From Pyrinomonadaceae bacterium (GTDB lineage Bacteria > Acidobacteriota > Blastocatellia > Pyrinomonadales > Pyrinomonadaceae): 64,000 bases of DNA. Shown here piece after piece: positions 1 through 64,000 of the stretch. The position numbers were made by a program, and so were the translations under genes. How positions within the stretch are numbered: the first letter of the stretch is position 1; each line of letters begins with the position of its first letter. The notes beneath the pieces were generated by a model. That model did not search any database. It had not been told where the DNA came from and was given only the letters and a program-made list of their open reading frames with translations. The DNA is taken from positions 868,001 through 932,000 of the forward strand of contig DASUNM010000027.1 of NCBI GenBank assembly GCA_036277115.1. Reading direction: 5' to 3'.

Positions 1-428
1 AATCCCATAGCGATTGAGCGGGAATGCGAACCAGCATTGAAGTATATGGTTTCATTGTCCTCTAGCCTGCGATCACAGAAAGTTTGTAAATTGAACAGAC
101 TGCCAAAGGGCGGGATCGCGCCAGGTTTGAGCGACGTTAAGGAGAACACCTCAGGTTCGTTAGCGAAGCGGAAGCTTTTTGCGTGTAGCTCGCGTTTTGT
201 GGCCTTGTTATCTAATGAGAAATCAGCCGGAACAACGATCATTAGAAAGTTGTCGTTAGCTTTAACGACGAGCGCTTTGGCACCTGCATGGAGACTCACA
301 CCGCGTGCAGCGGCCGATTGTGCACTTGTATAAGCCGGAGCGTGAGTTAAAACGCGAAAATCAATGCCCTTCGACTTTAGCAAATCGCTAAGCTGATCAA
401 AAATGCCATTCTCTTTGTCGTTGGTCAT
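1..428 (-). CDS. YbaK/ProX-type aminoacyl-tRNA editing domain protein (3' end beyond window)
   Basis: The frame is open from an ATG at 428 to the left edge, about 142 residues visible. The N-terminal half reads LTHAPAYTSAQSAAARG followed by GAKALVVKAND, the typical opening of the YbaK / prolyl-tRNA-editing (ProX, INS) fold, which hydrolyses mischarged aminoacyl-tRNAs in the cytoplasm. A PPFG-type turn follows about 30 residues later, as in ProX-like proteins. I see no clear Shine-Dalgarno site. The C-terminus is cut off by the window, so I cannot say whether the domain stands alone. Family call is fairly firm; the exact substrate (Cys-tRNAPro, Ala-tRNAPro or another) is not decidable from what is visible. 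Confidence 0.75.
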   Translation of the reverse strand, partial: MTNDKENGIFDQLSDLLKSKGIDFRVLTHAPAYTSAQSAAARGVSLHAGAKALVVKANDNFLMIVVPADFSLDNKATKRELHAKSFRFANEPEVFSLTSLKPGAIPPFGSLFNLQTFCDRRLEDNETIYFNAGSHSRSIAMG

Positions 429-497
429 CGGGAGAATCAATTTAAGTTCGATTTCTGGCTATCCTATACAACTTCAAGTCCCCACGGTCAAGCGGGT

Positions 498-1454
498 TCA
501 TGAGGCAAGACAAACCCCTCTCAAGATGTCGGGATCGACGTTGCCGCCGGATAGGACGACGCCCACCCGGTCACAGCCGTGCGGAAGTCTCTTGACCAAC
601 ACGGCTGCGGCTGCGGCCGCACCGGAGGGCTCAACCACTAGCTTCATCCGGAACAAAATAAATTTCATCGTGGCGGAGATTTGTTCATCGGTGACGCTCA
701 AAACTGACTCGGCATTTTGGCGCGTGATTGGGAAAGTCAGTTCACCCGGTGTTTGTGCTCGCATCCCATCAGCGATGGTCGTCGGCGGAGAGATCTTGAC
801 GCGCTCACCCCTGGCGATTGATTGCTGCGTGTCGTTCGCCGTGTCGGGCTCAACCGCAAAGCATCTGATGGAAGGATTTAATCCCTTTGCTGCCGTGCTG
901 ACTCCGGCGAACAATCCACCGCCACTGCAAGGCGTTAGGATGCAATCCAGATCCGGAACTTCTTCCACCAGCTCCAGCCCGCAAGTTCCCTGGCCAGCCA
1001 TGATCAAATAGTCGTCGTACGCCGGAACCTGGACTAAGCCTTCGCGTTCAGCGATCTCGCGGCCAAAGGCGTCGCGGTCGTCTTTGTGCCGATCGAAGAC
1101 GCGAATGTCGGCGCCGTATGTTCGCATGCCGGCAACCTTCATCTTTGGCGCGTCATCGGGAATGCAGACGACCGCCCGCACTCCGGCTTCGCGCGCCGCG
1201 AGCGCCACCGCCTGCGCGTGATTTCCGGAAGACACGGCGAGCACGCCCCGCTTTTTCTCTTCATCAGTGAGCGAAAGAATTCTATTGGCGGCGCCGCGCG
1301 CTTTGAATGCGCCCGCGCGTTGCAGGTTTTCGCATTTGAAGAAAACTTCGCAACCGGCGACTTCGTTAAAAGCGCGCGAAGTTGCGACCGGCGTGCGATG
1401 CACACGGCCGGCGATTCGTTCGGCGGCTTGGTTGATGGTGTCGAGTGTCAACAT
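498..1454 (-). CDS. PLP-dependent threonine/serine dehydratase
   Basis: A 318-residue fold-type II PLP enzyme, the size of catabolic threonine ammonia-lyases (deamination of Thr/Ser to 2-oxo acids) and without the C-terminal ACT regulatory domain of biosynthetic IlvA. The PLP lysine is in GAFKARGA (about residue 51), the phosphate-binding glycine loop is CSGGGLFAG, and the C-terminal PSGAAAAAAV and LSGGN motifs are present. The longest frame starts at 1559, but its first 35 codons are mostly a dispersed repeat (1467-1554) and overlap lipB. I therefore start at MLTLDTINQAAERI, where family similarity begins. It lies 46 bp downstream of lipB on the same strand. It could also be a serine racemase-like member. 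Confidence 0.88.
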   Translation of the reverse strand: MLTLDTINQAAERIAGRVHRTPVATSRAFNEVAGCEVFFKCENLQRAGAFKARGAANRILSLTDEEKKRGVLAVSSGNHAQAVALAAREAGVRAVVCIPDDAPKMKVAGMRTYGADIRVFDRHKDDRDAFGREIAEREGLVQVPAYDDYLIMAGQGTCGLELVEEVPDLDCILTPCSGGGLFAGVSTAAKGLNPSIRCFAVEPDTANDTQQSIARGERVKISPPTTIADGMRAQTPGELTFPITRQNAESVLSVTDEQISATMKFILFRMKLVVEPSGAAAAAAVLVKRLPHGCDRVGVVLSGGNVDPDILRGVCLAS

Positions 1455-1466
1455 GGGCGATATGAG

Positions 1467-1554
1467 GTCAGTACCGGGAGCGGTAGCGACCGGAGTACAG
1501 TCATGTGGATAAAGCCAAGACCCGATCGCTATCCCGATTTGTCGGAATACTGAC
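1467..1554. repeat. Composite palindromic repeat (head GTCAGTAC) spanning the lipB 3' end
   Basis: Two units of one repeat family face each other. Unit b (1467-1494, plus strand) begins GTCAGTACCGGGAGCGG. Unit a (1521-1554, minus strand) begins GTCAGTATTCCGAC and ends AGCGATCGGG. Unit a matches 32810-32843 inside the RND gene at 29 of 34 bases, and unit b matches 32849-32876 at 24 of 28. Unit a encodes the last residues of LipB; unit b lies between lipB and the dehydratase. Confidence 0.85.
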
Positions 1555-2193
1555 GTCATTCATCTCAAAGACATCAGCAAACCGCTCGACGATTCGATCT
1601 TCGACTTCGCTCAAATCAAATTCCCGTCCCAGCAACTCTTTCATTGAGGTCACCGGTTCGCCTTCGCAGGCGACGATCAGATCGAAGTAACTCAAATCAG
1701 TGTTCACATTCAGGGCGAAGCCGTGCGTCGTCACCCAACGGGCGATGTGCACGCCGATGGCCGCGACTTTCCCGCGCGGGGTATGCACTCCCGTCAAACC
1801 CGCAATCCGAAACGTTTCGATGCCGAAGTCGCCCATCGCGCGAATCAGCACCTCTTCCAAATCGCGCACAAAGCGATGCACGTCTTTGCGATCCGGACTC
1901 AGGTTGATAATCGGATATCCCACCACCTGGCCCAACCCGTGATAAGTCGCTTTACCGCCGCGGTTTGTTTCAAAGACGGTCACGCCGCGCGCTTGCAGCA
2001 CTTCATCGGCAGCGATGATGGCACCCGGCGCCGAACGTCGTCCCATCGTCAGCACATGCGGATGCTCGAGTAAAAGCAGCGTGTCAGGCTGTTCGCCGGC
2101 CAACACTAACGCTTCGGTTTGCTTCTGAATATCCAGCGCCGCGCCGTATTCGACGCGACCGAGGCGTTCAACTTTCAGATTTCTTTGTTTCAT
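1501..2193 (-). CDS. lipB: Octanoyl-[acyl-carrier-protein]:protein N-octanoyltransferase LipB
   Basis: LipB moves the octanoyl group from ACP to a lysine of lipoyl domains, the first step of endogenous lipoate synthesis. The 230-residue product carries the family signature RGGKATYHGLGQ (residues 78-89), the AAIGVHI segment with Lys142 just before it, and the catalytic cysteine in VACEGEPVTS (Cys176); Lys142/Cys176 form the expected dyad. I chose the ATG giving MKQRNLKVERLG because the frame upstream to 2301 does not look like LipB. Oddity: residues 212-225 (NDVSIPTNRDSDRV) are encoded by a dispersed repeat also translated inside the RND pump at 32.8 kb, so the natural C-terminus has been replaced or lengthened. 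No lipA is nearby. Confidence 0.93.
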   Translation of the reverse strand: MKQRNLKVERLGRVEYGAALDIQKQTEALVLAGEQPDTLLLLEHPHVLTMGRRSAPGAIIAADEVLQARGVTVFETNRGGKATYHGLGQVVGYPIINLSPDRKDVHRFVRDLEEVLIRAMGDFGIETFRIAGLTGVHTPRGKVAAIGVHIARWVTTHGFALNVNTDLSYFDLIVACEGEPVTSMKELLGREFDLSEVEDRIVERFADVFEMNDVSIPTNRDSDRVLALST

Positions 2194-2427
2194 CCGAGTT
2201 TGGAATACTAACTTTAGTTGCGTGCATCGGCTTCTGTAAACTTGGAGAGCCACCGCGAAGCGGCGTAGCGTGGATTTGCGGGGGACGGCGCAACGCTTCA
2301 TGAGACTGATTTCACTTCAAGTCGATCTGTTCGCCGCTGGCGCCACCGCGACTTGACTCGAATTAACCGATTGCCGCAGGCTTGATGGACTCTTGGATTC
2401 TTCCAAACAGTTTGAAGGAGTCAAAAA

Positions 2428-2934
2428 ATGAGAAAGTTAGGAATCGTTCTCTGCATTGTCTTGCTGGCGACCGCCGCGGTCGCGCAAACGCGCACACGCA
2501 GGTCCACACCGCAACGTCGTCGGGCTCCGGCCACCGCATCAACGACTTTAGATACTGCCGCACAAGCGAAGACTGAAGGCGCTAGCAGAATTGCGATTCA
2601 GATAAAGAACTTAACCGCCTTCCTTTATTTATATGGAAGGATCTCCAAAGATCTGGAAGTCATGACAACGTCCGGCCAAGCATCGCCAACCACCGACCGC
2701 AACAAAGCGCAACTCAAAACAAGCTTCGAAGACTTCCGTGTGGGTTTGGATCAACTCGAGATTTACTTTCGCACCACTCCAGGACTGCAGGGTTATTATG
2801 TGAAACTCGCAGGTGCGGCAGCAGGTGCCGCGGCAGGTGAAGAGCAGGCGGCCGCCGGCCGCTACGATCAGGCCGGGAAAAGTTTGCTTGGTGTAGTCGG
2901 TCGTTTGGTCGATGTGTTGGCGATCATGCACTGA
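2428..2934 (+). CDS. Small secreted protein of unknown function
   Basis: 168 residues beginning with a clear Sec signal peptide (MRKLGIVLCIVLLATAAVAQ, cleavage likely after AVA-Q). A basic, low-complexity stretch of Thr/Arg/Pro follows, then a helical region and an Ala/Gly-rich segment (AGAAAGAAAGEE). A good ribosome binding site (gaaggag) sits at the right distance before the ATG. I do not recognise a family. The gene ends 13 bp before the DUF2891 gene on the same strand, so the two are probably co-transcribed and both exported. The coding status is supported by signal peptide, start context and tight spacing. Confidence 0.7.
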   Translation: MRKLGIVLCIVLLATAAVAQTRTRRSTPQRRRAPATASTTLDTAAQAKTEGASRIAIQIKNLTAFLYLYGRISKDLEVMTTSGQASPTTDRNKAQLKTSFEDFRVGLDQLEIYFRTTPGLQGYYVKLAGAAAGAAAGEEQAAAGRYDQAGKSLLGVVGRLVDVLAIMH

Positions 2935-2947
2935 CCGTTAATCTCTG

Positions 2948-4060
2948 ATGACCATCACGTTTCGAGCCATTCAGTGGATTGCTTTCCTCGGCCTGCTGCT
3001 TGCCGCAAATGTCTCCGCACAACCAACGGGGCCGGCTGACCTTTCCCTAAACCAGACACAGGCTTCGCATTTCGCCCGCCTCGCTTTGAAATGTGTCCGG
3101 AAAGAATTTCCGCAAAAGCTCGATCACACCATGAACGACGCGTCAGAGGTTCGTAGTCCAAAGCAACTGCACCCGGCGTTCTATGGTTGCTTTGACTGGC
3201 ATTCAACGGTGCACGGCCACTGGATGCTCGTACATTTGCTGAAGACGTTTCCGGCCCTTCCGGAAGGGCCCCAGATTCGCGAGGCTCTGGACGACAATCT
3301 GAGTGCGAAGAACATCGCCGGCGAAGTTGCTTATCTAAATCAAAAGAGCCGCGCGTCGTTCGAACGCACTTACGGGTGGGCCTGGCTGCTAAAGCTGGCG
3401 GAGGAGTTGCACGGCTGGAACGATGAAGACGGGCGCAAGTGGTCACGCAATCTTCAGCCGTTGGCCGATGCCTTTGCCGATAGATACGTCGCGTTTCTGC
3501 CGAAACAAAATTATCCAATTCGCACCGGCGTGCATCCGAACACGGCGTTCGGTCTGGCGTTCGCGCTCGACTATGCGCGCGCGGTGGGAAATCAAAAGTT
3601 GGAAACGCTGATCGTTGAGCGCAGCCGCACATACTTTGGACGCGACGTAAATTATCCCGGCGCCTGGGAGCCGGGCGGTGAAGACTTCTTTTCCGCGGCG
3701 CTGATGGAAGCTGACTTAATGCGACGCGTAATGAAGGGCAGAGAATTCGCCGTGTGGTTTCATCGCTTTCTTCCCGGCGTCGCACGGAATCAACCGAGAG
3801 CCTTGCTCGTACCGGCGATTGTCACCGACCGCACTGATCCGAAGCTTGTGCATCTCGACGGCTTGAATCTCAGTCGCGCCTGGTGCATGCGCAGCATCGC
3901 AACTGCTTTGCCGCGTACCGATCCGTCGCGCGCCGTCCTCGCCCGTTCGGCGTCCGCCCACGCGCAAGCCGCCCTGCCGCACGTCGCCAGCGGCAGCTAT
4001 GAAGGCGAACATTGGCTCGCCTCGTTTGCGGTGTACATGTTGACGACTCCCGCGCCATAA
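2948..4060 (+). CDS. Secreted DUF2891 family protein
   Basis: 370 residues with an N-terminal signal peptide (LGLLLAANVSA-Q). The body matches the DUF2891 pattern: an HPAFYGCFDWHSTVHGHW motif near residue 78, FERTYGWAWLLKL, RTGVHPNTAFGL and EPGGEDFFSAAL. These conserved His, Trp, Asp and Glu residues suggest an (alpha/alpha) barrel of glycosidase type, but the biochemical role is not established. It follows the small secreted protein by 13 bp. Only the family assignment is firm. An export to the periplasm is expected because of the signal peptide, which is not universal in this family. Confidence 0.85.
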   Translation: MTITFRAIQWIAFLGLLLAANVSAQPTGPADLSLNQTQASHFARLALKCVRKEFPQKLDHTMNDASEVRSPKQLHPAFYGCFDWHSTVHGHWMLVHLLKTFPALPEGPQIREALDDNLSAKNIAGEVAYLNQKSRASFERTYGWAWLLKLAEELHGWNDEDGRKWSRNLQPLADAFADRYVAFLPKQNYPIRTGVHPNTAFGLAFALDYARAVGNQKLETLIVERSRTYFGRDVNYPGAWEPGGEDFFSAALMEADLMRRVMKGREFAVWFHRFLPGVARNQPRALLVPAIVTDRTDPKLVHLDGLNLSRAWCMRSIATALPRTDPSRAVLARSASAHAQAALPHVASGSYEGEHWLASFAVYMLTTPAP

Positions 4061-4142
4061 ACACCGGCCATTCCGACAAATCCGCTGCCGCGGTTTATAA
4101 TTCCGGTTTGCAATTCTTTCGTAAATTTCTCGCGGAGTAAGA

Positions 4143-6296
4143 ATGTCAGCTAATCGATCCGAAAAACGCTCTGACCAAATCACGTTCAACGGCCGCATTC
4201 TGTTTTTGACGGAAGATACGGCGCTGATTCGAAAGCAACTTGAAGCCACCGGTGATGAAGCCCGGAGCATTGAAGACGAGTTAGCGGCGCGACTCGCAAA
4301 CGACAATCTGCCGCTGATGAACAATATTTCGACCGACGAGATCACGCCGGGTTGGGTTTGTTTTCATTACGACGAGACTCTGGGCGAATACGTATACGTC
4401 GGGATGCGCGACGCCGCAGTCCGGAAGGATGAAGTGAAGAACGGCGGATTCGCTGTGGTCGTTTCGGGTCTGTCGAAAGGCTGCGGCTCTTCACGCGAAA
4501 CCGCGCCGTACGCTGAGAAATGGGCCGGCATTCAGCTCGTCATCGCCCAGAGCATTGAGAAGATCTACGGCCAGAACTCGCAAAATATCGGTTTGCTGAC
4601 TTCGACTGACTTCGGACTGATTGATCGCGTTCGTCGCGGCGAAAAGATCCAGCTGGCGGAATTCACCAAAGGACTCGATCCAATTTCAAAAAACATCGTC
4701 GAGTATGGCGGGCTCTTTAATTACAACAAGGCGCGTTTGGCGGGCGAAGTTTCACCGCCGCCCGTTGAGAGTCAGCAGCTCATGCAGCAACTGGTTGACG
4801 TCGGTCAGATCGCTGAACATGAACGAGAACTGTTCCAGAACGTCGTGCAGGGTGCGGTAACAGGCGCGTCCGATGCCATGGAGTCAGTACCACCTGCGTC
4901 AGCGGGTGGGTTAAAGCGACGGCCGATGAACATCGTCGAAAAGATCATCGCACGTCACGCGTTCGTTAAAGCCGGAACCGTTGGGGTTGAGTCAGTCAAA
5001 CCCGGCGATGCTTTGTTCGCGGTGGCCGACGTGCGCTTCTCGCATGAATACGTGACGCCGATGGCCGCGTCGCTTTTGACCCAGGCGCTGGGACCGGATG
5101 CGCGTGTGACCGAACCTGAATCAGTCTTCGCGTTTCGCGATCACCTGACGTTCCTCAACAAAGTCATGTCGCCGAAGCATCGCGAGATGGGCTTGCTCGA
5201 AAAGGCCGACGGCCTGGCGACGACGCAAGAGAGTTTCGCTGAGAAGCAGGGAATTAAACTTTACGGCGAGAACCCCGACGGCGGATCGGAAGCAATCTGT
5301 CACAACGCGGTGGTTGAGGATCTCGCTTTGCCGGGACAGATCGTGATTGGCACTGACTCGCACACGTGCATGGCGGGCGTGCTTGGCTGCTTCGCGTTCG
5401 GCGTCGGCTCAACGGACATGGCGAACGCCTGGTACACGAAAGACATTCGCATCCGCGTCCCCGAAACCGTCAAGTACGTTTTGACGGGGAAGAAGCGCGC
5501 TGACGTCACCGCGAAAGACGTGATGCTTTACATTCTCGCGACCGACTACATGAAGACCAGTCAGGGCATCGGCAAGGTGCTGGAATTCGCCGGCGATGAT
5601 TTGATGAACTGGCCGATGGATGAACGCGCGACGCTGACGAATATGTCAGTCGAAGCCGGCGGCTTTACCGGCATCATTGAACCCGACGAAGCGACGCTCG
5701 CTTACATCGTCACCACGCGCGGCCTGGATGCTGAAACCGTGCGCGAAGGCTTTGTTTATAGCGACGCTGATGCTGAATATGCGGCCGTGTTTGAGATCGA
5801 TTTAGACGAGATCAGGCCGATGGTGGCTTTGCCCGGCGATCCGCGCAACGGAATTCCGATTGACGAACTGTCGGAAGAAGTGCGCATCGACGCCGCGTAC
5901 GGTGGGAGCTGCACCGGCGGCAAGATGGCTGACATGGACATGTACGCGACCGTTTTGCAGCACGCGCTTGAGCAGGGCAAACAAGTCGCGCCGGGTGTTC
6001 ACCTCTACCTGCAATTCGGATCGCAGAAGATCAAGCAGTACGCGCGAAGCAAGGGATATATAGAAATCTTTGAAAAGGCCGGTGCTGAGATGATCGATCC
6101 CTCTTGTGGGGCTTGCATCAACGCCGGACCCGGCGCTTCACCTTCGGCGGAAACAGTCACCGTCAGCGCGCAGAACCGAAACTTCCCCGGCCGCAGCGGT
6201 CCCGGAAAACTCTACCTCGCTTCGCCTTATGTAGTGGCGGCTTCGGCGATTGCGGGAAAAATTGTTGAGCCGGATGAGTTTTTGGGACAGAACTGA
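4143..6296 (+). CDS. Aconitase/isopropylmalate-dehydratase family hydratase, swivel and catalytic domains fused
   Basis: One 717-residue chain carries both halves of a [4Fe-4S] hydro-lyase. Residues 1-240 are LeuD/aconitase-swivel-like (NISTDEITPG, then SGLSKGCGSSRETAP). Residues 260-717 are LeuC-like, with GTDSHTCMAGVLG (about 404), GGSCTGGKMADMDMY (cluster Cys near 589) and DPSCGACINAGPG (cluster Cys pair near 654-657). The order swivel-then-catalytic is the reverse of classical aconitase. The linker (about 247-256, SVPPASAGGLK) is encoded by a dispersed repeat also found at 6322. No leuA, leuB or citrate-cycle gene is adjacent, so whether it acts on isopropylmalate, citrate, homocitrate or methylcitrate is open. 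The family call is secure. Confidence 0.9.
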   Translation: MSANRSEKRSDQITFNGRILFLTEDTALIRKQLEATGDEARSIEDELAARLANDNLPLMNNISTDEITPGWVCFHYDETLGEYVYVGMRDAAVRKDEVKNGGFAVVVSGLSKGCGSSRETAPYAEKWAGIQLVIAQSIEKIYGQNSQNIGLLTSTDFGLIDRVRRGEKIQLAEFTKGLDPISKNIVEYGGLFNYNKARLAGEVSPPPVESQQLMQQLVDVGQIAEHERELFQNVVQGAVTGASDAMESVPPASAGGLKRRPMNIVEKIIARHAFVKAGTVGVESVKPGDALFAVADVRFSHEYVTPMAASLLTQALGPDARVTEPESVFAFRDHLTFLNKVMSPKHREMGLLEKADGLATTQESFAEKQGIKLYGENPDGGSEAICHNAVVEDLALPGQIVIGTDSHTCMAGVLGCFAFGVGSTDMANAWYTKDIRIRVPETVKYVLTGKKRADVTAKDVMLYILATDYMKTSQGIGKVLEFAGDDLMNWPMDERATLTNMSVEAGGFTGIIEPDEATLAYIVTTRGLDAETVREGFVYSDADAEYAAVFEIDLDEIRPMVALPGDPRNGIPIDELSEEVRIDAAYGGSCTGGKMADMDMYATVLQHALEQGKQVAPGVHLYLQFGSQKIKQYARSKGYIEIFEKAGAEMIDPSCGACINAGPGASPSAETVTVSAQNRNFPGRSGPGKLYLASPYVVAASAIAGKIVEPDEFLGQN
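4883..4911 (+). repeat. In-frame dispersed repeat in the linker of the fused hydratase
   Basis: The 29 bases starting GTCAGTACCACCTGCGT are 28 of 29 identical to 6322-6350, which lies in the intergenic region after the same gene. Here the copy is translated as part of the interdomain linker (VPPASAGG). The core can fold (ACCACC with GGTGGGT). Confidence 0.85.
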
Positions 6297-6297
6297 A

Positions 6298-6428
6298 TAC
6301 TCCGCGGATTACGCAGACGAGGTCAGTACCACCTGCGTGAGCGGGTGGGTCCCGCGTCAATTTCGTTGAGCCTTCACCCATCCACCTACGCGGATGGTAC
6401 TGCTTCATCCGCGTAATCTGCGGACTAC
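6298..6428. repeat. MITE-like nested palindrome between the hydratase and fabG
   Basis: The outer ends are inverted copies of about 17 bases (TCCGCGGATTACGCAGA near 6300 and its near-complement near 6409-6425, two mismatches). Inside are two inverted copies of the GTCAGTACC repeat (6322-6350, plus; 6376-6402, minus). No coding capacity is visible. The element sits between two convergent genes and could also serve as a terminator. Confidence 0.75.
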
Positions 6429-6432
6429 CTCC

Positions 6433-7188
6433 TCACATCGCCAGGCCTCCATCAACCTGCACCACCTGTCCGGTGATGTACTTCGCGTCGTCTGAAAGAA
6501 GGAAGCAGGCGATGCGGGCGACTTCGTCGGCTTCGGCGAAACGTCCGAGCGGTATCTGCTCAATAATTTTCGCTTGATAACTTTCGTCGAGACCGCTGGC
6601 CATGTCCGTCGCCACCATGCCGAGCGCGAGGGCGTTGACGGTAACTTTGCGGCTGGCAACTTCGCGAGCCAGCGCTTTCGTCAATCCGATCATTCCGGCT
6701 TTCGAAGCCGAATAGTTTGATTGCCCGGCCATACCGACAACGCCGCTGATTGAAGTGATGTTGAGGATCGAGCCGCCGCCATCCTGACGCAGCATTACGC
6801 GCACGGCGGCTTTGGAAAAATTCCATGCGCCTTTTAAGTTCGTGTCGATCACCGCGTCCCAATCTTCTTCTTTCATGCGCAGAATCAGGGTGTCACGCAC
6901 GATGCCGGCATTGTTCACGAGAAAATCGATCCGGCCGAAAGTGTCTTTCGTTTGCTTCACCATCTCAGCGGCTTCATCGGTGTTCGCGACGTCGCTCTGA
7001 GTCGCGAGCGCGCGCACGCCGAGCGCCTCAATTTCAGATTTCAAAGTCTCGGCAGCTTCGGCGCTCTTTGCATAATTGAACGCGATATCCGTGCCGCGCC
7101 GCGCGAGTTCAAGCGCGATCGCACGGCCGATGCCCCGCGTGGCGCCGGTGACGATGGCTGATTTGCCGGAAAATTGTTTGTCGCTCAA
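6433..7188 (-). CDS. fabG: 3-oxoacyl-[acyl-carrier-protein] reductase FabG-type SDR
   Basis: A 251-residue short-chain dehydrogenase/reductase. It has the NADP-binding GATRGIG, the NNAG motif, the Ser of ITSISG, the YxxxK active site in NYSASKAG, and the C-terminal GQVVQVDGGLAM typical of FabG, which reduces 3-oxoacyl-ACP in fatty-acid elongation. The start is a TTG at 7188 giving LSDKQFSGK; a strong ribosome site (gaggtg) lies 6-7 bases before it. The upstream GTG extension to 7242 runs towards a repeat and is not SDR-like. Oddity: the usual P of the NAVAPG turn is L here (NALALGMV). It stands alone, without fab cluster partners, so another ketoreductase role is possible. Confidence 0.88.
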   Translation of the reverse strand: MSDKQFSGKSAIVTGATRGIGRAIALELARRGTDIAFNYAKSAEAAETLKSEIEALGVRALATQSDVANTDEAAEMVKQTKDTFGRIDFLVNNAGIVRDTLILRMKEEDWDAVIDTNLKGAWNFSKAAVRVMLRQDGGGSILNITSISGVVGMAGQSNYSASKAGMIGLTKALAREVASRKVTVNALALGMVATDMASGLDESYQAKIIEQIPLGRFAEADEVARIACFLLSDDAKYITGQVVQVDGGLAM

Positions 7189-7230
7189 GTTTTCACCTCG
7201 ACGGGTATTATGTGCGGATACTTGCAGAAC

Positions 7231-7328
7231 TCTCCGTGTCACTCTGTGCGATCTCGGTGGCCTGTGGTGGAATTCTGCTAAGGCACCTCACCACAGAGAC
7301 ACGGAGATCACACGGAGAAACACAGAGG
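7231..7328. repeat. Palindromic CACAGAGACACGGAG repeat
   Basis: The left arm reads CTCCGTGTCACTCTGTG and the right arm CACAGAGACACGGAG, with a further CACGGAG half-copy. Related copies are at 29.10-29.19 kb and 39.34-39.44 kb, plus a fragment near 55.70 kb. It fills the gap between fabG and the VWA gene. No ORF is visible. Confidence 0.75.
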
Positions 7329-7340
7329 GCAGATTGTACT

Positions 7341-10300
7341 TCACGTCGTCAATCTTCGATAAATTCCCGGCAGCCGCTCAGGCAGTGACAGCACATCGTC
7401 AATGATCGTATAGCCGACTTCTCCGTAGAGATCGCGCAGCTCGGCTTCAGATTCGCGGTCGATTGTGATGCAGAACGGCGTGATGCCGCGCACCTTCGCA
7501 TTCACGAGCGCTTCGCGCGTGTCTTCCCGCGCGTAACGCGCGTCGCCGTAATCGTGATCGTAAGGCCGGCCGTCCGACAGAACGATCAGCAGACGCGTGC
7601 GCGCTTCCTGCTGTTCGAGTTTTGCAGTGGCGTGCCGAATCGCCGCGCCCAGGCGGGTGTTGTTCTGATAAGTGATGCCGCCGATGCGGCGCATCACCTC
7701 GTCCGAGTAATGCTCGTCAAAGTCTTTCAGCACATAAAACTTCACATTGCGCCGGCCTTCGGAGGTGAAGCCGTTGATCGAATACACATCTCCGACGGCT
7801 TCGAGCGCCTCACTCATCAGCACCAGGCCTTCTTTTTCAATCTCGATAATGCGGCGGCCCGGGTGGGTGTAAGGCTGAAGCGGATGGCGGCCAATGGTGC
7901 GCGCGGTCGATGAAGACTGATCGAGCAGGAAAGAAACTGCGACATCGCGACGCCGGCGCAACCGTTTCGTGTAGATGCGCTCAGACTGTTGACCGTCGGC
8001 GCGCCGATCGATGAAGTAATCGACGACAGCGTTCAGATCGTAGTCTTCGCCGTCCAACTCGTTCATGATGCGCGTCAGGTTCTCAGGCTTCAGCAGCTGA
8101 AACTGATGACGGATTGATGACATGACGCCTTTGTAGCGCTCGCGAGTGTCATCGACGAACGCGCGACTGCCGCGCTTCACTTTCTTTTCCACGACGCGGC
8201 ACCAGCCGACGCGGTGGTCAGTCAGCTCGCGGTCCCATTCGTCGTAATTGAACGCGACCTCGCCTTCTTCCAGTCCGTGCTCAGGCGTCTCGCCTTCACT
8301 CCACGCTTCGCTGCCTTCCAGTTCGTCAAATTCGCCTTCCGCCTCGGTGTTCCACGCGTTGAAAAGTTCGCGCGCGTCGCGCCGCTGCGGCTGCCGATCG
8401 CGCTCGCGCTGCGACATCATCTCTTCGGCAAGTTTGCTCGCGTCCTCCTGATCCTGTTCATCGGGAACTTCGATCTGCTTCTCGGCGTCTTCCATCGAGA
8501 TCGATTGGAAGAGGTCGTACACGCGACTTGTCGCCATCAGCGTGTCGGCCACGCTCGTGTTTGAGTCGCTGAGGTAATCCGCGACCACTGTCTCTAACTC
8601 GGATACGATCTGCCCGTAGAAATCGCGCGCGTCGTCCAGTGCGCCGCCGAGCATCGTGATCTGAAACAACAACTCGAAGGGAACCAGCGTTGCCGGTAGA
8701 TCGATTATCTTCGGCCGGCGGCTTCTTAGGTGTGCCCGAATCAGATCAAGGTCGCGATTGAGCCCTCGATACTGGTTTCGCAGCCGGCGATCGATGCGGC
8801 CATTCTCGAGCGTGCCGAAAATGCGTCGCGCCAGAGCGGGAATTGGAAATAATTGGAGGACGTCGGAGTAACGGGCTCTTGCGCCCTCACCGCGTGCGGG
8901 GAGGGATAGGGTGGGGTTAGCGCGCGTGCCAACCTCTCCCCCACTCCTCTCCGCCTGCGGAGAGGGGCGTTGCCCGTGTTCGGCGGCAGCTATGTCGGGC
9001 ACGTATCCATCGTCCGCGAACGCGGCGCGCTCGTCCTGATTGGCCGGATCGAAACGAGCCGCGAGCGAAACATAAGCGGCGCGCAAATCATCCGTCGCTT
9101 GGTCGTATGTGCCGAATTCAATTTGTCCCGCAGCATGCGCCGCCAGCACTTTGTAAAGCCGAAAGTCGAGTTCATCGTCGCCGAAATCAGAGACTGCCGC
9201 GGGCAGGTAAATCGTGCTGCCATCGCCGATGCGTGCTTCAACCGGCACGGCGGCAACCGAAGCAATCTCAACCGCGCGTCCGGTTAACCCTTCGACGTAC
9301 AGCCGCAGCAAGTGCTGGATCGATTCGAGTGTCACGCCGCCGTGATCACTGGCGCGGAGCGCGTCGTTGCTGGTGCGCGTCTCAAGCGCGTAATAACTTC
9401 GACGCGTGCGCGTGTCGCTGGTAATCAGCCCGGCGCGCGCCCACGCTTCGAATTGATCGATCGAAACGGTGCGGAGCGCCTTTGCGCTGGAACGCAAACA
9501 GGCCAACGCGCTCTCGCCGTCCGTCCGCGCCACATCGCGCGTAAGGCTGATTACCCGGCGTACGAGATCGATCCCGCGGTCGTGCCGAGTTTCAGTCGCA
9601 ATCGATTGAAAGACGCCCGGACAAGTTCGCGTGAACGCCACCAGTCCCGCATTGCCGTGCGCCGCCACCGCCCAGAGAAGTTCGATCCACTCATCGAAGC
9701 ATTCCGGAACTGTTCGCAGGATGTCGCCGCCGGCAATCAAGACTTGCAGCGCCGCGCCCCCGCCGCGTTCGAGAAAACTGCGCGTGCGCCGAATTAATTT
9801 GAGCGCGTGGTCCGGATCGAGTCGCGCGGTTGCCGCCGGGAGCGAAACCCAAGCATCAGCCGCGATCCCGCCGGCGTGTTCGGCAAAGGATTTCGCGAGA
9901 TCGACGGCCGCAAAAAGAACAGGGTGTTGGGTGTCGGGTGTCGGGTGTCGGAAATCAGGGTGTCGGGTGTCGGGTCCCCCAACACCCTCAACAACCGCCG
10001 GTGTCGCGCTCAAAAACTCCGCGCTGTGTTTCGCTGAACGACGCGAGATGCTGGCCGCGATTTCATAGATCGAGCGAAGCAGGTCTGCATCAGATACTCG
10101 GTCAGCCAGGGCGGGCGCGTCGCGAAATGTCTCCGCCGCAATCGCTGCCGACAGAATCATCTGCCGCGAACAAACCTGGAACACAAAAGGCCGCACCGGC
10201 GCCGGTACGCGCGCGAAATCGGTGGTGCCGGCGGAAAAGAAACTTATGCCGCTCTCGACGTCGTTTGTGGTCAGCCGCCGTCCCAACTCGCCCCACGCTC

Positions 10301-10556
10301 TTAGTTCCGCCGGCTCCAAAACACGCGCCGCGTCCGGCGTCGCGCGGAGAAACTCAATGCTGGCGCGCAGAGAAACTCCTGCTACCGAAGCGCTGGTTTC
10401 AATCGCAGCGCGCATATGTTCCAGCGGCAGGTGACTCGCTGCGCGAAGCAGTTCGGCCACCGTGCGCCGCTCCTGCGGGTTCTTGACTGAACGCAGGTGC
10501 TCCTCGATCTGGCCTGCAAGGTTCGGCTCTTCGCCGGTTGTGGTGTGTTCAGACAC
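7341..10556 (-). CDS. NorD/CbbO-like VWA domain protein, 1071 residues
   Basis: A large cytoplasmic protein. The C-terminal 200 residues form a von Willebrand factor A domain with an intact MIDAS (DQSSS, a threonine in NNTRLG, and [12 protein letters not shown]), and the end reads [13 protein letters not shown] as in NorD/CbbO. The first 700 residues look helical and repeat-like, as in the long NorD/CbbO forms. Such proteins work with a MoxR-type AAA+ ATPase (11152-11958 here) to remodel or load metal enzymes. No nor, cbb or other client is in the window. Two dispersed repeats are translated in frame (about residues 190-212 and 529-559). The start has [10 protein letters not shown] and no rival. 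Confidence 0.87.
8880..8970. repeat. In-frame G/C-rich palindromic repeat in the VWA gene
   Basis: On the coding strand this gives [11 protein letters not shown]...[16 protein letters not shown], a peptide unlike its surroundings. The DNA is an imperfect palindrome built on CTCTCCGC...GCGGAGAGG and related arms. A relative (CCCCTCCCCGCGCGCGGGGA) is intergenic at 36.37-36.41 kb. The frame stays open through about 30 codons. Confidence 0.7.
9921..9988. repeat. In-frame GGGTGTCGGGTGTCGG tandem/palindromic repeat in the VWA gene
   Basis: Seven-base GGGTGTC/GGTGTCG steps repeat and are flanked by an inverted copy (AGGGTGTTGG and CCAACACCCT). On the coding strand they yield [20 protein letters not shown], a low-complexity insert at about residues 190-212. 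It is almost certainly a repeat insertion tolerated between helices. Confidence 0.8.
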
Positions 10557-10675
10557 TTGGAAGATTCAAAAAGAAACGCGTTACGTCGTGAGCCAAGTAT
10601 AGAACCAGCCGTGACCCAATCCAATTGCGACTCGTGTTAGCATCACGTCGCTGACCTTAAGAAGGAGCCGTAAGA

Positions 10676-11155
10676 ATGAAGCGACGAATACACATCGGAC
10701 TAGCAGCGGGTCTATCCCTTTGGTTTACTTTGGTGTTTTGTTTTACTTCGGCGATTGCGCAAACGAATCTTGCGCATTTAAAAGCCTGGGAAGGGAAGTA
10801 CCCAACTGAGAAGAAAGGGAAAGTGACGCGGCGCTTCTTCAACGACGCGACGTTACGGAGCTCGCTCAGCAAGCTTTTGAGTCGCGGCGACTTCGCGTTA
10901 CTAACTAAAGAGTATTCCGTCGAGACGCCAATCATGAGGGCGGGAGATTATCTCACCGTCAAAGTTTGCCGGCCGCACCTGTGTCCCGAGCAGGCAGCAT
11001 TCGCGATCAATCTCACCACGGGAGTCGTCTATGTGCGGATGGCCATCGATGAGAACGCGAAGTGGTTTAGTTCAAAGGGCAGCGAATCAGACCTTCCGCG
11101 AAATGTCCGCGAGTACATGGAAGATTTTTCCAAGACGGAAATCGGTTCGCCTTAG
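10676..11155 (+). CDS. Small secreted protein of unknown function between the AAA+ and VWA genes
   Basis: 159 residues with a signal peptide (hydrophobic [17 protein letters not shown]) and a strong ribosome site (aaggag, 7 bases before ATG). The mature part has two closely spaced Cys ([10 protein letters not shown]) and no family I recognise. Its sheet-like [11 protein letters not shown] segment resembles small inhibitor-like domains. The gene is oriented opposite to both neighbours: it is divergent from the VWA gene (119 bp gap) and its stop overlaps the end of the AAA+ gene by 4 bases. It thus splits what is normally a contiguous pair. The 4-base convergent overlap and good start support a real gene. 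Confidence 0.72.
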
Positions 11156-11958
11156 ATCACCGTCGTCACGATCTCTCGAATGCTGCGCTGCAGATCGCGA
11201 TCGTCAGTAATCGGTGAGCACATCGCGACTTCGGCAGCGCGGGTCGGCGCGATGCCGTTGGCGATCAATTGCCCCGCATAAATCAACAGACGGGTCGAGA
11301 CGCCTTCTTCCAATCCATGGCCGCGCAGGTTGCGCACCTTCTGACCGATCAAAACGAGATCGCGCGCCGTACCTTCGTCGATGCCCCCTTCATGGGCGAC
11401 GATCGCCGCTTCCAGTTCCGGTGAAGGGTAATCGAAATCGATCGCGATGAAGCGTTGCCGGGTTGATTGCTTCAGGTCTTTAAGAATCGATTGATATCCC
11501 GGATTGTAAGAAACGACGAGCATGAAATCCGTCGGCGCGTCGAGGACCGTGCCGCGCTTTTCAATCGGCAGACGCCGTCGATGATCGGTGAGCGGATGGA
11601 TGATTACGACCGTGTCTTTGCGCGCTTCAACAACTTCGTCGAGGTAACAGATCGCTCCATGACGAACAGCCGACGTCAGTGGCCCGTCGTGCCAGACTGT
11701 CTCTTCCCCTTCGATCAAGAAACGGCCGACGAGATCAGTTGAGGAAAGATCTTCGTGGCAGGCGACGGTGATCAGCGGGCGCTCCAGACGCCACGCCATG
11801 TGCTCGACAAAGCGGGTCTTGCCACAGCCCGTCGGCCCTTTCAGAATCACCGGCAGCTTTGCCGCGTGTGCGGCTTCAAACAAACCAACTTCGTTGTCGA
11901 CGGGCAGGTAATAAGGCTCGTCAGCGATGCGATATTCTTCTATGGCGCGTTCAGGCAT
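11152..11958 (-). CDS. MoxR-family AAA+ ATPase, NorQ/CbbQ/GvpN type
   Basis: 268 residues. Walker A is GPTGCGKT, Walker B is [12 protein letters not shown], and the sensor region has VVSYNPGYQ. The VNEx/[11 protein letters not shown] insertion is typical of NorQ/CbbQ, hexameric ATPases that remodel enzymes with a VWA partner. The partner is the VWA protein at 7341-10556. I start at [11 protein letters not shown]: the longer frame to 12069 translates the AAATCGTAAATCG repeat (FTIYTP) and is not protein-like. No clear ribosome site was seen. The client enzyme is not encoded nearby. Confidence 0.87.
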
Positions 11959-11963
11959 GGGCG

Positions 11964-12092
11964 TGTAAATCGTAAATCGTAAATGGTGAATAGTCGAGCA
12001 CCGTGCTTTTGGTTGACCTTCTCTGCGAGTGCTACCATGTTGGATCGCGCGAAGCGTGAGTCTATTCACTATTTACGATTGACGATTTACCA
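11964..12092. repeat. GTAAATCGTAAATCG palindromic repeat
   Basis: A left arm of GTAAATCGTAAATCGTAAAT (11966 on) and a right arm ATTTACGATTGACGATTTAC (12071 on) form a long inverted repeat between the divergent AAA+ and mnmA genes. The same family is expanded at 26.58-26.77 kb. Confidence 0.8.
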
Positions 12093-13211
12093 ATGAAGAT
12101 TGCAGTAGCAATGTCAGGTGGCGTGGATTCTTCCGCGGCCGCCGCTATTTTGAAGGAGCAGGGCCATGAGCTGGTCGGCTTTACGATGCAGTTGTGGAAC
12201 CAGCGCCGCGGCATCAGCGTCGATGAAAACGGCGAGCCGCTGCCTTCGCGTTGCTGCTCGCTTGACGATGTCTACGATGCGCGCCGGGTAGCGGAAGAAC
12301 TAGGCTTCCCGTTTTACGTGCTGAATCTGGAGAAGGAATTCGAGCGCGACGTCGTGCAGCCGTTCGTCAACAGTTACCTGAACGGCGAGACGCCAATTCC
12401 GTGCGTGGCCTGCAATAGCCGTTTGAAGTTTGCGTCGCTCGATAAGCTGGCGGCGAGCCTCGGTTGCGAGAAGGTGGCCACCGGGCATTATGCGCGCGTT
12501 GAGTTTGATGAGGGAACGAATCGTTATCGGCTTTTGCGGGGACGCGATCCGCTGAAGGACCAGTCCTACTTTCTTTGGGAGCTGACCCAGGATCAGCTTT
12601 CGCGCTCGTTGTTTCCCCTCGGCGAGCTTTCAAAGAGTGAGGCGCGCCAGGCCGCGCGTGATAGCGATCTCGCCGTCGCGGAAAAGAAAGAGTCGCAGGA
12701 GATTTGTTTTGTGCCTGATGGCAATTACGCCGGCTTCATCGATCGATATCTGGAAGCGGAACAGCAAACCGATCGGCTTCCCGGCGCGGGTGAAATTGTG
12801 ACTGCGGGCGGCGAGGTGCTGGGTACTCATGCGGGTATTCATCGGTACACGATTGGCCAGCGGCGTGGAATTGGCATCTCTGACGCGCGGCCCCTGTACG
12901 TGCTGAATGTCGATTCGCAGACGAACCGCGTGACCGTCGGCTATGATGATGAATTGTTGGGCGACGAGTTCACCGCCGCGGGCGTTAACTGGATCGCTTT
13001 TGATAATCCAACTGAGCGAGTGCGCTCAGAAGTGCGCGTGCGTTACCGGCACACGGCCGCGCCCGCGACGATCACTCCGCTCACAGACAATCGGGCTTCG
13101 GTTAAGTTTGACGAGTCACAACGCGCCATCACGCCGGGTCAGGCGACCGTGTTCTATCGCGGCGATGAAGTGCTGGGCGGCGGGTGGATCGTTAAGCACA
13201 GTGAGCAGTGA
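12093..13211 (+). CDS. mnmA: tRNA-specific 2-thiouridylase MnmA
   Basis: MnmA thiolates U34 of tRNAs for Lys, Glu and Gln. The 372-residue protein has the PP-loop SGGVDSS at its start, the catalytic cysteines in PCVACN (Cys104/Cys107; the first aligns with the usual nucleophile) and QEICFV (Cys205), plus the ATGHYAR and [13 protein letters not shown] motifs. C-terminal domains are complete ([14 protein letters not shown]). The start directly follows the repeat at 11964-12092 with no obvious ribosome site, but [10 protein letters not shown] is the canonical N-terminus. It is divergent from the AAA+ gene and 126 bp before sppA. Confidence 0.95.
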
Positions 13212-13266
13212 GCCGTGAGCAGAAAAGGGCGCCGGGGGCTAATCTTCACTGCTTACTGCTTACTGA
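13196..13266. repeat. CAGTGAGCAGTGAGC inverted repeat
   Basis: CAGTGAGCAGTGAGCCGTGAGCAG overlaps the 3' end of mnmA and is mirrored by CACTGCTTACTGCTTACTG at 13242-13264. The arms can pair into a long hairpin and may terminate mnmA. It forms the last MnmA residues (KHSEQ). Confidence 0.7.
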
Positions 13267-13337
13267 GCGGCGGTAAACCTTTTCCAGCCCTCACACGTAT
13301 CATCGACTAAACCTCGACAAACTCTGGAACTATCACT

Positions 13338-15137
13338 ATGGCAATGTCAACAACTCGTAAAGTCGTGCTCGCGATCACCGGGATCGTGCTGGGCGTGGTT
13401 CTCATCGGCTTCGTCGTCGTCGCGATTCTGGTGGCGGCAATACGCGGCGAGCAGCCATCCGTCCGTGAAAACAGCGTGCTGACGCTGAGAGTCTCAGGGC
13501 CGCTGCCGGATTACGTCCCGGACAATCCGCTCAATCGCATCTTCGCGACGCCGCCGCAGTCGCTCAGCAGCCTGCTCACGCAGTTTCGCAAAGCGAAAAC
13601 CGACAAACGAATCCGCGCAATCATCCTCGACGTCGACGCGTCGGAAACGGGATGGGGCAAGGCTGAAGAGTTACGCGCCGCCATCGAGGACTTTCGCTCG
13701 TCCGGCAAACCTGTCTATGCCTACATGGAGATGGGTTTCAACAAGGACTATTACGTCGCGTCGGCGTGCGACAAGATTTACATGCCGCCGCCCGGCGAAC
13801 TCTTCGTCACCGGCCTCGCCGCCGACGTGATGTTTTTCCGCGGGTCGCTCGACAAGCTGGGCATCTATCCCGACATCTACCAGATTGGCAAATACAAAAG
13901 CGCCGGCGACATGTTCACGCAGAAAGAGATGACGAAAGATCATCGCGATGTCGTCAACTCGCTGCTCGATGATATGTACGGACGCCTGGTCGACTCTATT
14001 GCCAAGGCGCGCGGCAAGTCTGCAGATGATGTGAAGAAGCTGATCGACAACGCTCCTTACAATGCGCGACAAGCGAAGGACGCCGGCCTGATTGATGGCG
14101 CCCTGTATCGCGAGGAAATTGAAAAAGAACTCAAGCAGCGGCTCGGATATGCAGAGAAGGATGAACTGCGCCTGGTCAAAGCTTCGGACTACCGAAAGAT
14201 TTCGCAAGAGTCGCTGGGCCTGAACAAGGGCGAAAAGATTGCCATCGTTTACGCCGCGGGCGACATCATGTCCGGCAGTTCGCAGTTCGGCTCTGACGGA
14301 CAGGAAGTGATCGGTTCAGAGTCACTGGTCAAACTCTTAAATGAAGTGCGCGACGATAAAACGATCAAAGCAGTCGTGCTGCGCATCGACAGTCCGGGCG
14401 GCGAAGGTCTCGCTTCAGACATTATTTGGCGCGGGATCGAATCGCTCAAAGCGAAGAAGCCCGTCGTGGTGTCAATGGGTGACGTAGCGGCGTCCGGCGG
14501 TTATTACATCGCCTGCAACGCAAACAAGATCGTTGCGCAACCTTCGACGATTACCGGCTCGATCGGTGTGGTCGGCGGCAAGCCGGTCATCAAAGGCTTT
14601 TACGACTGGATCGGCGTCAGCAACGAGTACGTGCTGCGCGGCACAAATGCGGGCATCTTTCGCGAGTCTGAAAAATTCACCGACAGCGAGCGCGCAAAGT
14701 TCCAGGAGTTTCTGAAAACGACCTACGACGACTTCACGGATAAAGTGGCGAAGGGTCGCAGCAAGGACCAGACCTACATCGACTCGATCGGTCAGGGCCG
14801 TGTCTGGACCGGCCGGCAGGGCAAAGAAAACGGGCTGGTCGATGAGTATGGCGGTCTCGATAAGGCAATTGAGATCGCGAAGCAGCTCGCCAATATTCCC
14901 GCCGACAAAAGTATTCAGCGAGTAATTCGACCGGTTCCGCCGAACTGGCTGCAAGAATTGTTCACCGATTCGGGTGAGGCCGATACGCGCGTGACAACTG
15001 AAATGCAACAGCAGGCGTCGCTACTCGCCGCAATGCCGGAAGATGTCCGCCGTACGTTTCGCTACATTCAAATGATGGACCGCGTGAAGGGTGGGCATTC
15101 GGCTTATCTTCTGCCGTACAGTTTGCGGATTCGATAG
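13338..15137 (+). CDS. sppA: Signal peptide peptidase SppA, 67 kDa type
   Basis: SppA cuts signal peptides left in the inner membrane. The 599 residues have one N-terminal membrane helix (IVLGVVLIGFVVVAILVAAI) and two ClpP/crotonase-like S49 domains. The general-base lysine is in YKSAGDMFTQKEM (about residue 188) of the first domain. The nucleophile serine is in GDVAASGGYYIAC (about residue 386) of the second, followed by TGSIGV. This split of Ser and Lys over two domains is typical of the long E. coli-like form. The start MAMSTTRKV is the only one preceding the membrane helix. Confidence 0.93.
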   Translation: MAMSTTRKVVLAITGIVLGVVLIGFVVVAILVAAIRGEQPSVRENSVLTLRVSGPLPDYVPDNPLNRIFATPPQSLSSLLTQFRKAKTDKRIRAIILDVDASETGWGKAEELRAAIEDFRSSGKPVYAYMEMGFNKDYYVASACDKIYMPPPGELFVTGLAADVMFFRGSLDKLGIYPDIYQIGKYKSAGDMFTQKEMTKDHRDVVNSLLDDMYGRLVDSIAKARGKSADDVKKLIDNAPYNARQAKDAGLIDGALYREEIEKELKQRLGYAEKDELRLVKASDYRKISQESLGLNKGEKIAIVYAAGDIMSGSSQFGSDGQEVIGSESLVKLLNEVRDDKTIKAVVLRIDSPGGEGLASDIIWRGIESLKAKKPVVVSMGDVAASGGYYIACNANKIVAQPSTITGSIGVVGGKPVIKGFYDWIGVSNEYVLRGTNAGIFRESEKFTDSERAKFQEFLKTTYDDFTDKVAKGRSKDQTYIDSIGQGRVWTGRQGKENGLVDEYGGLDKAIEIAKQLANIPADKSIQRVIRPVPPNWLQELFTDSGEADTRVTTEMQQQASLLAAMPEDVRRTFRYIQMMDRVKGGHSAYLLPYSLRIR

Positions 15138-15209
15138 TTCGAAGTTCACACCGGCTGGCTTAGCATTCCTGTTACTGCGTCAGCAAGTAATCTCATGAAG
15201 GAGCGCTCT

Positions 15210-15656
15210 TCACTGCGGGGGCATCGCCGCCCGCAGCATGTCAGGCGAAGGATTGTCGAGCTGAGTCACGACTTCCGGGCAACGCAGGCACGCCGCCTTA
15301 CCTTCCTGCTGGTACCAACGACACTCTGGCCGAATACTACAAGGCGGCAAACTTTCGACGGCGCGCGGCAGAATCTGCACGATGCGCGTCGCGAGGTTGC
15401 AGTCCTTACCGTCGAAGTGAGCACACCGGTTCTCTTCGCATCGCGCCGCGAAACGAAAAACGAGTCGCGGATCAGTCTCTCGCGTTAAAGACAGCAACTC
15501 AGGCGTGACCGGTTGAGGTTTCTCGATCCAGGCAAGCCTCTGTCCTTCGGGCGTGTTTTCTAACACGCCCAGCACAAGACTGTCCTCCATTTCCGGCTGC
15601 GCACTCGGACACATCAACCGGGGAGGATCAGCGGAATGATCTTCCGCTTGGCTCAT
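15210..15656 (-). CDS. Cys-rich protein, probable metal-binding (cyanobacterial nitrogen-fixation-protein-like)
   Basis: 148 residues with nine cysteines in ordered groups: LMCPSAQP, CEENRCAHFDGKDC, PPCSIRPECRWYQQEG and ACLRCP. The spacing suggests zinc or Fe-S binding. I recall a similar Cys pattern in small cyanobacterial proteins often labelled 'nitrogen fixation protein', but no nif gene is here and I would not infer nitrogen fixation. No signal peptide, so cytoplasmic. It starts 7 bp after the stop of the 87-residue gene, clearly the same transcript. Confidence 0.7.
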   Translation of the reverse strand: MSQAEDHSADPPRLMCPSAQPEMEDSLVLGVLENTPEGQRLAWIEKPQPVTPELLSLTRETDPRLVFRFAARCEENRCAHFDGKDCNLATRIVQILPRAVESLPPCSIRPECRWYQQEGKAACLRCPEVVTQLDNPSPDMLRAAMPPQ

Positions 15657-15663
15657 GGCTACT

Positions 15664-15927
15664 CTAGAACTCGATCGGCGGATTTCTGATAATGAAACCC
15701 ATCGTTCCGTCGTAGACTTTCGGCGTCAGCTTTAGAGTTGGGAAGCGAGTTTGCACTTCCTTTGTAATGCGGCGCGCCGCGGCGTTGGCGTCAAAATCTT
15801 TTCCGGGCGGAACCAGGCGACCCATGATGATGCCGCCGGGAACCTTGCGGAAATCCGCGGCCTCGATGGCCCGGTCGATGGCTTTCGCCAAGTCACCGAT
15901 CTTAATTGTTGAAGCTTTCGTTACCAC
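15664..15927 (-). CDS. Conserved-looking 87-residue protein of unknown function
   Basis: Starts at a GTG with an excellent ribosome site (ggaggtg, 8 bases before). The sequence has an amphipathic N-terminal helix (KIGDLAKAIDRAIEAA), then GGIIMGRLVPPG, a second helix and a short strand pair ending PPIEF; it looks like a compact alpha/beta domain. No family recognised and no catalytic motif. It is the first gene of a two-gene unit with the Cys-rich protein, so the two may act together. Confidence 0.68.
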   Translation of the reverse strand: MVTKASTIKIGDLAKAIDRAIEAADFRKVPGGIIMGRLVPPGKDFDANAAARRITKEVQTRFPTLKLTPKVYDGTMGFIIRNPPIEF

Positions 15928-16035
15928 AGGAGTTACACCTCCAAGTAAGGTTTAGCCCTGAATAGTTTTGGGTTGGGCTGTTTGGACGCGCGCACTTTAT
16001 GCCCTTTGTGGCCACGTGTCAATCGAAAAGTCTAC

Positions 16036-17322
16036 TTAGGATGAGGCTATCCGGTCGGTAGCAAAATACTTGCGCAGAGCTTCAGGGATCAGGATTGAGC
16101 CATCTTTGTGCTGATAATTCTCCAATATCGCAATCCACGTTCGTCCCACTGCCAATCCCGAGCCGTTGAGCGTGTGCACAAATTCCGGTTTGGCCCCACC
16201 TGCGCGCCGAAACCGTATGTTCGCGCGCCGTGCCTGAAACGCTTCGTAATTCGAACAGGAAGAGATTTCACGGAAGGCATTCTGTGAAGGCAGCCACACC
16301 TCGATGTCGTACGTCTTCGCGCTGCCAAAGCCGAGGTCGCCGGACGCGAGCGCCACGACACGATAGTGAATGCCAAGCTTCTGCAAAATGACCTCAGCGT
16401 CATGCGTCAGCGATTCGAGCTCATCGTAGGAATTCTCAGGCAGCGAATACTTCACTAGCTCAACTTTCTCGAATTGATGCTGGCGGATGATTCCGCGTGT
16501 ATCTTTGCCATAGCTGCCGGCCTCCGATCGAAAGCAGGGCGTGTATGCGGCCCACTTCTTCGGCAAATCTGACGCGTCGAGAATCTCTTCTCGGTGATAA
16601 TTCGTGACCGGCACTTCCGCCGTCGGCACCAGATAGAAACCGCGTTCGTCTTCCAGCTTGAAAAGGTCCTGTTCGAACTTCGGCAGCTGACCGGTGCCGA
16701 ACAGCGCGTCGCGGTTGACGATGAACGGCGGCAGGGTTTCCCTATAGCCATGCTCAGTCGTGTGCAGGTCGAGCATGAAATCGATCAGCGCGCGTTCCAG
16801 GCGCGCGCCGGCGCCGTTCAGGATCGCGAACCGCGCGCCGGCAATCTTAGTCGCGCGCTCCAGGTCGAGGATGCCGAGCGCCGTCCCCAAATCGACGTGG
16901 TCCTTCGGCTCAAAATCGAATTCAGGTTTAGTGCCCCAGCGGCGAATCTCGACATTTGCTGATTCATCTTTACCGACCGGCACGGATTCGTGCGGGATGT
17001 TCGGCAGCGTCGAGAGCAGCTCGCGCATTCGCGCTTCGGCTTGATCGCGGGCGTCATCAAGTTTCGCGATCCGCTCTTTCAGTTCATTGACCTGTTTGCG
17101 GCGCGCATGCGCTTCGTCCCGCTTGCCGTCCTTCATCATCGCGCCGATCTCGCGGCTGGCCGTGTTGCGCTCAGCGTTCAACTGGTCTGACTCAGAAATC
17201 ACACGACGGCGACCCGCATCAGCCGCGGCGAAATCGTCGAGCGCGGCCGTCGCCATCTCGCGCTTCGCCAACGCCGCGCGCACCGCGTCGAGGTTCTCTC
17301 TTACATAATTCAGATCAAGCAT
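16036..17322 (-). CDS. serS: Serine--tRNA ligase
   Basis: A class II aminoacyl-tRNA synthetase of 428 residues. The N-terminal long coiled-coil arm (about residues 25-105) grips the tRNA. Motif 2 is [20 protein letters not shown] and motif 3 is [17 protein letters not shown]; the serine-site TAEVPVTN is also present. Canonical start [10 protein letters not shown]. The first 8 bases overlap the end of the nucleotidyltransferase gene, implying translational coupling on one transcript. Confidence 0.97.
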
Positions 17323-18097
17323 TCAATTGTTCTCTTGTCAGTTCGCGAACGTCCGCGCGCGAGAAGATTTCGTTCGCTTCTTCCAAAGTTTCCTTCGAGC
17401 CGATATCGAACCAGATTCCCGGCACGCGCCACACGTAAACCGGCGTGCGCGGGTAAAGCCATTGAATCAGCCGCCCGGGCTGATCCGGATTGTTTCCATC
17501 CGCGATGTATTGCTTGACCAGCTCCAGGGACCACTGCGGATAATAGTACAAAGCGATGCCCGTGATCGTGCTCTTTGGCTCCTTCGGTTTTTCCTCGAAG
17601 AAAGTGATTTGACCTTCAGCATTGGTGTCGATCGCGTTGTACTTCTTAATCTCTTCCAGATTGCCGACATCGTACACGCCCAGGACCGGAGCGTTATGCG
17701 CCCGGCAAAACTCACTGAACCCTTCCAAGGCGTGGCTGAAAAGATTGTCGCCGGCCACGACGACGATGTCATCATCAATGCCTGCTTGCGTGATCACCAG
17801 ATGCATGTCGCCGATCGCGCCAAGCTTGTTCGTGTCGTCGGTTGAGTGATCATTGACCACGGAGATGGGCGGCCCCGCACTGCTCACTTCGTACTGACTT
17901 GCCCACTTTTCAAAATGGCCTGAAAACTTCTCGTTGGTGACGACGTAGACGTGATCGATCTCTTTTACCGGTGTCAGACAATCAAGCACATGCTCGATCA
18001 TCGGTTTGCCGGCCACCGGCAGCAGAGGCTTCGGCGCGTTGAGTGTCAGCGGGTAGAGCCGCGTCGCGTAACCGGCGGCCAAAATAATTAACTTCAC
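17315..18097 (-). CDS. Sugar-1-phosphate nucleotidyltransferase (RmlA-like)
   Basis: 260 residues of the NTP-transferase family that activates sugar phosphates to NDP-sugars. The N-terminus [18 protein letters not shown] and [14 protein letters not shown] form the nucleotide-binding loop, though GYATR stands where GxGTR is usual. VVAGDNLF holds the metal aspartate, and [12 protein letters not shown] is near the end. The start is a GTG at 18097 with ggagg just upstream; the ATG-like frame before it is not conserved. It precedes serS with an 8-base overlap. No sugar pathway neighbours, so the substrate (glucose-, mannose- or N-acetylglucosamine-1-phosphate) is undetermined. Confidence 0.88.
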
Positions 18098-18210
18098 AAT
18101 TCCTCCAGATGAGGCGCTTCTCTGAACGCCCAACTATTACTGCCTATTTTCGGATTAAGGATGAACGTGCATCTTGGCAAAAAAGCACGCGGCGAGCAAA
18201 CGCGAGCTAG

Positions 18211-19839
18211 TCAGTTGACTCGTTCACGCCGCACCACGCGCACGCCACTTCGCCAGTCTTCGTTAATGTCGAACCGATAGATCTCGATGTCCGGAGCGAT
18301 GGTCTTTGCCAGGGTGCGAAACGATGGGTGAAAGTGAAGCGCCGGCGCGACCAGATAAACCAGCGGTGACTCATCACCGATTTCGCGGTCGCCAAAAAGC
18401 CTTGCCGAGCTGATGTGCCCGCGCCGGCGATGAGCTTCGACGCGTCGCCAGTAATCGACTCCCTGAAAGACGTGTTCGCGATCTTCCGTGACCTTCAGTT
18501 CGATAACTACCAACCGGCCGTCGTGCCGCAGCGCGAGCAAGTCGATCGGCCGTGCCCCGCCCCCGTATCCAAAAGCACCGCCGTGTGACGTGCGAAACTG
18601 CGCATGCAGCGGCGCGATGATCAGTCCGGGATCAAGCTTCGTGATATCGCGACGCAACATCGACTCAAGCCAGGCCTCGCCCGACGCGCGGTATAACCAA
18701 TGACGGCGATCGCGGCAGCTTTCATTGCGATACATCTCGAGATCGTCAAGCAACTTTGCCCAGTCCCGCTGATGAAAAACGTCGAGTTGTCGCCGGCGCG
18801 AACCTTCAATCCCAAACCAAATTCGCTCTTGTTCCATCACCCGCCGCAAACGCGCGAACGGCAGCCCGTGATACCGAAGCGTCTGCCCGTGCCGCGACGC
18901 CACGATGTCGATGGCGAGTGGCAACTGCGCGAGAATTTCGTTTGTCTGCTTCATTGGCTCGGGTTCGTTTACGGGCGGAAAGCGTGCCAGTCGTTTTCGC
19001 CAGAGATGCTTGCGCTCAAAACTTCTAACGGGCGTGATTTCAGTCCAACCGTCGTTGATTTCAAGCAGTTCAATCCGTTCACGTAACGAAGGGGTAAGCA
19101 AAACATGGCGCTGTCGTGCAGCCTCGAGTATGTCGCGTTCGACGACCAGCAGAAGCCTTTGCAGGGGAGGACGCTTGGGTGTTTGCAGGATGCGCTGAAA
19201 CCACAGCAGTGTTGATGAAAAGAGAGCATCAACATTACGTACGTCGCTTTCCGCGACTGTACCTGTCACGGCTATGCGTTCGTGCGGTAGCCGCAGAATG
19301 ATGCGCGCGTAACGGCCGGGCTGATCTCGTCGCATGCCGGGACTGAGCTGTGCGCGCTCAATCTTTGGCAGTGGCACAGACTTCAGTCTGTGATTACCGG
19401 CGTCCGAATCACAGACTGAAGTCTCTGCCACCGATTCACAGACTAAAGTCTGTGCCACTAGTGCAGCTAACTTCTCACATCGCTCCTGGCGCGCGGCCGC
19501 GATGCGCGCGACGATGGCTTTAGCTGACGCTCGAGGAATCAACTCGATAGTTACTGCCTCGGCGCCCATGCGTCGTGATGCCTGCAAGACCAGCTTGTTG
19601 CCGCTCCACTGCCAACTCTTAACCCGCCAGACCCGCGAGCCGGTTTGGGTCCAGCATGAAAAGATTAGCCGGCCAGGTGAAGCCGAGAATTCAAACTCGT
19701 CAGTAGTGAGATTAATCGGCGATCGGCCATCGATCGACATGAACCAATCGTGATGCGCTTTGATGATTTGACGGATCGATCTTTCGTCGCCTTCAGCGTC
19801 GCGGGAGTTCACGCCTTTGGTGGCAATTGCGGGAGGCAT
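18211..19839 (-). CDS. Large protein with C-terminal PD-(D/E)XK nuclease-like domain
   Basis: 542 residues. The N-terminal 380 match no family I know. The C-terminal part has the nuclease core ARPIDLLALRHDGRLVVIELKVTED (Asp near 448, then ExK), followed by a glutamine-containing helix FQGVDYWRRVEAHR, as in endonuclease-like or RecB-like folds. Role is unknown; DNA repair or restriction-like action is possible. No methyltransferase partner is nearby. Residues about 127-156 come from a dispersed repeat translated in frame. It is divergent from the thiolase gene with a 52 bp gap. Confidence 0.72.
   Translation of the reverse strand: MPPAIATKGVNSRDAEGDERSIRQIIKAHHDWFMSIDGRSPINLTTDEFEFSASPGRLIFSCWTQTGSRVWRVKSWQWSGNKLVLQASRRMGAEAVTIELIPRASAKAIVARIAAARQERCEKLAALVAQTLVCESVAETSVCDSDAGNHRLKSVPLPKIERAQLSPGMRRDQPGRYARIILRLPHERIAVTGTVAESDVRNVDALFSSTLLWFQRILQTPKRPPLQRLLLVVERDILEAARQRHVLLTPSLRERIELLEINDGWTEITPVRSFERKHLWRKRLARFPPVNEPEPMKQTNEILAQLPLAIDIVASRHGQTLRYHGLPFARLRRVMEQERIWFGIEGSRRRQLDVFHQRDWAKLLDDLEMYRNESCRDRRHWLYRASGEAWLESMLRRDITKLDPGLIIAPLHAQFRTSHGGAFGYGGGARPIDLLALRHDGRLVVIELKVTEDREHVFQGVDYWRRVEAHRRRGHISSARLFGDREIGDESPLVYLVAPALHFHPSFRTLAKTIAPDIEIYRFDINEDWRSGVRVVRRERVN
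19371..19458. repeat. In-frame triple CACAGACTTCAGTCTGTG repeat inside the nuclease gene
   Basis: Three alternating copies: GTGGCACAGACTTCAGTCTG at 19371, an inverted copy at 19407-19431, and another at 19433-19458. Each contains its own CAGACT-AGTCTG hairpin. Translated on the coding strand they give AQTLVCESVAETSVCDSD, unlike the rest of the protein and the only Cys cluster in it. The frame is unbroken. Confidence 0.85.
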
Positions 19840-19891
19840 CGGCCGCTATGCTAACATCGCGGCAGAGCTTAACATTTCCAAAAGTTTTTCG

Positions 19892-21073
19892 ATGAAACCA
19901 GTTTTTCTGACAGCCGCAGTGCGCACTCCGATCGGCCGCTTTGGAGGCTCGCTGAAGGACTTGACCGCCGCTGATATGGGTGTGGCAGTGGCGAAAGAAA
20001 GCTTGCGCCGCGCCAGTATTCAGCCAGATCAGATTAACGATTCGATCTGGGGTTGTGCGCGACAGGCCGGCGGCGGACCGAACGTGGCGCGGCAAATTAC
20101 TTTTCGTGCGGGCGTGCCTGAGCAAGTGCCTGCTTTTACCGTGAATCAAGCTTGCGGTTCAGGCTTGCGCGCAATCATTCTCGCGGCGGAAAAGATAATG
20201 CTGGGTCGGGCCGGCATCGTGCTGGCCGGTGGAACTGAAAGCATGTCTCGTGTGCCTTACTTCGCCGAGGGCGCGCGTTGGGGTATGCGTATGGGGCACG
20301 TTGATCTAGTTGACGGGATGTATCGCGACGGCTTCAACGATCCGCTTTCGAAAATGGTGATGGGTGAAACTGCGGAAGAGTTGGCGAAGCGTTACGAGAT
20401 CGCGCGTGACGAGCAGGATGAATACGCTCTCCGTTCACAGCAGCGCGCGGCGGCGGCGACCGACGCCGGAAGATTCGACACCGAAATCGTTCCGCTGGAA
20501 CTTAAAGATCGAAAAGGGAACGTTACTCCTTTCGCTCGCGACGAACATGCGCGCGCCGACACTTCGATCGAAAGCCTGGGCAAACTTGCTCCAGTGTTTT
20601 CGAAACAAGGAACCATCACGGCGGGGAATTCGTCAGGCATCACGGACGGCGCGGCGGCAGTCGTGGTGATGAGTGAAGAAGCTTTGAAAGAATCAGACGC
20701 CGAACCCCTGGCGCGGATCGTTGATTACGAAATTAGTGGTGTGGCCCCCGAGATCATGGGCATTGGCCCGGTACCGGCGACGCGCGCATTGCTCGAAAGA
20801 CAGAAGCTCACGCTCAACGACATTGATCTGGTCGAATTAAACGAAGCATTTGCCGCGCAAGTTATCGCCTGCGATCGCGACTTACAATTCGATTCGGAGA
20901 AGCTGAACGTAAATGGTGGCGCGATTGCTTTGGGGCACCCGATAGGCTGCACCGGCGTGCGAATCACGACTACGCTTTTGCACGAAATGAAGAAACGAAA
21001 CGCAAAGCGCGGCCTGGCGACCCTTTGCATTAGCGGCGGAATGGGAATTTCGCTGCTGCTGGAGCGAGAGTAA
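19892..21073 (+). CDS. Acetyl-CoA acetyltransferase (thiolase family)
   Basis: 393 residues, the normal length for type II thiolase. The acyl-binding cysteine is in NQACGSGLRA (about residue 90), the catalytic His in GGAIALGHPIGCTG, and the second Cys in LCISGGMG near the end. It condenses or cleaves acetoacetyl-CoA or 3-oxoacyl-CoA. The start MKPVFLTAAVRTP is canonical; the 25 extra codons upstream overlap the divergent nuclease start. No beta-oxidation partners nearby, so a biosynthetic thiolase is a little more likely than a degradative one. Confidence 0.93.
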   Translation: MKPVFLTAAVRTPIGRFGGSLKDLTAADMGVAVAKESLRRASIQPDQINDSIWGCARQAGGGPNVARQITFRAGVPEQVPAFTVNQACGSGLRAIILAAEKIMLGRAGIVLAGGTESMSRVPYFAEGARWGMRMGHVDLVDGMYRDGFNDPLSKMVMGETAEELAKRYEIARDEQDEYALRSQQRAAAATDAGRFDTEIVPLELKDRKGNVTPFARDEHARADTSIESLGKLAPVFSKQGTITAGNSSGITDGAAAVVVMSEEALKESDAEPLARIVDYEISGVAPEIMGIGPVPATRALLERQKLTLNDIDLVELNEAFAAQVIACDRDLQFDSEKLNVNGGAIALGHPIGCTGVRITTTLLHEMKKRNAKRGLATLCISGGMGISLLLERE

Positions 21074-21088
21074 TGGCGATTAACTATT

Positions 21089-21164
21089 GCCACGAAAGGC
21101 GCAGAAAAGCACAAATTGAAAACGATTGGATCTGCCTCTGTGCTTTTGGTGCATTTTTGTGGCT
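21089..21164. repeat. GCCACGAAAGGCGCAGAAAAGCACAAA inverted repeat
   Basis: GCCACGAAAGGCGCAGAAAA and its approximate complement (GTGCTTTTGGTGCATTTTTG) face each other after the thiolase stop. Loosely similar in style to the CACAGAGACACGGAG family but with different bases. The longest frame of the next gene starts inside it, which argues for that gene's later GTG start. Confidence 0.65.
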
Positions 21165-21242
21165 GTCTTTCGCTGCAACGCTTTAGACCACGGCAGGCAT
21201 CGGATTAACAACTCTTCCGAAACCGACCGCAGGAGACAAACT

Positions 21243-22253
21243 GTGAAACAAAACTCATTTATTCGCATCAGCGCGCTCGTCATTTTTGCTTTCAGCGTCA
21301 TGCTTGGGCAGTCAGTCGCGAATGCTCAGCCGACAACGCGCGCGAAAACGGCGGACATTTTCTCGTTCGTTCCGGCTTCGGATGGTGTCGTCGTAGTTGA
21401 CGCTAAACGTTTGCTGACCGAGACGCTGCCGCGCGTTTTTGCCGGCGATGCTGCGAAGCTCGCGCACATCAATTCCGAACTGGACAAGTTCAAAACAGAC
21501 ACGGGGATCGACGCCCGTGCGTTTGAGCGAGTCGTCGTCAGCGCTCGTTACGTGCACCCTTCACCGACTGTGACGAAGCTCGATCCGGTGGCGATCGCGC
21601 AGGGTAAATTCGACGCGCGGGCCGTTACCCTCGCCGCTCGATTGTCCGGCAAAGGAAAGGTTCGTGAAGAAAAGTATCGAGGCGCCACTATTGTGGTGCT
21701 CACCGTAAACGATCAGATGAAGTTGTTCGGCCTGTGGGACATGCGCGTCCGCGATCTGGCGATCACGGCGCTGAACGCTAACACCGTTGCCCTGGGCACG
21801 CCCGCCACCGTGCGCGCAGTTATCGACGCGGGTAGAACTCCGCGTCGCGACAGTGTCGAACTGGTATCAATGGCGACGCGCGATCCGCAGGCCGTGATCG
21901 GCTTTGGCGCAAACGTAACGCCAGCGCTATGGTCGAACCTGAATCTCGGAACCGACGCGATTGCAAAGGACGTTGGTTCTATCCGGCAAGCTTATGGCTC
22001 AATCGGAACGACGGCCACAGACGTGGCGTTGACTGTCGTGGCGCGTACGGATACGCCGGCGTCTGCAAAAAACCTGGGTGACACTCTGACGGGCCTGAAG
22101 CAACTCGCGGGTCTTCTCGTCATGAGCATGAATGCGGACAGACGCGCGTTGGCGCAGAGCGCGGTGGCGAATCTAACCATCAATGCACGCACAAATGAAG
22201 TCGAGATTCGCACGCAAGTCGCCGCGGCTAATCTTGCTTTAATAATGAAATGA
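21243..22253 (+). CDS. Secreted protein of unknown function
   Basis: 336 residues from a GTG at 21243 with a caggaga ribosome site. A Sec signal peptide (ISALVIFAFSVMLGQSVANA-Q) leads into a mature protein rich in beta-strand patterns. FSFVPASDGVVVVDAKRLL near the start and repeated LGTPATVRAVIDAG-like elements recall DUF3352-style proteins where paired domains report on values, but I cannot assign the family. It lies 47 bp before the DUF6986 gene on the same strand. The longer frame from 21126 translates a palindromic repeat and is rejected. Confidence 0.68.
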   Translation: MKQNSFIRISALVIFAFSVMLGQSVANAQPTTRAKTADIFSFVPASDGVVVVDAKRLLTETLPRVFAGDAAKLAHINSELDKFKTDTGIDARAFERVVVSARYVHPSPTVTKLDPVAIAQGKFDARAVTLAARLSGKGKVREEKYRGATIVVLTVNDQMKLFGLWDMRVRDLAITALNANTVALGTPATVRAVIDAGRTPRRDSVELVSMATRDPQAVIGFGANVTPALWSNLNLGTDAIAKDVGSIRQAYGSIGTTATDVALTVVARTDTPASAKNLGDTLTGLKQLAGLLVMSMNADRRALAQSAVANLTINARTNEVEIRTQVAAANLALIMK

Positions 22254-22300
22254 CCTGGCGCAACTATTTTCACGAGCCCCAGGGTGGAGACTAACTTTAG

Positions 22301-23746
22301 ATGGCAGCATCTCTCTCTGACGATCTTCTCAAACCCATAGTTGAGAGCCTGAGTAAGGCCAATCAGGCAGCGGCCGTTTCGTATCCCGGCGAAACCGGTC
22401 ATCGGCAGCCGGTGCACACGGTTTACGGTGGCGCGCATCTGTTTCGCGCCGACACGGCCAGGCGGTTGGGCCAGGTGGCGGAACGCGCGCTCGCCGAAAA
22501 TGCGGGGGACTTCGTCGTGTTTGCGCGCGCGCTGGGACTGCCGTTGTCCGGCGGCTTGCCCGACGTTCTGGACTACGCAACTGGTTTGAAGAACCGTCTC
22601 GAAGCTGATTCCGGAGCGGTCAGGGAGGGGAACAAGCCCGCCTGGCTGGCGTACACGATTTTCACGCGTGTGCAGGAGAAGCTGAAGCGCGAACCGGTTG
22701 AAGACTTTCGCATCGATTTCGAAGACGGCTATGGTAACCGCCCCGACGAGGAGGAGGACGGTCACGCCGAAACGGCCGCCGCCGAAGTCGCGAAAGGAAT
22801 AGAAGCCGGCACGCTCCCGCCCTTCATCGGCATTCGCATTAAGCCTTTCAATGAAGAGTTGCGTGCGAGAAGCATGCGCACGCTCGACATCTTTGTTTCG
22901 ACTCTGCTGGAAAAGGCCGGTGGGAAGCTGCCGCAGAATTTCGTGGTCACGCTGCCGAAAATTACCGCCCCGGAACAAGTCACGGCGCTGGCGGACATTT
23001 TCGACTTGCTCGAAAAGAAGACCGGACTAGCAGCCGGTTCTCTGAAGATGGAGATGATGATTGAGACGACGCAATCGATCATCAACTCTGAAGGCCGGAT
23101 CAACCTGCCGTTGCTTTTGCAGGCCGCGCGCGGCCGTTGCGTCGCGGCGCACTTCGGGACTTACGACTACACCGCCAGTTGCAGTATTACTGCCGCGCAT
23201 CAGCACATGATGCATCCCTCGTGTGACTTTGCGAAGCACATGATGCAGGTTTCGTTTGCCGGTACAGGCATCTGGCTCTCGGATGGCGCAACGAACATCA
23301 TGCCGGTCGGCCCGCATCGCGCAACCGAGGGTATGCCGCTCACCCCAGAACAAATTGAAGAGAATCGCGCGGTCATTCATCGCGCGTGGAAACTGCACTA
23401 CGATCACATTCAGCATTCACTGGTGGGCGGGTTTTATCAGGGTTGGGACCTGCATCCCGCGCAACTGCCGACGCGGTACGCGGCGGTGTACGCGTTTTTC
23501 CTGCAAAGCCTGGACGCCGCTTCAGAACGGCTGCGCAATTTTGTCGATAAGGCTGCCAAAGCAACTTTGGTTGGCGACGTTTTCGACGATGCGGCCACGG
23601 GGCAGGGCCTGCTGAATTACTTCCTCCGCGCAGTGAATTCCGGCGCCATCACCGAAGAAGAAGCTTTGAAGTTGTCGAGCCTCACCGACGACGAGCTACG
23701 TTCTGGATCGTTTGTGAAAATTCTGAAGAACCGCTCGGCATTGTAA
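22301..23746 (+). CDS. DUF6986 / HpcH-HpaI aldolase-like protein
   Basis: 481 residues. The pattern DFRIDFEDGYGNRPDEEEDGH, IGIRIKPFNEE, VVTLPKI, LKMEMMIETTQSI and HFGTYDYTASC fits the DUF6986 group, a relative of citrate lyase beta/HpcH aldolases and sometimes labelled phosphoenolpyruvate kinase-like. Acidic metal ligands (EDGYG, the E of MMIET) are in place for a Mg-dependent C-C lyase. Reaction unknown. The ATG has agggtgg 10-15 bases before. No pathway neighbours are evident; the palindrome at 23753-23830 probably ends its transcript. Confidence 0.85.
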   Translation: MAASLSDDLLKPIVESLSKANQAAAVSYPGETGHRQPVHTVYGGAHLFRADTARRLGQVAERALAENAGDFVVFARALGLPLSGGLPDVLDYATGLKNRLEADSGAVREGNKPAWLAYTIFTRVQEKLKREPVEDFRIDFEDGYGNRPDEEEDGHAETAAAEVAKGIEAGTLPPFIGIRIKPFNEELRARSMRTLDIFVSTLLEKAGGKLPQNFVVTLPKITAPEQVTALADIFDLLEKKTGLAAGSLKMEMMIETTQSIINSEGRINLPLLLQAARGRCVAAHFGTYDYTASCSITAAHQHMMHPSCDFAKHMMQVSFAGTGIWLSDGATNIMPVGPHRATEGMPLTPEQIEENRAVIHRAWKLHYDHIQHSLVGGFYQGWDLHPAQLPTRYAAVYAFFLQSLDAASERLRNFVDKAAKATLVGDVFDDAATGQGLLNYFLRAVNSGAITEEEALKLSSLTDDELRSGSFVKILKNRSAL

Positions 23747-23752
23747 TCAAAG

Positions 23753-23830
23753 CGGGGCAGTGCCCGACCGTCAGGGAGGGCGTTTCGGATGCGACGATTA
23801 CGCCCTCCCTGACGGTCGGGCTACTGCTCC
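23753..23830. repeat. Perfect 21-bp inverted repeat after the DUF6986 gene
   Basis: The arms at 23762-23782 and 23801-23821 are exact complements (begin GCCCGACCGTCAGGGAGGG), with an imperfect GGGCAGT/ACTGCTCC extension outside. The loop is 18 bases. It could act as a terminator structurally but has no U-tract, so a dispersed repeat is the better reading. Confidence 0.85.
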
Positions 23831-23893
23831 GATGTCGCAGCATAGTAGACACACTAACTAATAGGAAGCTTTCAGTTCAAGGAAGTAAAGAAC

Positions 23894-25594
23894 ATGTCGT
23901 CATTCAAACGCATCATCTCGCTGGTTGTCCTATCGACGTTGGTATCAGCACTGGCGCTGGCGCAGTCTCAGGTTCCGGAACGTCCGCGCGCTTCAGATCC
24001 GGTTGAGCTGCCGGCAAAGATTCGTCGCTTTTCGCCCACCGTGCTGACCGCCAGCACCGCGCGATTGACACCGAAAGATCGTCTGGCGCTGCGGAAGATT
24101 ATTGCGGCCGCGAAGCTTTTCGATCCGTTGTTCCTGCGGCAGGTGTGGTCGGGAAACGAGGCTTTGAAGCGAAAGCTGGAAGCCGACCGCACGCCGATGG
24201 GTCGCATGCTGCTTCATTATTTCTTGATCAACGACGGTCCCTGGTCGCGCCTCGATGAAAAGCAGCCGTTCATCGATGACATTCCGTCGAAACTCGCCGG
24301 CGCCAATCACTATCCCGAGGACATGTCGAAGGACCAGTTCAACGCTTGGTTAAATACTCTGGCGCCGGCTGAGAAAGAGAAGGCGACCGGTTACTTCTAT
24401 GCGATTCGCCGCGATGCGAGCGGCCAACTCAAAGTCGTGCCCTACAGCGAAGAGTACCGCGAGTTTCTCGACCCGGCGGCGAAGCTTCTGCGGGAAGCAG
24501 CCGCCCTCACGACGAATGCGACCCTGCGCGACTATTTGAACAAGCGGGCGGCCGCGTTCGCTTCCAACGACTATTACGACAGCGACGTCGCGTGGATGGA
24601 TCTGGATTCGCCGATCGATGTGACGATCGGGCCGTACGAGACTTACGAAGATGAATTGTTCGGGTATAAAGCCGCGTTTGAAGCTTATGTGACGCTGCGC
24701 GACGACGCGGAAACCGAGAAGCTGAAGAAATTCAGCGCCTACATGCAGGAGCTGGAGAACAATCTGCCGATCGAGCCGAAATACCGCAATCCGAAGGTGG
24801 GCGCGTCATCACCGCTTCGCGTCGTCAATGTGGTCTACAGTTCCGGCGAAGGTAACAGTGGCGTGCAGACGGCGGCGTTCAATCTGCCAAACGACGAACG
24901 CGTGGTGAAAGCAAAAGGCTCGAAACGCGTGATGTTGAAGAACACTCAGGACGCGAAATTCAACAAGGTGCTGCTGCCGATTTCACGCGTGGTGCTCGAG
25001 CCGGCGCAGCAACGCAACGTCGCATTCGATTCATTCTTCACGCACATTCTGATGCACGAAGTCGTTCACGGTCTCGGCCCACACAATATTTCGGTGGCCG
25101 ATGGGCTTCCGATCGATGGGGTTACCACGGTGCGTCTGCAGCTCAAGGACAAATACTCAACCATCGAAGAAGCGAAGGCGGACGTTGCTGGTTTGTGGGC
25201 TCTGCAGTATCTGATCGATAAAGGCGTGATCGATCCCCGGATGCAGCGAACGCTTTACACGACGTATCTGGCGAGCATGTTTCGCTCAGTTCGCTTCGGC
25301 ATCACCGAATCGCACGGCCGTGGGGTGGCGCTGCAATTCAACTACTTCACCGACGAAGGCGCGATCAAATTCAACGAGCGCACGGGCAGGTTCAGCATCG
25401 ATGAATCAAAAATCCGCGGCGCCGTGAATAAGCTGGCCAACGAGCTGCTGATGATCGAAGCCCTCGGCTCCTACGGAAAGGCCACGGCGATTATCGACAA
25501 GTACGCCAACATTCGTCCGCCGATGAAGGGCGCACTCGACAAGCTGAAGAACGTGCCGGTCGACATCGAGCCGATCTATCCGCTGGCGCGGTGA
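23894..25594 (+). CDS. Secreted M49-like (dipeptidyl-peptidase III family) zinc peptidase
   Basis: 566 residues with a signal peptide (LVVLSTLVSALALAQ). The zinc site is HEVVHGLGPH at about residue 388 with EEAKADVAG at about 424, matching the HEXXH / EExxxD(E) arrangement of the bacterial M49-like group (DPP III proper has HEXXGH). These enzymes remove dipeptides from peptides; export would place it in the periplasm. Start supported by the signal peptide; aaggaagtaaagaac precedes it. A palindrome (25596-25670) follows the stop directly. Confidence 0.85.
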   Translation: MSSFKRIISLVVLSTLVSALALAQSQVPERPRASDPVELPAKIRRFSPTVLTASTARLTPKDRLALRKIIAAAKLFDPLFLRQVWSGNEALKRKLEADRTPMGRMLLHYFLINDGPWSRLDEKQPFIDDIPSKLAGANHYPEDMSKDQFNAWLNTLAPAEKEKATGYFYAIRRDASGQLKVVPYSEEYREFLDPAAKLLREAAALTTNATLRDYLNKRAAAFASNDYYDSDVAWMDLDSPIDVTIGPYETYEDELFGYKAAFEAYVTLRDDAETEKLKKFSAYMQELENNLPIEPKYRNPKVGASSPLRVVNVVYSSGEGNSGVQTAAFNLPNDERVVKAKGSKRVMLKNTQDAKFNKVLLPISRVVLEPAQQRNVAFDSFFTHILMHEVVHGLGPHNISVADGLPIDGVTTVRLQLKDKYSTIEEAKADVAGLWALQYLIDKGVIDPRMQRTLYTTYLASMFRSVRFGITESHGRGVALQFNYFTDEGAIKFNERTGRFSIDESKIRGAVNKLANELLMIEALGSYGKATAIIDKYANIRPPMKGALDKLKNVPVDIEPIYPLAR

Positions 25595-25595
25595 T

Positions 25596-25670
25596 TTGGA
25601 GTGCGGCGGCTTGACGCCGCTTTTCTTTGCGCCGGAGTGTGAAAGCGCCGTCAAGCCGGCGCACTCCAAA
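25596..25670. repeat. GGAGTGCGGCGGCTTGACGC inverted repeat
   Basis: TTGGAGTGCGGCGGCTTGAC at 25596 on and its complement ending GCCGGCGCACTCCAA at 25642-25670. It sits between convergent genes (M49-like peptidase and DUF72) where it may terminate both. Its right end lies immediately next to the DUF72 stop codon (25672). Confidence 0.8.
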
Positions 25671-25671
25671 A

Positions 25672-26568
25672 TCAGAACAACGATCCCTGCGGGTCCTCAT
25701 CATCCGGCTCAACCGATTCCGCCAGCCGCGGATATGTCTCGATCAACTTCGCCGGACCGGGGACTTTTTCTTCTTCCAGCTCCGCGAGAATTTCGAAGGC
25801 ATTCACCAAACTTTGCCCGCGCGCGTGATTGTTCGTAATGACAAAGGTTTGTTTGGCTTTCTGCGCCACCTCTTTTATGCGATTCACCCAGGGCTCGAGT
25901 TCCTCCGGTCCATACAGATAGTCGTAACGCTCAAGCACATTTGCTTCTTCACGAAACCAGTTTTGATAATTGCGGCCGTGCAGACGCACGTAACCGATGT
26001 CTGACGTTACTTCCGCGGAAGGCTTGATCGAGTTGTGAAACAAAGGCTGATCGATATCACACAATCCGACGCCGAGGTCTTCAAGCGTTTGCAGCACGCG
26101 CGCGTTGTTCCATGATTCGTGCCGCAACTCAACGACCAGCGGATAGTCATTGAATTTAGTGACAAGTTCGTTCAGGTAATTGCGCTCATCCATTTCGTTT
26201 TTGAACGACCATGGAAACTGAACCAGCACCGCGCCGAGCTTGCCCGCTTCCATCAGCGGATCCATTCCTTCGCGGAAAAGCCTTTCGTCTTCCACAGTCC
26301 CTTTGCCGCGATCGTGCGTGAACGCGCGAAAGAGCTTGGCCGTGAAAACGAAATCCGGATTGTGCTCGATGCGGCGTAGCCATGAACGGGCCGTCTCAGG
26401 CGCAGGCGGATGATAAAAGCTGCTGTTGATTTCGGCGGTGTCGAAATACTTCGCCACCAGTGAGAGCGTGTCGAACGTCGTACCGGCGCCTTCGGGATAG
26501 ACGCGTCCGCGCCAGTCTGCATACGACCAGCCGGCGGGACCGACACGAATGTCGCGAAGCGCGCGCAT
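25672..26568 (-). CDS. DUF72 (YecE-like) protein
   Basis: 298 residues starting MRALRDIRVGPAGWSYADWRGRVYP, the DUF72 opening, then AEINSSFYHPP, FVFTAKLFRAFTHD, VQFPWSF, VELRHESW, YVRLHGRN and FVITNNHARGQSLVNA. These are the fixed elements of the YecE TIM-barrel-like family, whose function is unknown (a nuclease role has been suggested). No signal peptide. The upstream region 26576-26768 is a mass of repeats. Convergent with the M49-like gene. Confidence 0.9.
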   Translation of the reverse strand: MRALRDIRVGPAGWSYADWRGRVYPEGAGTTFDTLSLVAKYFDTAEINSSFYHPPAPETARSWLRRIEHNPDFVFTAKLFRAFTHDRGKGTVEDERLFREGMDPLMEAGKLGAVLVQFPWSFKNEMDERNYLNELVTKFNDYPLVVELRHESWNNARVLQTLEDLGVGLCDIDQPLFHNSIKPSAEVTSDIGYVRLHGRNYQNWFREEANVLERYDYLYGPEELEPWVNRIKEVAQKAKQTFVITNNHARGQSLVNAFEILAELEEEKVPGPAKLIETYPRLAESVEPDDEDPQGSLF

Positions 26569-26575
26569 TGAAAGA

Positions 26576-26768
26576 AGGTAAATGGTAAATGGTAAATCGT
26601 AAATAGACGCAAGACCGTAAATCGTAAATGGTAAATCGTGAATAGAACTTCGATTCGACGCTCAGCCGACATGTACCCGAACGTTTCGGTCGGAAAAATC
26701 CATTCACGATTTACGATTTACGATTGACCCTTCTCTTTATTTACCATTCGCGATTCACTATTCACCTT
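26576..26768. repeat. Expanded GTAAATGGTAAATCG repeat block
   Basis: At least seven alternating GTAAATCG/GTAAATGG/GTGAATAG steps on one side and ATTTACGATTTACGATTGAC with TTCACTATTCACC on the other, around a central unique stretch. Same family as 11964-12092. It fills the space between the divergent DUF72 and mutase genes, where promoters for both should lie. Confidence 0.82.
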
Positions 26769-26803
26769 TTGCTGTGCTAGCCTGCGATTACCGCTGCACA
26801 CCG

Positions 26804-28414
26804 ATGGTCGCCAAGGAAAAAACCGAACGACGCGAGCACTTCGAGACTTCTTCCGGCATCGAACTGCCCGTCGATTTCAATCCGTCGAACACTGAACCCG
26901 TCCAATATGATCGAGACCTCGCCGATCCCGGCGAGTTCCCATACACGCGTGGCATCCGGCCGAACATGTATCGCGGCCGGTTGTGGACGATGCGTCAATA
27001 CGCGGGCTATGCGAACGCGGCGGAATCAAACGCGCGTTACAAATATCTGCTGAGCCAGGGCACGACGGGCTTGTCAGTCGCCTTCGATCTGCCGACGCAA
27101 ATCGGATTGGATTCCGACGATCCGCTCGCGGCGGGAGAAGTTGGAAAAGTCGGCGTCGCGATCGACTCGCTCGAGGACATGCTCACGCTGTTTGACGGCA
27201 TCCCGCTCAGCGATGTTTCCACGTCGATGACTATCAACGCGACGGCAGCGATTCTCCTTTCCCTTTATCTTGCCGTGGCGCGGAAGCAAGGCGTCGCATT
27301 CAACAAAGTCGAAGGCACGATTCAGAACGATATTTTGAAAGAGTACATTGCGCGTGGCACGTACATCTTTCCGCCCGAGCCTTCGCTGCGGCTGATTACC
27401 GACACGTTCGCGTTTTGCGCGCGCGAAGTGCCGAATTGGAACACCATTTCGATCAGCGGCTATCACATTCGCGAAGCCGGCGCGACGGCGGTACAGGAAG
27501 TCGCCTTCACCTTCGCTGACGCCATTGCCTATGTCGAAGCCGCGCTGAAGGCCGGGTTAGACATAGACGAGTTCGCGCCCCGCATCTCGTTCTTCTTCAA
27601 TTCCCACAACAACCTTTTGGAAGAGATTGCGAAGTTCCGCGCGGCGCGCAGGCTTTGGGCGCGCCTCATGCGCGAGCGCTTTCACGCGCGCGACGAACGT
27701 AGTCTGATGATGCGCTTTCACACGCAGACGGCGGGTTCGACGCTCACCGCGCAGCAACCCGAAATAAACATCGTGCGGACGGCGATACAGGCACTGGCCG
27801 CAGTTCTCGGCGGCACACAGTCGTTGCACACAAACGCGATGGATGAAGCGCTGGCATTGCCGACCGAGGATGCCGCGAGATTGGCTTTGCGAACACAGCA
27901 GGTGATCGCTTACGAATCAGGCGTCGCGGACACGGTCGATCCGGTGGCCGGGTCGTACGCGATTGAAGAGCTGACCACGGAAATCGAAGGGCGTGTCGTT
28001 GATTATCTCGACAAGATTGACGCGCTCGGCGGGACGCTGCACGCGATCGAATCGGGCTACATTCAGCGTGAGATTCAGAACTCCGCTTACGAGTATCAGC
28101 GCGCGGTCGAGACGCGCGACGCAATCGTCGTCGGCGTGAATCGCTATCAAAGCGAAGCCGATAAGCCCATCAAAACTATGCGGATTGATCCGTCCATCGA
28201 ACACGATCAGATCGAACGTCTGAAGGCTTTGCGGGACCGACGCGATGCGCCCGCCACCGAGAATGCGCTCGCGAGACTGGAAGAAGCGGCGCGCGGAACC
28301 GAAAACGTCCTACCCCGAATCCTTGAAGGCGTCGAGTCATTTGCGACCGTCGGTGAAATCAGCCATCGCCTGCGTGGCGTCTGGGGCGAATATCGGGAAG
28401 CGGTGACGGTCTAA
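26804..28414 (+). CDS. Methylmalonyl-CoA mutase, substrate-binding (alpha) subunit
   Basis: 536 residues ending before any cobalamin-binding domain, so this is the separate large subunit of a two-chain mutase. Hallmarks: [91 protein letters not shown] and [22 protein letters not shown]. It isomerises methylmalonyl-CoA and succinyl-CoA or a close analogue such as isobutyryl- or ethylmalonyl-CoA. The B12 subunit, epimerase and MeaB chaperone are not in the window. ATG at 26804; the ten codons upstream are in repeat-adjacent sequence. Confidence 0.93.
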
Positions 28415-28418
28415 GAAG

Positions 28419-29090
28419 ATGGAATTTCTCCCCGTCCTTGCGCCGATCGTTTTCGTTGGCGCCATCATCGCGCTCGGCGTTCTCCTCTACTTCTACAACC
28501 GAAAGAAAGAACGAGAGAGAACTGAGCAGTTTCGCGCCGTCGCCGCACAGCTCGCCTGGAAATTCGCTGAAGAATCCCCGCTTACCATGATCCAGGGATT
28601 GGAACAGTTCGCGCTGTTCAACCAGGGGCACAGCAAGCAAATCAAAAACTTCATGTACGGCGAAGCTAACGGCGTTAAGGCAGCCGTCTTTGATTACACG
28701 TTCGTCACCGGGTCAGGGAAGCACCGGCACATTCACAATCAAAGCGTTACATACCTTGAGCCTGCCAATCTGCGTGTCCCGTACTTCTCGCTGCGGCCGG
28801 AAGGGTTCTTCACGAAGATCATGCAGGCGTTCGGCTACCAGGACATCGACTTTGGCCAGCGGCCTGAATTTTCAAAACAATACCTGCTACGCGGCCAGGA
28901 CGAGCCCGCGATTCGCCAGGCGTTCAACGACAGGTTGTTGTCATTTTTCGAGAGCTATGCCGGCACCTGCGTCGATGGCGGCAACAATCAGCTCTTCGTG
29001 TTTCGCGCCGGTTACCGCTTTCAGCCTCACGAGATTCAAGCTCAACTCGCCATTGCGCTGAACATTTTCAGCCTCCTGCCGCGTTACTGA
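28419..29090 (+). CDS. Membrane-anchored protein of unknown function
   Basis: 223 residues. One N-terminal membrane helix (LAPIVFVGAIIALGVLLYFY) is followed by basic NRKKERERTEQF, giving a cytoplasmic C-terminal domain. That domain contains AVFDYTFVTGSGKHRHIHNQSV and a C-terminal FFESYAGTCVDGGNNQLFVF. I do not recognise a family; similar arrangements occur in DUF3137-like proteins. The start is 4 bp after the mutase stop, so both are translated from one mRNA, though a functional link is unproven. Confidence 0.72.
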   Translation: MEFLPVLAPIVFVGAIIALGVLLYFYNRKKERERTEQFRAVAAQLAWKFAEESPLTMIQGLEQFALFNQGHSKQIKNFMYGEANGVKAAVFDYTFVTGSGKHRHIHNQSVTYLEPANLRVPYFSLRPEGFFTKIMQAFGYQDIDFGQRPEFSKQYLLRGQDEPAIRQAFNDRLLSFFESYAGTCVDGGNNQLFVFRAGYRFQPHEIQAQLAIALNIFSLLPRY

Positions 29091-29095
29091 CCGAT

Positions 29096-29193
29096 TTTCG
29101 TCTGTGCCTCAGTGGATCTTTGTGCCTCTGTGGTGAGATCTCGCCGAAGACTTTCACCACGGAGGCACCGAGGACCACTGAGACACAGAGGGT
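29096..29193. repeat. CACAGAG/CTCTGTGG palindromic repeat, second locus
   Basis: TCTGTGCCTCAGTGGATCTT and TTGTGCCTCTGTGGTGAGAT face CACCACGGAGGCACC and CCACTGAGACACAGAGG. Same family as 7231-7328 and 39336-39443. It fills the gap between the membrane protein and the TetR operator region. Confidence 0.75.
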
Positions 29194-29232
29194 TGACCAG
29201 CCGCCGCTTGACTTCACCTTCTGACTGGTGGT

Positions 29233-29248
29233 AAGTAAGCACTCACTT
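29233..29248. promoter_or_regulatory. Candidate TetR-family operator
   Basis: AAGTAAGCACTCACTT is an imperfect inverted repeat (AAGTxAG..CTxACTT, 12 of 16 positions symmetric) and close to the classical AGTAAGTGCTTACT operators of TetR/AcrR-type regulators. It lies 75 bp before the tetR ATG with a TTGACT -35-like hexamer at 29209. Inference: autoregulation of the efflux operon. Confidence 0.6.
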
Positions 29249-29323
29249 GTCGCTTGAGGTAATCCCCTGAAATCAATCGCAACCAAAACCCCGACCTCTG
29301 ACGCCGCTGCGAATGGGGGCCGG

Positions 29324-29965
29324 ATGACCGGCGTAAACCGGAAGCTGCAAATTCTGCGCGAGGCGATGAGCCTGTTTTCGCAGCGCGGCTTTCAAGGCAC
29401 AACCACGAAGGAAATCGCGTCTGCGGCAGGCGTCTCAGAGGCGATGCTCTTTAAACACTTCGCGACCAAGCAGGAGCTCTACAGCGCGATTCTCGATCAC
29501 AAGGCCTGTCTGCACGACGAAATGGATCCCAGCCAGATCGCCGCCGAAGCCGTCGCTCGAAAAGACGACCGCGCAGTCTTCGAGGGCCTCGCGTTGCATG
29601 CTTTGGAACAGCACGAATGCGATCCCGAGTTTCAACGTCTGCTGCTGCATTCAGCGCTCGAAGAACACCAACTGGCGCAAATGTTCTGGGAAAAGTTTGT
29701 GCTGCGCGTTTACAAGTTTCTCGGGGGGTATATCCGCGAGCGTCAACGCGATGGGGCCTTTATTGAAATAGACCCAAGAGTCGTCGTGCGCGCTTTCATC
29801 GGCATGATCGTGCACCACTCGCTGGTCAACAACCTCTGGGATCGGCAACATCGCCTGCTGCACATCTCTAACCAGAAGGCCGCGCGGGAGTTCACCAACA
29901 TTCTGCTTAACGGGATCGAAAAAGATTTGGGCCCCAGCCAAAAGAACAAGAGAAAAGAGAAATGA
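29324..29965 (+). CDS. TetR/AcrR family transcriptional regulator
   Basis: 213 residues. The N-terminal TetR helix-turn-helix reads FSQRGFQGTTTKEIASAAGVSEAMLFKHFATKQELYSAILDHK. The rest is the ligand-binding dimer domain. Its stop overlaps the adaptor's ATG (ATGA), so it is co-translated with the pump. It most likely represses this operon through the palindrome at 29233-29248 and is released by a pump substrate; the ligand is unknown. Start chosen at the only ATG close to the domain. Confidence 0.92.
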   Translation: MTGVNRKLQILREAMSLFSQRGFQGTTTKEIASAAGVSEAMLFKHFATKQELYSAILDHKACLHDEMDPSQIAAEAVARKDDRAVFEGLALHALEQHECDPEFQRLLLHSALEEHQLAQMFWEKFVLRVYKFLGGYIRERQRDGAFIEIDPRVVVRAFIGMIVHHSLVNNLWDRQHRLLHISNQKAAREFTNILLNGIEKDLGPSQKNKRKEK

Positions 29966-31212
29966 GTTTTCGGAAATCTCTCAGCTTCATCGGAATCGTT
30001 TTGCTAGTCGCCGCGGGGGCGATTAGCACCGCGTGCAATCGTTCTAAGGGAGCGCCAAACACAAACGCGGCCGCGACTGGGCCGGTGATAATCGAAGTTT
30101 CGACATCGGCGGCCGTGCTGCGCCAGTTGCCGCGCTTTTTTGAAGCAACCGGCAGTCTTGCGGCGAACGAGGAAAGCGACGTGATGCCTTCGACGACCGG
30201 TAAAGTCGTCGCGCTGGGTGTGGACATGGGCAGCTATGTCCGGCGCGGGCAGATGGTGGTTCGGCTGGACTCAAACGACCTGCGGCTTCGGCTTGAGCAG
30301 GCGCAGGCGCAACTCGATCAGGCGAAGGCCACGCAGCGGCAGAACGAAGCGAAGATTGGTTTGCGGCCGGGACAGAAGTTCACTCCCGAGAATGTGCCGG
30401 AAGTCGCCTCGGCGCGCGCAGCGCTGAATCTCGCCGAGAAGAACCTCCAACGTTACGAAAAGTTGATTGAGTCAGGCGATGTTTCGCGCGCCCAGTACGA
30501 TCAGCAGCGTTCGCAACGCGATCAATTGCGTGAACAGTACCAGGTCGCAATCCATCAGGCGCAGCAGAACTACGCGGCAGTAGCCAACGCGAAAGCCGCG
30601 GTTGATGCTGCGCAATCCCAGGTCGGCCTCGCCAAGCGAAGTTTGGATTACGCGATTGTGATCTCGCCGATCTCCGGTGTTGTTTCGGAACGCACCGTGA
30701 ATCTCGGTGAATACGTTTCGCCCTCGCAGAAGGTCGCGACGGTCGTCAACATGAATCCCGTGCGCGTGCGCATCGACATTCCCGAGCAGGCGATACCTCG
30801 TGTGCGTGTCGGCGAAAGCGTTTCGGTGCGCGTCTCGGCGTATCCCGATCGAAACTTTGCGGGACACATCGCGCGCGTTTCTCCGAACGTCAGTGCGACC
30901 TCGCGCACCCTGACCGTCGAGGCTGAAGTCCAAAATCCCAGCGGCGAATTGAAGCCCGGACAATTTGCGACCGTGCGCATTCTTCAGCCGCAAAGCGAAC
31001 CGGCCGTGCTCGTGCCGCAGCGTGCTTTGCGCCAGGTTTCAGGCGCGACTTACCTGTTCGTGATCAAGAACGGACGCGCCGAACAACGTCTGGTACAAAC
31101 CGGACAGGTCGAAGGTGATCTGGTTGAGATTAATAGCGGTGTTGCCGCGGACGAGATCGTGGCGACGACTAATGTCGAGCAGTTGAGTGATGGCGCGAGC
31201 GTGAAGCAATGA
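29962..31212 (+). CDS. RND efflux periplasmic adaptor (MFP), probable lipoprotein
   Basis: 416 residues. The N-terminus MSFRKSLSFIGIVLLVAAGAISTAC ends in a lipobox-like cysteine, so anchoring to the inner membrane is likely. Then the barrel-sandwich hybrid half (SDVMPSTTGKVVALGVDMG), a long alpha-helical hairpin with heptads (about residues 110-225), the second half (YAIVISPISGVVSERTVNLG) and the beta-barrel (VSVRVSAYPDRNFAGHIARV). This bridges the RND pump to the outer-membrane channel. It overlaps tetR by 4 bases and is 112 bp upstream of the pump, that gap being repeat DNA. Confidence 0.93.
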   Translation: MSFRKSLSFIGIVLLVAAGAISTACNRSKGAPNTNAAATGPVIIEVSTSAAVLRQLPRFFEATGSLAANEESDVMPSTTGKVVALGVDMGSYVRRGQMVVRLDSNDLRLRLEQAQAQLDQAKATQRQNEAKIGLRPGQKFTPENVPEVASARAALNLAEKNLQRYEKLIESGDVSRAQYDQQRSQRDQLREQYQVAIHQAQQNYAAVANAKAAVDAAQSQVGLAKRSLDYAIVISPISGVVSERTVNLGEYVSPSQKVATVVNMNPVRVRIDIPEQAIPRVRVGESVSVRVSAYPDRNFAGHIARVSPNVSATSRTLTVEAEVQNPSGELKPGQFATVRILQPQSEPAVLVPQRALRQVSGATYLFVIKNGRAEQRLVQTGQVEGDLVEINSGVAADEIVATTNVEQLSDGASVKQ

Positions 31213-31317
31213 CCAGTTTCGAGTTTCGAGTTGAGCCCTCGGCCTCGAACTCGGCTCGAGACAATGAGACCAGTGTTGAAGCGAACTCGAAACTCGAAAC
31301 TCGAAACTCGAAACTTT
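31212..31317. repeat. TTTCGAGTTTCGAG palindromic repeat within the efflux operon
   Basis: CAGTTTCGAGTTTCGAGTTG facing a run of ACTCGAAACTCGAAACTCGA. It occupies nearly the whole 112-bp gap between the adaptor and pump genes. A strong hairpin here could reduce or stabilise the downstream mRNA. Confidence 0.8.
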
Positions 31318-31324
31318 CTTAGCG

Positions 31325-34300
31325 ATGCAAAAGTTAGCTGAAATCTGTGTTCGCCGTCCGGTGTTCGCGACGATGCTCATCCTGAGCCTCACGGTCGTGG
31401 GCGCGTTTTCTTACAAGTCGCTGGGCGTCGATCTGTTTCCGAAGATCGATCTTCCGACGATCACCGTCAGTGTGATTAATCCCGGCGCCTCGCCGCAGGA
31501 AATTGAAACCGAAATCACGGACAAGGTCGAAGGCGCCGTCAACACGATCAGCGGTATCGATGAGCTGCGCTCGACTTCAGTCGAAGGCGTCTCGCAGGTC
31601 TTCATCAGCTTTGTGCTCGAGAAGAACGCGGACGTGGCGGCGCAGGAAGTGCGCAACAAGATTGAGCTGATTCAAAACGATCTGCCGGAAACGGCTGAGA
31701 CTCCGATCGTCCAGAAACTCGACACCGACGCGACCCCCGTGTTGCGCATCGCTCTGTCGGCGCCGCGCTCTTTGCGTGAAGTCACTGACATTGCCGACAA
31801 GCAAATCAAACGTCAGATCGAGCCGATCAGCGGCGTCGGCAACGTTCAGATCGTCGGCGGCCGGCAACGCGAGATTCAGGTTTGGCTCGATACCGACAAG
31901 ATGCGCGCGTACAACGTTTCGGCGGCGGATGTCGCCAACGCGGTGCGCATGCAGAACATGGAACTGCCCGGCGGCCGCGTGGAAGAAGGCAAGCGCGAGA
32001 TGACCGTGCGGACTATGGGGCGCGTAACCGACGCCGCGGAATTAAACAATATCGTCATCGGGAGCCGCGGCCCGTACGCGGTGAAGCTCAGCGACATTGG
32101 CTATGTCGAAGACGGCGCCGAAGAGCAGCGCACCGAAGCTCGCCTGAATGGCCAGCCGGCGGTGACGCTGGTTATCTCGAAACAATCTGGTCAGAACACG
32201 GTTGCGGTCGCGGATGCAGTCAAAGAACGGCTGGAAGAGCTGAAGAAGACCTTGCCGTCCGACGCGAAGGTACAACTCGTCGGTGACCAGACGATCTTCA
32301 TTAAAGCGTCGCTGGACGCGATTCAGTTGCACTTGATCGAAGGCAGCATTCTCGCGGCCATCGTTGTTTTCGTTTTTCTCTGGAGCTTCCGCTCGACCTT
32401 AATTGCGGCGATTGCGATTCCGACGTCGATCATCGCGACGTTTGGATTGATGGCTGCGATGGGGTTCACCATGAACCAAATCACGATGCTGGCGCTGACG
32501 CTGATGGTCGGCATTGTGATCGACGACGCGGTCGTGGTCCTCGAAAACATCTTTCGCTATGTGGAAGAGAAAGGCGCGCCGCCGTTCCAAGCGGCCATCG
32601 AAGGGACGAAAGAAATTGGTCTCGCCGTTACGGCCACGACGCTTTCGCTGCTCGCTGTATTTTTGCCGGTCGGCTTCATGGCGGGCATGGTCGGACGCTT
32701 CATGTCGTCCTTCGGCTTCACGGCTTCGTTTGCGATCGCCGTGTCGCTTTTGGTCTCGTTTACGCTCACGCCGATGCTGGCGGCCCGCATGATCAAGCGG
32801 AAGCAGCGTGTCAGTACGCCGACGAATCGGGAGAGCGAACGGGTTCATGTCGGTACCGAGAGCGGCAGCGACCGGGTCGGCGATTTACCCGAAAACACGA
32901 AACGCGACTATTCACTCGCGGAATTCAAAGAGAAGTACGGTCAGGCGCATTCGAAAGAGGGGCGCTTCTACCGGCCGATCGATCGCGCCTACACAAGAAT
33001 GCTCGAATGGTCGATGGCGCATCGCTGGGCGATTGTCGGACTCTCCGTCTTCGTAATCATCAGCACGATCCCGCTGTTCATGTTCGTCGGTAAGAACTTC
33101 CTGCCGGTTGACGATCAGTCGCAATTCGAAGTTAACGTGCGCGTGTCGGAAGGCTCGACGCTATCGTCCACGTCTGGCCTGGCGGAACGCATGGCTGCCG
33201 ATCTTCGCAAGCTGCCGGGCGTGACCGACACCCTGGTAACCATCGGTAGCGGCCAACAGCAAATCGTGAACATCGCGAACATCTACGTAAAACTGACGCC
33301 GATCGAAGAGCGCAGCGTCACCCAGAACGATCTGATGGCGCGCGCGCGCGATGAAATCGTCGCGAAGTATGCGAAGGAGTTTCCCGATCAATTGCGCACC
33401 AGCATCAATTCGGTGGCAGCGATCTCCGGCGGCGGATTCCGCAATGCCGACATTCAGTACGTCATCGGCGGTCCGGATTTAGACAAGCTGACAAAATATT
33501 CCGAAGGCATGCTGGCCAAGCTGAAGACAGTGCCTGATGTGGTCGATGCCGATTCGAGCTTGATTGCCGGCAAGCCGGAGCTGCGCGTCGTGATCGATCG
33601 CGCGCGCGCCGGTGATCTCGGCGTGCGCATCGGCGATATTGCCCAGTCGCTGAATACGCTGGTCGCCGGCCAGAAGGTTTCGACATTCAATGCGGGCGTT
33701 GATCAGTACGATATTCGGGTGCGTGCGATGGGACAGTATCGCGCGAATGCCGAAGGCTTGCAGCGGATGATCGTCGCTTCGCAAAAGCTCGGTTGGGTCA
33801 GTCTCGATAATCTCGTGCGTGTCGAGGAAGGCACGGGTCCATCGTCAATCGAACGTTACAACCGGCAGCGGCAGGTGATGCTCACCGCCAATACGAAACC
33901 GGGCGGCTCGCAGACAGCAGTCATTGCAAAGCTCGAACAGTTTGCCGAGGAAGAAAGGATGGAGAGCACGTATCAAACGTCGCTGGCGGGGCGCTCGAAA
34001 GAACTGACCCGCACGGGCTACTACTTCCTTTTGGCTATCGTGCTTTCGTTCATCTTCATGTACATGGTTTTGGCTGCGCAGTTCGAATCGTTTATTCACC
34101 CCATCACGATCCTTTTGACGCTGCCGCTCGCAATTCCATTCGGCATTCTCTCACTGTTGGTAACGGGGCAAACCGTAAACATCTTTTCCGGTTTAGGACT
34201 GCTGCTGCTTTTTGGTGTGGTGAAAAAGAACGCGATCTTACAGATTGATCACACAAATGGTTTGCGACGCCAGGGCATGGAGCGTCACGAAGCGATCATC

Positions 34301-36361
34301 CAGGCGAATCGCGATCGCTTGCGTCCAATTCTGATGACCACGATTGCGTTGGTCGCAGGCATGTTGCCGCTGACGATCTCCAGCGGCCCCGGCTCAGGCA
34401 CAAACAGATCGATTGGCGTGCTGGTAGTCGGCGGTCAGTCCCTGTGTTTGTTGCTCACGCTGCTCGCCGTGCCGGTGTTTTACTCACTGTTCGACGATCT
34501 CGCGCGCAGTCGCGTCTGGGGGCGGATCGGTGCAGGCGTAGGCGGGGTGTTCGGCCGCGTGCGCAAACGTGCTGCGACCGCGGCAGCTTCTTTGGTAGGT
34601 CCAATGTTTAAGACACTCATTATCACATCTGCTCTCATGCTCCTGGCCGCGCCTCAGGGACTTGCCCAGGAACCCGTTGCATCGCCCGCGCCTTCGCCGA
34701 AGATCTCGGCGCAACAAACACTGAAGCTGCCCATCATTGCCATCGACTATCGCGCTGATGCGACGAAGCCGCTGCCGGCGCTCACCCGCATAGGTGTGGA
34801 CGTCGATCAGCAGAAGCCGATCACGCTGCGTGAAGCAATCGTCATGGCGCTCAGCAATAACAAAGACATCGAGCTTGCGCGCGACAACGTGCAACTCGCG
34901 GAAGCTGACTTGCTGACAGTACGGGGCGCCTACGATCCAAGGTTCACGGCGCAGAGTTACTACGAAAGCATCAAGACTCCGGCCGTAAGTTTTTTAAGCG
35001 GCACCAGTGAGACCGTCGAAAGTTCTGCGTTTGCGAACACCGCGCGCTTCGAAGGCCTGGCCTCGAAATTCGGTGGTAACTATCGCGTCGATTTTGCGGC
35101 GATTCGCCAAACGACAAATAACCAGTTCACCGTGCTTAACCCAAGTTATCCGACCGCGCTGACGTTTAGTTTCACGCAGCCGCTGTTGCGGGGCCGCAGC
35201 TTTGATTTGCCGCGCCGAAATATCGCAGTTGCGAAGAAAAACCTTTCGCTCACCGACGCGCAGTTTCGCCAGCGTTCTATCGAAGTGATCACGCTGGTGC
35301 AGCGCTCGTACTGGGACCTGGTATTCACTTTGCGGAACCTGCAAATCCAGCGCGAATCTTTGAACGACGCGCGCACGCAGTTGGATCACAACCGGCGCAT
35401 GGTCGGTGAAGGGACCCTCGCGCCGATCGATATCATCGCCACGCAGACGCAGGTCGCCAATCTTGAGCAAGCGGAATTCTCGGCGCTGGAAGACGTCAAT
35501 CGCGCCGAGAACAATCTGAAGAATCTAATTGCCGAGAACCAGTCGGCGCCGATTTGGAATGCTTCGCTCGTGCCGACTGACGACGTTGACCTCACCGTGC
35601 CGCGTGTCGTGCTGACTGATGCGCTGAAAGCTGCGATTGAGAACCGGCCTGAGCTGAGACAGTCAGACCTTGCGAGAGAGATTAATCAACTTGATCAAAA
35701 GCTGCATCGCGATTTGACGAAGCCGCAGATCGATTTCGTCAGCAGCTACGGAATGGTTGGCAATGCGGGCGCACTGACCTCGGCCTCGAATCCGTTCACT
35801 TCAAGCAACGACGCGTTGCGTGCGCGGGTGAATGAGCTCTCCACGATTAACGGTTTGCAGCCTTTGCCGCCACCGCCGACGGCGACTATCCCGCCTGATT
35901 TGATTGGAGGCTATCCACGCTCGATCGGCAATCTCGGGACAAACGACTTCAACAACTTCCGCGTGGGCGTGACGTTCAGCTTTCCTCTGCGCAACCGCAC
36001 GGCGGAAGGCCAACTCGCGCACTCAATGATCGAAGGCAAGCGCATCGCGACGCAACGCCAGCAGCTCGAGCAACTGATTCAAGTAGAAGTTCGCAACGCC
36101 TTGCAGTCCGTCACCACGGCGGAAGCTCGGCTGCGTTCCGCCGCGGTCGCGCGTGAGAACGCCGAACAGCAATACGCCAGCGAGAAGCGCAAGCTCGACG
36201 TTGGTCAATCAACCGTCTTCCTCGTGCTCGAACGGCAAACCGCTCTGACGATTGCTCGCGGCAACGAACTGCGGGCGCAGACTGACTTGAACAAAGCCAT
36301 CGCTGAGCTCCAGCGTGCTACCGGGAATTCATTGACGGCGAACAATGTGAATTTGAAGTAG
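31325..36361 (+). CDS. Fused RND efflux pump and TolC-type outer-membrane factor
   Basis: A single 1678-residue frame. Residues 1-1060 are a complete HAE1-type RND transporter with twelve membrane helices. It has the proton-relay aspartates in TLMVGIVIDDAVVVLENIF, two porter domains, and TM12 ending VFYSLFDDLARSRVWG. A basic linker (RVRKRAATAAASLVG) leads to residue 1094, where MFKTLIITSALMLLAAP and GLAQ form a complete signal peptide. The mature OEP/TolC channel follows (ITLREAIVMALSNNKD and the GYPRSIGNLGTNDFNNFRVG region). Topology is consistent: TM12 leaves the C-terminus inside and the signal acts as helix 13. An internal ATG at 34604 could also start the channel separately. Repeat insert at about residues 495-518. 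Confidence 0.92.
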   Translation: MQKLAEICVRRPVFATMLILSLTVVGAFSYKSLGVDLFPKIDLPTITVSVINPGASPQEIETEITDKVEGAVNTISGIDELRSTSVEGVSQVFISFVLEKNADVAAQEVRNKIELIQNDLPETAETPIVQKLDTDATPVLRIALSAPRSLREVTDIADKQIKRQIEPISGVGNVQIVGGRQREIQVWLDTDKMRAYNVSAADVANAVRMQNMELPGGRVEEGKREMTVRTMGRVTDAAELNNIVIGSRGPYAVKLSDIGYVEDGAEEQRTEARLNGQPAVTLVISKQSGQNTVAVADAVKERLEELKKTLPSDAKVQLVGDQTIFIKASLDAIQLHLIEGSILAAIVVFVFLWSFRSTLIAAIAIPTSIIATFGLMAAMGFTMNQITMLALTLMVGIVIDDAVVVLENIFRYVEEKGAPPFQAAIEGTKEIGLAVTATTLSLLAVFLPVGFMAGMVGRFMSSFGFTASFAIAVSLLVSFTLTPMLAARMIKRKQRVSTPTNRESERVHVGTESGSDRVGDLPENTKRDYSLAEFKEKYGQAHSKEGRFYRPIDRAYTRMLEWSMAHRWAIVGLSVFVIISTIPLFMFVGKNFLPVDDQSQFEVNVRVSEGSTLSSTSGLAERMAADLRKLPGVTDTLVTIGSGQQQIVNIANIYVKLTPIEERSVTQNDLMARARDEIVAKYAKEFPDQLRTSINSVAAISGGGFRNADIQYVIGGPDLDKLTKYSEGMLAKLKTVPDVVDADSSLIAGKPELRVVIDRARAGDLGVRIGDIAQSLNTLVAGQKVSTFNAGVDQYDIRVRAMGQYRANAEGLQRMIVASQKLGWVSLDNLVRVEEGTGPSSIERYNRQRQVMLTANTKPGGSQTAVIAKLEQFAEEERMESTYQTSLAGRSKELTRTGYYFLLAIVLSFIFMYMVLAAQFESFIHPITILLTLPLAIPFGILSLLVTGQTVNIFSGLGLLLLFGVVKKNAILQIDHTNGLRRQGMERHEAIIQANRDRLRPILMTTIALVAGMLPLTISSGPGSGTNRSIGVLVVGGQSLCLLLTLLAVPVFYSLFDDLARSRVWGRIGAGVGGVFGRVRKRAATAAASLVGPMFKTLIITSALMLLAAPQGLAQEPVASPAPSPKISAQQTLKLPIIAIDYRADATKPLPALTRIGVDVDQQKPITLREAIVMALSNNKDIELARDNVQLAEADLLTVRGAYDPRFTAQSYYESIKTPAVSFLSGTSETVESSAFANTARFEGLASKFGGNYRVDFAAIRQTTNNQFTVLNPSYPTALTFSFTQPLLRGRSFDLPRRNIAVAKKNLSLTDAQFRQRSIEVITLVQRSYWDLVFTLRNLQIQRESLNDARTQLDHNRRMVGEGTLAPIDIIATQTQVANLEQAEFSALEDVNRAENNLKNLIAENQSAPIWNASLVPTDDVDLTVPRVVLTDALKAAIENRPELRQSDLAREINQLDQKLHRDLTKPQIDFVSSYGMVGNAGALTSASNPFTSSNDALRARVNELSTINGLQPLPPPPTATIPPDLIGGYPRSIGNLGTNDFNNFRVGVTFSFPLRNRTAEGQLAHSMIEGKRIATQRQQLEQLIQVEVRNALQSVTTAEARLRSAAVARENAEQQYASEKRKLDVGQSTVFLVLERQTALTIARGNELRAQTDLNKAIAELQRATGNSLTANNVNLK
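32810..32877 (+). repeat. In-frame tandem repeat units in the RND cytoplasmic loop
   Basis: Unit a (32810-32843, GTCAGTACGCCGACGAATCG...) and unit b (32849-32877, GTCGGTACCGAGAGCGG...) in the same orientation. Unit a contains a perfect CCGA-CGAA-TCGG hairpin. They encode VSTPTNRESERV and HVGTESGSDRV between TM6 and TM7, a cytoplasmic loop. LipB's C-terminus reads VSIPTNRDSDRV from unit a in the same frame. Confidence 0.85.
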
Positions 36362-36368
36362 CAGAATC

Positions 36369-36412
36369 TTACTCCCCTTAGCCCCTCCCCGCGCGCGGGG
36401 AGGGGAAGCCGC
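36369..36412. repeat. CCCCTCCCCGCGCGCGGGGAGGGG palindrome
   Basis: A GC-rich inverted repeat 8 bp after the fusion gene's stop, resembling the in-frame element at 8880-8970. It may end the efflux transcript. The rest of the 36362-36718 gap shows repeat fragments such as a TTACGTCTAAAGTCCCACGT stretch and a GCGGCGGTGG/CCGCCAC pair, and no credible ORF. Confidence 0.65.
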
Positions 36413-36718
36413 CAACCTATTTCAAACTCGCGCGTCATACAACCCCGCCAGGCACGCGACTAATAGCTGATCACCTCGGGATTCCTGAGAAATTAGCCCG
36501 CAGCGTCTCGACCGATTGCCTAAAAACACGGTTCTGACCGCGTTATTTATCGCGCTTTCTGATGCCTCAGAAGGTGAAAGGATTTATGCGAGGAGCCGAC
36601 CGCACCACGGTTCAAAGTCTTACGTCTAAAGTCCCACGTCCCAAACTGTCGGGCTGGATCCCGCCTCGGGAAGCGGCGGTGGCATCAAGAGAAACGCCGC
36701 CACGTTGTGTACCTCCGC

Positions 36719-37630
36719 CTAAGGCTCCACTGAGTTAGGAAGCTTAACGATCGTCCACAAAGGAAAGTGATCTGAAACCTTCAAGTTACGGTCGATGCCG
36801 TAGCTTGTCGGCGTCAGACCGCGCACCCAAATCCAGTCCAGTTTTAGTTTCAAATCGAACAACACGATCTTCTGGCGGAACGTTGATTCATCGTCCGGGA
36901 AAGGCGTCTCGAAGCCTTCGGCCGTGAACAGCTTGCGAGTGTTTTTGATCGCCGGCGCCTCCCAGGTGTTGAAATCGCCAAGGATGATTACCGGCATCCC
37001 TTTTGGAAATTTCTGCAAGTCAGCTAGTACGGCCTGCTGCTGTTCCACCTTCTTGCGTTCCGCCAATCGCGTTTCGCCGTGCACTGAGTACACCCGAACG
37101 GAGGTCTTTCCCATTTGCACCGTCGCGCCGATCGCGACGCGCAAGCGCCCGCCCGGCCCGGGGTTCGGCAAAACTATTCGCGTCACATCAGTGAGTGGAT
37201 ACGGACTGAGAATCGCAACGCCAGTCTCTTCTTCCTGCCCTTCCGACTTAGTCTCATGCGGCGCCGTCCAGGCGTAGTACATCCCCAGTTCATCCGCGAG
37301 TCCTTTCGCGTGGTTCGCCTTGCCGCTGCGCTTCCGTGCGCGATCAACCTCCTGCAAGCCAATGATCGAAGGTCGCACAGATCCCGCCTCTTTCAACCAG
37401 CGAACGATCTCCTGAAGCTCTTTGCCGCTGCGCCAGCGGATGTTGTACGAAACAATCTTGAGGTCGTTTGCGCGCGGCGGTTCAGCTAACCTTGGTGCCT
37501 TCCCTGATTCAAGCAGGTGAGCTCCGGCTGCGCCATTCGTGCCATTTGCGCCGTTGGTTTGCGCGGCCGCCAAGGTTGAGGTCAGCACCATCACGGCCAG
37601 AGTTAGCAAGAAAGTTGAAAGGATTGTCAT
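36719..37630 (-). CDS. Secreted endonuclease/exonuclease/phosphatase family protein
   Basis: 303 residues with a signal peptide (LLTLAVMVLTSTLAAAQ) and an Ala/Asn/Gly linker (NGANGTNGAAG). The EEP fold is complete: SYNIRW, IGLQEVDR (metal Glu), VHGETR, ILGDFNTW and SDHFPLW (catalytic His). EEP enzymes cut phosphodiesters of DNA, RNA, lipids or phosphoinositides; the secreted form suggests a periplasmic or extracellular nuclease or phosphoesterase. It follows the MBL hydrolase gene by 8 bp on the same strand. Confidence 0.9.
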   Translation of the reverse strand: MTILSTFLLTLAVMVLTSTLAAAQTNGANGTNGAAGAHLLESGKAPRLAEPPRANDLKIVSYNIRWRSGKELQEIVRWLKEAGSVRPSIIGLQEVDRARKRSGKANHAKGLADELGMYYAWTAPHETKSEGQEEETGVAILSPYPLTDVTRIVLPNPGPGGRLRVAIGATVQMGKTSVRVYSVHGETRLAERKKVEQQQAVLADLQKFPKGMPVIILGDFNTWEAPAIKNTRKLFTAEGFETPFPDDESTFRQKIVLFDLKLKLDWIWVRGLTPTSYGIDRNLKVSDHFPLWTIVKLPNSVEP

Positions 37631-37638
37631 TGGTAAAT

Positions 37639-38406
37639 TTAGATTTCAATTCGCAGGCCGTCATGCGCGGCGATAGTTTCACCCGGCCAAAGTTCACGCG
37701 CCTTCGCCGGCAAGTCGACTGCGTCCCATTCCGGATACAGATGCGTCAGCAAGAGCCTGCGGGGCTCAGCCAGTTGCGCGATCCGCATCGCCTCAGCGAG
37801 GTTCAGGTGCGTCTGCACAGGCTTGTCCTCAAAGAACGAACATTCCAGGACGAACAGATCCGCGCCGCGTGCAAACGTCGCCAACTCTTCCGAGACACCG
37901 GTATCCGCAGAGTAAACCACAGTTTGCTTCTCAGAATTCGTCAGCCGTATCGCAAGACTCTCACGCGTGTGTGGCGTCTTGAACGTTTCGCACCGGATCC
38001 CCTCGTACGGGTTGAAATCCTCACCGGAATCGGTGAACTCGTGGAGCTTGAGGGGAAAAGGCTGCTTAAAAAGCCCGTAATCGTTCGACTCGTCGATGGC
38101 CTTCAGCAGACGCTGGACGCCGCTACACGAAAAGATCCCGAGCGGCTTCCGGCGCGATTGCGTTTGCGGCGAGTGCTTCATGGCAAACAGCAAAGACGCC
38201 AATCCGCCACAATGATCGAGGTGCAGATGGCTGATCCAAATCGCGTCAAGGTTCGGCCAGTCGAGATTTTCCTGCGCCACGCGATGCATTGCGTCCGCAC
38301 TGCAATCGAGCAGCATCGAGCCGCCGTCGCTCTCCAACCAGAATGCGGCCGACGCTCGCTGCGAATGGGGAACGGAGGTGCCGGAACCGAGAACCACGAG
38401 GAGCAT
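37639..38406 (-). CDS. MBL-fold hydrolase, RNase Z-like
   Basis: 255 residues. The start MLLVVLGSGTSVP is typical of RNase Z and ElaC relatives. The metal site is WISHLHLDHCGG with further HTRES, SADTGVSEE and LLTHLYP ligands. It lacks an obvious flexible arm (exosite), so it may be a general phosphodiesterase instead of tRNase Z. Eight bases separate it from the secreted EEP gene, so they are an operon. Cytoplasmic, no signal peptide. Confidence 0.87.
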   Translation of the reverse strand: MLLVVLGSGTSVPHSQRASAAFWLESDGGSMLLDCSADAMHRVAQENLDWPNLDAIWISHLHLDHCGGLASLLFAMKHSPQTQSRRKPLGIFSCSGVQRLLKAIDESNDYGLFKQPFPLKLHEFTDSGEDFNPYEGIRCETFKTPHTRESLAIRLTNSEKQTVVYSADTGVSEELATFARGADLFVLECSFFEDKPVQTHLNLAEAMRIAQLAEPRRLLLTHLYPEWDAVDLPAKARELWPGETIAAHDGLRIEI

Positions 38407-38414
38407 TACTAAAA

Positions 38415-38670
38415 CCTAGAGTTGAAAACTAAAAATTGCAAAGAGCAAAGAGCTAAGAGCTAAGAGCGACGGATATCTTCGCTCCGTAGGAGCGAAATGT
38501 TTATAGACGGCGGTCGTCAGTGTCGTCGGAGCTCCGTAGGACCGAGATGTTGTTCCGCTCCTAAAGGAGCTAATGAATGGATAACGAACGCGCGACTATA
38601 AACATTCCTCGCCTAACGGCGCGATAATCAAACTCATCCTCGCCAACGGCGCTAATCGTGATGTATTCTG
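38415..38670. repeat. Repeat-rich gap with CTCCGTAGGAGCGAAATGTT palindrome
   Basis: Starts with GAGCAAAGAGCTAAGAGCTA steps, then CGCTCCGTAGGAGCGAAATG facing related arms (GGAGCTCCGTAGGACC, CGCTCCTAAAGGAGC, ACTATAAACATTCC, CGCCTAACGGCGCGA). No ORF found in the 318-bp gap between the MBL and dcd genes. These look like decayed dispersed repeats. Confidence 0.65.
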
Positions 38671-38724
38671 GCGCACTCTTAATACTTCAGAACCCAGACG
38701 TAAAGACTCCAGACTTTAATTCTT

Positions 38725-39291
38725 ATGTCAGTTAAATCCGATCGCTGGATCCGTCGCATGGCGGAAGAGTACAAAATGATTGAGCCCTTCGAGCCCGGTC
38801 AGGTCAAAGAGGTCGATGGTCGTAAGGTTGTTTCTTATGGCACTTCCAGCTATGGCTATGACGTGCGCTGCGCAGATGAGTTCAAACTTTTTACGAATGT
38901 GTATAGCGCGATTGTCGATCCCAAGAAGTTCGACGCTAAGAGTTTCGTCGATATGCAGGCCGATCACGTGATTATTCCACCGAATAGTTTTGCCCTCGCT
39001 CGCACAGTGGAATACTTTCGCATCCCTCGAAATGTGATGACCGTCTGCCTGGGAAAAAGCACGTACGCGCGGTGCGGAATAATTGTAAATGTCACTCCGT
39101 TCGAACCTGAGTGGGAGGGTTATGTGACGCTGGAATTCTCAAACACAACTCCCATGCCCGCCAAGATCTACGCCAACGAAGGAGTCGCCCAGGTGATCTT
39201 TTTCGAAGCCGATGAAGTATGTGAAGTGTCATACAAGGATCGCGGCGGAAAGTATCAAGGGCAGCACGGCGTTACGCCGCCAAGGTTATGA
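38725..39291 (+). CDS. dcd: dCTP deaminase
   Basis: Converts dCTP to dUTP. The 188-residue chain matches Dcd over its length: [55 protein letters not shown] with the catalytic Glu, then EGVAQVIFF and the C-terminal [15 protein letters not shown]. The C-terminus matches the monofunctional type (a separate Dut follows at 39517). Start [12 protein letters not shown] is canonical. Both genes point the same way, so dCTP to dUTP to dUMP is handled by neighbours. Confidence 0.95.
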
Positions 39292-39335
39292 TTCGGCGAT
39301 GATCGGCGCGAGGTCCCGGCAGGATCCTAATTTAA

Positions 39336-39443
39336 GCCTGTCTGTGAAACTCTGTGGACCTCCGTGTCTCCGTGGTGAAATTGTCTTAAGCCAAAACCAC
39401 CACCGAGACACTGAGAACCATGGAGAATGCACAGAGGAAACCA
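39336..39443. repeat. CTCCGTGTCTCCGTGG palindromic repeat between dcd and dut
   Basis: GTGAAACTCTGTGGACCTCC and GTGTCTCCGTGGTGAAATTG face CACCACCGAGACACTGAG and CCATGGAGAATGCACAGAGG. Same family as at 7.2 and 29.1 kb. It fills most of the gap between the two nucleotide genes. Confidence 0.75.
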
Positions 39444-39516
39444 GAATCTGGACATCACTCGATCGTGCTCTTGTCACAGGCGTCCGAAAGACACTCGATG
39501 CCACGCTTAAACTAGT

Positions 39517-39948
39517 ATGGATGTTGGACAGTCACTAAGATTCAAGAAACTCGATGCGAATGCGATCCTGCCAACCCGTGGTAGTTCGGCCGCGGCCGGC
39601 TTGGACCTCTATTCGATCGAAGCAGTCTGTTTGCACCCGAAGCAACGTTCATTGGTGAGAACCGGTCTGGCCGTGGCGATTCCTGAAGGATGCTACGGCA
39701 GAATTGCGCCACGTTCCGGGTTAGCGACAAAAATGGGATTGGACGTTCTATCCGGCGTCATCGACGCTGACTACCGCGGCGAGATCAAATGTTTGCTCTA
39801 TAACACTGGTGACGACCTGGTAGAGCTGCCGGCCCAGACAAGAATCTGCCAGCTAATAATTGAAAAGATAATCACGCCAACCCCAGTTTTGGTTGACGAT
39901 CTTCCAAACACGATACGCGGCAGCGGTGGGTTTGGCTCGACGGGCTAG
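39517..39948 (+). CDS. dut: dUTP diphosphatase
   Basis: Hydrolyses dUTP to dUMP and PPi. All five motifs of trimeric dUTPases are present in 143 residues: I AAGLDLYS, II APRSGLATK, III GVIDADYRGEIKC (catalytic Asp), IV RICQLIIEK and V RGSGGFGSTG. Its start (MDVGQSLRFKKLD) follows the dcd gene by 225 bp, the interval holding a palindromic repeat. Confidence 0.97.
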   Translation: MDVGQSLRFKKLDANAILPTRGSSAAAGLDLYSIEAVCLHPKQRSLVRTGLAVAIPEGCYGRIAPRSGLATKMGLDVLSGVIDADYRGEIKCLLYNTGDDLVELPAQTRICQLIIEKIITPTPVLVDDLPNTIRGSGGFGSTG

Positions 39949-39959
39949 CGCTCCACAGA

Positions 39960-40982
39960 TCACTTCCAACTAATCACGACTCGCTGAATCGACGGCGGCA
40001 GTTCGTGCATTTCGCTGCGCGCGAAGCCGGTGTTGCGAAACATCTGATCAAGTTCTGCGAAAGTGTAAGCATCACCTGAAGGCGTGCCGCCAAGCATTTG
40101 CATGGCAAAGGCCGCGGCTTGCGGCGGAGTAACCCGGTCGGCGTTGGGTATGAATTCCAGTGTCACTGCGCGTCCACCGTCTTTCAGCGCCCCGTTTACC
40201 TTCCGGAGCAGTATCTCGCAGGTCGCCGCGTCGAAGTGATGCAGAAAATTCGTCAGCAGTACGACGTCGTAATCAGTTCCATAATCAACATCGAACGCGC
40301 TGCCCGGGTTCGTCTGGAAACGTTCAGCCACACCGGCAGCTTCCGCATTCTGTTTCGCAAGTTCCAGCACGTTCGGCCAATCAACCGCGGTGACTTCAAT
40401 CTGCGGATTTTGTTTTGCGAAAGCGATGCCGTACAAACCATGGCCCGCGGCAATATCCAGCACGCGCAAGTTCTGGTCTTTCGCTGGATCGACAAGTTGC
40501 GCCAACAACTCTGCGGGCATGGCCATCATCGGCGCCATCGCGCGCGCAAATTCAACCCACACCGGATGCTCAGGCTCGAGCGATTCTGCTGAGCCGGTCG
40601 AGCCGCCTTTCCGCACTGATTCAGTTAGGTTGTCGAAATTGCCTTTGATGTGAGGCGACAGCATGAAATCACTGACCGTGCCCATGTACGCGGGCGAGCG
40701 CTGGTCGAGAAAAACCGCGGAGTCAAGCGTCAATCCATAGCGCCCATCCTCCTTCGTCAGGAATCCCATGATCGTCAGATAGTCGCACAGGACACGCGTG
40801 CCCTTTTCGGATGCGGCGCAGCGATCGGCAATTTCCTTCGCGGTGGTTTTGCCTTCAGCGATAGCGGTGAAGACTTCGAGATCGATGCCGGCTTTCAGCG
40901 CCTGTGTTCGCTGGTACGCGTTAAGCGTGTCGAATAGTAATGCCGGTGTTGGTTGCTTTCCTGCCTGTGCTTCTGGGGCCAT
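39960..40982 (-). CDS. SAM-dependent O-methyltransferase-like protein
   Basis: 340 residues. The N-terminal winged-helix dimerisation region (ALKAGIDLEVFTAIAEGKTTAKEIADRCAASEKGTRVLCDYL) and Rossmann domain (LRVLDIAAGHGLYGIAFA, then VTAVDWPNV, VVLLTNFLHHFD) fit class I methyltransferases of the AdoMet O-methyltransferase type, used on small phenolic or quinone-like substrates. Possible alternatives are CrtF-type or antibiotic-tailoring enzymes. Convergent with dut (11 bp). The upstream 41021-41146 is repeat DNA. Confidence 0.87.
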   Translation of the reverse strand: MAPEAQAGKQPTPALLFDTLNAYQRTQALKAGIDLEVFTAIAEGKTTAKEIADRCAASEKGTRVLCDYLTIMGFLTKEDGRYGLTLDSAVFLDQRSPAYMGTVSDFMLSPHIKGNFDNLTESVRKGGSTGSAESLEPEHPVWVEFARAMAPMMAMPAELLAQLVDPAKDQNLRVLDIAAGHGLYGIAFAKQNPQIEVTAVDWPNVLELAKQNAEAAGVAERFQTNPGSAFDVDYGTDYDVVLLTNFLHHFDAATCEILLRKVNGALKDGGRAVTLEFIPNADRVTPPQAAAFAMQMLGGTPSGDAYTFAELDQMFRNTGFARSEMHELPPSIQRVVISWK

Positions 40983-41020
40983 TGATTTACCCTTTCGATG
41001 GAAATGAAGGGCGAAAGCCT

Positions 41021-41146
41021 ACTAAGTCCAAAGTCCAATGTCCAACGTCCAAAGTCCCCGGCTGGAATCAGAACTCAGACGTTGGACCTTGGACCTTGGA
41101 CTTTGGACTTTGGACTTTGGAGGTTGGACCTTGGACGTTGGACTGT
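41021..41146. repeat. TCCAAAGTCC / TTGGACTTTGG repeat block
   Basis: AAGTCCAAAGTCCAATGTCC on one side and runs of GGACCTTGGACTTTGGACTT on the other form a long inverted array of ten-base steps between two minus-strand genes. One of several independent short-step palindrome families in this window. Confidence 0.8.
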
Positions 41147-41149
41147 GGA

Positions 41150-41806
41150 TTAATTCAGTTTCAGCGAAACCGGTTGGCCAAGTCCCTCGATCGAAAGCGT
41201 TACGCCCTGTGGGGACGCGACTGGTTCTTTCTGCGGAGAGCGAAAGATTATTAATCCCTGTCGCTGGCGCTCTGAATGGGTGAGCGGAGCTTTCAAATCG
41301 AAATCATAGGCGCGAAACTCTTTTTCGAATGTCTTTCGTGAATTCGGATTGTAAGCGAAAACTGCATTCGCTTTCAGGATGTGCGAGACGGCTTGTTTTC
41401 CCGAAATCAACTTCCATTCGTTACCTGACGCGTCGTGCAACTTGAACTTCAGTTTCTTCAGGACCAAATCCTCGCCCCCATTGTGCCTGGCCTCCAGACG
41501 CACCGGCAGCAATCCCGCCAGTTGCAGATTCGCTTCGAACAGCTCCTGGGTTTCTTCGTCGGTAAGCAGCGGAGCCGCGCGGAAAGTAACCGAACCGACG
41601 TCTGCCGTAGCCGCGGTCGCAGGCATGCGCGCGAGGGCCGCCGGGGGCTTAACTTTATAAAGACTTGTACTACACGCCATCGCAGCTAACGAAATCAACA
41701 CAGCCAAGAGTGTCGTGAGAAAACGCAGCGGGCTCGAACTTTCACGATAGTTAATTCGGTAGTTCACTTGCGGAGAATGTTGCCTTGGCAGATCCGTTGA
41801 AGTCAA
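41150..41806 (-). CDS. Probable lipoprotein of unknown function
   Basis: About 200 residues after the leader. The N-terminal hydrophobic run FLTTLLAVLISLAAMAC ends in a lipobox cysteine, so a lipid-anchored envelope protein is likely. The mature part is beta-rich (VGSVTFRAAPLLTDEETQELFEANL, LVLKKLKFKLHDASGNEW, LIIFRSPQKEP) and not recognised. The start is unclear: the longest frame begins at a TTG at 41806 directly after an intrinsic terminator, and a GTG at 41767 is also possible. Neither has a visible ribosome site. The gene sits downstream of the RNA-like element at 41813-41930, which may control it. Confidence 0.65.
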   Translation of the reverse strand: MTSTDLPRQHSPQVNYRINYRESSSPLRFLTTLLAVLISLAAMACSTSLYKVKPPAALARMPATAATADVGSVTFRAAPLLTDEETQELFEANLQLAGLLPVRLEARHNGGEDLVLKKLKFKLHDASGNEWKLISGKQAVSHILKANAVFAYNPNSRKTFEKEFRAYDFDLKAPLTHSERQRQGLIIFRSPQKEPVASPQGVTLSIEGLGQPVSLKLN

Positions 41807-41812
41807 TTGGAC

Positions 41813-41845
41813 AAAAAAATGCGGCGGGACTTTTGAGCCCGCCGC
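41813..41845 (-). terminator. Rho-independent terminator
   Basis: Perfect 8-bp GCGGCGGG / CCCGCCGC stem (41821-41828 and 41838-41845) with a 9-base loop and seven U residues on the minus strand. It lies directly before the lipoprotein frame. Confidence 0.85.
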
Positions 41846-41930
41846 CGTGTGGGTGCCTACGGAGACATCAGCGACTGCTGTTTGGCGGCTTGTGCCGCCG
41901 GCTCCCCGGTTCGAAGGGTGAGGACTAACG
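41813..41930 (-). ncRNA. Candidate small RNA or regulatory leader with own promoter and terminator
   Basis: A transcript of about 118 nt is predicted between a consensus sigma70 promoter (41937-41965) and the terminator (41813-41845). Inside, a GGCGGC-ACAA-GCCGCC hairpin (41884-41899) is obvious. A CCGCCG run at 41931-41936, at or just upstream of the start site, is complementary to the terminator's 5' arm, which could allow an antiterminator alternative. No ORF or ribosome site lies within. It is either a free small RNA or a leader that attenuates the lipoprotein gene. I could not match it to 6S, SRP, tmRNA, RNase P or a riboswitch. Confidence 0.55.
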
Positions 41931-41936
41931 CGGCGG

Positions 41937-41965
41937 ACTTTAAGCTATGCAAGCTTCGCTGTCAA
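41937..41965 (-). promoter_or_regulatory. Sigma70-type promoter for the RNA-like element
   Basis: Minus strand: -35 TTGACA (41960-41965, perfect consensus), 17-base spacer, -10 TAAAGT (41937-41942). The start site would fall near 41930. It lies 80 bp downstream of the TPR-HTH gene's stop, so it is a fresh promoter for what follows. Confidence 0.7.
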
Positions 41966-42045
41966 TAGGGAAATCCCGCGTAGCACAAGAAGATGCACGA
42001 TTTAGCAGGAGACAATGCGGCCGCCACTGACCGCGTGCTCGTCTT

Positions 42046-43503
42046 TCATTTGTGCTTCTTGATTACCGTCTTGCGCCGCACGCGAATGGGCGCCCTCGCG
42101 CTGAGCAGACTCCGGTGCCGATGATTGATGATGTAGCACAGGCCCTGGTGCGTTAACCCGAGGGTGCGAGCCGCGCGCGTGACGCTGCCGTTGGCTTCTT
42201 CCAACGCCTGGCGAATCAGCGTGCTCTCAAACTGACGCACTTCTTCTTCAAAGGTAGCGAGGGTCCGGGCTGGTTGCGCGAGGAGAGACGGTTCGGACCC
42301 GATAAATCGAGCACACGCCCGCAAGCGAGTTAGAGTTTCGCGCCCGATGTCTTCACCCAGCTTCCGATCGGCTTCAGAATATGCGCGGCTGATTTCGTCG
42401 GCGGGAAGATACTCGTGGAGTTCTTCGACCAACGTTAAGAGCGCGCGTCCCGCCGATTCCGGATCACCGGCGGTCTCGGCCACCTCGACGGCGCGGCGAA
42501 GAGTCGCCATCGCCGCTTGATGCCTTTGTTGCCGGGCTTGCGCTACTCCCAGCGTCTGCAAGCTTTCGACCAGCAGTGATTGCTCTCCGCCGCGTTCAAG
42601 CACCGACACAGATGCCCGCGCGAGTTTCTCCGCTTCCGCGTATCGCTGCTGGGCCACGTAGACCCGGGCGCGCGTTTCATCCACTTGCGCGGCGGTGCCC
42701 ACGTCGTCGAGATCGGCAAAAGTGCGCCGTGCATCTTCAAGAGTCTCAAGCGCTTCATCGTACCGGCCTAACTCAAGCATGATGACGCCGAGGTTGTTTT
42801 GCGCGCGCGCGAAGTAGCGACGATGGTTTGCCTTCTCAAAATGTACGCGCGCGGCTGCATGATCAAGCAAGGCGCGGTCGAGGTTTTCGATTCCGCCCCT
42901 CCGTCTCATCACGATGCCACGCTGCATGTAGTAACACCCGAGCGCTGCGTCGTCTTTTACGTTATCCAAAATAGCGGCGGCGCGATCGAGCAACGTCAGC
43001 GCGTCATTCAGATGATTTGTCGAGACCTCGACGATCGTGCTGTTGACCAGAATGCGAAGGGTATTGACTGGATTCTCCGCTTTCGACAGCGCCGCCTGAA
43101 ACAAAACGCGGGCTTCGTCCATCGCGCCCTCGCGCCAACAGCAAACCGCCAGGTTCGTCTGTGCCTCCGCGACCTTTTCACTCAGTTCAAGTTCTTCGAA
43201 ACTTTTTATGCTCTCGCTGATTAAGTCCTTCGCGAATTGTTGCGCGCCGGGAACTTGACGCGAACTACCGAGCCAACCCGCCAGCGCGCCGGCGCGCAGC
43301 ACCAGTTCCGCCCCTTCTGCTTTCGGCAGGCCCGCTGTGTGCGGCCGTTCACCGATGCCGGGCCAGAACGCGGCAATCGCATCAAAGGCCGCCTCGTACT
43401 CGCCGATGTTTTGCAACTCCTTCGCGGCTCGACATGCGACCTCAACGCTCCTTTCCGAATTCGCCACGCTGCCGTCCGGCTTCAACAGAGTTTCAGACCC
43501 CAT
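42046..43503 (-). CDS. TPR-repeat protein with C-terminal Fis-type HTH
   Basis: 485 residues. Residues about 90-370 form a helical superstructure of tetratricopeptide-like repeats (YFARAQNNLGVIMLELGRYDEALETLEDA is one clear unit). Residues about 426-470 carry a Fis-family DNA-binding helix-turn-helix (LIRQALEEANGSVTRAARTLGLTHQGL) and a basic tail. The likely role is a transcription factor with a peptide- or protein-sensing TPR domain. There is no receiver or AAA+ domain, so it is not a sigma54 activator. It is divergent from the radical-SAM gene across a 605-bp gap. Confidence 0.82.
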   Translation of the reverse strand: MGSETLLKPDGSVANSERSVEVACRAAKELQNIGEYEAAFDAIAAFWPGIGERPHTAGLPKAEGAELVLRAGALAGWLGSSRQVPGAQQFAKDLISESIKSFEELELSEKVAEAQTNLAVCCWREGAMDEARVLFQAALSKAENPVNTLRILVNSTIVEVSTNHLNDALTLLDRAAAILDNVKDDAALGCYYMQRGIVMRRRGGIENLDRALLDHAAARVHFEKANHRRYFARAQNNLGVIMLELGRYDEALETLEDARRTFADLDDVGTAAQVDETRARVYVAQQRYAEAEKLARASVSVLERGGEQSLLVESLQTLGVAQARQQRHQAAMATLRRAVEVAETAGDPESAGRALLTLVEELHEYLPADEISRAYSEADRKLGEDIGRETLTRLRACARFIGSEPSLLAQPARTLATFEEEVRQFESTLIRQALEEANGSVTRAARTLGLTHQGLCYIINHRHRSLLSARAPIRVRRKTVIKKHK

Positions 43504-44108
43504 CTTTTAGTTCTTCTCCTGGCTTGATGAATGTTTAAGTCTGCTGAGACGCCGGCCGACGGTGAGACTCTCCCGGCGCCAAACGGTCGCTCAACCGATG
43601 AGGCGGCAAAGCTGAACTACAGTTGTTATGAGGTGCTCGAGTCGTTGGATCGCGCCGTCCGGCAAACGCTTCGCGCTTCGGGTTTAACCTGACGAGCTAT
43701 GGACCCGTTGATGACGTGGCCTCTGCTCTCACGGTGAGTTCAAGCTGACTGACCTCCATCTATTCAATCCCATGCTCTCGAACGCCCTTGAACCCTGAGG
43801 GTTATTATCCGACAGTCGCACGCTTGTTTGTTCGTGCACGTGTTGTTAATTACGCTGACGGCGCGGATTCTAGCACCTGCGCCACAGCCTGCCAAGATGC
43901 GTTTTTTCGCGGAGAAACCGCCGTCCGGCCGGAATCCGTGCGCGATTCCGAGGCTTGTGCTATAGTCCGCGCCATACGCTGCGGAGAAGGGTTCAATAGA
44001 AGGCCTTCCGGCGTTTTAAGAAATTAACGCCTTCTGCTGTCCTGCCAGCTTTCACGGACCCCTGCCGATGCTGGCTTGGTTGTTAAGCCGAGCGCGGTCG
44101 GAGACTGA
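43504..44108. other. Large intergenic region between divergent genes
   Basis: 605 bp with no credible gene: the only sizeable open frame (43788-44027) lacks a ribosome site and protein-like character. It must hold the promoters for the TPR-HTH regulator and for the radical-SAM gene. The plus side has an extended -10 candidate at 43958-43966. Some weak inverted segments (GCCGGCCGACGGTGAGACTC) are present but no strong repeat. Confidence 0.5.
43958..43966 (+). promoter_or_regulatory. Candidate extended -10 promoter for the radical-SAM gene
   Basis: TGCTATAGT: TGn followed by TATAGT, with no good -35. It lies about 143 bp before the ATG at 44109. Confidence 0.35.
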
Positions 44109-45662
44109 ATGCGAATATTACTGTACAACCCCGATAACGGGGTCACTCACAATTTCATGCCACACCTGTGGATGTTTCTGCTGAAGACATTGACTCCGGC
44201 GGAACACGAGGTCCTCCTGATTGATGGCAACGCCCGCCCCATGGACGAGAATCAACTCGTCGAGTTCATCCGCACGGAAAATATTGGCCTCGTCGGAATT
44301 GGCGCGATGACGCGGATGATCGCCCGCGCCTACAAGATGGCTGATGCGATTCGCGCGGCGGGGGTGCCGGTGGTCATGGGCGGTCCGCATGTTACTGAGG
44401 TGCCGGATGAGGCCCTCGGTCGTGACGGCGGTCCGCGGCATGCTGACGCGGTTGCGTTGGGTGAAGCGGATGAAACCTGGCCGCAGATCGTCATGGACGC
44501 TGAGCGTGGACAATTGAAAGACATATACGCGCCACTCGACGAGACGGGTAAGGAACGAAAACCAAGTTTGCAGCCCTATCCGGAGATTCCGTGGGACAAG
44601 ATGGATTTGGATCAGTTCGATCTGATCCCGAAACCCCTCCGAGCGCTACTCAAACGCCAGGGGTCGGGCTGGGGATCGGTACATATGATTCCGATCGAGT
44701 CCGGCCGCGGCTGTCCCTACGGCTGCGAGTTCTGCACGGTGACGGGGTTCTTCGGGGATTCGATTCGATTTCGAAGTAACGAAAGCGTTGTCAACGAACT
44801 GCTGCGGTTAAAGCGGCACGCGCGAGAAAACCGCCAGCAGGCCATGGTGTTTTTTATTGACGACAATTTTGCGATCAGTATCAAGCGCACGAAATCGCTG
44901 TTACGTGACATCATTGCGGCCAACGCGCAACTACCGTGGATCGCGCAGATCAGCGCGAACCTTTTGCGTGACGAAGAATTGGTTGATCTGATTGCGGCCT
45001 CGGACGGCAAGTGGATCTTCATCGGCATGGAATCAATCGATTCCGCTAATCTGGCCGATGTGAACAAGAGCTTCAACAAGCCGGCCGAATACGAAGCGGT
45101 GCTGAACCGGCTCGCCGATCGCGGCATCTATGCCATCACCTCTTTCATCTTTGGTCTGGATAACGACACGCTGGGCGTCGCCGATCGAACGTTGCAAGCG
45201 ATCGAATCATGGCCGCCGGGCTTGCCGATCTTTGGCCAGCTCACACCGTTTCCTTCAACGCCACTCTATCAGCGGCTGTTAAAGGGCGACCGGCTCACGC
45301 GGCCGAAACATTGGCTCGATTTCGCGCCCTTTCACATGGCGCACACGCCGTTAAAGATGAGCATTGAGGAAGTGCACTCGGAATTAAATAAAGCCTGGGT
45401 CAAGTCCTATAGCCCTGAGAGAAATGCGAGTGCAGTTGAATCGATCAAAGACAGGCCGATTGGCTATCGAATCATGCACCTGGTCACGCGATTGATTTTT
45501 CGCGGCATCTATTTCCCGCAAATGGGCAAACGCGCGTGGGTGAAACTGTTGTTCGCAAATCGGGGGCTGATCTATTCCCTGGGTCGTGAAGGGCTCTTTG
45601 GCAAGCGACCAGTGGAACGCTCAACGCAGGTGCCTGCCGGGGTTCCCATAACTGAAAGCTGA
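44109..45662 (+). CDS. Cobalamin-binding radical SAM enzyme (B12-rSAM)
   Basis: 517 residues. Residues 1-150 are a B12-binding domain (MGGPHVTEVPDEAL). The radical-SAM core has the cluster motif GRGCPYGCEFC (CxxxCxxC) at about residue 205 and GMESIDSANLADVNKSFN. The C-terminal part (FPQMGKRAWVKLLFANRG) may touch the membrane. Relatives in this class methylate lipids or tetrapyrroles (HpnP/HpnR, BchE, or membrane-lipid enzymes). The substrate is unknown. The divergent TPR-HTH gene may regulate it (inference). Palindrome at 45675-45757 follows the stop. Confidence 0.87.
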   Translation: MRILLYNPDNGVTHNFMPHLWMFLLKTLTPAEHEVLLIDGNARPMDENQLVEFIRTENIGLVGIGAMTRMIARAYKMADAIRAAGVPVVMGGPHVTEVPDEALGRDGGPRHADAVALGEADETWPQIVMDAERGQLKDIYAPLDETGKERKPSLQPYPEIPWDKMDLDQFDLIPKPLRALLKRQGSGWGSVHMIPIESGRGCPYGCEFCTVTGFFGDSIRFRSNESVVNELLRLKRHARENRQQAMVFFIDDNFAISIKRTKSLLRDIIAANAQLPWIAQISANLLRDEELVDLIAASDGKWIFIGMESIDSANLADVNKSFNKPAEYEAVLNRLADRGIYAITSFIFGLDNDTLGVADRTLQAIESWPPGLPIFGQLTPFPSTPLYQRLLKGDRLTRPKHWLDFAPFHMAHTPLKMSIEEVHSELNKAWVKSYSPERNASAVESIKDRPIGYRIMHLVTRLIFRGIYFPQMGKRAWVKLLFANRGLIYSLGREGLFGKRPVERSTQVPAGVPITES

Positions 45663-45674
45663 CGTACGGGCCCC

Positions 45675-45757
45675 GACTGGAGCGCAAGCGTCCCGCTTGC
45701 TTGCTTTAAGTTCCCACGCGGCGACGTTAGCAAGCGAGACGCTTACGCTCCCAGTCA
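45675..45757. repeat. ACTGGAGCGCAAGCGTCCCG inverted repeat
   Basis: GACTGGAGCGCAAGCGTCCC facing GCGAGACGCTTACGCTCCCA with short internal GCTTGC/GCAAGC arms. It lies between convergent genes (radical-SAM and prmC). Confidence 0.8.
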
Positions 45758-45770
45758 CTATCGCACCGCG

Positions 45771-46649
45771 TCATCGTTTTTGCAGCACTACGGTGCGCGG
45801 AATGCCCTGCAGGTCTTTCTTCACTTCAATTAAATGCCAGATTTCGTGATCGACTAGTTGTTCGACGGCGTCACTCTGGCCGAACCCAATCTCAAAAATA
45901 AAATAGCCAGAGTGATGCAGCACCGGCGGCGTCTCGCGCAACAGCACGCGGATGTGATCAAGTCCATCGGCGCCAGACACTAACGCCGTTAGAGGTTCGT
46001 GCTCGCGAACTTCGCGCTGCAAAGTCGCGATGTCGCCCGCGGGGATGTACGGCGGATTCGACACGACAAGTGAAAAAGCCGCGCGCTGATCCAACAGCGC
46101 AAGGGAATCAGCCTTAATAAACGTCACTCGATCACCGACGTTGTGTCGTTCCGCGTTTCTGCGCGCAACTTCCAGTGCGTTCGGCGAGATTTCCGTAGCC
46201 ACCGCGCTCGCCTGGTTCAATTCATGCAACAACGAGATCGCGATGCAACCCGAACCGGTGCCGACGTCGAGGATTGAAAGAGATCTTTCACGGTCCGCAA
46301 GTTCGAGCGCGGCTTCAACGACCAGTTCTGTCTCGGGTCTCGGAATCAAAACGTCAGGCGTCACTTCAAAGCTCAGCTTGAAGAACTCCTGAAAGCCGAC
46401 GATGTATTGCAACGGCTCACCGGCGGCTCGTCGCGCGATCAATACCCGAAATCGTTCAAACTGCTCGCCGGTCAACAGGTCGTTACCATGCGTGATGACG
46501 TACGTGCGGTTGTGGCGCAGCGCATGCGCCAACAGCGATCCGGCTTCCAGCCTCGGATCTATTACGCCGGCTGCCCGTAACGACTCGGCGCCGGTCGCCT
46601 GCGCCTGAATGATCGAGATCGAAACCAGGTCGTGTTTTCGTTCAGTCAT
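45771..46649 (-). CDS. prmC: Peptide chain release factor N5-glutamine methyltransferase PrmC
   Basis: 292 residues; methylates the GGQ glutamine of release factors. N-terminal helical domain, then LQYIVGFQEFFKLSFEVTPDVLIPRPETE, SAM motif I ILDVGTGSGCIAISL and the family mark VVSNPPYIP. Complete length. Usually follows prfA, which is absent here. Convergent with the radical-SAM gene. Confidence 0.95.
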   Translation of the reverse strand: MTERKHDLVSISIIQAQATGAESLRAAGVIDPRLEAGSLLAHALRHNRTYVITHGNDLLTGEQFERFRVLIARRAAGEPLQYIVGFQEFFKLSFEVTPDVLIPRPETELVVEAALELADRERSLSILDVGTGSGCIAISLLHELNQASAVATEISPNALEVARRNAERHNVGDRVTFIKADSLALLDQRAAFSLVVSNPPYIPAGDIATLQREVREHEPLTALVSGADGLDHIRVLLRETPPVLHHSGYFIFEIGFGQSDAVEQLVDHEIWHLIEVKKDLQGIPRTVVLQKR

Positions 46650-46891
46650 GTTGCAGACCAGGACAATCGTATATTAATCTGGCCCAAATTTAACGGCCGC
46701 CGGGCGTGGAGAGATTCTTGCAGTGTGATCTTGGTATCGGAACTCGGGCGAGATTGTAACTTTACTTCCGGTAGCACGAAGCGAGTCTCGTTTCTTCCCG
46801 TACGGACGGCGGAATCCCGATCTTGGATCGGGATTTCGCTATCCGAAAGGTTGAGCTTTAACAATTTTCGACGCGCAGGTGGCACGACATC

Positions 46892-47260
46892 ATGGGAGCC
46901 TTGGCCAAAAGCATCACGCTCTTTCTTCTGAACTGGCTCGACGCGCAACTCACCTTGATCTGGGTCCGCTCTGAGATCGCAACCGAAGCAAACAATTTAA
47001 TGGCGCAACTGCTCAACATCGGCGATGCGCCTTTCCTGCTGACGAAGCTCGCCATCGGCGCATTCTCAGCCTATGTGTTGTATCGCTGTGCACACCTGAC
47101 GATCGCGCGACGCGGAATGAAGCTGGCGCTCACCGTTTACGGCGCCCTCATGCTCGTGCATGCCGCAACCGGCCTCTCGGCGATGGGCTGGGCTGAGCCG
47201 CTGGCCATGGTCTCGCTGGTAAGCGAACTGCCTTTCACCGTCCTTTCAATCTTTTCGTAA
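46892..47260 (+). CDS. Small integral membrane protein, DUF5658-like
   Basis: 122 residues with about four membrane helices (ITLFLLNWLDAQLTLIWV, FLLTKLAIGAFSAYVLYRC, MKLALTVYGALMLVHAATGL, and LAMVSLVSELPF). The NWLDAQLT start resembles the 'NxxD' helix of DUF5658. Function unknown. It lies in a loose run of genes before htrA. A hairpin with CCCGATC-TTG-GATCGGG arms is at 46817-46833 upstream. Confidence 0.68.
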   Translation: MGALAKSITLFLLNWLDAQLTLIWVRSEIATEANNLMAQLLNIGDAPFLLTKLAIGAFSAYVLYRCAHLTIARRGMKLALTVYGALMLVHAATGLSAMGWAEPLAMVSLVSELPFTVLSIFS

Positions 47261-47308
47261 TCTTCACAATCTGTTAAGCGAAGTGAATTCCGGCGGTTAA
47301 CGGAACTC

Positions 47309-47337
47309 TTGAACCCGTTCGCGCGTTTTGCTATTAC
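47309..47337 (+). promoter_or_regulatory. Sigma70-type promoter upstream of the HtrA-like protease gene
   Basis: -35 TTGAAC (47309-47314), 17-base spacer, -10 TATTAC (47332-47337), 71 bp before the ATG. Confidence 0.5.
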
Positions 47338-47407
47338 CAATTGCGCAAACGTAAACTTCCGAAAAAGCATCTCATCAATGCGTTTTTGAAGTGGAGGAGA
47401 TTCAAGT

Positions 47408-48568
47408 ATGTACAGAATAACGGCCCGCCAGATCCTGGTGATTGCTTTGGGTTCGGCGCTTTTCGCTTCAGTCGCGGTGCTCGGATTCCAGAAGCTGGCG
47501 CAACGGTTTTCCCCGGCCAGTGCCGAGCTTTCGCTGGCCAATCCCGAAAACATCTCTGATCCGGCGACGGTTACCGACGAACAGAACAATATTGAAGTTT
47601 ATAAAGCCGTCGCGCCCGGCGTCGTCTACATTCAATCAACCACAATGGTGCGCGACTTCTTCGGCTTCAGTGAGGAGCGAGAGGGCGCCGGCTCGGGTTC
47701 AGTGATCGATGAGCAGGGTCATATCCTGACCAACTTTCACGTGATTGAAAACGCGGAGCGGTTATCAGTCCATTTTGGTGGCGGCCGAAACTATCCCGCC
47801 TCCGTCGTGGGCCGCGATCCGGATACGGACTTGGCGGTAATTAAGCTGGACGAAAAACCGAAAGAAGCGATCACGATTGTGCCCTTCGGTGATTCGGACA
47901 GATTGATCGTTGGGCAGAAGGTCCTGGCGATCGGAAATCCGTTTGGCTTGGATCGAACGTTGACCACGGGAGTCATCAGCGGTTTGCAGCGACCAATTCG
48001 CGCAAACAATCGCCCCATCGAAGGCGCGATCCAGACGGATGCGTCGATCAATCCCGGCAATTCAGGCGGACCATTGCTGGATTCGCGTGGTCGCATGATC
48101 GGCATTAACTCGCAAATTCAGTCAACGTCCGGCTCGTCAGCGGGCGTGGGCTTTGCGATTCCGGTCAATATTGCGAAACGCATTGTGCCTGAGTTGATTC
48201 GCACCGGATCAATTCAGCGGCCAAAACTTGGCATCCAGCCGCGTGATGTTGAGGCGCTCAGCGCGCAGGTGCAGTTGCCGGTTAACCACGGAGTCCTAAT
48301 TTGGAATGTACAGCCGGGCGGTCCGGCGGCGAACGCGGGCTTGAGAGGTATGGTTCAGACCGAGGAAGGCGATCTCGAACTGGGCGATATCATTGTCGGT
48401 ATTGGCGGCGAGCGCGTTGGTAATAACGACGACCTCTACAAAGTCTTAAACAAACATAAGATTGGTGAGACGGTCAACGTCGAGATTTACCGCGGCGCCC
48501 GACGCATGACTCTGCCGGTGAGATTAACTGGTGTTCCGCCATCGACGCGTCGCAACATGCGCGAGTAG
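47408..48568 (+). CDS. HtrA/DegP-like membrane-anchored serine protease with PDZ domain
   Basis: 386 residues: an N-terminal anchor or signal (ILVIALGSALFASVAVLGF), a trypsin-like protease domain with triad His (LTNFHVIENAE), Asp (DPDTDLAVIKL) and Ser (NPGNSGGPLLD), then one PDZ domain (KLGIQPRDVEAL to RMTLPVRLTG). The single PDZ and the anchor make it DegS-like in layout. It guards envelope protein quality. Ribosome site gtggaggag precedes ATG. Confidence 0.93.
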   Translation: MYRITARQILVIALGSALFASVAVLGFQKLAQRFSPASAELSLANPENISDPATVTDEQNNIEVYKAVAPGVVYIQSTTMVRDFFGFSEEREGAGSGSVIDEQGHILTNFHVIENAERLSVHFGGGRNYPASVVGRDPDTDLAVIKLDEKPKEAITIVPFGDSDRLIVGQKVLAIGNPFGLDRTLTTGVISGLQRPIRANNRPIEGAIQTDASINPGNSGGPLLDSRGRMIGINSQIQSTSGSSAGVGFAIPVNIAKRIVPELIRTGSIQRPKLGIQPRDVEALSAQVQLPVNHGVLIWNVQPGGPAANAGLRGMVQTEEGDLELGDIIVGIGGERVGNNDDLYKVLNKHKIGETVNVEIYRGARRMTLPVRLTGVPPSTRRNMRE

Positions 48569-48614
48569 GGTACGCACGCCTCTGGCGTGCAAGCAGGCCG
48601 GCGGCCTGCGTGCC
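48569..48614. repeat. GGTACGCACGCC inverted repeat
   Basis: GGTACGCACGCCTCTGGCGTG and a GGCCGGCGGCC inner palindrome. Family members at 52635-52688 and 54057-54116. It lies right after the htrA stop. Confidence 0.75.
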
Positions 48615-48621
48615 GTCCGAC

Positions 48622-48656
48622 AAAAAAGCGCGCGCCAGACAAGGCGCGCGCTTTTC
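48622..48656. terminator. Bidirectional Rho-independent terminator
   Basis: GCGCGCGCC-AGACAA-GGCGCGCGC hairpin flanked by A and T runs on both sides, between convergent htrA-like and HIT genes. Functions for both strands. Confidence 0.85.
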
Positions 48657-48675
48657 ATTTCTCGTAACTCGTTAC

Positions 48676-49029
48676 TCAGCCCGGCGGCCAGGTCATCTCG
48701 CGCCCGCCCAGCACGTGAATATGAAGGTGGAAGACTGATTGGCCGGCGCCGCTTCCCGTGTTGATAACAGTGCGATATCCGCCGCTGTCACTCAAGCCGT
48801 GCTCGTATGCTACTTTCGCGGCGACGCGCAGCAGATGACCAAGTAGCAGCTCATCCTTTTGTGAAGCATCGTCTAGCGACTCGAGGTGCTCGCGCGGCAT
48901 GACCAGCACGTGCGTCGGAGCCTGAGGACTAAGGTCGCGAATGACCACGCAACGGGCGTCCTGAAACACCACGTCCGCGGCGGCGGTTCCGTTTATGATT
49001 TTGCAGAAAAGGCAATCTTGTTCACTCAT
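48676..49029 (-). CDS. HIT-family nucleotide hydrolase
   Basis: 117 residues. CLFCKIINGTAAADVVFQD is the zinc-binding start of the Hint/PKCI branch (two Cys of a CxxC plus His), and the histidine triad is VFHLHIHVLGGR. Such enzymes hydrolyse AMP-lysine or other nucleoside phosphoramidates. 78 bp downstream of murA on the same strand. Confidence 0.94.
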   Translation of the reverse strand: MSEQDCLFCKIINGTAAADVVFQDARCVVIRDLSPQAPTHVLVMPREHLESLDDASQKDELLLGHLLRVAAKVAYEHGLSDSGGYRTVINTGSGAGQSVFHLHIHVLGGREMTWPPG

Positions 49030-49107
49030 GTTATCGTCGGGGTTACTTTTCCAGTTGGGCTGATTTCAGTTCCATTCAGGGCGCAATGGTACCACAGCCG
49101 GCGCGGC

Positions 49108-50418
49108 TCAGGCGGCCACAACACCTTCCTCGGGCGTCAAAGGTGAGGTGACCGATTCACGCACGCGCTCAATGTCCGCGCCGAGCGCTTTCAATTTAGT
49201 TTCGATCTTTTCGTAGCCGCGATCGATGTGATAGACGCGATCGATGGTGGTTTCGCCGTCCGCGATCAATCCCGCCAGTACGAGCGAGGCTGACGCGCGC
49301 AAATCTGAAGCTTGCACGCGCGCGCCGATTAGTTTTGCCGGCCCTTCAACGACCGCCTTGTCGTGGCTGACCTGAATGCGCGCACCCATGCGCTGCAACT
49401 CGGAAGCGTGCATAAAACGATTTTCGAAGATCGTTTCGGTGATTTCCGAACGGCCGTTCGCCTGCGTCATCAGCGTCATGTACTGGGCCTGCATATCGGT
49501 GGCGAACCCGGGGTACTCCTCAGTTTTGAGATCGCCGGCGCGGATTGTTTTCCCGGCGGTGACGCGCAGGGTGCTTTGATTGATCTCTTCAATCTCTACG
49601 CCCACGTCACGCAGCTTGCCGATGATTCGATTGCAATGCTCCGGATTGCAATCCCTGATTTCCAAATCGCCTTTCGTGATCGCGCCGGCAACAATGAAGG
49701 TGCCGGTTTCAATTCGATCGGGAATGATCGTGTGTTGCGCGCCACTTAAACGTTCGACGCCTTCAATTTCGATTTTTGGCGTACCCGCGCCGCGCACGCG
49801 ACCGCCCATCTTATTTAGTAACTCGGCGAGATCGCGCACCTCCGGTTCGCGCGCCGCGTTGTGAAGCACCGTCTTGCCGCGGGCGAGGGCCGCCGCCATC
49901 ATCACGTTTTCCGTGGCGGTGACCGAAATTTTTTCGAATTCAATTGCTCCCCCAGTCAAACCGCCCTCGGGCGCACGCGCCACGACGTCGCCCGCCTCGA
50001 GAAAAACTTCCGCGCCCATCTTCGTAAAGGCGGCGAGATGCAAATCTATCGGCCGCGCGCCGATCGCGCATCCGCCCGGCAGCGACACCCGCGCTTTCCC
50101 GAAACGCGCCAGCAAAGGCCCCAGTGCGAGCACCGATGCGCGCATTGTCTTTACCAATTCGTACGGCGCGGTCATCACTTCAACATTCGCGGCGGAAATC
50201 TTGTGCGTGCGCAGTTCGGGCGTGAGCACCTGTCCGCCGATGTCTTCCAACAAACGCCGCATGGTGATGATGTCGCGCACATAGGGAATGTTGTGCAGCG
50301 TGATCGTGTCGGCGGTGAGAATCGCCGCCGCCATGCAAGGCAGCGCCGAGTTTTTCGCGCCACTGATCGAGACGCGACCTTTCAAAGGATTGCCACCGCG
50401 AATGCGAAACTTTTCCAC
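49108..50418 (-). CDS. murA: UDP-N-acetylglucosamine 1-carboxyvinyltransferase
   Basis: First committed step of peptidoglycan synthesis: enolpyruvyl transfer to UDP-GlcNAc. 436 residues with GAKNSALP near the start, the catalytic and fosfomycin-target Cys117 in LPGGCAIGARP, and TEEYPGFATDMQAQYM and ENRFMHASELQRMGA. Normal Cys (not the resistant Asp). It lies in a minus-strand run with HIT and rtcB. Confidence 0.97.
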   Translation of the reverse strand: MEKFRIRGGNPLKGRVSISGAKNSALPCMAAAILTADTITLHNIPYVRDIITMRRLLEDIGGQVLTPELRTHKISAANVEVMTAPYELVKTMRASVLALGPLLARFGKARVSLPGGCAIGARPIDLHLAAFTKMGAEVFLEAGDVVARAPEGGLTGGAIEFEKISVTATENVMMAAALARGKTVLHNAAREPEVRDLAELLNKMGGRVRGAGTPKIEIEGVERLSGAQHTIIPDRIETGTFIVAGAITKGDLEIRDCNPEHCNRIIGKLRDVGVEIEEINQSTLRVTAGKTIRAGDLKTEEYPGFATDMQAQYMTLMTQANGRSEITETIFENRFMHASELQRMGARIQVSHDKAVVEGPAKLIGARVQASDLRASASLVLAGLIADGETTIDRVYHIDRGYEKIETKLKALGADIERVRESVTSPLTPEEGVVAA

Positions 50419-50495
50419 GACGGAAGATTAGCTGAAAAGGTGTTGCGGTGAAAGCGTCTTCTTTTGGGTGACAAGAACCACCAGAGATGTTTTGA

Positions 50496-50540
50496 GGCGG
50501 GCTACCGCCCGCCAATGCGGGCAAGATGCCCGCGCTCCCA
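50496..50540. repeat. GGCGGGCTACCGCCCGCC repeat
   Basis: An 18-base palindrome GGCGGGCTACCGCCCGCC followed by GCGGGCAAGATGCCCGC, ending beside the rtcB stop codon (50544). Loosely similar units occur in many acidobacterial genomes (recollection, not checked). Confidence 0.75.
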
Positions 50541-50543
50541 GAA

Positions 50544-52037
50544 CTAGAAATGTGCGCTCGACGATTGCGGCGAACGGCCGCGCTTCTTCTTCCGCCAACG
50601 CGATCCTTCCTCGACACCTTTCAGCGACGCGACCGGCCACAACTGATATTGAATTTCCGCGAGACCGGCATCGACGACCGCCTTGATTACTTCTTCGGAT
50701 GATTTGTAGCACTCCGACGATTCGTCGATCGGCACGCGGCCGTCAACGTTTACGAGGATGCCTGCTTCAGCATATTCATCGTCAATCGCTCGCTGCGACA
50801 GAGTCTTTGCGGCTTGCGAACGCGACAACCGCCGGCCTGCGCCATGATTGACTGAGTAGCCGCTCTTAACGGCGCCCGGCAGCGGCCGCAGGATGTAACT
50901 GAAATCTTTGTTGCTGCCGGGGATCAAAACCGGATGACCGGAGTCTTCCCACAGTGTTCCCTTCAACAGCGGATAGCCGGCAGGGAACGCGCGCGTCGCG
51001 CCTTTGCGATGCACCCAGACGTCGTCGAATTCCGGATGCCATTCCTTCTGCACGAGGTTGTGACTGATCTCGTAAATCAATTCGAGATCGGAATTGAAGG
51101 TTTCGCGGAAAGCTTCGGCAACCTGCTCGAAGATGATCAGCCGATTGAGAATCGCATAGTTCCCGCCGGCCGCCACCGCATTCAGATAATCCCGATAGTG
51201 TCTTGAATCAGGAGTGAAGTAGCCGAGATCGATGTCGCGAATTTCATGAGGCTTTTCTGTCTTCGCCAACTCGAAATAGTTTGTGGCCAGGCCGTGACCG
51301 AAGCCGCGGCTGCCGGTGTGCACCTGCACGAACAGTTCATTTGAGTTCACTTCGCGCTGAAGCTCGATGAAGTGGTTGCCGCCGCCGAGACTGCCGAGCT
51401 GATGCAGACCTCGTTCAGGCCGGCCTTTGCCGCCCCAGGGAATCTGCCAATCGTCATCGACCGGAATGCGGTGGCGTTCAGCGCGGCTGCGATCGAAAGT
51501 CGCGCCATGCTTCTCGACGTAGTGTTCGGCGCCGCCGCGCACGAGGTCCGCGAATTCAAGCTCGGAAAGATTTGGGAAGCGACGGCTCTTGCCGCCGGCG
51601 CCCATCGCCACGCGCGACATCACTGCTCGATTAAATTGCAGACGCTTTTCCGGCGTCGCTGCGTCGTCAGTCACGTTGGATTTAGCGCTCATCATCCCGC
51701 AGCCAATGTCGTAACCGACCGGCCCCATCGCAATCGCGCCGCTGTCGTAGTCGGTAATCAGCACGCAGCCGACCGGGACGCCGTAGCCGTAATGCACATC
51801 GGGCGTGATCACGACCATCTTCACGCCCGGGAAGCGCGTCGCGTTAACGATTTGCCGATAGAGATTGTCTTCCGCGAGTGTGAGGAGTTCGCTGGTAAGA
51901 AACAGACGCACCGGCACATCCCCAGTGTCTGCGGTCTGGAAAGCGTAGTACCCGTCAACGTGCCAGCGCGCTTGCTGTTTCCAACGATGCGCGTCGGCCA
52001 GCGTCTTCTGATCAGGCGGTGAAATGGATTTGCTCAC
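50544..52037 (-). CDS. rtcB: RNA ligase RtcB
   Basis: RtcB joins 2',3'-cyclic phosphate to 5'-OH RNA ends with Mn and GTP. Visible motifs are DVHYGYGVPVG, GYDIGCGMM (metal Cys), LGSLGGGNHFIE, VHTGSRGFGH and SVNHGAGRRLSRS with the guanylated His. About 497 residues. I use the GTG at 52037 (VSKSISPPDQ); a TTG at 52058 would add seven residues. An archease partner is not seen nearby. The last residues KKKRGRSPQSSS are basic. Confidence 0.93.
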   Translation of the reverse strand: MSKSISPPDQKTLADAHRWKQQARWHVDGYYAFQTADTGDVPVRLFLTSELLTLAEDNLYRQIVNATRFPGVKMVVITPDVHYGYGVPVGCVLITDYDSGAIAMGPVGYDIGCGMMSAKSNVTDDAATPEKRLQFNRAVMSRVAMGAGGKSRRFPNLSELEFADLVRGGAEHYVEKHGATFDRSRAERHRIPVDDDWQIPWGGKGRPERGLHQLGSLGGGNHFIELQREVNSNELFVQVHTGSRGFGHGLATNYFELAKTEKPHEIRDIDLGYFTPDSRHYRDYLNAVAAGGNYAILNRLIIFEQVAEAFRETFNSDLELIYEISHNLVQKEWHPEFDDVWVHRKGATRAFPAGYPLLKGTLWEDSGHPVLIPGSNKDFSYILRPLPGAVKSGYSVNHGAGRRLSRSQAAKTLSQRAIDDEYAEAGILVNVDGRVPIDESSECYKSSEEVIKAVVDAGLAEIQYQLWPVASLKGVEEGSRWRKKKRGRSPQSSSAHF

Positions 52038-52118
52038 TACTGCTGCTTTGCCTCGCAAGAGTTTTTCGGCACTGCCGCGATGCTAAATACTTCTTTACAC
52101 AGCCGGCGGCCAAAGCTG

Positions 52119-52625
52119 TTACGTTTCTCTAAAGAGTTTTTCAACGACGCGTTCTGCGTTGTCCGCGGACTCCACTGCGATCCGCCGCGCGGCCAGCGCA
52201 TAAAAGGCGCGCCGCTCATCAAAACGTTTGCGCGCCGTTTCGAGATTCGGCGCCAGCGGCCGAACCGTCGCCGAGTTCGAGATCCGTTCCCAACAAGTCT
52301 CAAACGGCGTATCCAGCCAAACGGTAATGCAATCAAACAGCGCCACCATAGTGCGGTTGGCAGCCTTCAACCACGTGCCGCCGCCTAAAGCAATCACATG
52401 CGCCTCCCGATCCTGAAGGACGTCTCGAAGCGCGAGGGTCTCCAACTCTCGGAATGCTGCCTGACCGTCTTGCGTGATGATTTCGGCGGGCGAGCGGCCT
52501 TCGCGGCTGCCAATAAATGAATCGAGATCGACAAACCCGCAGTTTAGTTGCCGCGCGAGTTCCTCGCCGACGGTCGTCTTGCCGGAGGCCATGAACCCGA
52601 GTATAACGATGCGCCGTGTGTTCAT
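52119..52625 (-). CDS. aroK: Shikimate kinase
   Basis: 168 residues: P-loop GFMASGKT (10-17), shikimate-binding DLDSFIGSREG with the Arg, GGGTW and a lid. Phosphorylates shikimate before aroA acts. aroA (52701-54011) is the next gene upstream on the same strand; a palindromic repeat lies between. Confidence 0.94.
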   Translation of the reverse strand: MNTRRIVILGFMASGKTTVGEELARQLNCGFVDLDSFIGSREGRSPAEIITQDGQAAFRELETLALRDVLQDREAHVIALGGGTWLKAANRTMVALFDCITVWLDTPFETCWERISNSATVRPLAPNLETARKRFDERRAFYALAARRIAVESADNAERVVEKLFRET

Positions 52626-52634
52626 ACTTGTTCA

Positions 52635-52688
52635 GGTACGCACGCGTCTCGCGTGTTCCGATTAAAGCACGCCAGAGGCGTGCGTACC
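52635..52688. repeat. GGTACGCACGCG/CGCGTGCGTACC inverted repeat
   Basis: Left arm GGTACGCACGCGTCTCGCGTG, right arm GCACGCCAGAGGCGTGCGTAC. Family also at 48569 and 54057. It lies between aroA and aroK. Confidence 0.8.
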
Positions 52689-52700
52689 GCGCAAGACAAT

Positions 52701-54011
52701 TCACTCAACTACAGACTCGAGTAACTCAAAGAATTCGGGAAAAGAGACGCTGACGCACTCAGCATCTTCGATTTCTGTCTCGCCCTCAGCGAGCAGTCCA
52801 GCAACCGCGAACGACATCGCGATTCGGTGATCGCCGCGCGAGTCAATGCGCGCCCCGCGCAAGCGCGTTCGCCCAGCGACACGCAGTCCGTCCTCGAATT
52901 CTTCCACCTCCGCGTTCATAGCTCGCAGTCCCGCCACTGTCGCGGCGATGCGATCTGATTCCTTCACGCGCAACTCGCGGGCATCGCGTATCTCGATACC
53001 GCCAACGAGTTGGGAACCGATGACGGCGAGCAGCGGCAACTCATCAATCAATCCAGCAATGCGCTCGCCATTAATCATCAATGGCGTGTCCGTCGATTCT
53101 TTGGTCGTAAGCGGGCCTTCGACGCGAACGATTCCAACCGGCTCGTTGCATTGTTCGCGCATATCCTGAAAGTTGACCGTCAAGCCTGATAACTTAACGA
53201 CGCTAAGAAATGCGACGCGACTGGGATTAAGTCCGACGTTTGCAGTCTCGAGCAACGAACCCTCGAGCAACGCCGCGGCGGCAATGAAATACGCCGCCGA
53301 GGAAATGTCGCCCGGAACAAGCACTTCGCGCGCCGTCAGACTCGCAGGACCCGTTACCGCGGCGAATGTCTGGCCTTCTTTAAACGCATCTCCCTCTTCG
53401 ACAGTAACACCAAACCAGCGCAGCATTCGTTCGGTGTGATCACGGGTCGGCGTCTGCTCGGTGACTTTCGTTTGACCCCTGGCGTTAAGACCCGCCAGCA
53501 GAATCGCCGACTTAACCTGCGCGCTCGAAACTAGTAGTTCGTAATCGATCGGTCGCAAAGGATTGCGGCCGCGGATGGTAAGCGGCGGGCGGCCATCGTT
53601 CGAATGAATCTCTGCGCCCATCATCCCCAGCGGCTCAATGATTCGCTGCATCGGCCGCGAGCGCAGCGATTCATCTCCGGTCAAAGTCGTCTCGAAATCC
53701 TGTCCCGCGAGAACGCCAGCCAGCAGGCGCATCGTCGTGCCGCTGTTCCCGCAATCCAGGGGCTCTTTCGGCGCACGTAATCCCCGCGCCCCAACGCCCT
53801 TAATAACCAACCCGTCGCTTTTGCGAGCAATTGAAACGCCCAGTTGCTCAAGACAGCGCAATGTCGCCGCGCAATCTTCACTCGTCGAAAAGTTCCGGAT
53901 GAGCGAAGTGCCGTTGGCTAAAGCGGCAATCATCGCCGCGCGATGGGAAATCGATTTATCGCCCGGCATCTCAAGCTTGCCAACGATTCTTTTGGCGGGA
54001 TGAATGATCAC
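52701..54011 (-). CDS. aroA: 3-phosphoshikimate 1-carboxyvinyltransferase (EPSP synthase)
   Basis: 436 residues. The opening is LEMPGDKSISHRA (Lys and Ser of the S3P site). Glyphosate-binding LDCGNSGTTMRL, RSRPMQRIIEPLGMMGAEI and VKESDRIAATVAGLRA are also present. Together with aroK it covers two consecutive shikimate steps. Full length, no oddities. Confidence 0.97.
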   Translation of the reverse strand: MIIHPAKRIVGKLEMPGDKSISHRAAMIAALANGTSLIRNFSTSEDCAATLRCLEQLGVSIARKSDGLVIKGVGARGLRAPKEPLDCGNSGTTMRLLAGVLAGQDFETTLTGDESLRSRPMQRIIEPLGMMGAEIHSNDGRPPLTIRGRNPLRPIDYELLVSSAQVKSAILLAGLNARGQTKVTEQTPTRDHTERMLRWFGVTVEEGDAFKEGQTFAAVTGPASLTAREVLVPGDISSAAYFIAAAALLEGSLLETANVGLNPSRVAFLSVVKLSGLTVNFQDMREQCNEPVGIVRVEGPLTTKESTDTPLMINGERIAGLIDELPLLAVIGSQLVGGIEIRDARELRVKESDRIAATVAGLRAMNAEVEEFEDGLRVAGRTRLRGARIDSRGDHRIAMSFAVAGLLAEGETEIEDAECVSVSFPEFFELLESVVE

Positions 54012-54056
54012 GAAGGAATCTTAGCGCGTCGTATCGCGACCCCGAAACAGGCTCAA

Positions 54057-54116
54057 GGTACGCACGCCGCTGGCGTGCTGCTTTTGAATCAAGTGCATGC
54101 CGGAGGCGTGCGTACC
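54057..54116. repeat. GGTACGCACGCCGCTGGCGTG inverted repeat
   Basis: Left arm GGTACGCACGCCGCTGGCG, right arm GCATGCCGGAGGCGTGCGTAC. Third and best-conserved copy of the GTACGCACGC family, between the divergent aroA and anti-sigma genes. Confidence 0.8.
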
Positions 54117-54238
54117 ACGCCAAACTTGCGCGGACATTGACACGCGCCCAGCCCGCATGTTACACGTCCGTCTTCCGTTTGCTTTTGAATCGTCAGCAGC
54201 CAGAACGCGATTCCCATGGCTGGAGGCCTGTGCCTTTT

Positions 54239-54652
54239 GTGACCGATCAAACGACTCGACTCGTTTTGCCCAGCCACATTGAGGCTGTTGCTGACGCTGC
54301 TGCCGCGGCGGCTGACTTCGCGCGCAATTGTGGGCTCGCGGACGAAGCAGCTTTTGGCATCGACATGGCTGTGCGCGAAGCCATCACCAACGCGATCGTT
54401 CACGGCAACAAGGAAGACGATACGAAACAGGTGGAAATGACCCTCAACTGCTCGTCGCAGGCAGTTGAAATCGAAGTCAGCGATCAGGGCGCCGGGTTCG
54501 ATCCGGTCGCAGTGCCCGACCCCACGGCCGCCGAAAATCTGATGAAGACTTCGGGCCGCGGTAACTTCCTGATGCGCAGCTTCATGGATGAAGTCGAGTG
54601 GGTGAGCCGGCCCGAGGGGGGGACGATAGTGCGAATGGTGAAGAGAGTTTGA
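54239..54652 (+). CDS. Anti-sigma factor, RsbW-like serine kinase
   Basis: About 137 residues from GTG (VTDQTTRLVLPSH). GHKL ATPase signs are VREAITNAIVHGNK (N box), VSDQGAGFDP (G1) and SGRGNFLMRSFMD (G2). The size and context indicate an RsbW/SpoIIAB kinase that binds a sigma factor or phosphorylates STAS antagonists. The two STAS genes follow within about 520 bp. No sigma factor gene is in the window. Confidence 0.87.
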   Translation: MTDQTTRLVLPSHIEAVADAAAAAADFARNCGLADEAAFGIDMAVREAITNAIVHGNKEDDTKQVEMTLNCSSQAVEIEVSDQGAGFDPVAVPDPTAAENLMKTSGRGNFLMRSFMDEVEWVSRPEGGTIVRMVKRV

Positions 54653-54762
54653 TATTTGATTTTGTACTTTTGATGGCGCCCGAATGCGGGAACTTATCCG
54701 TGACGGTGGAATCAAAAGTCCGCAATCAGAAATCGAAAACTTTTCGGGAGACTCTTTGAATC

Positions 54763-55110
54763 ATGGCAGAGCTTAACATCCGCGAACGACAAGCCGGCGA
54801 CGTGACAGTGCTGGATATGGACGGGCGAATCACCATCGGCGATGGCAGTATCGCGCTGCGCAGCGCCGTGCGTCGTTTACTCGAAGAGCAAAAGAAAAAG
54901 ATTCTGCTGAACCTGGCCGGCGTCGGTTACATCGATTCAAGCGGCATCGGCGAGCTGGTTTCCAGCTACACGGCCATCAACAAGGAAGGCGGCCAGCTTA
55001 AGCTGCTCAGCCTGACCCAGAAACTTCAGGACCTGCTCACTATCACGAAGCTGCTCACCGTCTTTGACGCGTACGACGAAGAAGCGGAAGCGCTCAGCAA
55101 CTTCAAGTAA
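54763..55110 (+). CDS. STAS-domain anti-sigma factor antagonist 1
   Basis: 115 residues of the RsbV/SpoIIAA type. The phosphorylatable Ser is in GYIDSSGIGELVSSY. It sequesters the kinase when dephosphorylated. About two thirds of positions appear identical to the next gene. Start at ATG with gggagac in front. Confidence 0.9.
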   Translation: MAELNIRERQAGDVTVLDMDGRITIGDGSIALRSAVRRLLEEQKKKILLNLAGVGYIDSSGIGELVSSYTAINKEGGQLKLLSLTQKLQDLLTITKLLTVFDAYDEEAEALSNFK

Positions 55111-55170
55111 GCATAAACCCGCGCCAGTGATCGAATCACTGCCGCGAACCCACGAAAGACGGAGATTGAC

Positions 55171-55518
55171 ATGGCTCAACTAGACATCAAACAACGCCAG
55201 GCGGGCGACGTAACTATTTTGGATCTCGATGGCGAAGTGCGCATCGGCGACAGCAGCACTGCACTTCGCAGCGCGATTCGCAATTTGGTTGCCGGTGGGA
55301 ATCAGAAGCTTTTACTGAATCTGAAAGGCGTCCGGTACATCGATTCCAGCGGCATCGGCGAACTGATCGCGAACTACACCACGGTGGGACGCGGCGGCGG
55401 CCAACTTAAGCTTCTGAATCTGACGGAGAAAGTCCAGGATCTGCTGGTCATCACTAAGCTGCTCACCGTCTTCGACGTGTATGACAACGAAGCCGACGCG
55501 CTCAGCAGCTTTAAATAA
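55171..55518 (+). CDS. STAS-domain anti-sigma factor antagonist 2 (tandem paralogue)
   Basis: 115 residues, same length and register as the first copy (QRQAGDVTILDLDGEVRIGD, RYIDSSGIGELIANY, LLVITKLLTVFDVYDNEADALSSFK). The C-terminal Glu/Asp pattern differs mildly. Possibly tuned to a second phosphatase or stress signal. Followed by an intrinsic terminator. Confidence 0.9.
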   Translation: MAQLDIKQRQAGDVTILDLDGEVRIGDSSTALRSAIRNLVAGGNQKLLLNLKGVRYIDSSGIGELIANYTTVGRGGGQLKLLNLTEKVQDLLVITKLLTVFDVYDNEADALSSFK

Positions 55519-55542
55519 CCCATCTACAACTCGCGTTTAATC

Positions 55543-55576
55543 ACGGCCCTGCGTTCGCGCCGGGCCGTTTTGTTTT
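55543..55576 (+). terminator. Rho-independent terminator after the STAS pair
   Basis: ACGGCCC...GGGCCGT stem (12-base loop) then TTTTGTTTT. Confidence 0.85.
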
Positions 55577-55587
55577 CCCATAGTCCG

Positions 55588-55710
55588 TCGTCAGGTGTCC
55601 GTTGTCAGTTGTTTCCACGATCGAATCGAATCAAAACGTCGCAATAACTCGTCTGGCAACTGGCAACTGACAACTGACAGACAGGTTCATCTGTGGCTTG
55701 GTGTCTCTGT
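55588..55710. repeat. Repeat segment with GTTGTCAGTTG and CACAGAG-like elements
   Basis: GTCAGGTGTCCGTTGTCAGT faces CAACTGGCAACTGACAACTG; next to it is GGTTCATCTGTGGCTTGG, a degenerate CACAGAG-family fragment. The long frame of the TPM gene starts here, so its true start is later. Confidence 0.7.
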
Positions 55711-55735
55711 GGCTTGTGCTAGACTGCCGCGACCG

Positions 55736-56362
55736 ATGAAGCGGAAGTTCGACAAAGACGCCAGCGAACGCATCGCTAACGCCGTCGCTGAAATCGAGAA
55801 GAACACGGACGCGGAACTCGTGATCGTCATTCGGGCGAGGTCGAGTTCATATCGTCATGCCGATTATTTGTGTGGCGCCATCCTCGCATTTCTCGGTCTG
55901 CTGTTCGCACTGTTCTCGCCTTTTGTGATTCCTGCGATTGTGGTGCCCATCGACGTCGCCCTGATGTTTGTTATCGGCGCCTTTGTCTCATCCCGCAGTC
56001 CGTCTTTTCAGCGCTTACTAACGTCGAAGAAGTCTCGCGCCGCCAGCGCGCGCCAGGGCGCCGCGGCGATGTTCTACGAGGCGGGTATCGCGAACACCAA
56101 AGCGGAAAACGGCCTGCTCGTTTACGTTTCCCTGCTCGAAGAACAAATTGAAGTGATCGCGGATCGCGGCATCCTGAAAGCCATGCCACCGTTGCCGTGG
56201 AACACAGAGCTTCATGAGCTGAAAGCACTGGCTCGACACTGCGATCCGGAAAAACTTATTCAGTCATTGCGCAAACTCGGTGCTCTACTCGCCGCGCATC
56301 TCCCTTGTACCGGCGAAAATCCTAATGAACTGGTGGACGGCCCACGCATCGAATTGAAATGA
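55736..56362 (+). CDS. TPM-domain membrane protein
   Basis: 208 residues. DAELVIVIRARSSSYRHADY at the start, two membrane helices (LCGAILAFLGLLFALF, VPIDVALMFVIGAF), then a C-terminal TPM-like region (AGIANTKAENGLLVYVSLLEEQIEVIADRGI). The TPM domain is also known as TLP18.3/Psb32/MOLO-1; roles in protein turnover or phosphatase-like activity have been reported. Its stop overlaps the next ATG (ATGA). The earlier start at 55595 lies in repeats. Confidence 0.8.
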   Translation: MKRKFDKDASERIANAVAEIEKNTDAELVIVIRARSSSYRHADYLCGAILAFLGLLFALFSPFVIPAIVVPIDVALMFVIGAFVSSRSPSFQRLLTSKKSRAASARQGAAAMFYEAGIANTKAENGLLVYVSLLEEQIEVIADRGILKAMPPLPWNTELHELKALARHCDPEKLIQSLRKLGALLAAHLPCTGENPNELVDGPRIELK

Positions 56363-57927
56363 AGCGGCTCAAATCTGGAACGTGGAATTTGAAAACAGGT
56401 CGCTTCACGATCGGCGCGGTGTCGTTTGTGTTTGCCGCAATGACGCTCGCGGTGTTCGCCACTGAAGCACTCGCGCGGGTTGGCGGCGGCGGCGGCTACG
56501 GCGGCGGCGGAGGTGGAGGTGACGGCGACGGTGAAGGGCTCGGCGTCATCATCTATCTGATTTTCCGGTTGCTGCTTTGGTTGACGATTGAGCATCCCGC
56601 GATTGGAATTCCGCTCGACATCATCGTGATCTGCGCGGTCATCTATTGGTTTGCCAGACGCTCAAAAAAACCAGCTTCGGTCGTTTCTTCTTCACCGGTA
56701 CTCGGCTTATCAACTGGTCCTGGCGGACGGCCACAGCAGGACATTCAGCGCGCTTTCAATCAGCTACGACGCTTTGATCCGAACTTTTCGGAAATCATTT
56801 TTACCGATTTCTGTTACGCGCTTTACGGCCGTGCGCACGACGCGCGGGGCAAAGGCAAAGCCGCGCTCGATGACCTTTCGCCGTATTTGTCAGACGCGGC
56901 GCGCGGCGCGCTATTGCAATTAAACTCGCCCCAACTCAAAGCCGTGCAGGGCGTCATCGTGGGCGCGATGGTGGTTGCCGACGTGCGCGGCCTCACGACG
57001 CCCACTGTCGAAATGAGCGTTGAATTCGAAGCGAACTATACCGAGTTCACGCCGCGCGACGGTGATCCCCGCGGCGAGATGGCGTACTACGTTCGCGAGC
57101 GTTGGGAGTTCGAGCGCAAACGCGATTTGCTTTCGCCGCCACCCGGGGAAGCGACCGCGCTGCACTGCCCCAGTTGCGGCGCGCCTTTGCAGAAAGACAC
57201 CAACGGCGCGTGCGCTTTCTGCCACACGAAAGTCGAAAGCGGCGAGTTTCAATGGTACGTGCGTAACGTGCGCACGCTGGGTCGCGAAGCGCGGGGCCCG
57301 CTGCTCACTTCGAATGTTCCTGAGGTCGGGACACTTAACCCGACCATCATGCAGCCGAACTTTCCACACGTCCGCGCCGCCTTCGAGCAAAACAATCCAA
57401 CCTTCAAATGGGCGGAGTTCCAGGCCCGCGCGCGCATGATTTTCAACGAATTGCAGGACGCTTGGTCGTCTTTGAATTGGGAGCGCGCCCGACCGCACGA
57501 GACGGACAACATTTTCCAGATGCACCAGTACTGGATTGAGGCTTACCGGCGCCAGAAACTTCGCAACGTACTCGAGCGGTATCAAATTACCGGGATGCAG
57601 CCCACCAAGATCAAACAGGACAATTTTTATCAATCGGTCACGCTGCGGATTTTCGCCGAAGGTTATGATTACACCATCAACGAAAGCGGCCAGGTCGTCG
57701 CGGGCTCACGAACAAATTTGCGGAAATGGAGTGAATATTGGACTTTTATTCGCAACAGCAAAGCCACCCCAGCCGCGGCCCGCGCCGATCTAAACTGTCC
57801 AAATTGCGGCGCGCCGTTGAAGGTAAATGCCACCGGCATCTGCGAATTCTGCGGTGGAAAAATCACTTCCGGCGAATTCGATTGGGTGCTTTCGAAGATT
57901 GAGCAGGATGAAAGCTACGCCGGTTAA
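56359..57927 (+). CDS. Tim44-like membrane protein with two zinc ribbons
   Basis: 522 residues. A membrane segment at the N-terminus is followed by a Gly-rich loop (GGGGGYGGGGGGG), a second membrane helix pair (GVIIYLIFRLLLWL, LDIIVICAVIYWF), a Tim44-like region (FDPNFSEIIFTDFCYALYG), and zinc ribbons CPSCGAPLQ...CAFC (about 269) and CPNCGAPLK...CEFC (about 480). Coupled to the TPM gene by a 4-base overlap. Likely an inner-membrane complex of unknown function. Confidence 0.78.
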   Translation: MKRLKSGTWNLKTGRFTIGAVSFVFAAMTLAVFATEALARVGGGGGYGGGGGGGDGDGEGLGVIIYLIFRLLLWLTIEHPAIGIPLDIIVICAVIYWFARRSKKPASVVSSSPVLGLSTGPGGRPQQDIQRAFNQLRRFDPNFSEIIFTDFCYALYGRAHDARGKGKAALDDLSPYLSDAARGALLQLNSPQLKAVQGVIVGAMVVADVRGLTTPTVEMSVEFEANYTEFTPRDGDPRGEMAYYVRERWEFERKRDLLSPPPGEATALHCPSCGAPLQKDTNGACAFCHTKVESGEFQWYVRNVRTLGREARGPLLTSNVPEVGTLNPTIMQPNFPHVRAAFEQNNPTFKWAEFQARARMIFNELQDAWSSLNWERARPHETDNIFQMHQYWIEAYRRQKLRNVLERYQITGMQPTKIKQDNFYQSVTLRIFAEGYDYTINESGQVVAGSRTNLRKWSEYWTFIRNSKATPAAARADLNCPNCGAPLKVNATGICEFCGGKITSGEFDWVLSKIEQDESYAG

Positions 57928-57978
57928 GTGGTTTTGGCCCAGCTTTTGCTCTGGTCCAAATGTCACGACGCAGAAAGC

Positions 57979-58008
57979 TTGACGCGTCTCAACTGGCCTT
58001 GCTATTCT
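57979..58008 (+). promoter_or_regulatory. Candidate sigma70 promoter for the CarD-family gene
   Basis: TTGACG (57979-57984), 18-base spacer, TATTCT (58003-58008), 126 bp before the GTG start. Confidence 0.4.
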
Positions 58009-58133
58009 CCAGTCAGTTCACGGACAACTCGGTTCAAGAACACCCGATCGGTTTATTGTCTCGCATAACTTTCGGTTCCTAGCCGCGCAATGCGACTTAC
58101 CTTGGTGACGTTTCAAACTCTGGAGGTGTAAAG

Positions 58134-58688
58134 GTGGGCTTCAAGGTCGGCCAGAAGGTTGTTTACCCAAATCACGGTATCGGTACCATCGAGCAAATCG
58201 AGCAGAAACAAATCGGTGCGACAGCGCTCCCGTTTTACACGCTCCGGCTCGCAGCTACGAATACCCTCGTATTAGTCCCTGTGACCAACGCCACGGAAGT
58301 CGGTCTGCGTAAGCCGATTACGACGTTGGAGTGCGACACGCTTTTCCAAACGTTGAGTTCAGACTTTGCCACCCCGCCGCATGATTGGAAAGATCGGTTT
58401 AAGGATTTTTCCGAGAAGATGCGCACCGGCAACATTTTTGAAGTCGCCGAAGTCTTAAAGCACCTCAACTATTTGAGTCACAGCAAACCCCTTTCGTTCC
58501 GCGAGCAGCGGATGCTTGAGCGCGCACATTACCTCGTCGTTTCTGAACTCGCGGCTGTTTGCCGTCAGCCCGAGTGCAACATCGAGCCGCGCGTGAATGA
58601 CGCATTGGCCCAGGCGTGTTCGCGCCACGATGGTAAATCGAACGGCAACGGCAACCTGCGGCGGGCGGTCGCAGCCGGCGCTCACTGA
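58134..58688 (+). CDS. CarD/CdnL-family transcription regulator
   Basis: 184 residues from a GTG with ggaggtg 6 bases before. The Tudor-like RNA-polymerase-interacting domain is FKVGQKVVYPNHGIGTIEQIEQKQIG, followed by the helical DNA-binding part (KMRTGNIFEVAEVLKHLNYL, SFREQRMLERAHYLVVSELA). CarD stabilises RNA polymerase open complexes and controls rRNA and stress genes. Ends in a Ser/Asn/Gly tail. Followed by a terminator. Confidence 0.92.
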   Translation: MGFKVGQKVVYPNHGIGTIEQIEQKQIGATALPFYTLRLAATNTLVLVPVTNATEVGLRKPITTLECDTLFQTLSSDFATPPHDWKDRFKDFSEKMRTGNIFEVAEVLKHLNYLSHSKPLSFREQRMLERAHYLVVSELAAVCRQPECNIEPRVNDALAQACSRHDGKSNGNGNLRRAVAAGAH

Positions 58689-58711
58689 TCTTCCAGGTTA
58701 GTCTTCAGGGA

Positions 58712-58750
58712 AGCGCGCAGCCCCACAGTTTCGGGACTGCGTGCTTTTTT
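58712..58750 (+). terminator. Rho-independent terminator after the CarD-family gene
   Basis: A GCGCGCAGCCCC/GGGACTGCGTGC stem with one mismatch and a six-T tail. Confidence 0.82.
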
Positions 58751-58798
58751 CTGCCGTGATATCATGCTGGAAAACTGTTACTCCTGATTACGATTACG

Positions 58799-60223
58799 AT
58801 GGACGATCCTGCTAGTAGTTTCCTCGCCTTGTTTGCTGCCGACGCCCAGTCGGAGTCCAGCCTCTTCGGGATAGCGCTCAAGTTCGCGGCGGTTCTTTTC
58901 TTCTTAATCATAAACGCGTTTTTTGTGGGCGCTGAGTTTGCGCTAATTGCCGTTCGTCGCCCGCGTCTGGAAGCTCGCGCCGCCGCCGGGAGTAAGTCCG
59001 CCCAATCGGCACTTCGCTTGCTCGACGATCCGACGCTCTTCATCAACGCATCGCAACTGGGAATCACCATTGCCTCGCTGGTCCTGGGCGCGCTGGGGGA
59101 ACCGGCCTTTGCCGCATTGATAGAACCACTTGCCCTGAGCATCACGCCGCAACCGCAGGCTGCCTACCTGGCCCATCTCATCGCGATGGTCATCGCGTTG
59201 TCGCTGATGACCTTCCTGCACATGGTGCTGGGCGAGTTGTTGCCAAAAATGATCGCACTCGAACGTGCCGAAGCACTGGCGTTGTTTTCTTCACGGACGC
59301 TGGAAATTTTTGCCCGATTATTTCGTGCGCCGCTTTGGATTTTTAATCGGACCGGCGCCGGGCTCGCACGGCTCTTCGGATTGAAGTCGTCATTGCACCA
59401 CACGGCCGTGTACAGCGAGGAAGAACTGCGCCAGCTCGTGGATATTTCCCGCGAGAGCGGTCACCTGCGCGCCGAAGAGCGGCGCTTGATCCATCGCGTC
59501 TTCGAATTTTCCGACACCCTCGTGCGCGAAGCGATGGTGCCACGCACTGAGATGGCCGCCATCTCAATCGATTGCTCGCTTGAAGACATTCGCGACGCCT
59601 TCCAAAAGCACGGTTATTCGCGGCTGCCGGTTTATGACGGCAAGCTGGACAACGTCGCCGGCTTCATTCACAGCAAGGACCTGATGCCATTCCTGCTGAA
59701 GCCTGAAGCGTTTCGGCTCGAATACGTTTTGCAGCCGCCGATGTACATCGTGGACACGGCGCGCCTCGAAGCTGTTCTGCGACAGATGCAGACGGCCAAA
59801 TCACACTTCGGCTTTGTCGTCGATGAACACGGCGGGATTGAAGGCATCATCACGCTCGAGGATTTGCTGGAAGAGATCGTCGGCGACATTTCTGATGAGC
59901 ATGACGAGGAAGTCAACGAGCAAATCACGAAAGTGGATGACCGCACGTATTTGCTCGACGGCGCACTCGCGGTGCGAGATCTAAACAAACGCCTGAAGGC
60001 GGCGCTGCCTGAATCCGAAAGCTACATCACGATTGGCGGGTTTCTCATGACTGAAGTCGGACATGTCCCGCAACCCGGAGAAATGATCGAGCATGACGGC
60101 CTCAAGTTTCACGTCGAGAAAGTTGAACGAAGGCGAGTGCTGCGAGTGAAACTGGAATTACTTGAGAAGCGCGACGAAATGAAATCAGAAGATGCGGGCG
60201 GGTCGGAAAGCGCGCCGGCTTAA
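58799..60223 (+). CDS. CNNM/HlyC-CorC family transporter with CBS pair
   Basis: 474 residues: DUF21 membrane domain with about four helices (FFLIINAFFVGAEFALIAVRRPRL is characteristic), two CBS domains (MVPRTEMAAISIDCSLEDI, DEHGGIEGIITLEDLLEEIVGDISDEHDEE) and a CorC_HlyC domain at the end. Divalent-cation efflux or homeostasis (Mg, Co) is the usual role. Start has no near rival. Convergent with egtD (12 bp gap). Confidence 0.92.
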   Translation: MDDPASSFLALFAADAQSESSLFGIALKFAAVLFFLIINAFFVGAEFALIAVRRPRLEARAAAGSKSAQSALRLLDDPTLFINASQLGITIASLVLGALGEPAFAALIEPLALSITPQPQAAYLAHLIAMVIALSLMTFLHMVLGELLPKMIALERAEALALFSSRTLEIFARLFRAPLWIFNRTGAGLARLFGLKSSLHHTAVYSEEELRQLVDISRESGHLRAEERRLIHRVFEFSDTLVREAMVPRTEMAAISIDCSLEDIRDAFQKHGYSRLPVYDGKLDNVAGFIHSKDLMPFLLKPEAFRLEYVLQPPMYIVDTARLEAVLRQMQTAKSHFGFVVDEHGGIEGIITLEDLLEEIVGDISDEHDEEVNEQITKVDDRTYLLDGALAVRDLNKRLKAALPESESYITIGGFLMTEVGHVPQPGEMIEHDGLKFHVEKVERRRVLRVKLELLEKRDEMKSEDAGGSESAPA

Positions 60224-60235
60224 TCTATTCGACAT

Positions 60236-61237
60236 TTATTCGACGGCGACAAAGAGATTGCTGCTAAACCGTTTCGCTTCATCGAACCATGTTTGCTCGC
60301 GCACGAATCCTGTCTGCTGCGCGAGGGACGAAAGCTCTTCCAGATCGTACTTGTAAGCGTTCTCCATATGAATGCGCTCGCCTGCTTCCAGCGTGAAAGA
60401 CAAATCAAGACCGGGAATTGTCACGGACTGCTGGCGTAGACTCTCGAGATAAACATCGATCCGTCCCTCGGCGTCGTTGTAGACCGACCTCAAACCAAAC
60501 GCCCACAAGTCAAAGTCAGCCCCAAACTCGCGGTTGATGCGCGCTAACTGATTCAGAATGAAAGCGCGCGTCACTCCCAGTGAATCGTTGTAGGCGCGTT
60601 CGAGCGTCTCTCGATCCTTTTTCAGATCAGCGCCCAGAAGCAACGCGTCGCCTGGGCGCAATCCCCGGCGAATCGTGCGCAGAAATGTTGAAGCGTCGGG
60701 CTTTTCAAAGTTGCCGATGTTTGAGCCGAGAAAAAGCACCAGCGCGCGTCCATGTGCCGGCGGCTTGAGCGCCGCCAGCCCGTCAAAGTAATCCGCGGCG
60801 TAAGCTTCGATCTGCAAGGTCGGATACGCCTGAAGTAAAGTGTGCGAACTCTCTTCCAAAGCGGAAGGCGAAATGTCGATGGGAACAAACAGCAGCGTCG
60901 GCTGAATCCTGAGCAACGCCTCGATCACCCGGCGCGTCTTTTCGGCACTGCCGCTGCCGAGTTCAATCAAGGTCTGACAGTCAGGAACCGAACTTACGAT
61001 TTCATCGGAATGCCGCGTGAGTATCTCAGTCTCGGCGCGCGTGGGATAGTACTCTTCAACCTGACAGATTGCTTCGAACAGTTTCGAACCGAGCGCATCG
61101 TACAGGAACTTTGGGAAAAGCTGTTTCGGCTTTGCGGAAAGCCCATCACGCACGTCGCGCGCGAAGTCCGCGTGCCCCTTTTGTTTCTTCAGATCGTGAA
61201 CAACAAATCTGCGGGAGGACGGTTGCGGTTGCGACAT
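60236..61237 (-). CDS. egtD: L-histidine N-alpha-methyltransferase EgtD
   Basis: 333 residues; the SAM-dependent triple methylation of histidine to hercynine, the first step of ergothioneine. Matching regions: LFEAICQVEEYYPTRAETEIL, LIELGSGSAEKTRRVIEAL, LVLFLGSNIGNFEKPDAS, LLGADLKKDRE and GERIHMENAYKY. The EgtB sulfoxide synthase that usually sits next to it is not in the window. No transporter either. Confidence 0.93.
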   Translation of the reverse strand: MSQPQPSSRRFVVHDLKKQKGHADFARDVRDGLSAKPKQLFPKFLYDALGSKLFEAICQVEEYYPTRAETEILTRHSDEIVSSVPDCQTLIELGSGSAEKTRRVIEALLRIQPTLLFVPIDISPSALEESSHTLLQAYPTLQIEAYAADYFDGLAALKPPAHGRALVLFLGSNIGNFEKPDASTFLRTIRRGLRPGDALLLGADLKKDRETLERAYNDSLGVTRAFILNQLARINREFGADFDLWAFGLRSVYNDAEGRIDVYLESLRQQSVTIPGLDLSFTLEAGERIHMENAYKYDLEELSSLAQQTGFVREQTWFDEAKRFSSNLFVAVE

Positions 61238-61344
61238 CGGATATCTCGGCGGCCCCGCTTCAGCGGTTCAGGGTTGGCTTACCATGCGAAACAACGGTGG
61301 AGGCTTTTTACGGGTGCGAATTATACGCCGCGGATGGAAGAAAC

Positions 61345-61380
61345 AAAAAGGAGCAGCCAAGCATGATGCTCAACTGCTCC
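61345..61380 (-). terminator. Rho-independent terminator for the double-PDZ gene
   Basis: GGAGCAG/CTGCTCC stem with internal AGCAT-ATGCT pairing and a T5 tail on the minus strand. Confidence 0.8.
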
Positions 61381-61403
61381 GTAAGTGCTTGTTGCGGTTC
61401 AGT

Positions 61404-62573
61404 TCAGATTATCAGGACGCGCGAGCGGATGACACGCGGTGTCGTAGGAACCGTGATGTCGACCTGCGGAATAACCGGCACGGTAATCTGCGGCGTCTGA
61501 ATTGTAATCGCCGGAATGACCGGGATGGTGACCTGCGGAGTCACGATGGTTCGCAGGTCGGGAGTCACGATAGTTCTAATGTCTCCTGTCCCTGCCGGCG
61601 GCTTTTCAGGGGTGACAATTACGCTGCGCGTGTTGCGGTCGCGAACGACTGTCAAAGTAACTGGACCGTCTTGCTTCTTACCGATGGTGCGCGAGATGTC
61701 TCCCGGCGAAGCAACCTTTTCGCCGTCAACCGCCGTGATCACGTCGCCGGCTTTCAATCCAGCCTTTGCGGCCGGGCTGTTGTCGGTCACCGACGTGACG
61801 AGGATGCCTTCGCTGACGCCGAAGTAATCGGCAAGTTGTTTCGTCAACGTCTGAGTGGCGATGCCGATGCGGCGGTAAGAACCCGTATGGAAGACCCATG
61901 TGCCGTCGCCGCCCTTGATCTTCGGCATGTCCTTTTTGAACAGTTCCATCCTCTGCTTGATGTCTTCGCGAATCTTGGCGTTCAACATCCCGGTGCCCTG
62001 ACGCTTGCTCAGCGTGGCGGTAACTTCCTGCTCAGAACCGCCGCGGCTGATCGTCAGTCTTACGTTTTGATCCGCCGATGATTCGCTCACCAGGCGATGC
62101 AATTTGCGTGTGCTGGTGACGGCCTCACCATTGAAGCTCAGAATCACGTCATCTTTTCTCAAGCCGGCCTTTTCCGCCGGGCTGTCTTTCATGATCTCGC
62201 TCACGCCGACACCGCGCACTTCGCGCATGCCATAGCGACTCATGTTCTCTTTCGTCACGTCCTCAGCGTGGACGCCGAGAAATGTGCCGCCCTGAAGGAA
62301 GAAAGTGAAATTGCGATCGCCATCCTGCCAATCGAACTTGTCATCGAACTTAAAGTCGAAGTCGTCGAACTTAAAGTCGAACTTGTCATCGAGCTTAAAG
62401 TCGAAATCGAAGTCGTTTTCGGCAAGTTCGTCCTTTGGAGCTTTGGGGGCTTTTTGAGATTTTGGAGCCTCAGGCGCTTTGGGAGCTTCCTGAGCAGAAA
62501 CGATGATGCCGCTCACGACCAGACCGCAACTGAGTACGATGGAGAGAGTCAGCAGCATTTTACGAATTGTCAT
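61404..62573 (-). CDS. Secreted double-PDZ protein with repetitive ends
   Basis: 389 residues. Signal peptide (LLTLSIVLSCGLVVSGIIVSAQ), an EAPKAPEAPKSQKAPKAPK linker, then an unusual stretch in which Phe/Asp alternates with Lys (DFDFKLDDKFDFKFDDFDFK). PDZ 1 is about residues 95-190 (SEIMKDSPAEKAGLRKDDVILSFNGE), PDZ 2 about 240-320 (NSPAAKAGLKAGDVITAVDGE), and the end is a hydrophobic beta repeat (TPQVTIPVIPAITIQTPQIT). No protease domain, so it is a scaffold or sensor. SD ggagga supports 62573 over 62606. Confidence 0.85.
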   Translation of the reverse strand: MTIRKMLLTLSIVLSCGLVVSGIIVSAQEAPKAPEAPKSQKAPKAPKDELAENDFDFDFKLDDKFDFKFDDFDFKFDDKFDWQDGDRNFTFFLQGGTFLGVHAEDVTKENMSRYGMREVRGVGVSEIMKDSPAEKAGLRKDDVILSFNGEAVTSTRKLHRLVSESSADQNVRLTISRGGSEQEVTATLSKRQGTGMLNAKIREDIKQRMELFKKDMPKIKGGDGTWVFHTGSYRRIGIATQTLTKQLADYFGVSEGILVTSVTDNSPAAKAGLKAGDVITAVDGEKVASPGDISRTIGKKQDGPVTLTVVRDRNTRSVIVTPEKPPAGTGDIRTIVTPDLRTIVTPQVTIPVIPAITIQTPQITVPVIPQVDITVPTTPRVIRSRVLII

Positions 62574-62654
62574 ACATAGTCCTCCGATAGGTTTTGAGGC
62601 TTTCACGCAGGCGCGGGCGTCAGAGTTCCAAATTGTTAAGCCGGGACGGCGGGT

Positions 62655-63617
62655 TCAGTCGGCCCCGAGCTTCCGATAAATTTCGCGGCCATCGCTCATT
62701 TCCAGAGCGATTTTGCCCTCGGAGTGGGCGTGATCGAGATGGGCAACGGCTTCAGAGACGGCGAGAAAGCGGTGGACATCGTCAGCACCGGGAAACATCT
62801 GGCGCGAGACTTCCCAGGCCGAGGCGCCGCTCTTCGGCACCAGACGCAGAACGCCGCTCTGGCGTTCGTTGATGGCGCGGAGGTAACGATTGAAGAGTTC
62901 TTCGTAGTCGTGAATCGGTTCGCCGTGGCCGCCGTAAACCAGCGTCGGCGCGAAGCTGCGGACACGGGCGAGGCTGACCAGATATTCAGCCAAGGATCGG
63001 AATCGTCGTGAAGGATCGATCGGATCCGGCGAGATGACTGGATTCGGTGTCACCCGCTTCAGCACGCAATCGCCGGCGATGAGAGTGCGATCTGCCTCGC
63101 GCAGAAACGAACACGAACCGGGAGTGTGTCCGGGCGTGTGGATGACGCGCAATGCGCCGGTTTCGAAATCCAACTCAGCCTCGTCATTCAATTCGGTGCA
63201 GTGATCGTCTTCCAGCGCGTCCGCGTACTGTCTCACGTGATCGTAGAGCTCACGCATCGCGCGCAATTCGTCTTCCGGTACGCCCGCGCGCATCAGGAGA
63301 CGCAAACTGTCGTCGTGTTCGAGTCGCCCCATGCGATGTCCGGTTTCCCAGTTGTGCACGAAGACTTCGGCGTCTTTGGCTTCGTCGCGCAGTGAGCGCG
63401 CGAGGCCGCAATGATCTTCGTGCGCGTGCGTGAGCACGATCCGGCGAACGTCTGCCACACTGAGTCCCGCCTGGCGCAGCCCCGCGCGCAAAGCTTCGAT
63501 GGCTTCTTTTGTTTTCGGGCCCGTGTCGATGATCGTGATGGGATCTTCTTTGATGAGATAGACGTTAACCGGCCCGATGTAGAACGGCGTGGGAACTGAG
63601 ATGGGAACGATCTTCAT
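62655..63617 (-). CDS. MBL-fold metallo-hydrolase (lactamase B2 type)
   Basis: 320 residues. The metal site is LTHAHEDHCGLARS plus VIHTPGHTPGSC and GHGEPIHD; the start MKIVPISVPTPFYIGPVNVYL is family-typical. General hydrolases of this type act on thioesters or phosphoesters; closest in style to YflN/glyoxalase II-like proteins. Different subfamily from the RNase Z-like gene at 37639. Confidence 0.88.
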   Translation of the reverse strand: MKIVPISVPTPFYIGPVNVYLIKEDPITIIDTGPKTKEAIEALRAGLRQAGLSVADVRRIVLTHAHEDHCGLARSLRDEAKDAEVFVHNWETGHRMGRLEHDDSLRLLMRAGVPEDELRAMRELYDHVRQYADALEDDHCTELNDEAELDFETGALRVIHTPGHTPGSCSFLREADRTLIAGDCVLKRVTPNPVISPDPIDPSRRFRSLAEYLVSLARVRSFAPTLVYGGHGEPIHDYEELFNRYLRAINERQSGVLRLVPKSGASAWEVSRQMFPGADDVHRFLAVSEAVAHLDHAHSEGKIALEMSDGREIYRKLGAD

Positions 63618-63623
63618 TGAATT

Positions 63624-63673
63624 TCAAATCTCAGATCTCAAATCTGAGATCTGAGATCGCAGATCTGAGATCT
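63624..63673. repeat. CAAATCTCAGATCTCAAATC palindromic repeat
   Basis: Runs of AATCTCAGATCTCAAATCTG face ATCTGAGATCTGAGATCGCA. It lies between the MBL and four-helix genes. Confidence 0.8.
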
Positions 63674-63681
63674 CCGCTTCT

Positions 63682-64000
63682 TCACTCGGACGCTCCAACC
63701 TTGCGCGCGCGCGCGATATTCTGCGACTGAATCTGCTCGAGCTCCTTCACGAATTCGTTGCGGTCTCTTATTCGTTGATCCCGCCGCCGAGAAGTTTCAG
63801 TTAGGTACCTCTGACCACGAATCTCAGTGTTTTGAAGCGAATCAGCCCAAGCACGCAATTGCCGCGAGATACTTTCCGCTCGACGAATAAGGTGCGGAAG
63901 TTGTTGCCGCAGTTCGTCAAAGCTCGGAGCACGCTGAAGAAATTGATACATCGATCTGGTCTCACCGGCCGAGCCTCTGGAGATGTAGATGAAATAGAGC
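63682..64000 (-). CDS. Four-helix bundle protein (23S IVS-type), 5' end beyond window
   Basis: The frame is open to the right edge. An internal ATG at 63951 would give 89 residues, but residues encoded before it (LYFIYISRGSAGETRSM) match the core of the four-helix-bundle proteins (S23/IVP; 'ARGSAGELRTQL'). So the true start lies outside. Downstream: PSFDELRQQLPHLIRRAESISRQLRAWADSL fits helices 3-4. Such proteins are standalone in Acidobacteriota; function unknown. Strongly basic tail. Confidence 0.8.
   Translation of the reverse strand, partial: LYFIYISRGSAGETRSMYQFLQRAPSFDELRQQLPHLIRRAESISRQLRAWADSLQNTEIRGQRYLTETSRRRDQRIRDRNEFVKELEQIQSQNIARARKVGASE

What the first reader, a model, noticed from the sequence alone, without database searches (positions are those of the whole stretch)
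41813..41965. Orphan RNA-like unit with consensus promoter and terminator
TTGACA-17-TAAAGT and a perfect GC stem with U7 mark a 118-nt transcript on the minus strand. It contains a clear GGCGGC-ACAA-GCCGCC hairpin. A CCGCCG segment at the transcript's 5' boundary can pair with the terminator arm, hinting at attenuation of the lipoprotein behind it. I match it to no known family.
Basis: partly seen in the sequence, partly recalled or inferred. Interest (0 to 1): 0.72.

Follow-up and report, generated by a model that had tools for sequence, protein, structure and literature searches.

The report
Orphan small-RNA gene in a soil acidobacterium
A short stretch between two genes of a Blastocatellia (acidobacterial) genome has its own start and stop signals for transcription and no protein in it, so it is most likely a small regulatory RNA gene known so far from this one species; it is a plausible but otherwise ordinary find, and it does not look like a switch for the neighbouring lipoprotein gene.

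Summary
On the minus strand there is TTGACA-17-TAAAGT (41965-41937), a GGCGGC-ACAA-GCCGCC hairpin (41899-41884) and an intrinsic terminator (8 all-GC pairs, loop of 9, A, T7; 41845-41813). This predicts a transcript of about 118 nt with no usable ORF. In 2.56 Mb of the same genome (53%), a strict same-strand promoter-to-terminator search finds only three units: two tRNA genes and this one. Shuffled sequence gave 2 units in 12 runs of 1.76 Mb. An independent non-coding RNA gene is therefore the best reading.

The attenuation idea is not supported. The CCGCCG segment lies between the -10 box and the expected start, so it should not be transcribed. In 12 orthologues the lipoprotein gene has a TTGACA box 35-39 nt before its start codon. 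The window has TTGACT at 39 nt, just after the terminator, so the gene probably has its own promoter. A syntenic relative lacks the RNA unit.

There is no Rfam family, and no homologue in 119 family or 396 phylum genomes (weak test: syntenic intergenic DNA has diverged to background). The body without terminator folds no better than shuffles. Hfq is encoded. A trans-acting base-pairing sRNA is the most likely mechanism, but it is inferred; no target stood out.

The parts
41937..41965 (-). Promoter of the RNA: TTGACA (41965-41960), 17-nt spacer, TAAAGT (41942-41937)
   Evidence: The same TTGACA-17-TAAAGT followed by a GC-rich stretch precedes a short ORF at 15664-15927.
41931..41936 (-).
   Evidence: Position; folds with different start sites.
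41813..41930 (-). Predicted non-coding transcript, about 118 nt (start 41931-41929, end in the T run)
   Evidence: the only ATG gives a 3-residue frame; no ORF of 60 aa or more overlaps it on either strand.
41884..41899 (-). Hairpin GGCGGC-ACAA-GCCGCC
41869..41880 (-). Small hairpin CAGC-AGTC-GCTG
   Evidence: predicted.
41813..41845 (-). Intrinsic terminator: 8 all-GC pairs, loop of 9, A, T7
   Evidence: terminators of the same form occur in relatives.
41777..41806 (-). Probable own promoter of the lipoprotein gene: TTGACT (41806-41801), 18 nt, CAACAT (41782-41777)
   Evidence: 39 nt before the GTG start; orthologues have TTGACA 35-39 nt before their start codons.
41150..41767 (-). Lipoprotein gene (GTG start, lipobox near AMACS); no Pfam or NCBIfam family
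   Evidence: orthologues in 25 other genomes of the family.
42046..43503 (-). Upstream gene: TPR repeats plus a C-terminal Fis-type HTH (HTH_8)
   Evidence: orthologue at 60% identity in G002 in the same arrangement.

Best explanation
41930-41813 on the minus strand is an independent non-coding RNA gene of about 118 nt. A housekeeping-type promoter starts it and an intrinsic terminator ends it (shown as sequence signals, transcription not shown). It ends just upstream of the -35 box of the lipoprotein gene's own promoter, so the terminator also keeps the two units apart. The RNA most likely acts in trans, by base pairing of its unpaired parts (the 5' end and the linker 41883-41846) with mRNAs, possibly with Hfq bound to the U-rich tail. 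That last step is inferred.
For: Promoter and terminator are close to ideal and correctly ordered and spaced. In 2.56 Mb of the same genome the only other units of this build are two tRNA genes, so the architecture marks stable RNA genes in this organism. There is no ORF. The lipoprotein gene has its own promoter at the conserved position. An Hfq gene is present in this genome and in the six other genomes of the genus.
Against: No expression data. No homologue in relatives, so no covariation could be tested. The body without the terminator is not more stably folded than shuffles (z -0.64). No mRNA target exceeds what shuffled versions of the RNA give. One shuffle in six gives one promoter-terminator unit by chance, although under looser criteria than this unit meets.
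Confidence: 0.65

Rival explanations
1. A cis-acting attenuator: the transcript is the leader of the lipoprotein mRNA and the terminator is a regulated premature one.
For: The terminator ends 45 nt before the GTG start and is co-directional. Attenuators in Acidobacteria are said to be largely without assigned function (PMC2965389).
Against: The proposed antiterminator strand lies upstream of the expected start and loses by about 6 kcal/mol even if included. The lipoprotein gene's own promoter sits between terminator and gene at the spacing found in orthologues. Twelve orthologues have only 35-39 nt between -35 box and start codon, with no room for a leader, and syntenic G002 has none. Linkage, named in PMC2965389 as the main clue for a cis element, is not kept.
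Confidence: 0.12
2. The terminator is only the 3' end of the TPR-Fis gene's mRNA, perhaps releasing a 3'UTR-derived RNA, and the promoter-like site is fortuitous.
For: The upstream gene is co-directional, and no other terminator is seen between its stop codon and the promoter.
Against: It would need a 3' UTR of about 230 nt that happens to contain a 10-of-12 promoter with 17-nt spacing, in a sequence where such sites occur at 0.05 per 64 kb of shuffled sequence. Syntenic G002 has no such terminator.
Confidence: 0.13
3. A chance or decaying arrangement without a functional RNA, for example a transcribed but neutral spacer unit.
For: It is restricted to one genome, and the body has no excess structure.
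Against: Near-ideal promoter and terminator together. The only other such units in 2.56 Mb are tRNA genes.
Confidence: 0.1

Closest known systems
Trans-acting bacterial small RNAs with own promoter and intrinsic terminator (general class, often Hfq-dependent)
   Same: Length of about 118 nt, own sigma70-type promoter, single-stranded stretches, GC terminator followed by a T7 tract, no ORF, intergenic; Hfq is encoded in the genome.
   Different: No detectable relative in any described family; target and expression unknown; phylum with only 4 distinct sRNAs annotated in a 2022 compilation (PMC9029176).
Xoo2 (RF02241), suhB/mmgR (RF00519), CC0196 (RF01519)
   Same: Weak covariance-model similarity, driven by a GC-rich terminator hairpin.
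   Different: Bit scores 19.2, 17.4 and 13.4 against cut-offs of 45, 41 and 35; not members.
Terminator-attenuated mRNA leaders
   Same: Terminator before a co-directional gene.
   Different: The downstream gene has its own promoter after the terminator; no plausible antiterminator; no linkage in relatives.

Membership tests
Intrinsically terminated intergenic sRNA (class) | Own promoter in intergenic DNA | tested here: met
   TTGACA-17-TAAAGT; not experimentally shown.
Intrinsically terminated intergenic sRNA (class) | Intrinsic terminator ending a transcript of 50-250 nt | tested here: met
Intrinsically terminated intergenic sRNA (class) | Non-coding | tested here: met
   Only a 3-residue frame from ATG; no ORF of 60 aa or more overlaps it.
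Intrinsically terminated intergenic sRNA (class) | Expressed as a discrete RNA | not testable with these tools
   Needs RNA-seq, Northern blot or RACE.
Intrinsically terminated intergenic sRNA (class) | Conserved sequence or structure in relatives | tested here: inconclusive
   None found in 119 family and 396 phylum genomes, but the syntenic G002 intergenic region is at background similarity throughout, so the relatives are too distant.
Intrinsically terminated intergenic sRNA (class) | Base-pairing target | tested here: inconclusive
   Best duplexes with 1883 initiation regions are not better than those of shuffled RNA.
Attenuator leader of the lipoprotein gene | Terminator and antiterminator mutually exclusive within the transcript | tested here: not met
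   The antiterminator strand is outside the expected transcript; the alternative fold is 6 to 10 kcal/mol worse.
Attenuator leader of the lipoprotein gene | Linked to the downstream gene across relatives | tested here: not met
   About half of the orthologues have a promoter box 35-39 nt before the start codon, leaving no room for a leader; no leader with a terminator was seen upstream of the others that were read.
Any Rfam 15 family (including 6S, SRP RNA, RNase P, riboswitches) | Score above the family's gathering cut-off | tested here: not met
   None in the window; best weak match 19.2 bits against 45.

The most novel reading that the evidence does not exclude
A lineage-specific, Hfq-associated regulatory RNA of Blastocatellia, gained recently between a TPR-Fis regulator and a lipoprotein gene, with a regulatory role of its own (for example control of envelope or lipoprotein genes in trans).
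Probability: 0.3. Interest if true: 0.45.

Novelty: new member of a known kind. Interest (0 to 1): 0.28.

Why it matters
Small RNAs are nearly unmapped in Acidobacteriota (4 distinct annotated sRNAs in a 2022 compilation, PMC9029176), although these bacteria are abundant in soil and the seven genomes of this genus encode Hfq. The unit also shows that a strict promoter-plus-terminator search in this genome returns almost only RNA genes, which offers a simple way to list candidates there. The individual RNA is not surprising.

Tried and rejected
Rfam at gathering and permissive thresholds: nothing above cut-off. blastn of the unit in 60 relatives, 119 family and 396 phylum genomes: only matches of 18-33 nt; those read in context are chance matches, several inside coding sequence, or similar terminators. 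A covariance model built from this single sequence: outside the window, the hits that were read are other genes' terminators or unrelated sequence. Phages, plasmids and viral contigs: no match. Own genome: single copy. Target search: no target above shuffles. Pairing with the neighbours' start regions: lipoprotein -29.5 kcal/mol with 6 of 100 shuffles as good, TPR-Fis 29 of 100; not convincing. Small ORF: rejected.

Full report
What is there. On the minus strand, between a TPR-repeat/Fis-HTH gene (42046-43503) and a lipoprotein gene (41150-41767), the sequence reads TTGACA-17-TAAAGT (41965-41937), about 118 nt, and a terminator GCGGCGGG-CUCAAAAGU-CCCGCCGC-A-U7 (41845-41813). The generic terminator scan missed the terminator because it limits loops to 8. 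The exact stem-spacer pattern is absent from 100 shuffles, and TTGACA-N17-TANNNT is expected 0.05 times in the window. The other such site in the window (16022-15994, again TAAAGT followed by a GC-rich stretch) precedes a short ORF at 15927-15664, which suggests this is a regular promoter form of the organism.

Is the pair more than chance? I took 2.56 Mb of the same genome (contig C27 complete, 1.2 Mb of C23, 0.4 Mb of C21) and searched both strands for TTGAC-N16-18-TANNNT followed on the same strand, 40-260 nt after the start site, by a perfect stem of 6 or more pairs with a T run. Eighty-five terminators and 129 promoter-like sites give three units: tRNA-Lys, tRNA-Leu and this one (tRNA-Lys also by Rfam). 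Twelve first-order Markov shuffles of 1.76 Mb gave two units in all. In this genome the architecture therefore marks RNA genes. The candidate has no tRNA, no ORF and no Rfam family.

Structure. The full transcript folds at z -3.1, but the excess comes from the terminator (z -4.2 alone); without it z is -0.64. The GGCGGC-ACAA-GCCGCC hairpin is a confident local fold (z -2.1 with its flank). No claim of a conserved structured RNA can be made.

Attenuation. The CCGCCG segment occupies 41936-41931, immediately after the -10 box. With a start 6-8 nt after the -10 box (41931-41929) it is not transcribed. If a start at 41936 is forced, the alternative fold reaches -44.0 kcal/mol against -50.2 with the terminator; for realistic starts the difference is 8 to 10 kcal/mol. 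The lipoprotein has orthologues in 25 other genomes of the family. In eleven of these, and in a further contig (L047), TTGACA lies 35-39 nt before the start codon. In the window, TTGACT (41806) lies 39 nt before the GTG start, with CAACAT at an 18-nt spacing; orthologues have similarly poor -10 boxes (CAAGAT, AGAGAT). The gene thus very probably has its own promoter, whose -35 box begins 7 nt after the T run. In G002, the one relative with the same two neighbours (TPR-Fis orthologue at 60% identity), that promoter lies within a 206-nt spacer and there is no RNA unit. The published rule of thumb that linkage argues for a cis element (PMC2965389) points away from attenuation here.

Conservation. 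No homologue was found by blastn in 119 genomes of the family or 396 of the phylum, nor with a single-sequence covariance model: the hits outside the window that were read in context are terminators of the same form, such as CGGCGGGTTGAAAAGCCCGCCGC-T7 in G018, or unrelated sequence. The test is weak. The whole intergenic region of syntenic G002 is at background similarity, and protein identities within the genus are near 60-68%, so a short RNA could have diverged beyond recognition. The statement that fits is: known from one species, conservation untested at suitable distance.

Mechanism. The most likely reading is an independent small RNA acting by base pairing in trans. Hfq is encoded in this genome and in the six other genomes of the genus, and the transcript ends in a U-rich tail of the kind Hfq binds (general knowledge). 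Neither the 5' segment nor the linker finds a target among 1883 initiation regions beyond what shuffles of the RNA give; for the start region of the adjacent lipoprotein, 6 of 100 shuffles do as well, which is at most a lead. I put the independent RNA gene at about 0.65 and regard the trans mechanism as inference.

Verdict. It is a new member of a known kind (intergenic sRNA genes) in a phylum where few are annotated (4 in the table of PMC9029176).

Noticed in passing
15994-16022 (-) and 15664-15927 (-): A second TTGACA-17-TAAAGT promoter with a GC-rich discriminator lies between a seryl-tRNA synthetase-like gene (16036-17322) and an 87-aa ORF without any NCBIfam match.
   Followed up: partly
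G000 contig C21, about 304534-308734 (locus L184): A dense array of some 20 tRNA genes in about 4 kb, several repeating anticodons found elsewhere in the genome; could be a mobile-element or phage-type tRNA array.
   Followed up: no
41020-41140: Degenerate short tandem repeat of the GTCCAAAGT / TTGGACTTT type between the O-methyltransferase gene (39960-40982) and the lipoprotein gene, in both orientations (L015).
   Followed up: no
42046-43503 (-): The TPR plus Fis-type HTH protein belongs to a family with several copies per genome in this bacterial family (up to 9 matches in one genome); looks like a lineage-expanded regulator family.
   Followed up: partly
L021, L023, L025, L032-L035, L038: The lipoprotein promoters of the family share an unusual -10 region (GTGAGAGATT or GCAAGAT after TTGACA) with only 35-39 nt from -35 box to start codon, so very short leaders.
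   Followed up: partly
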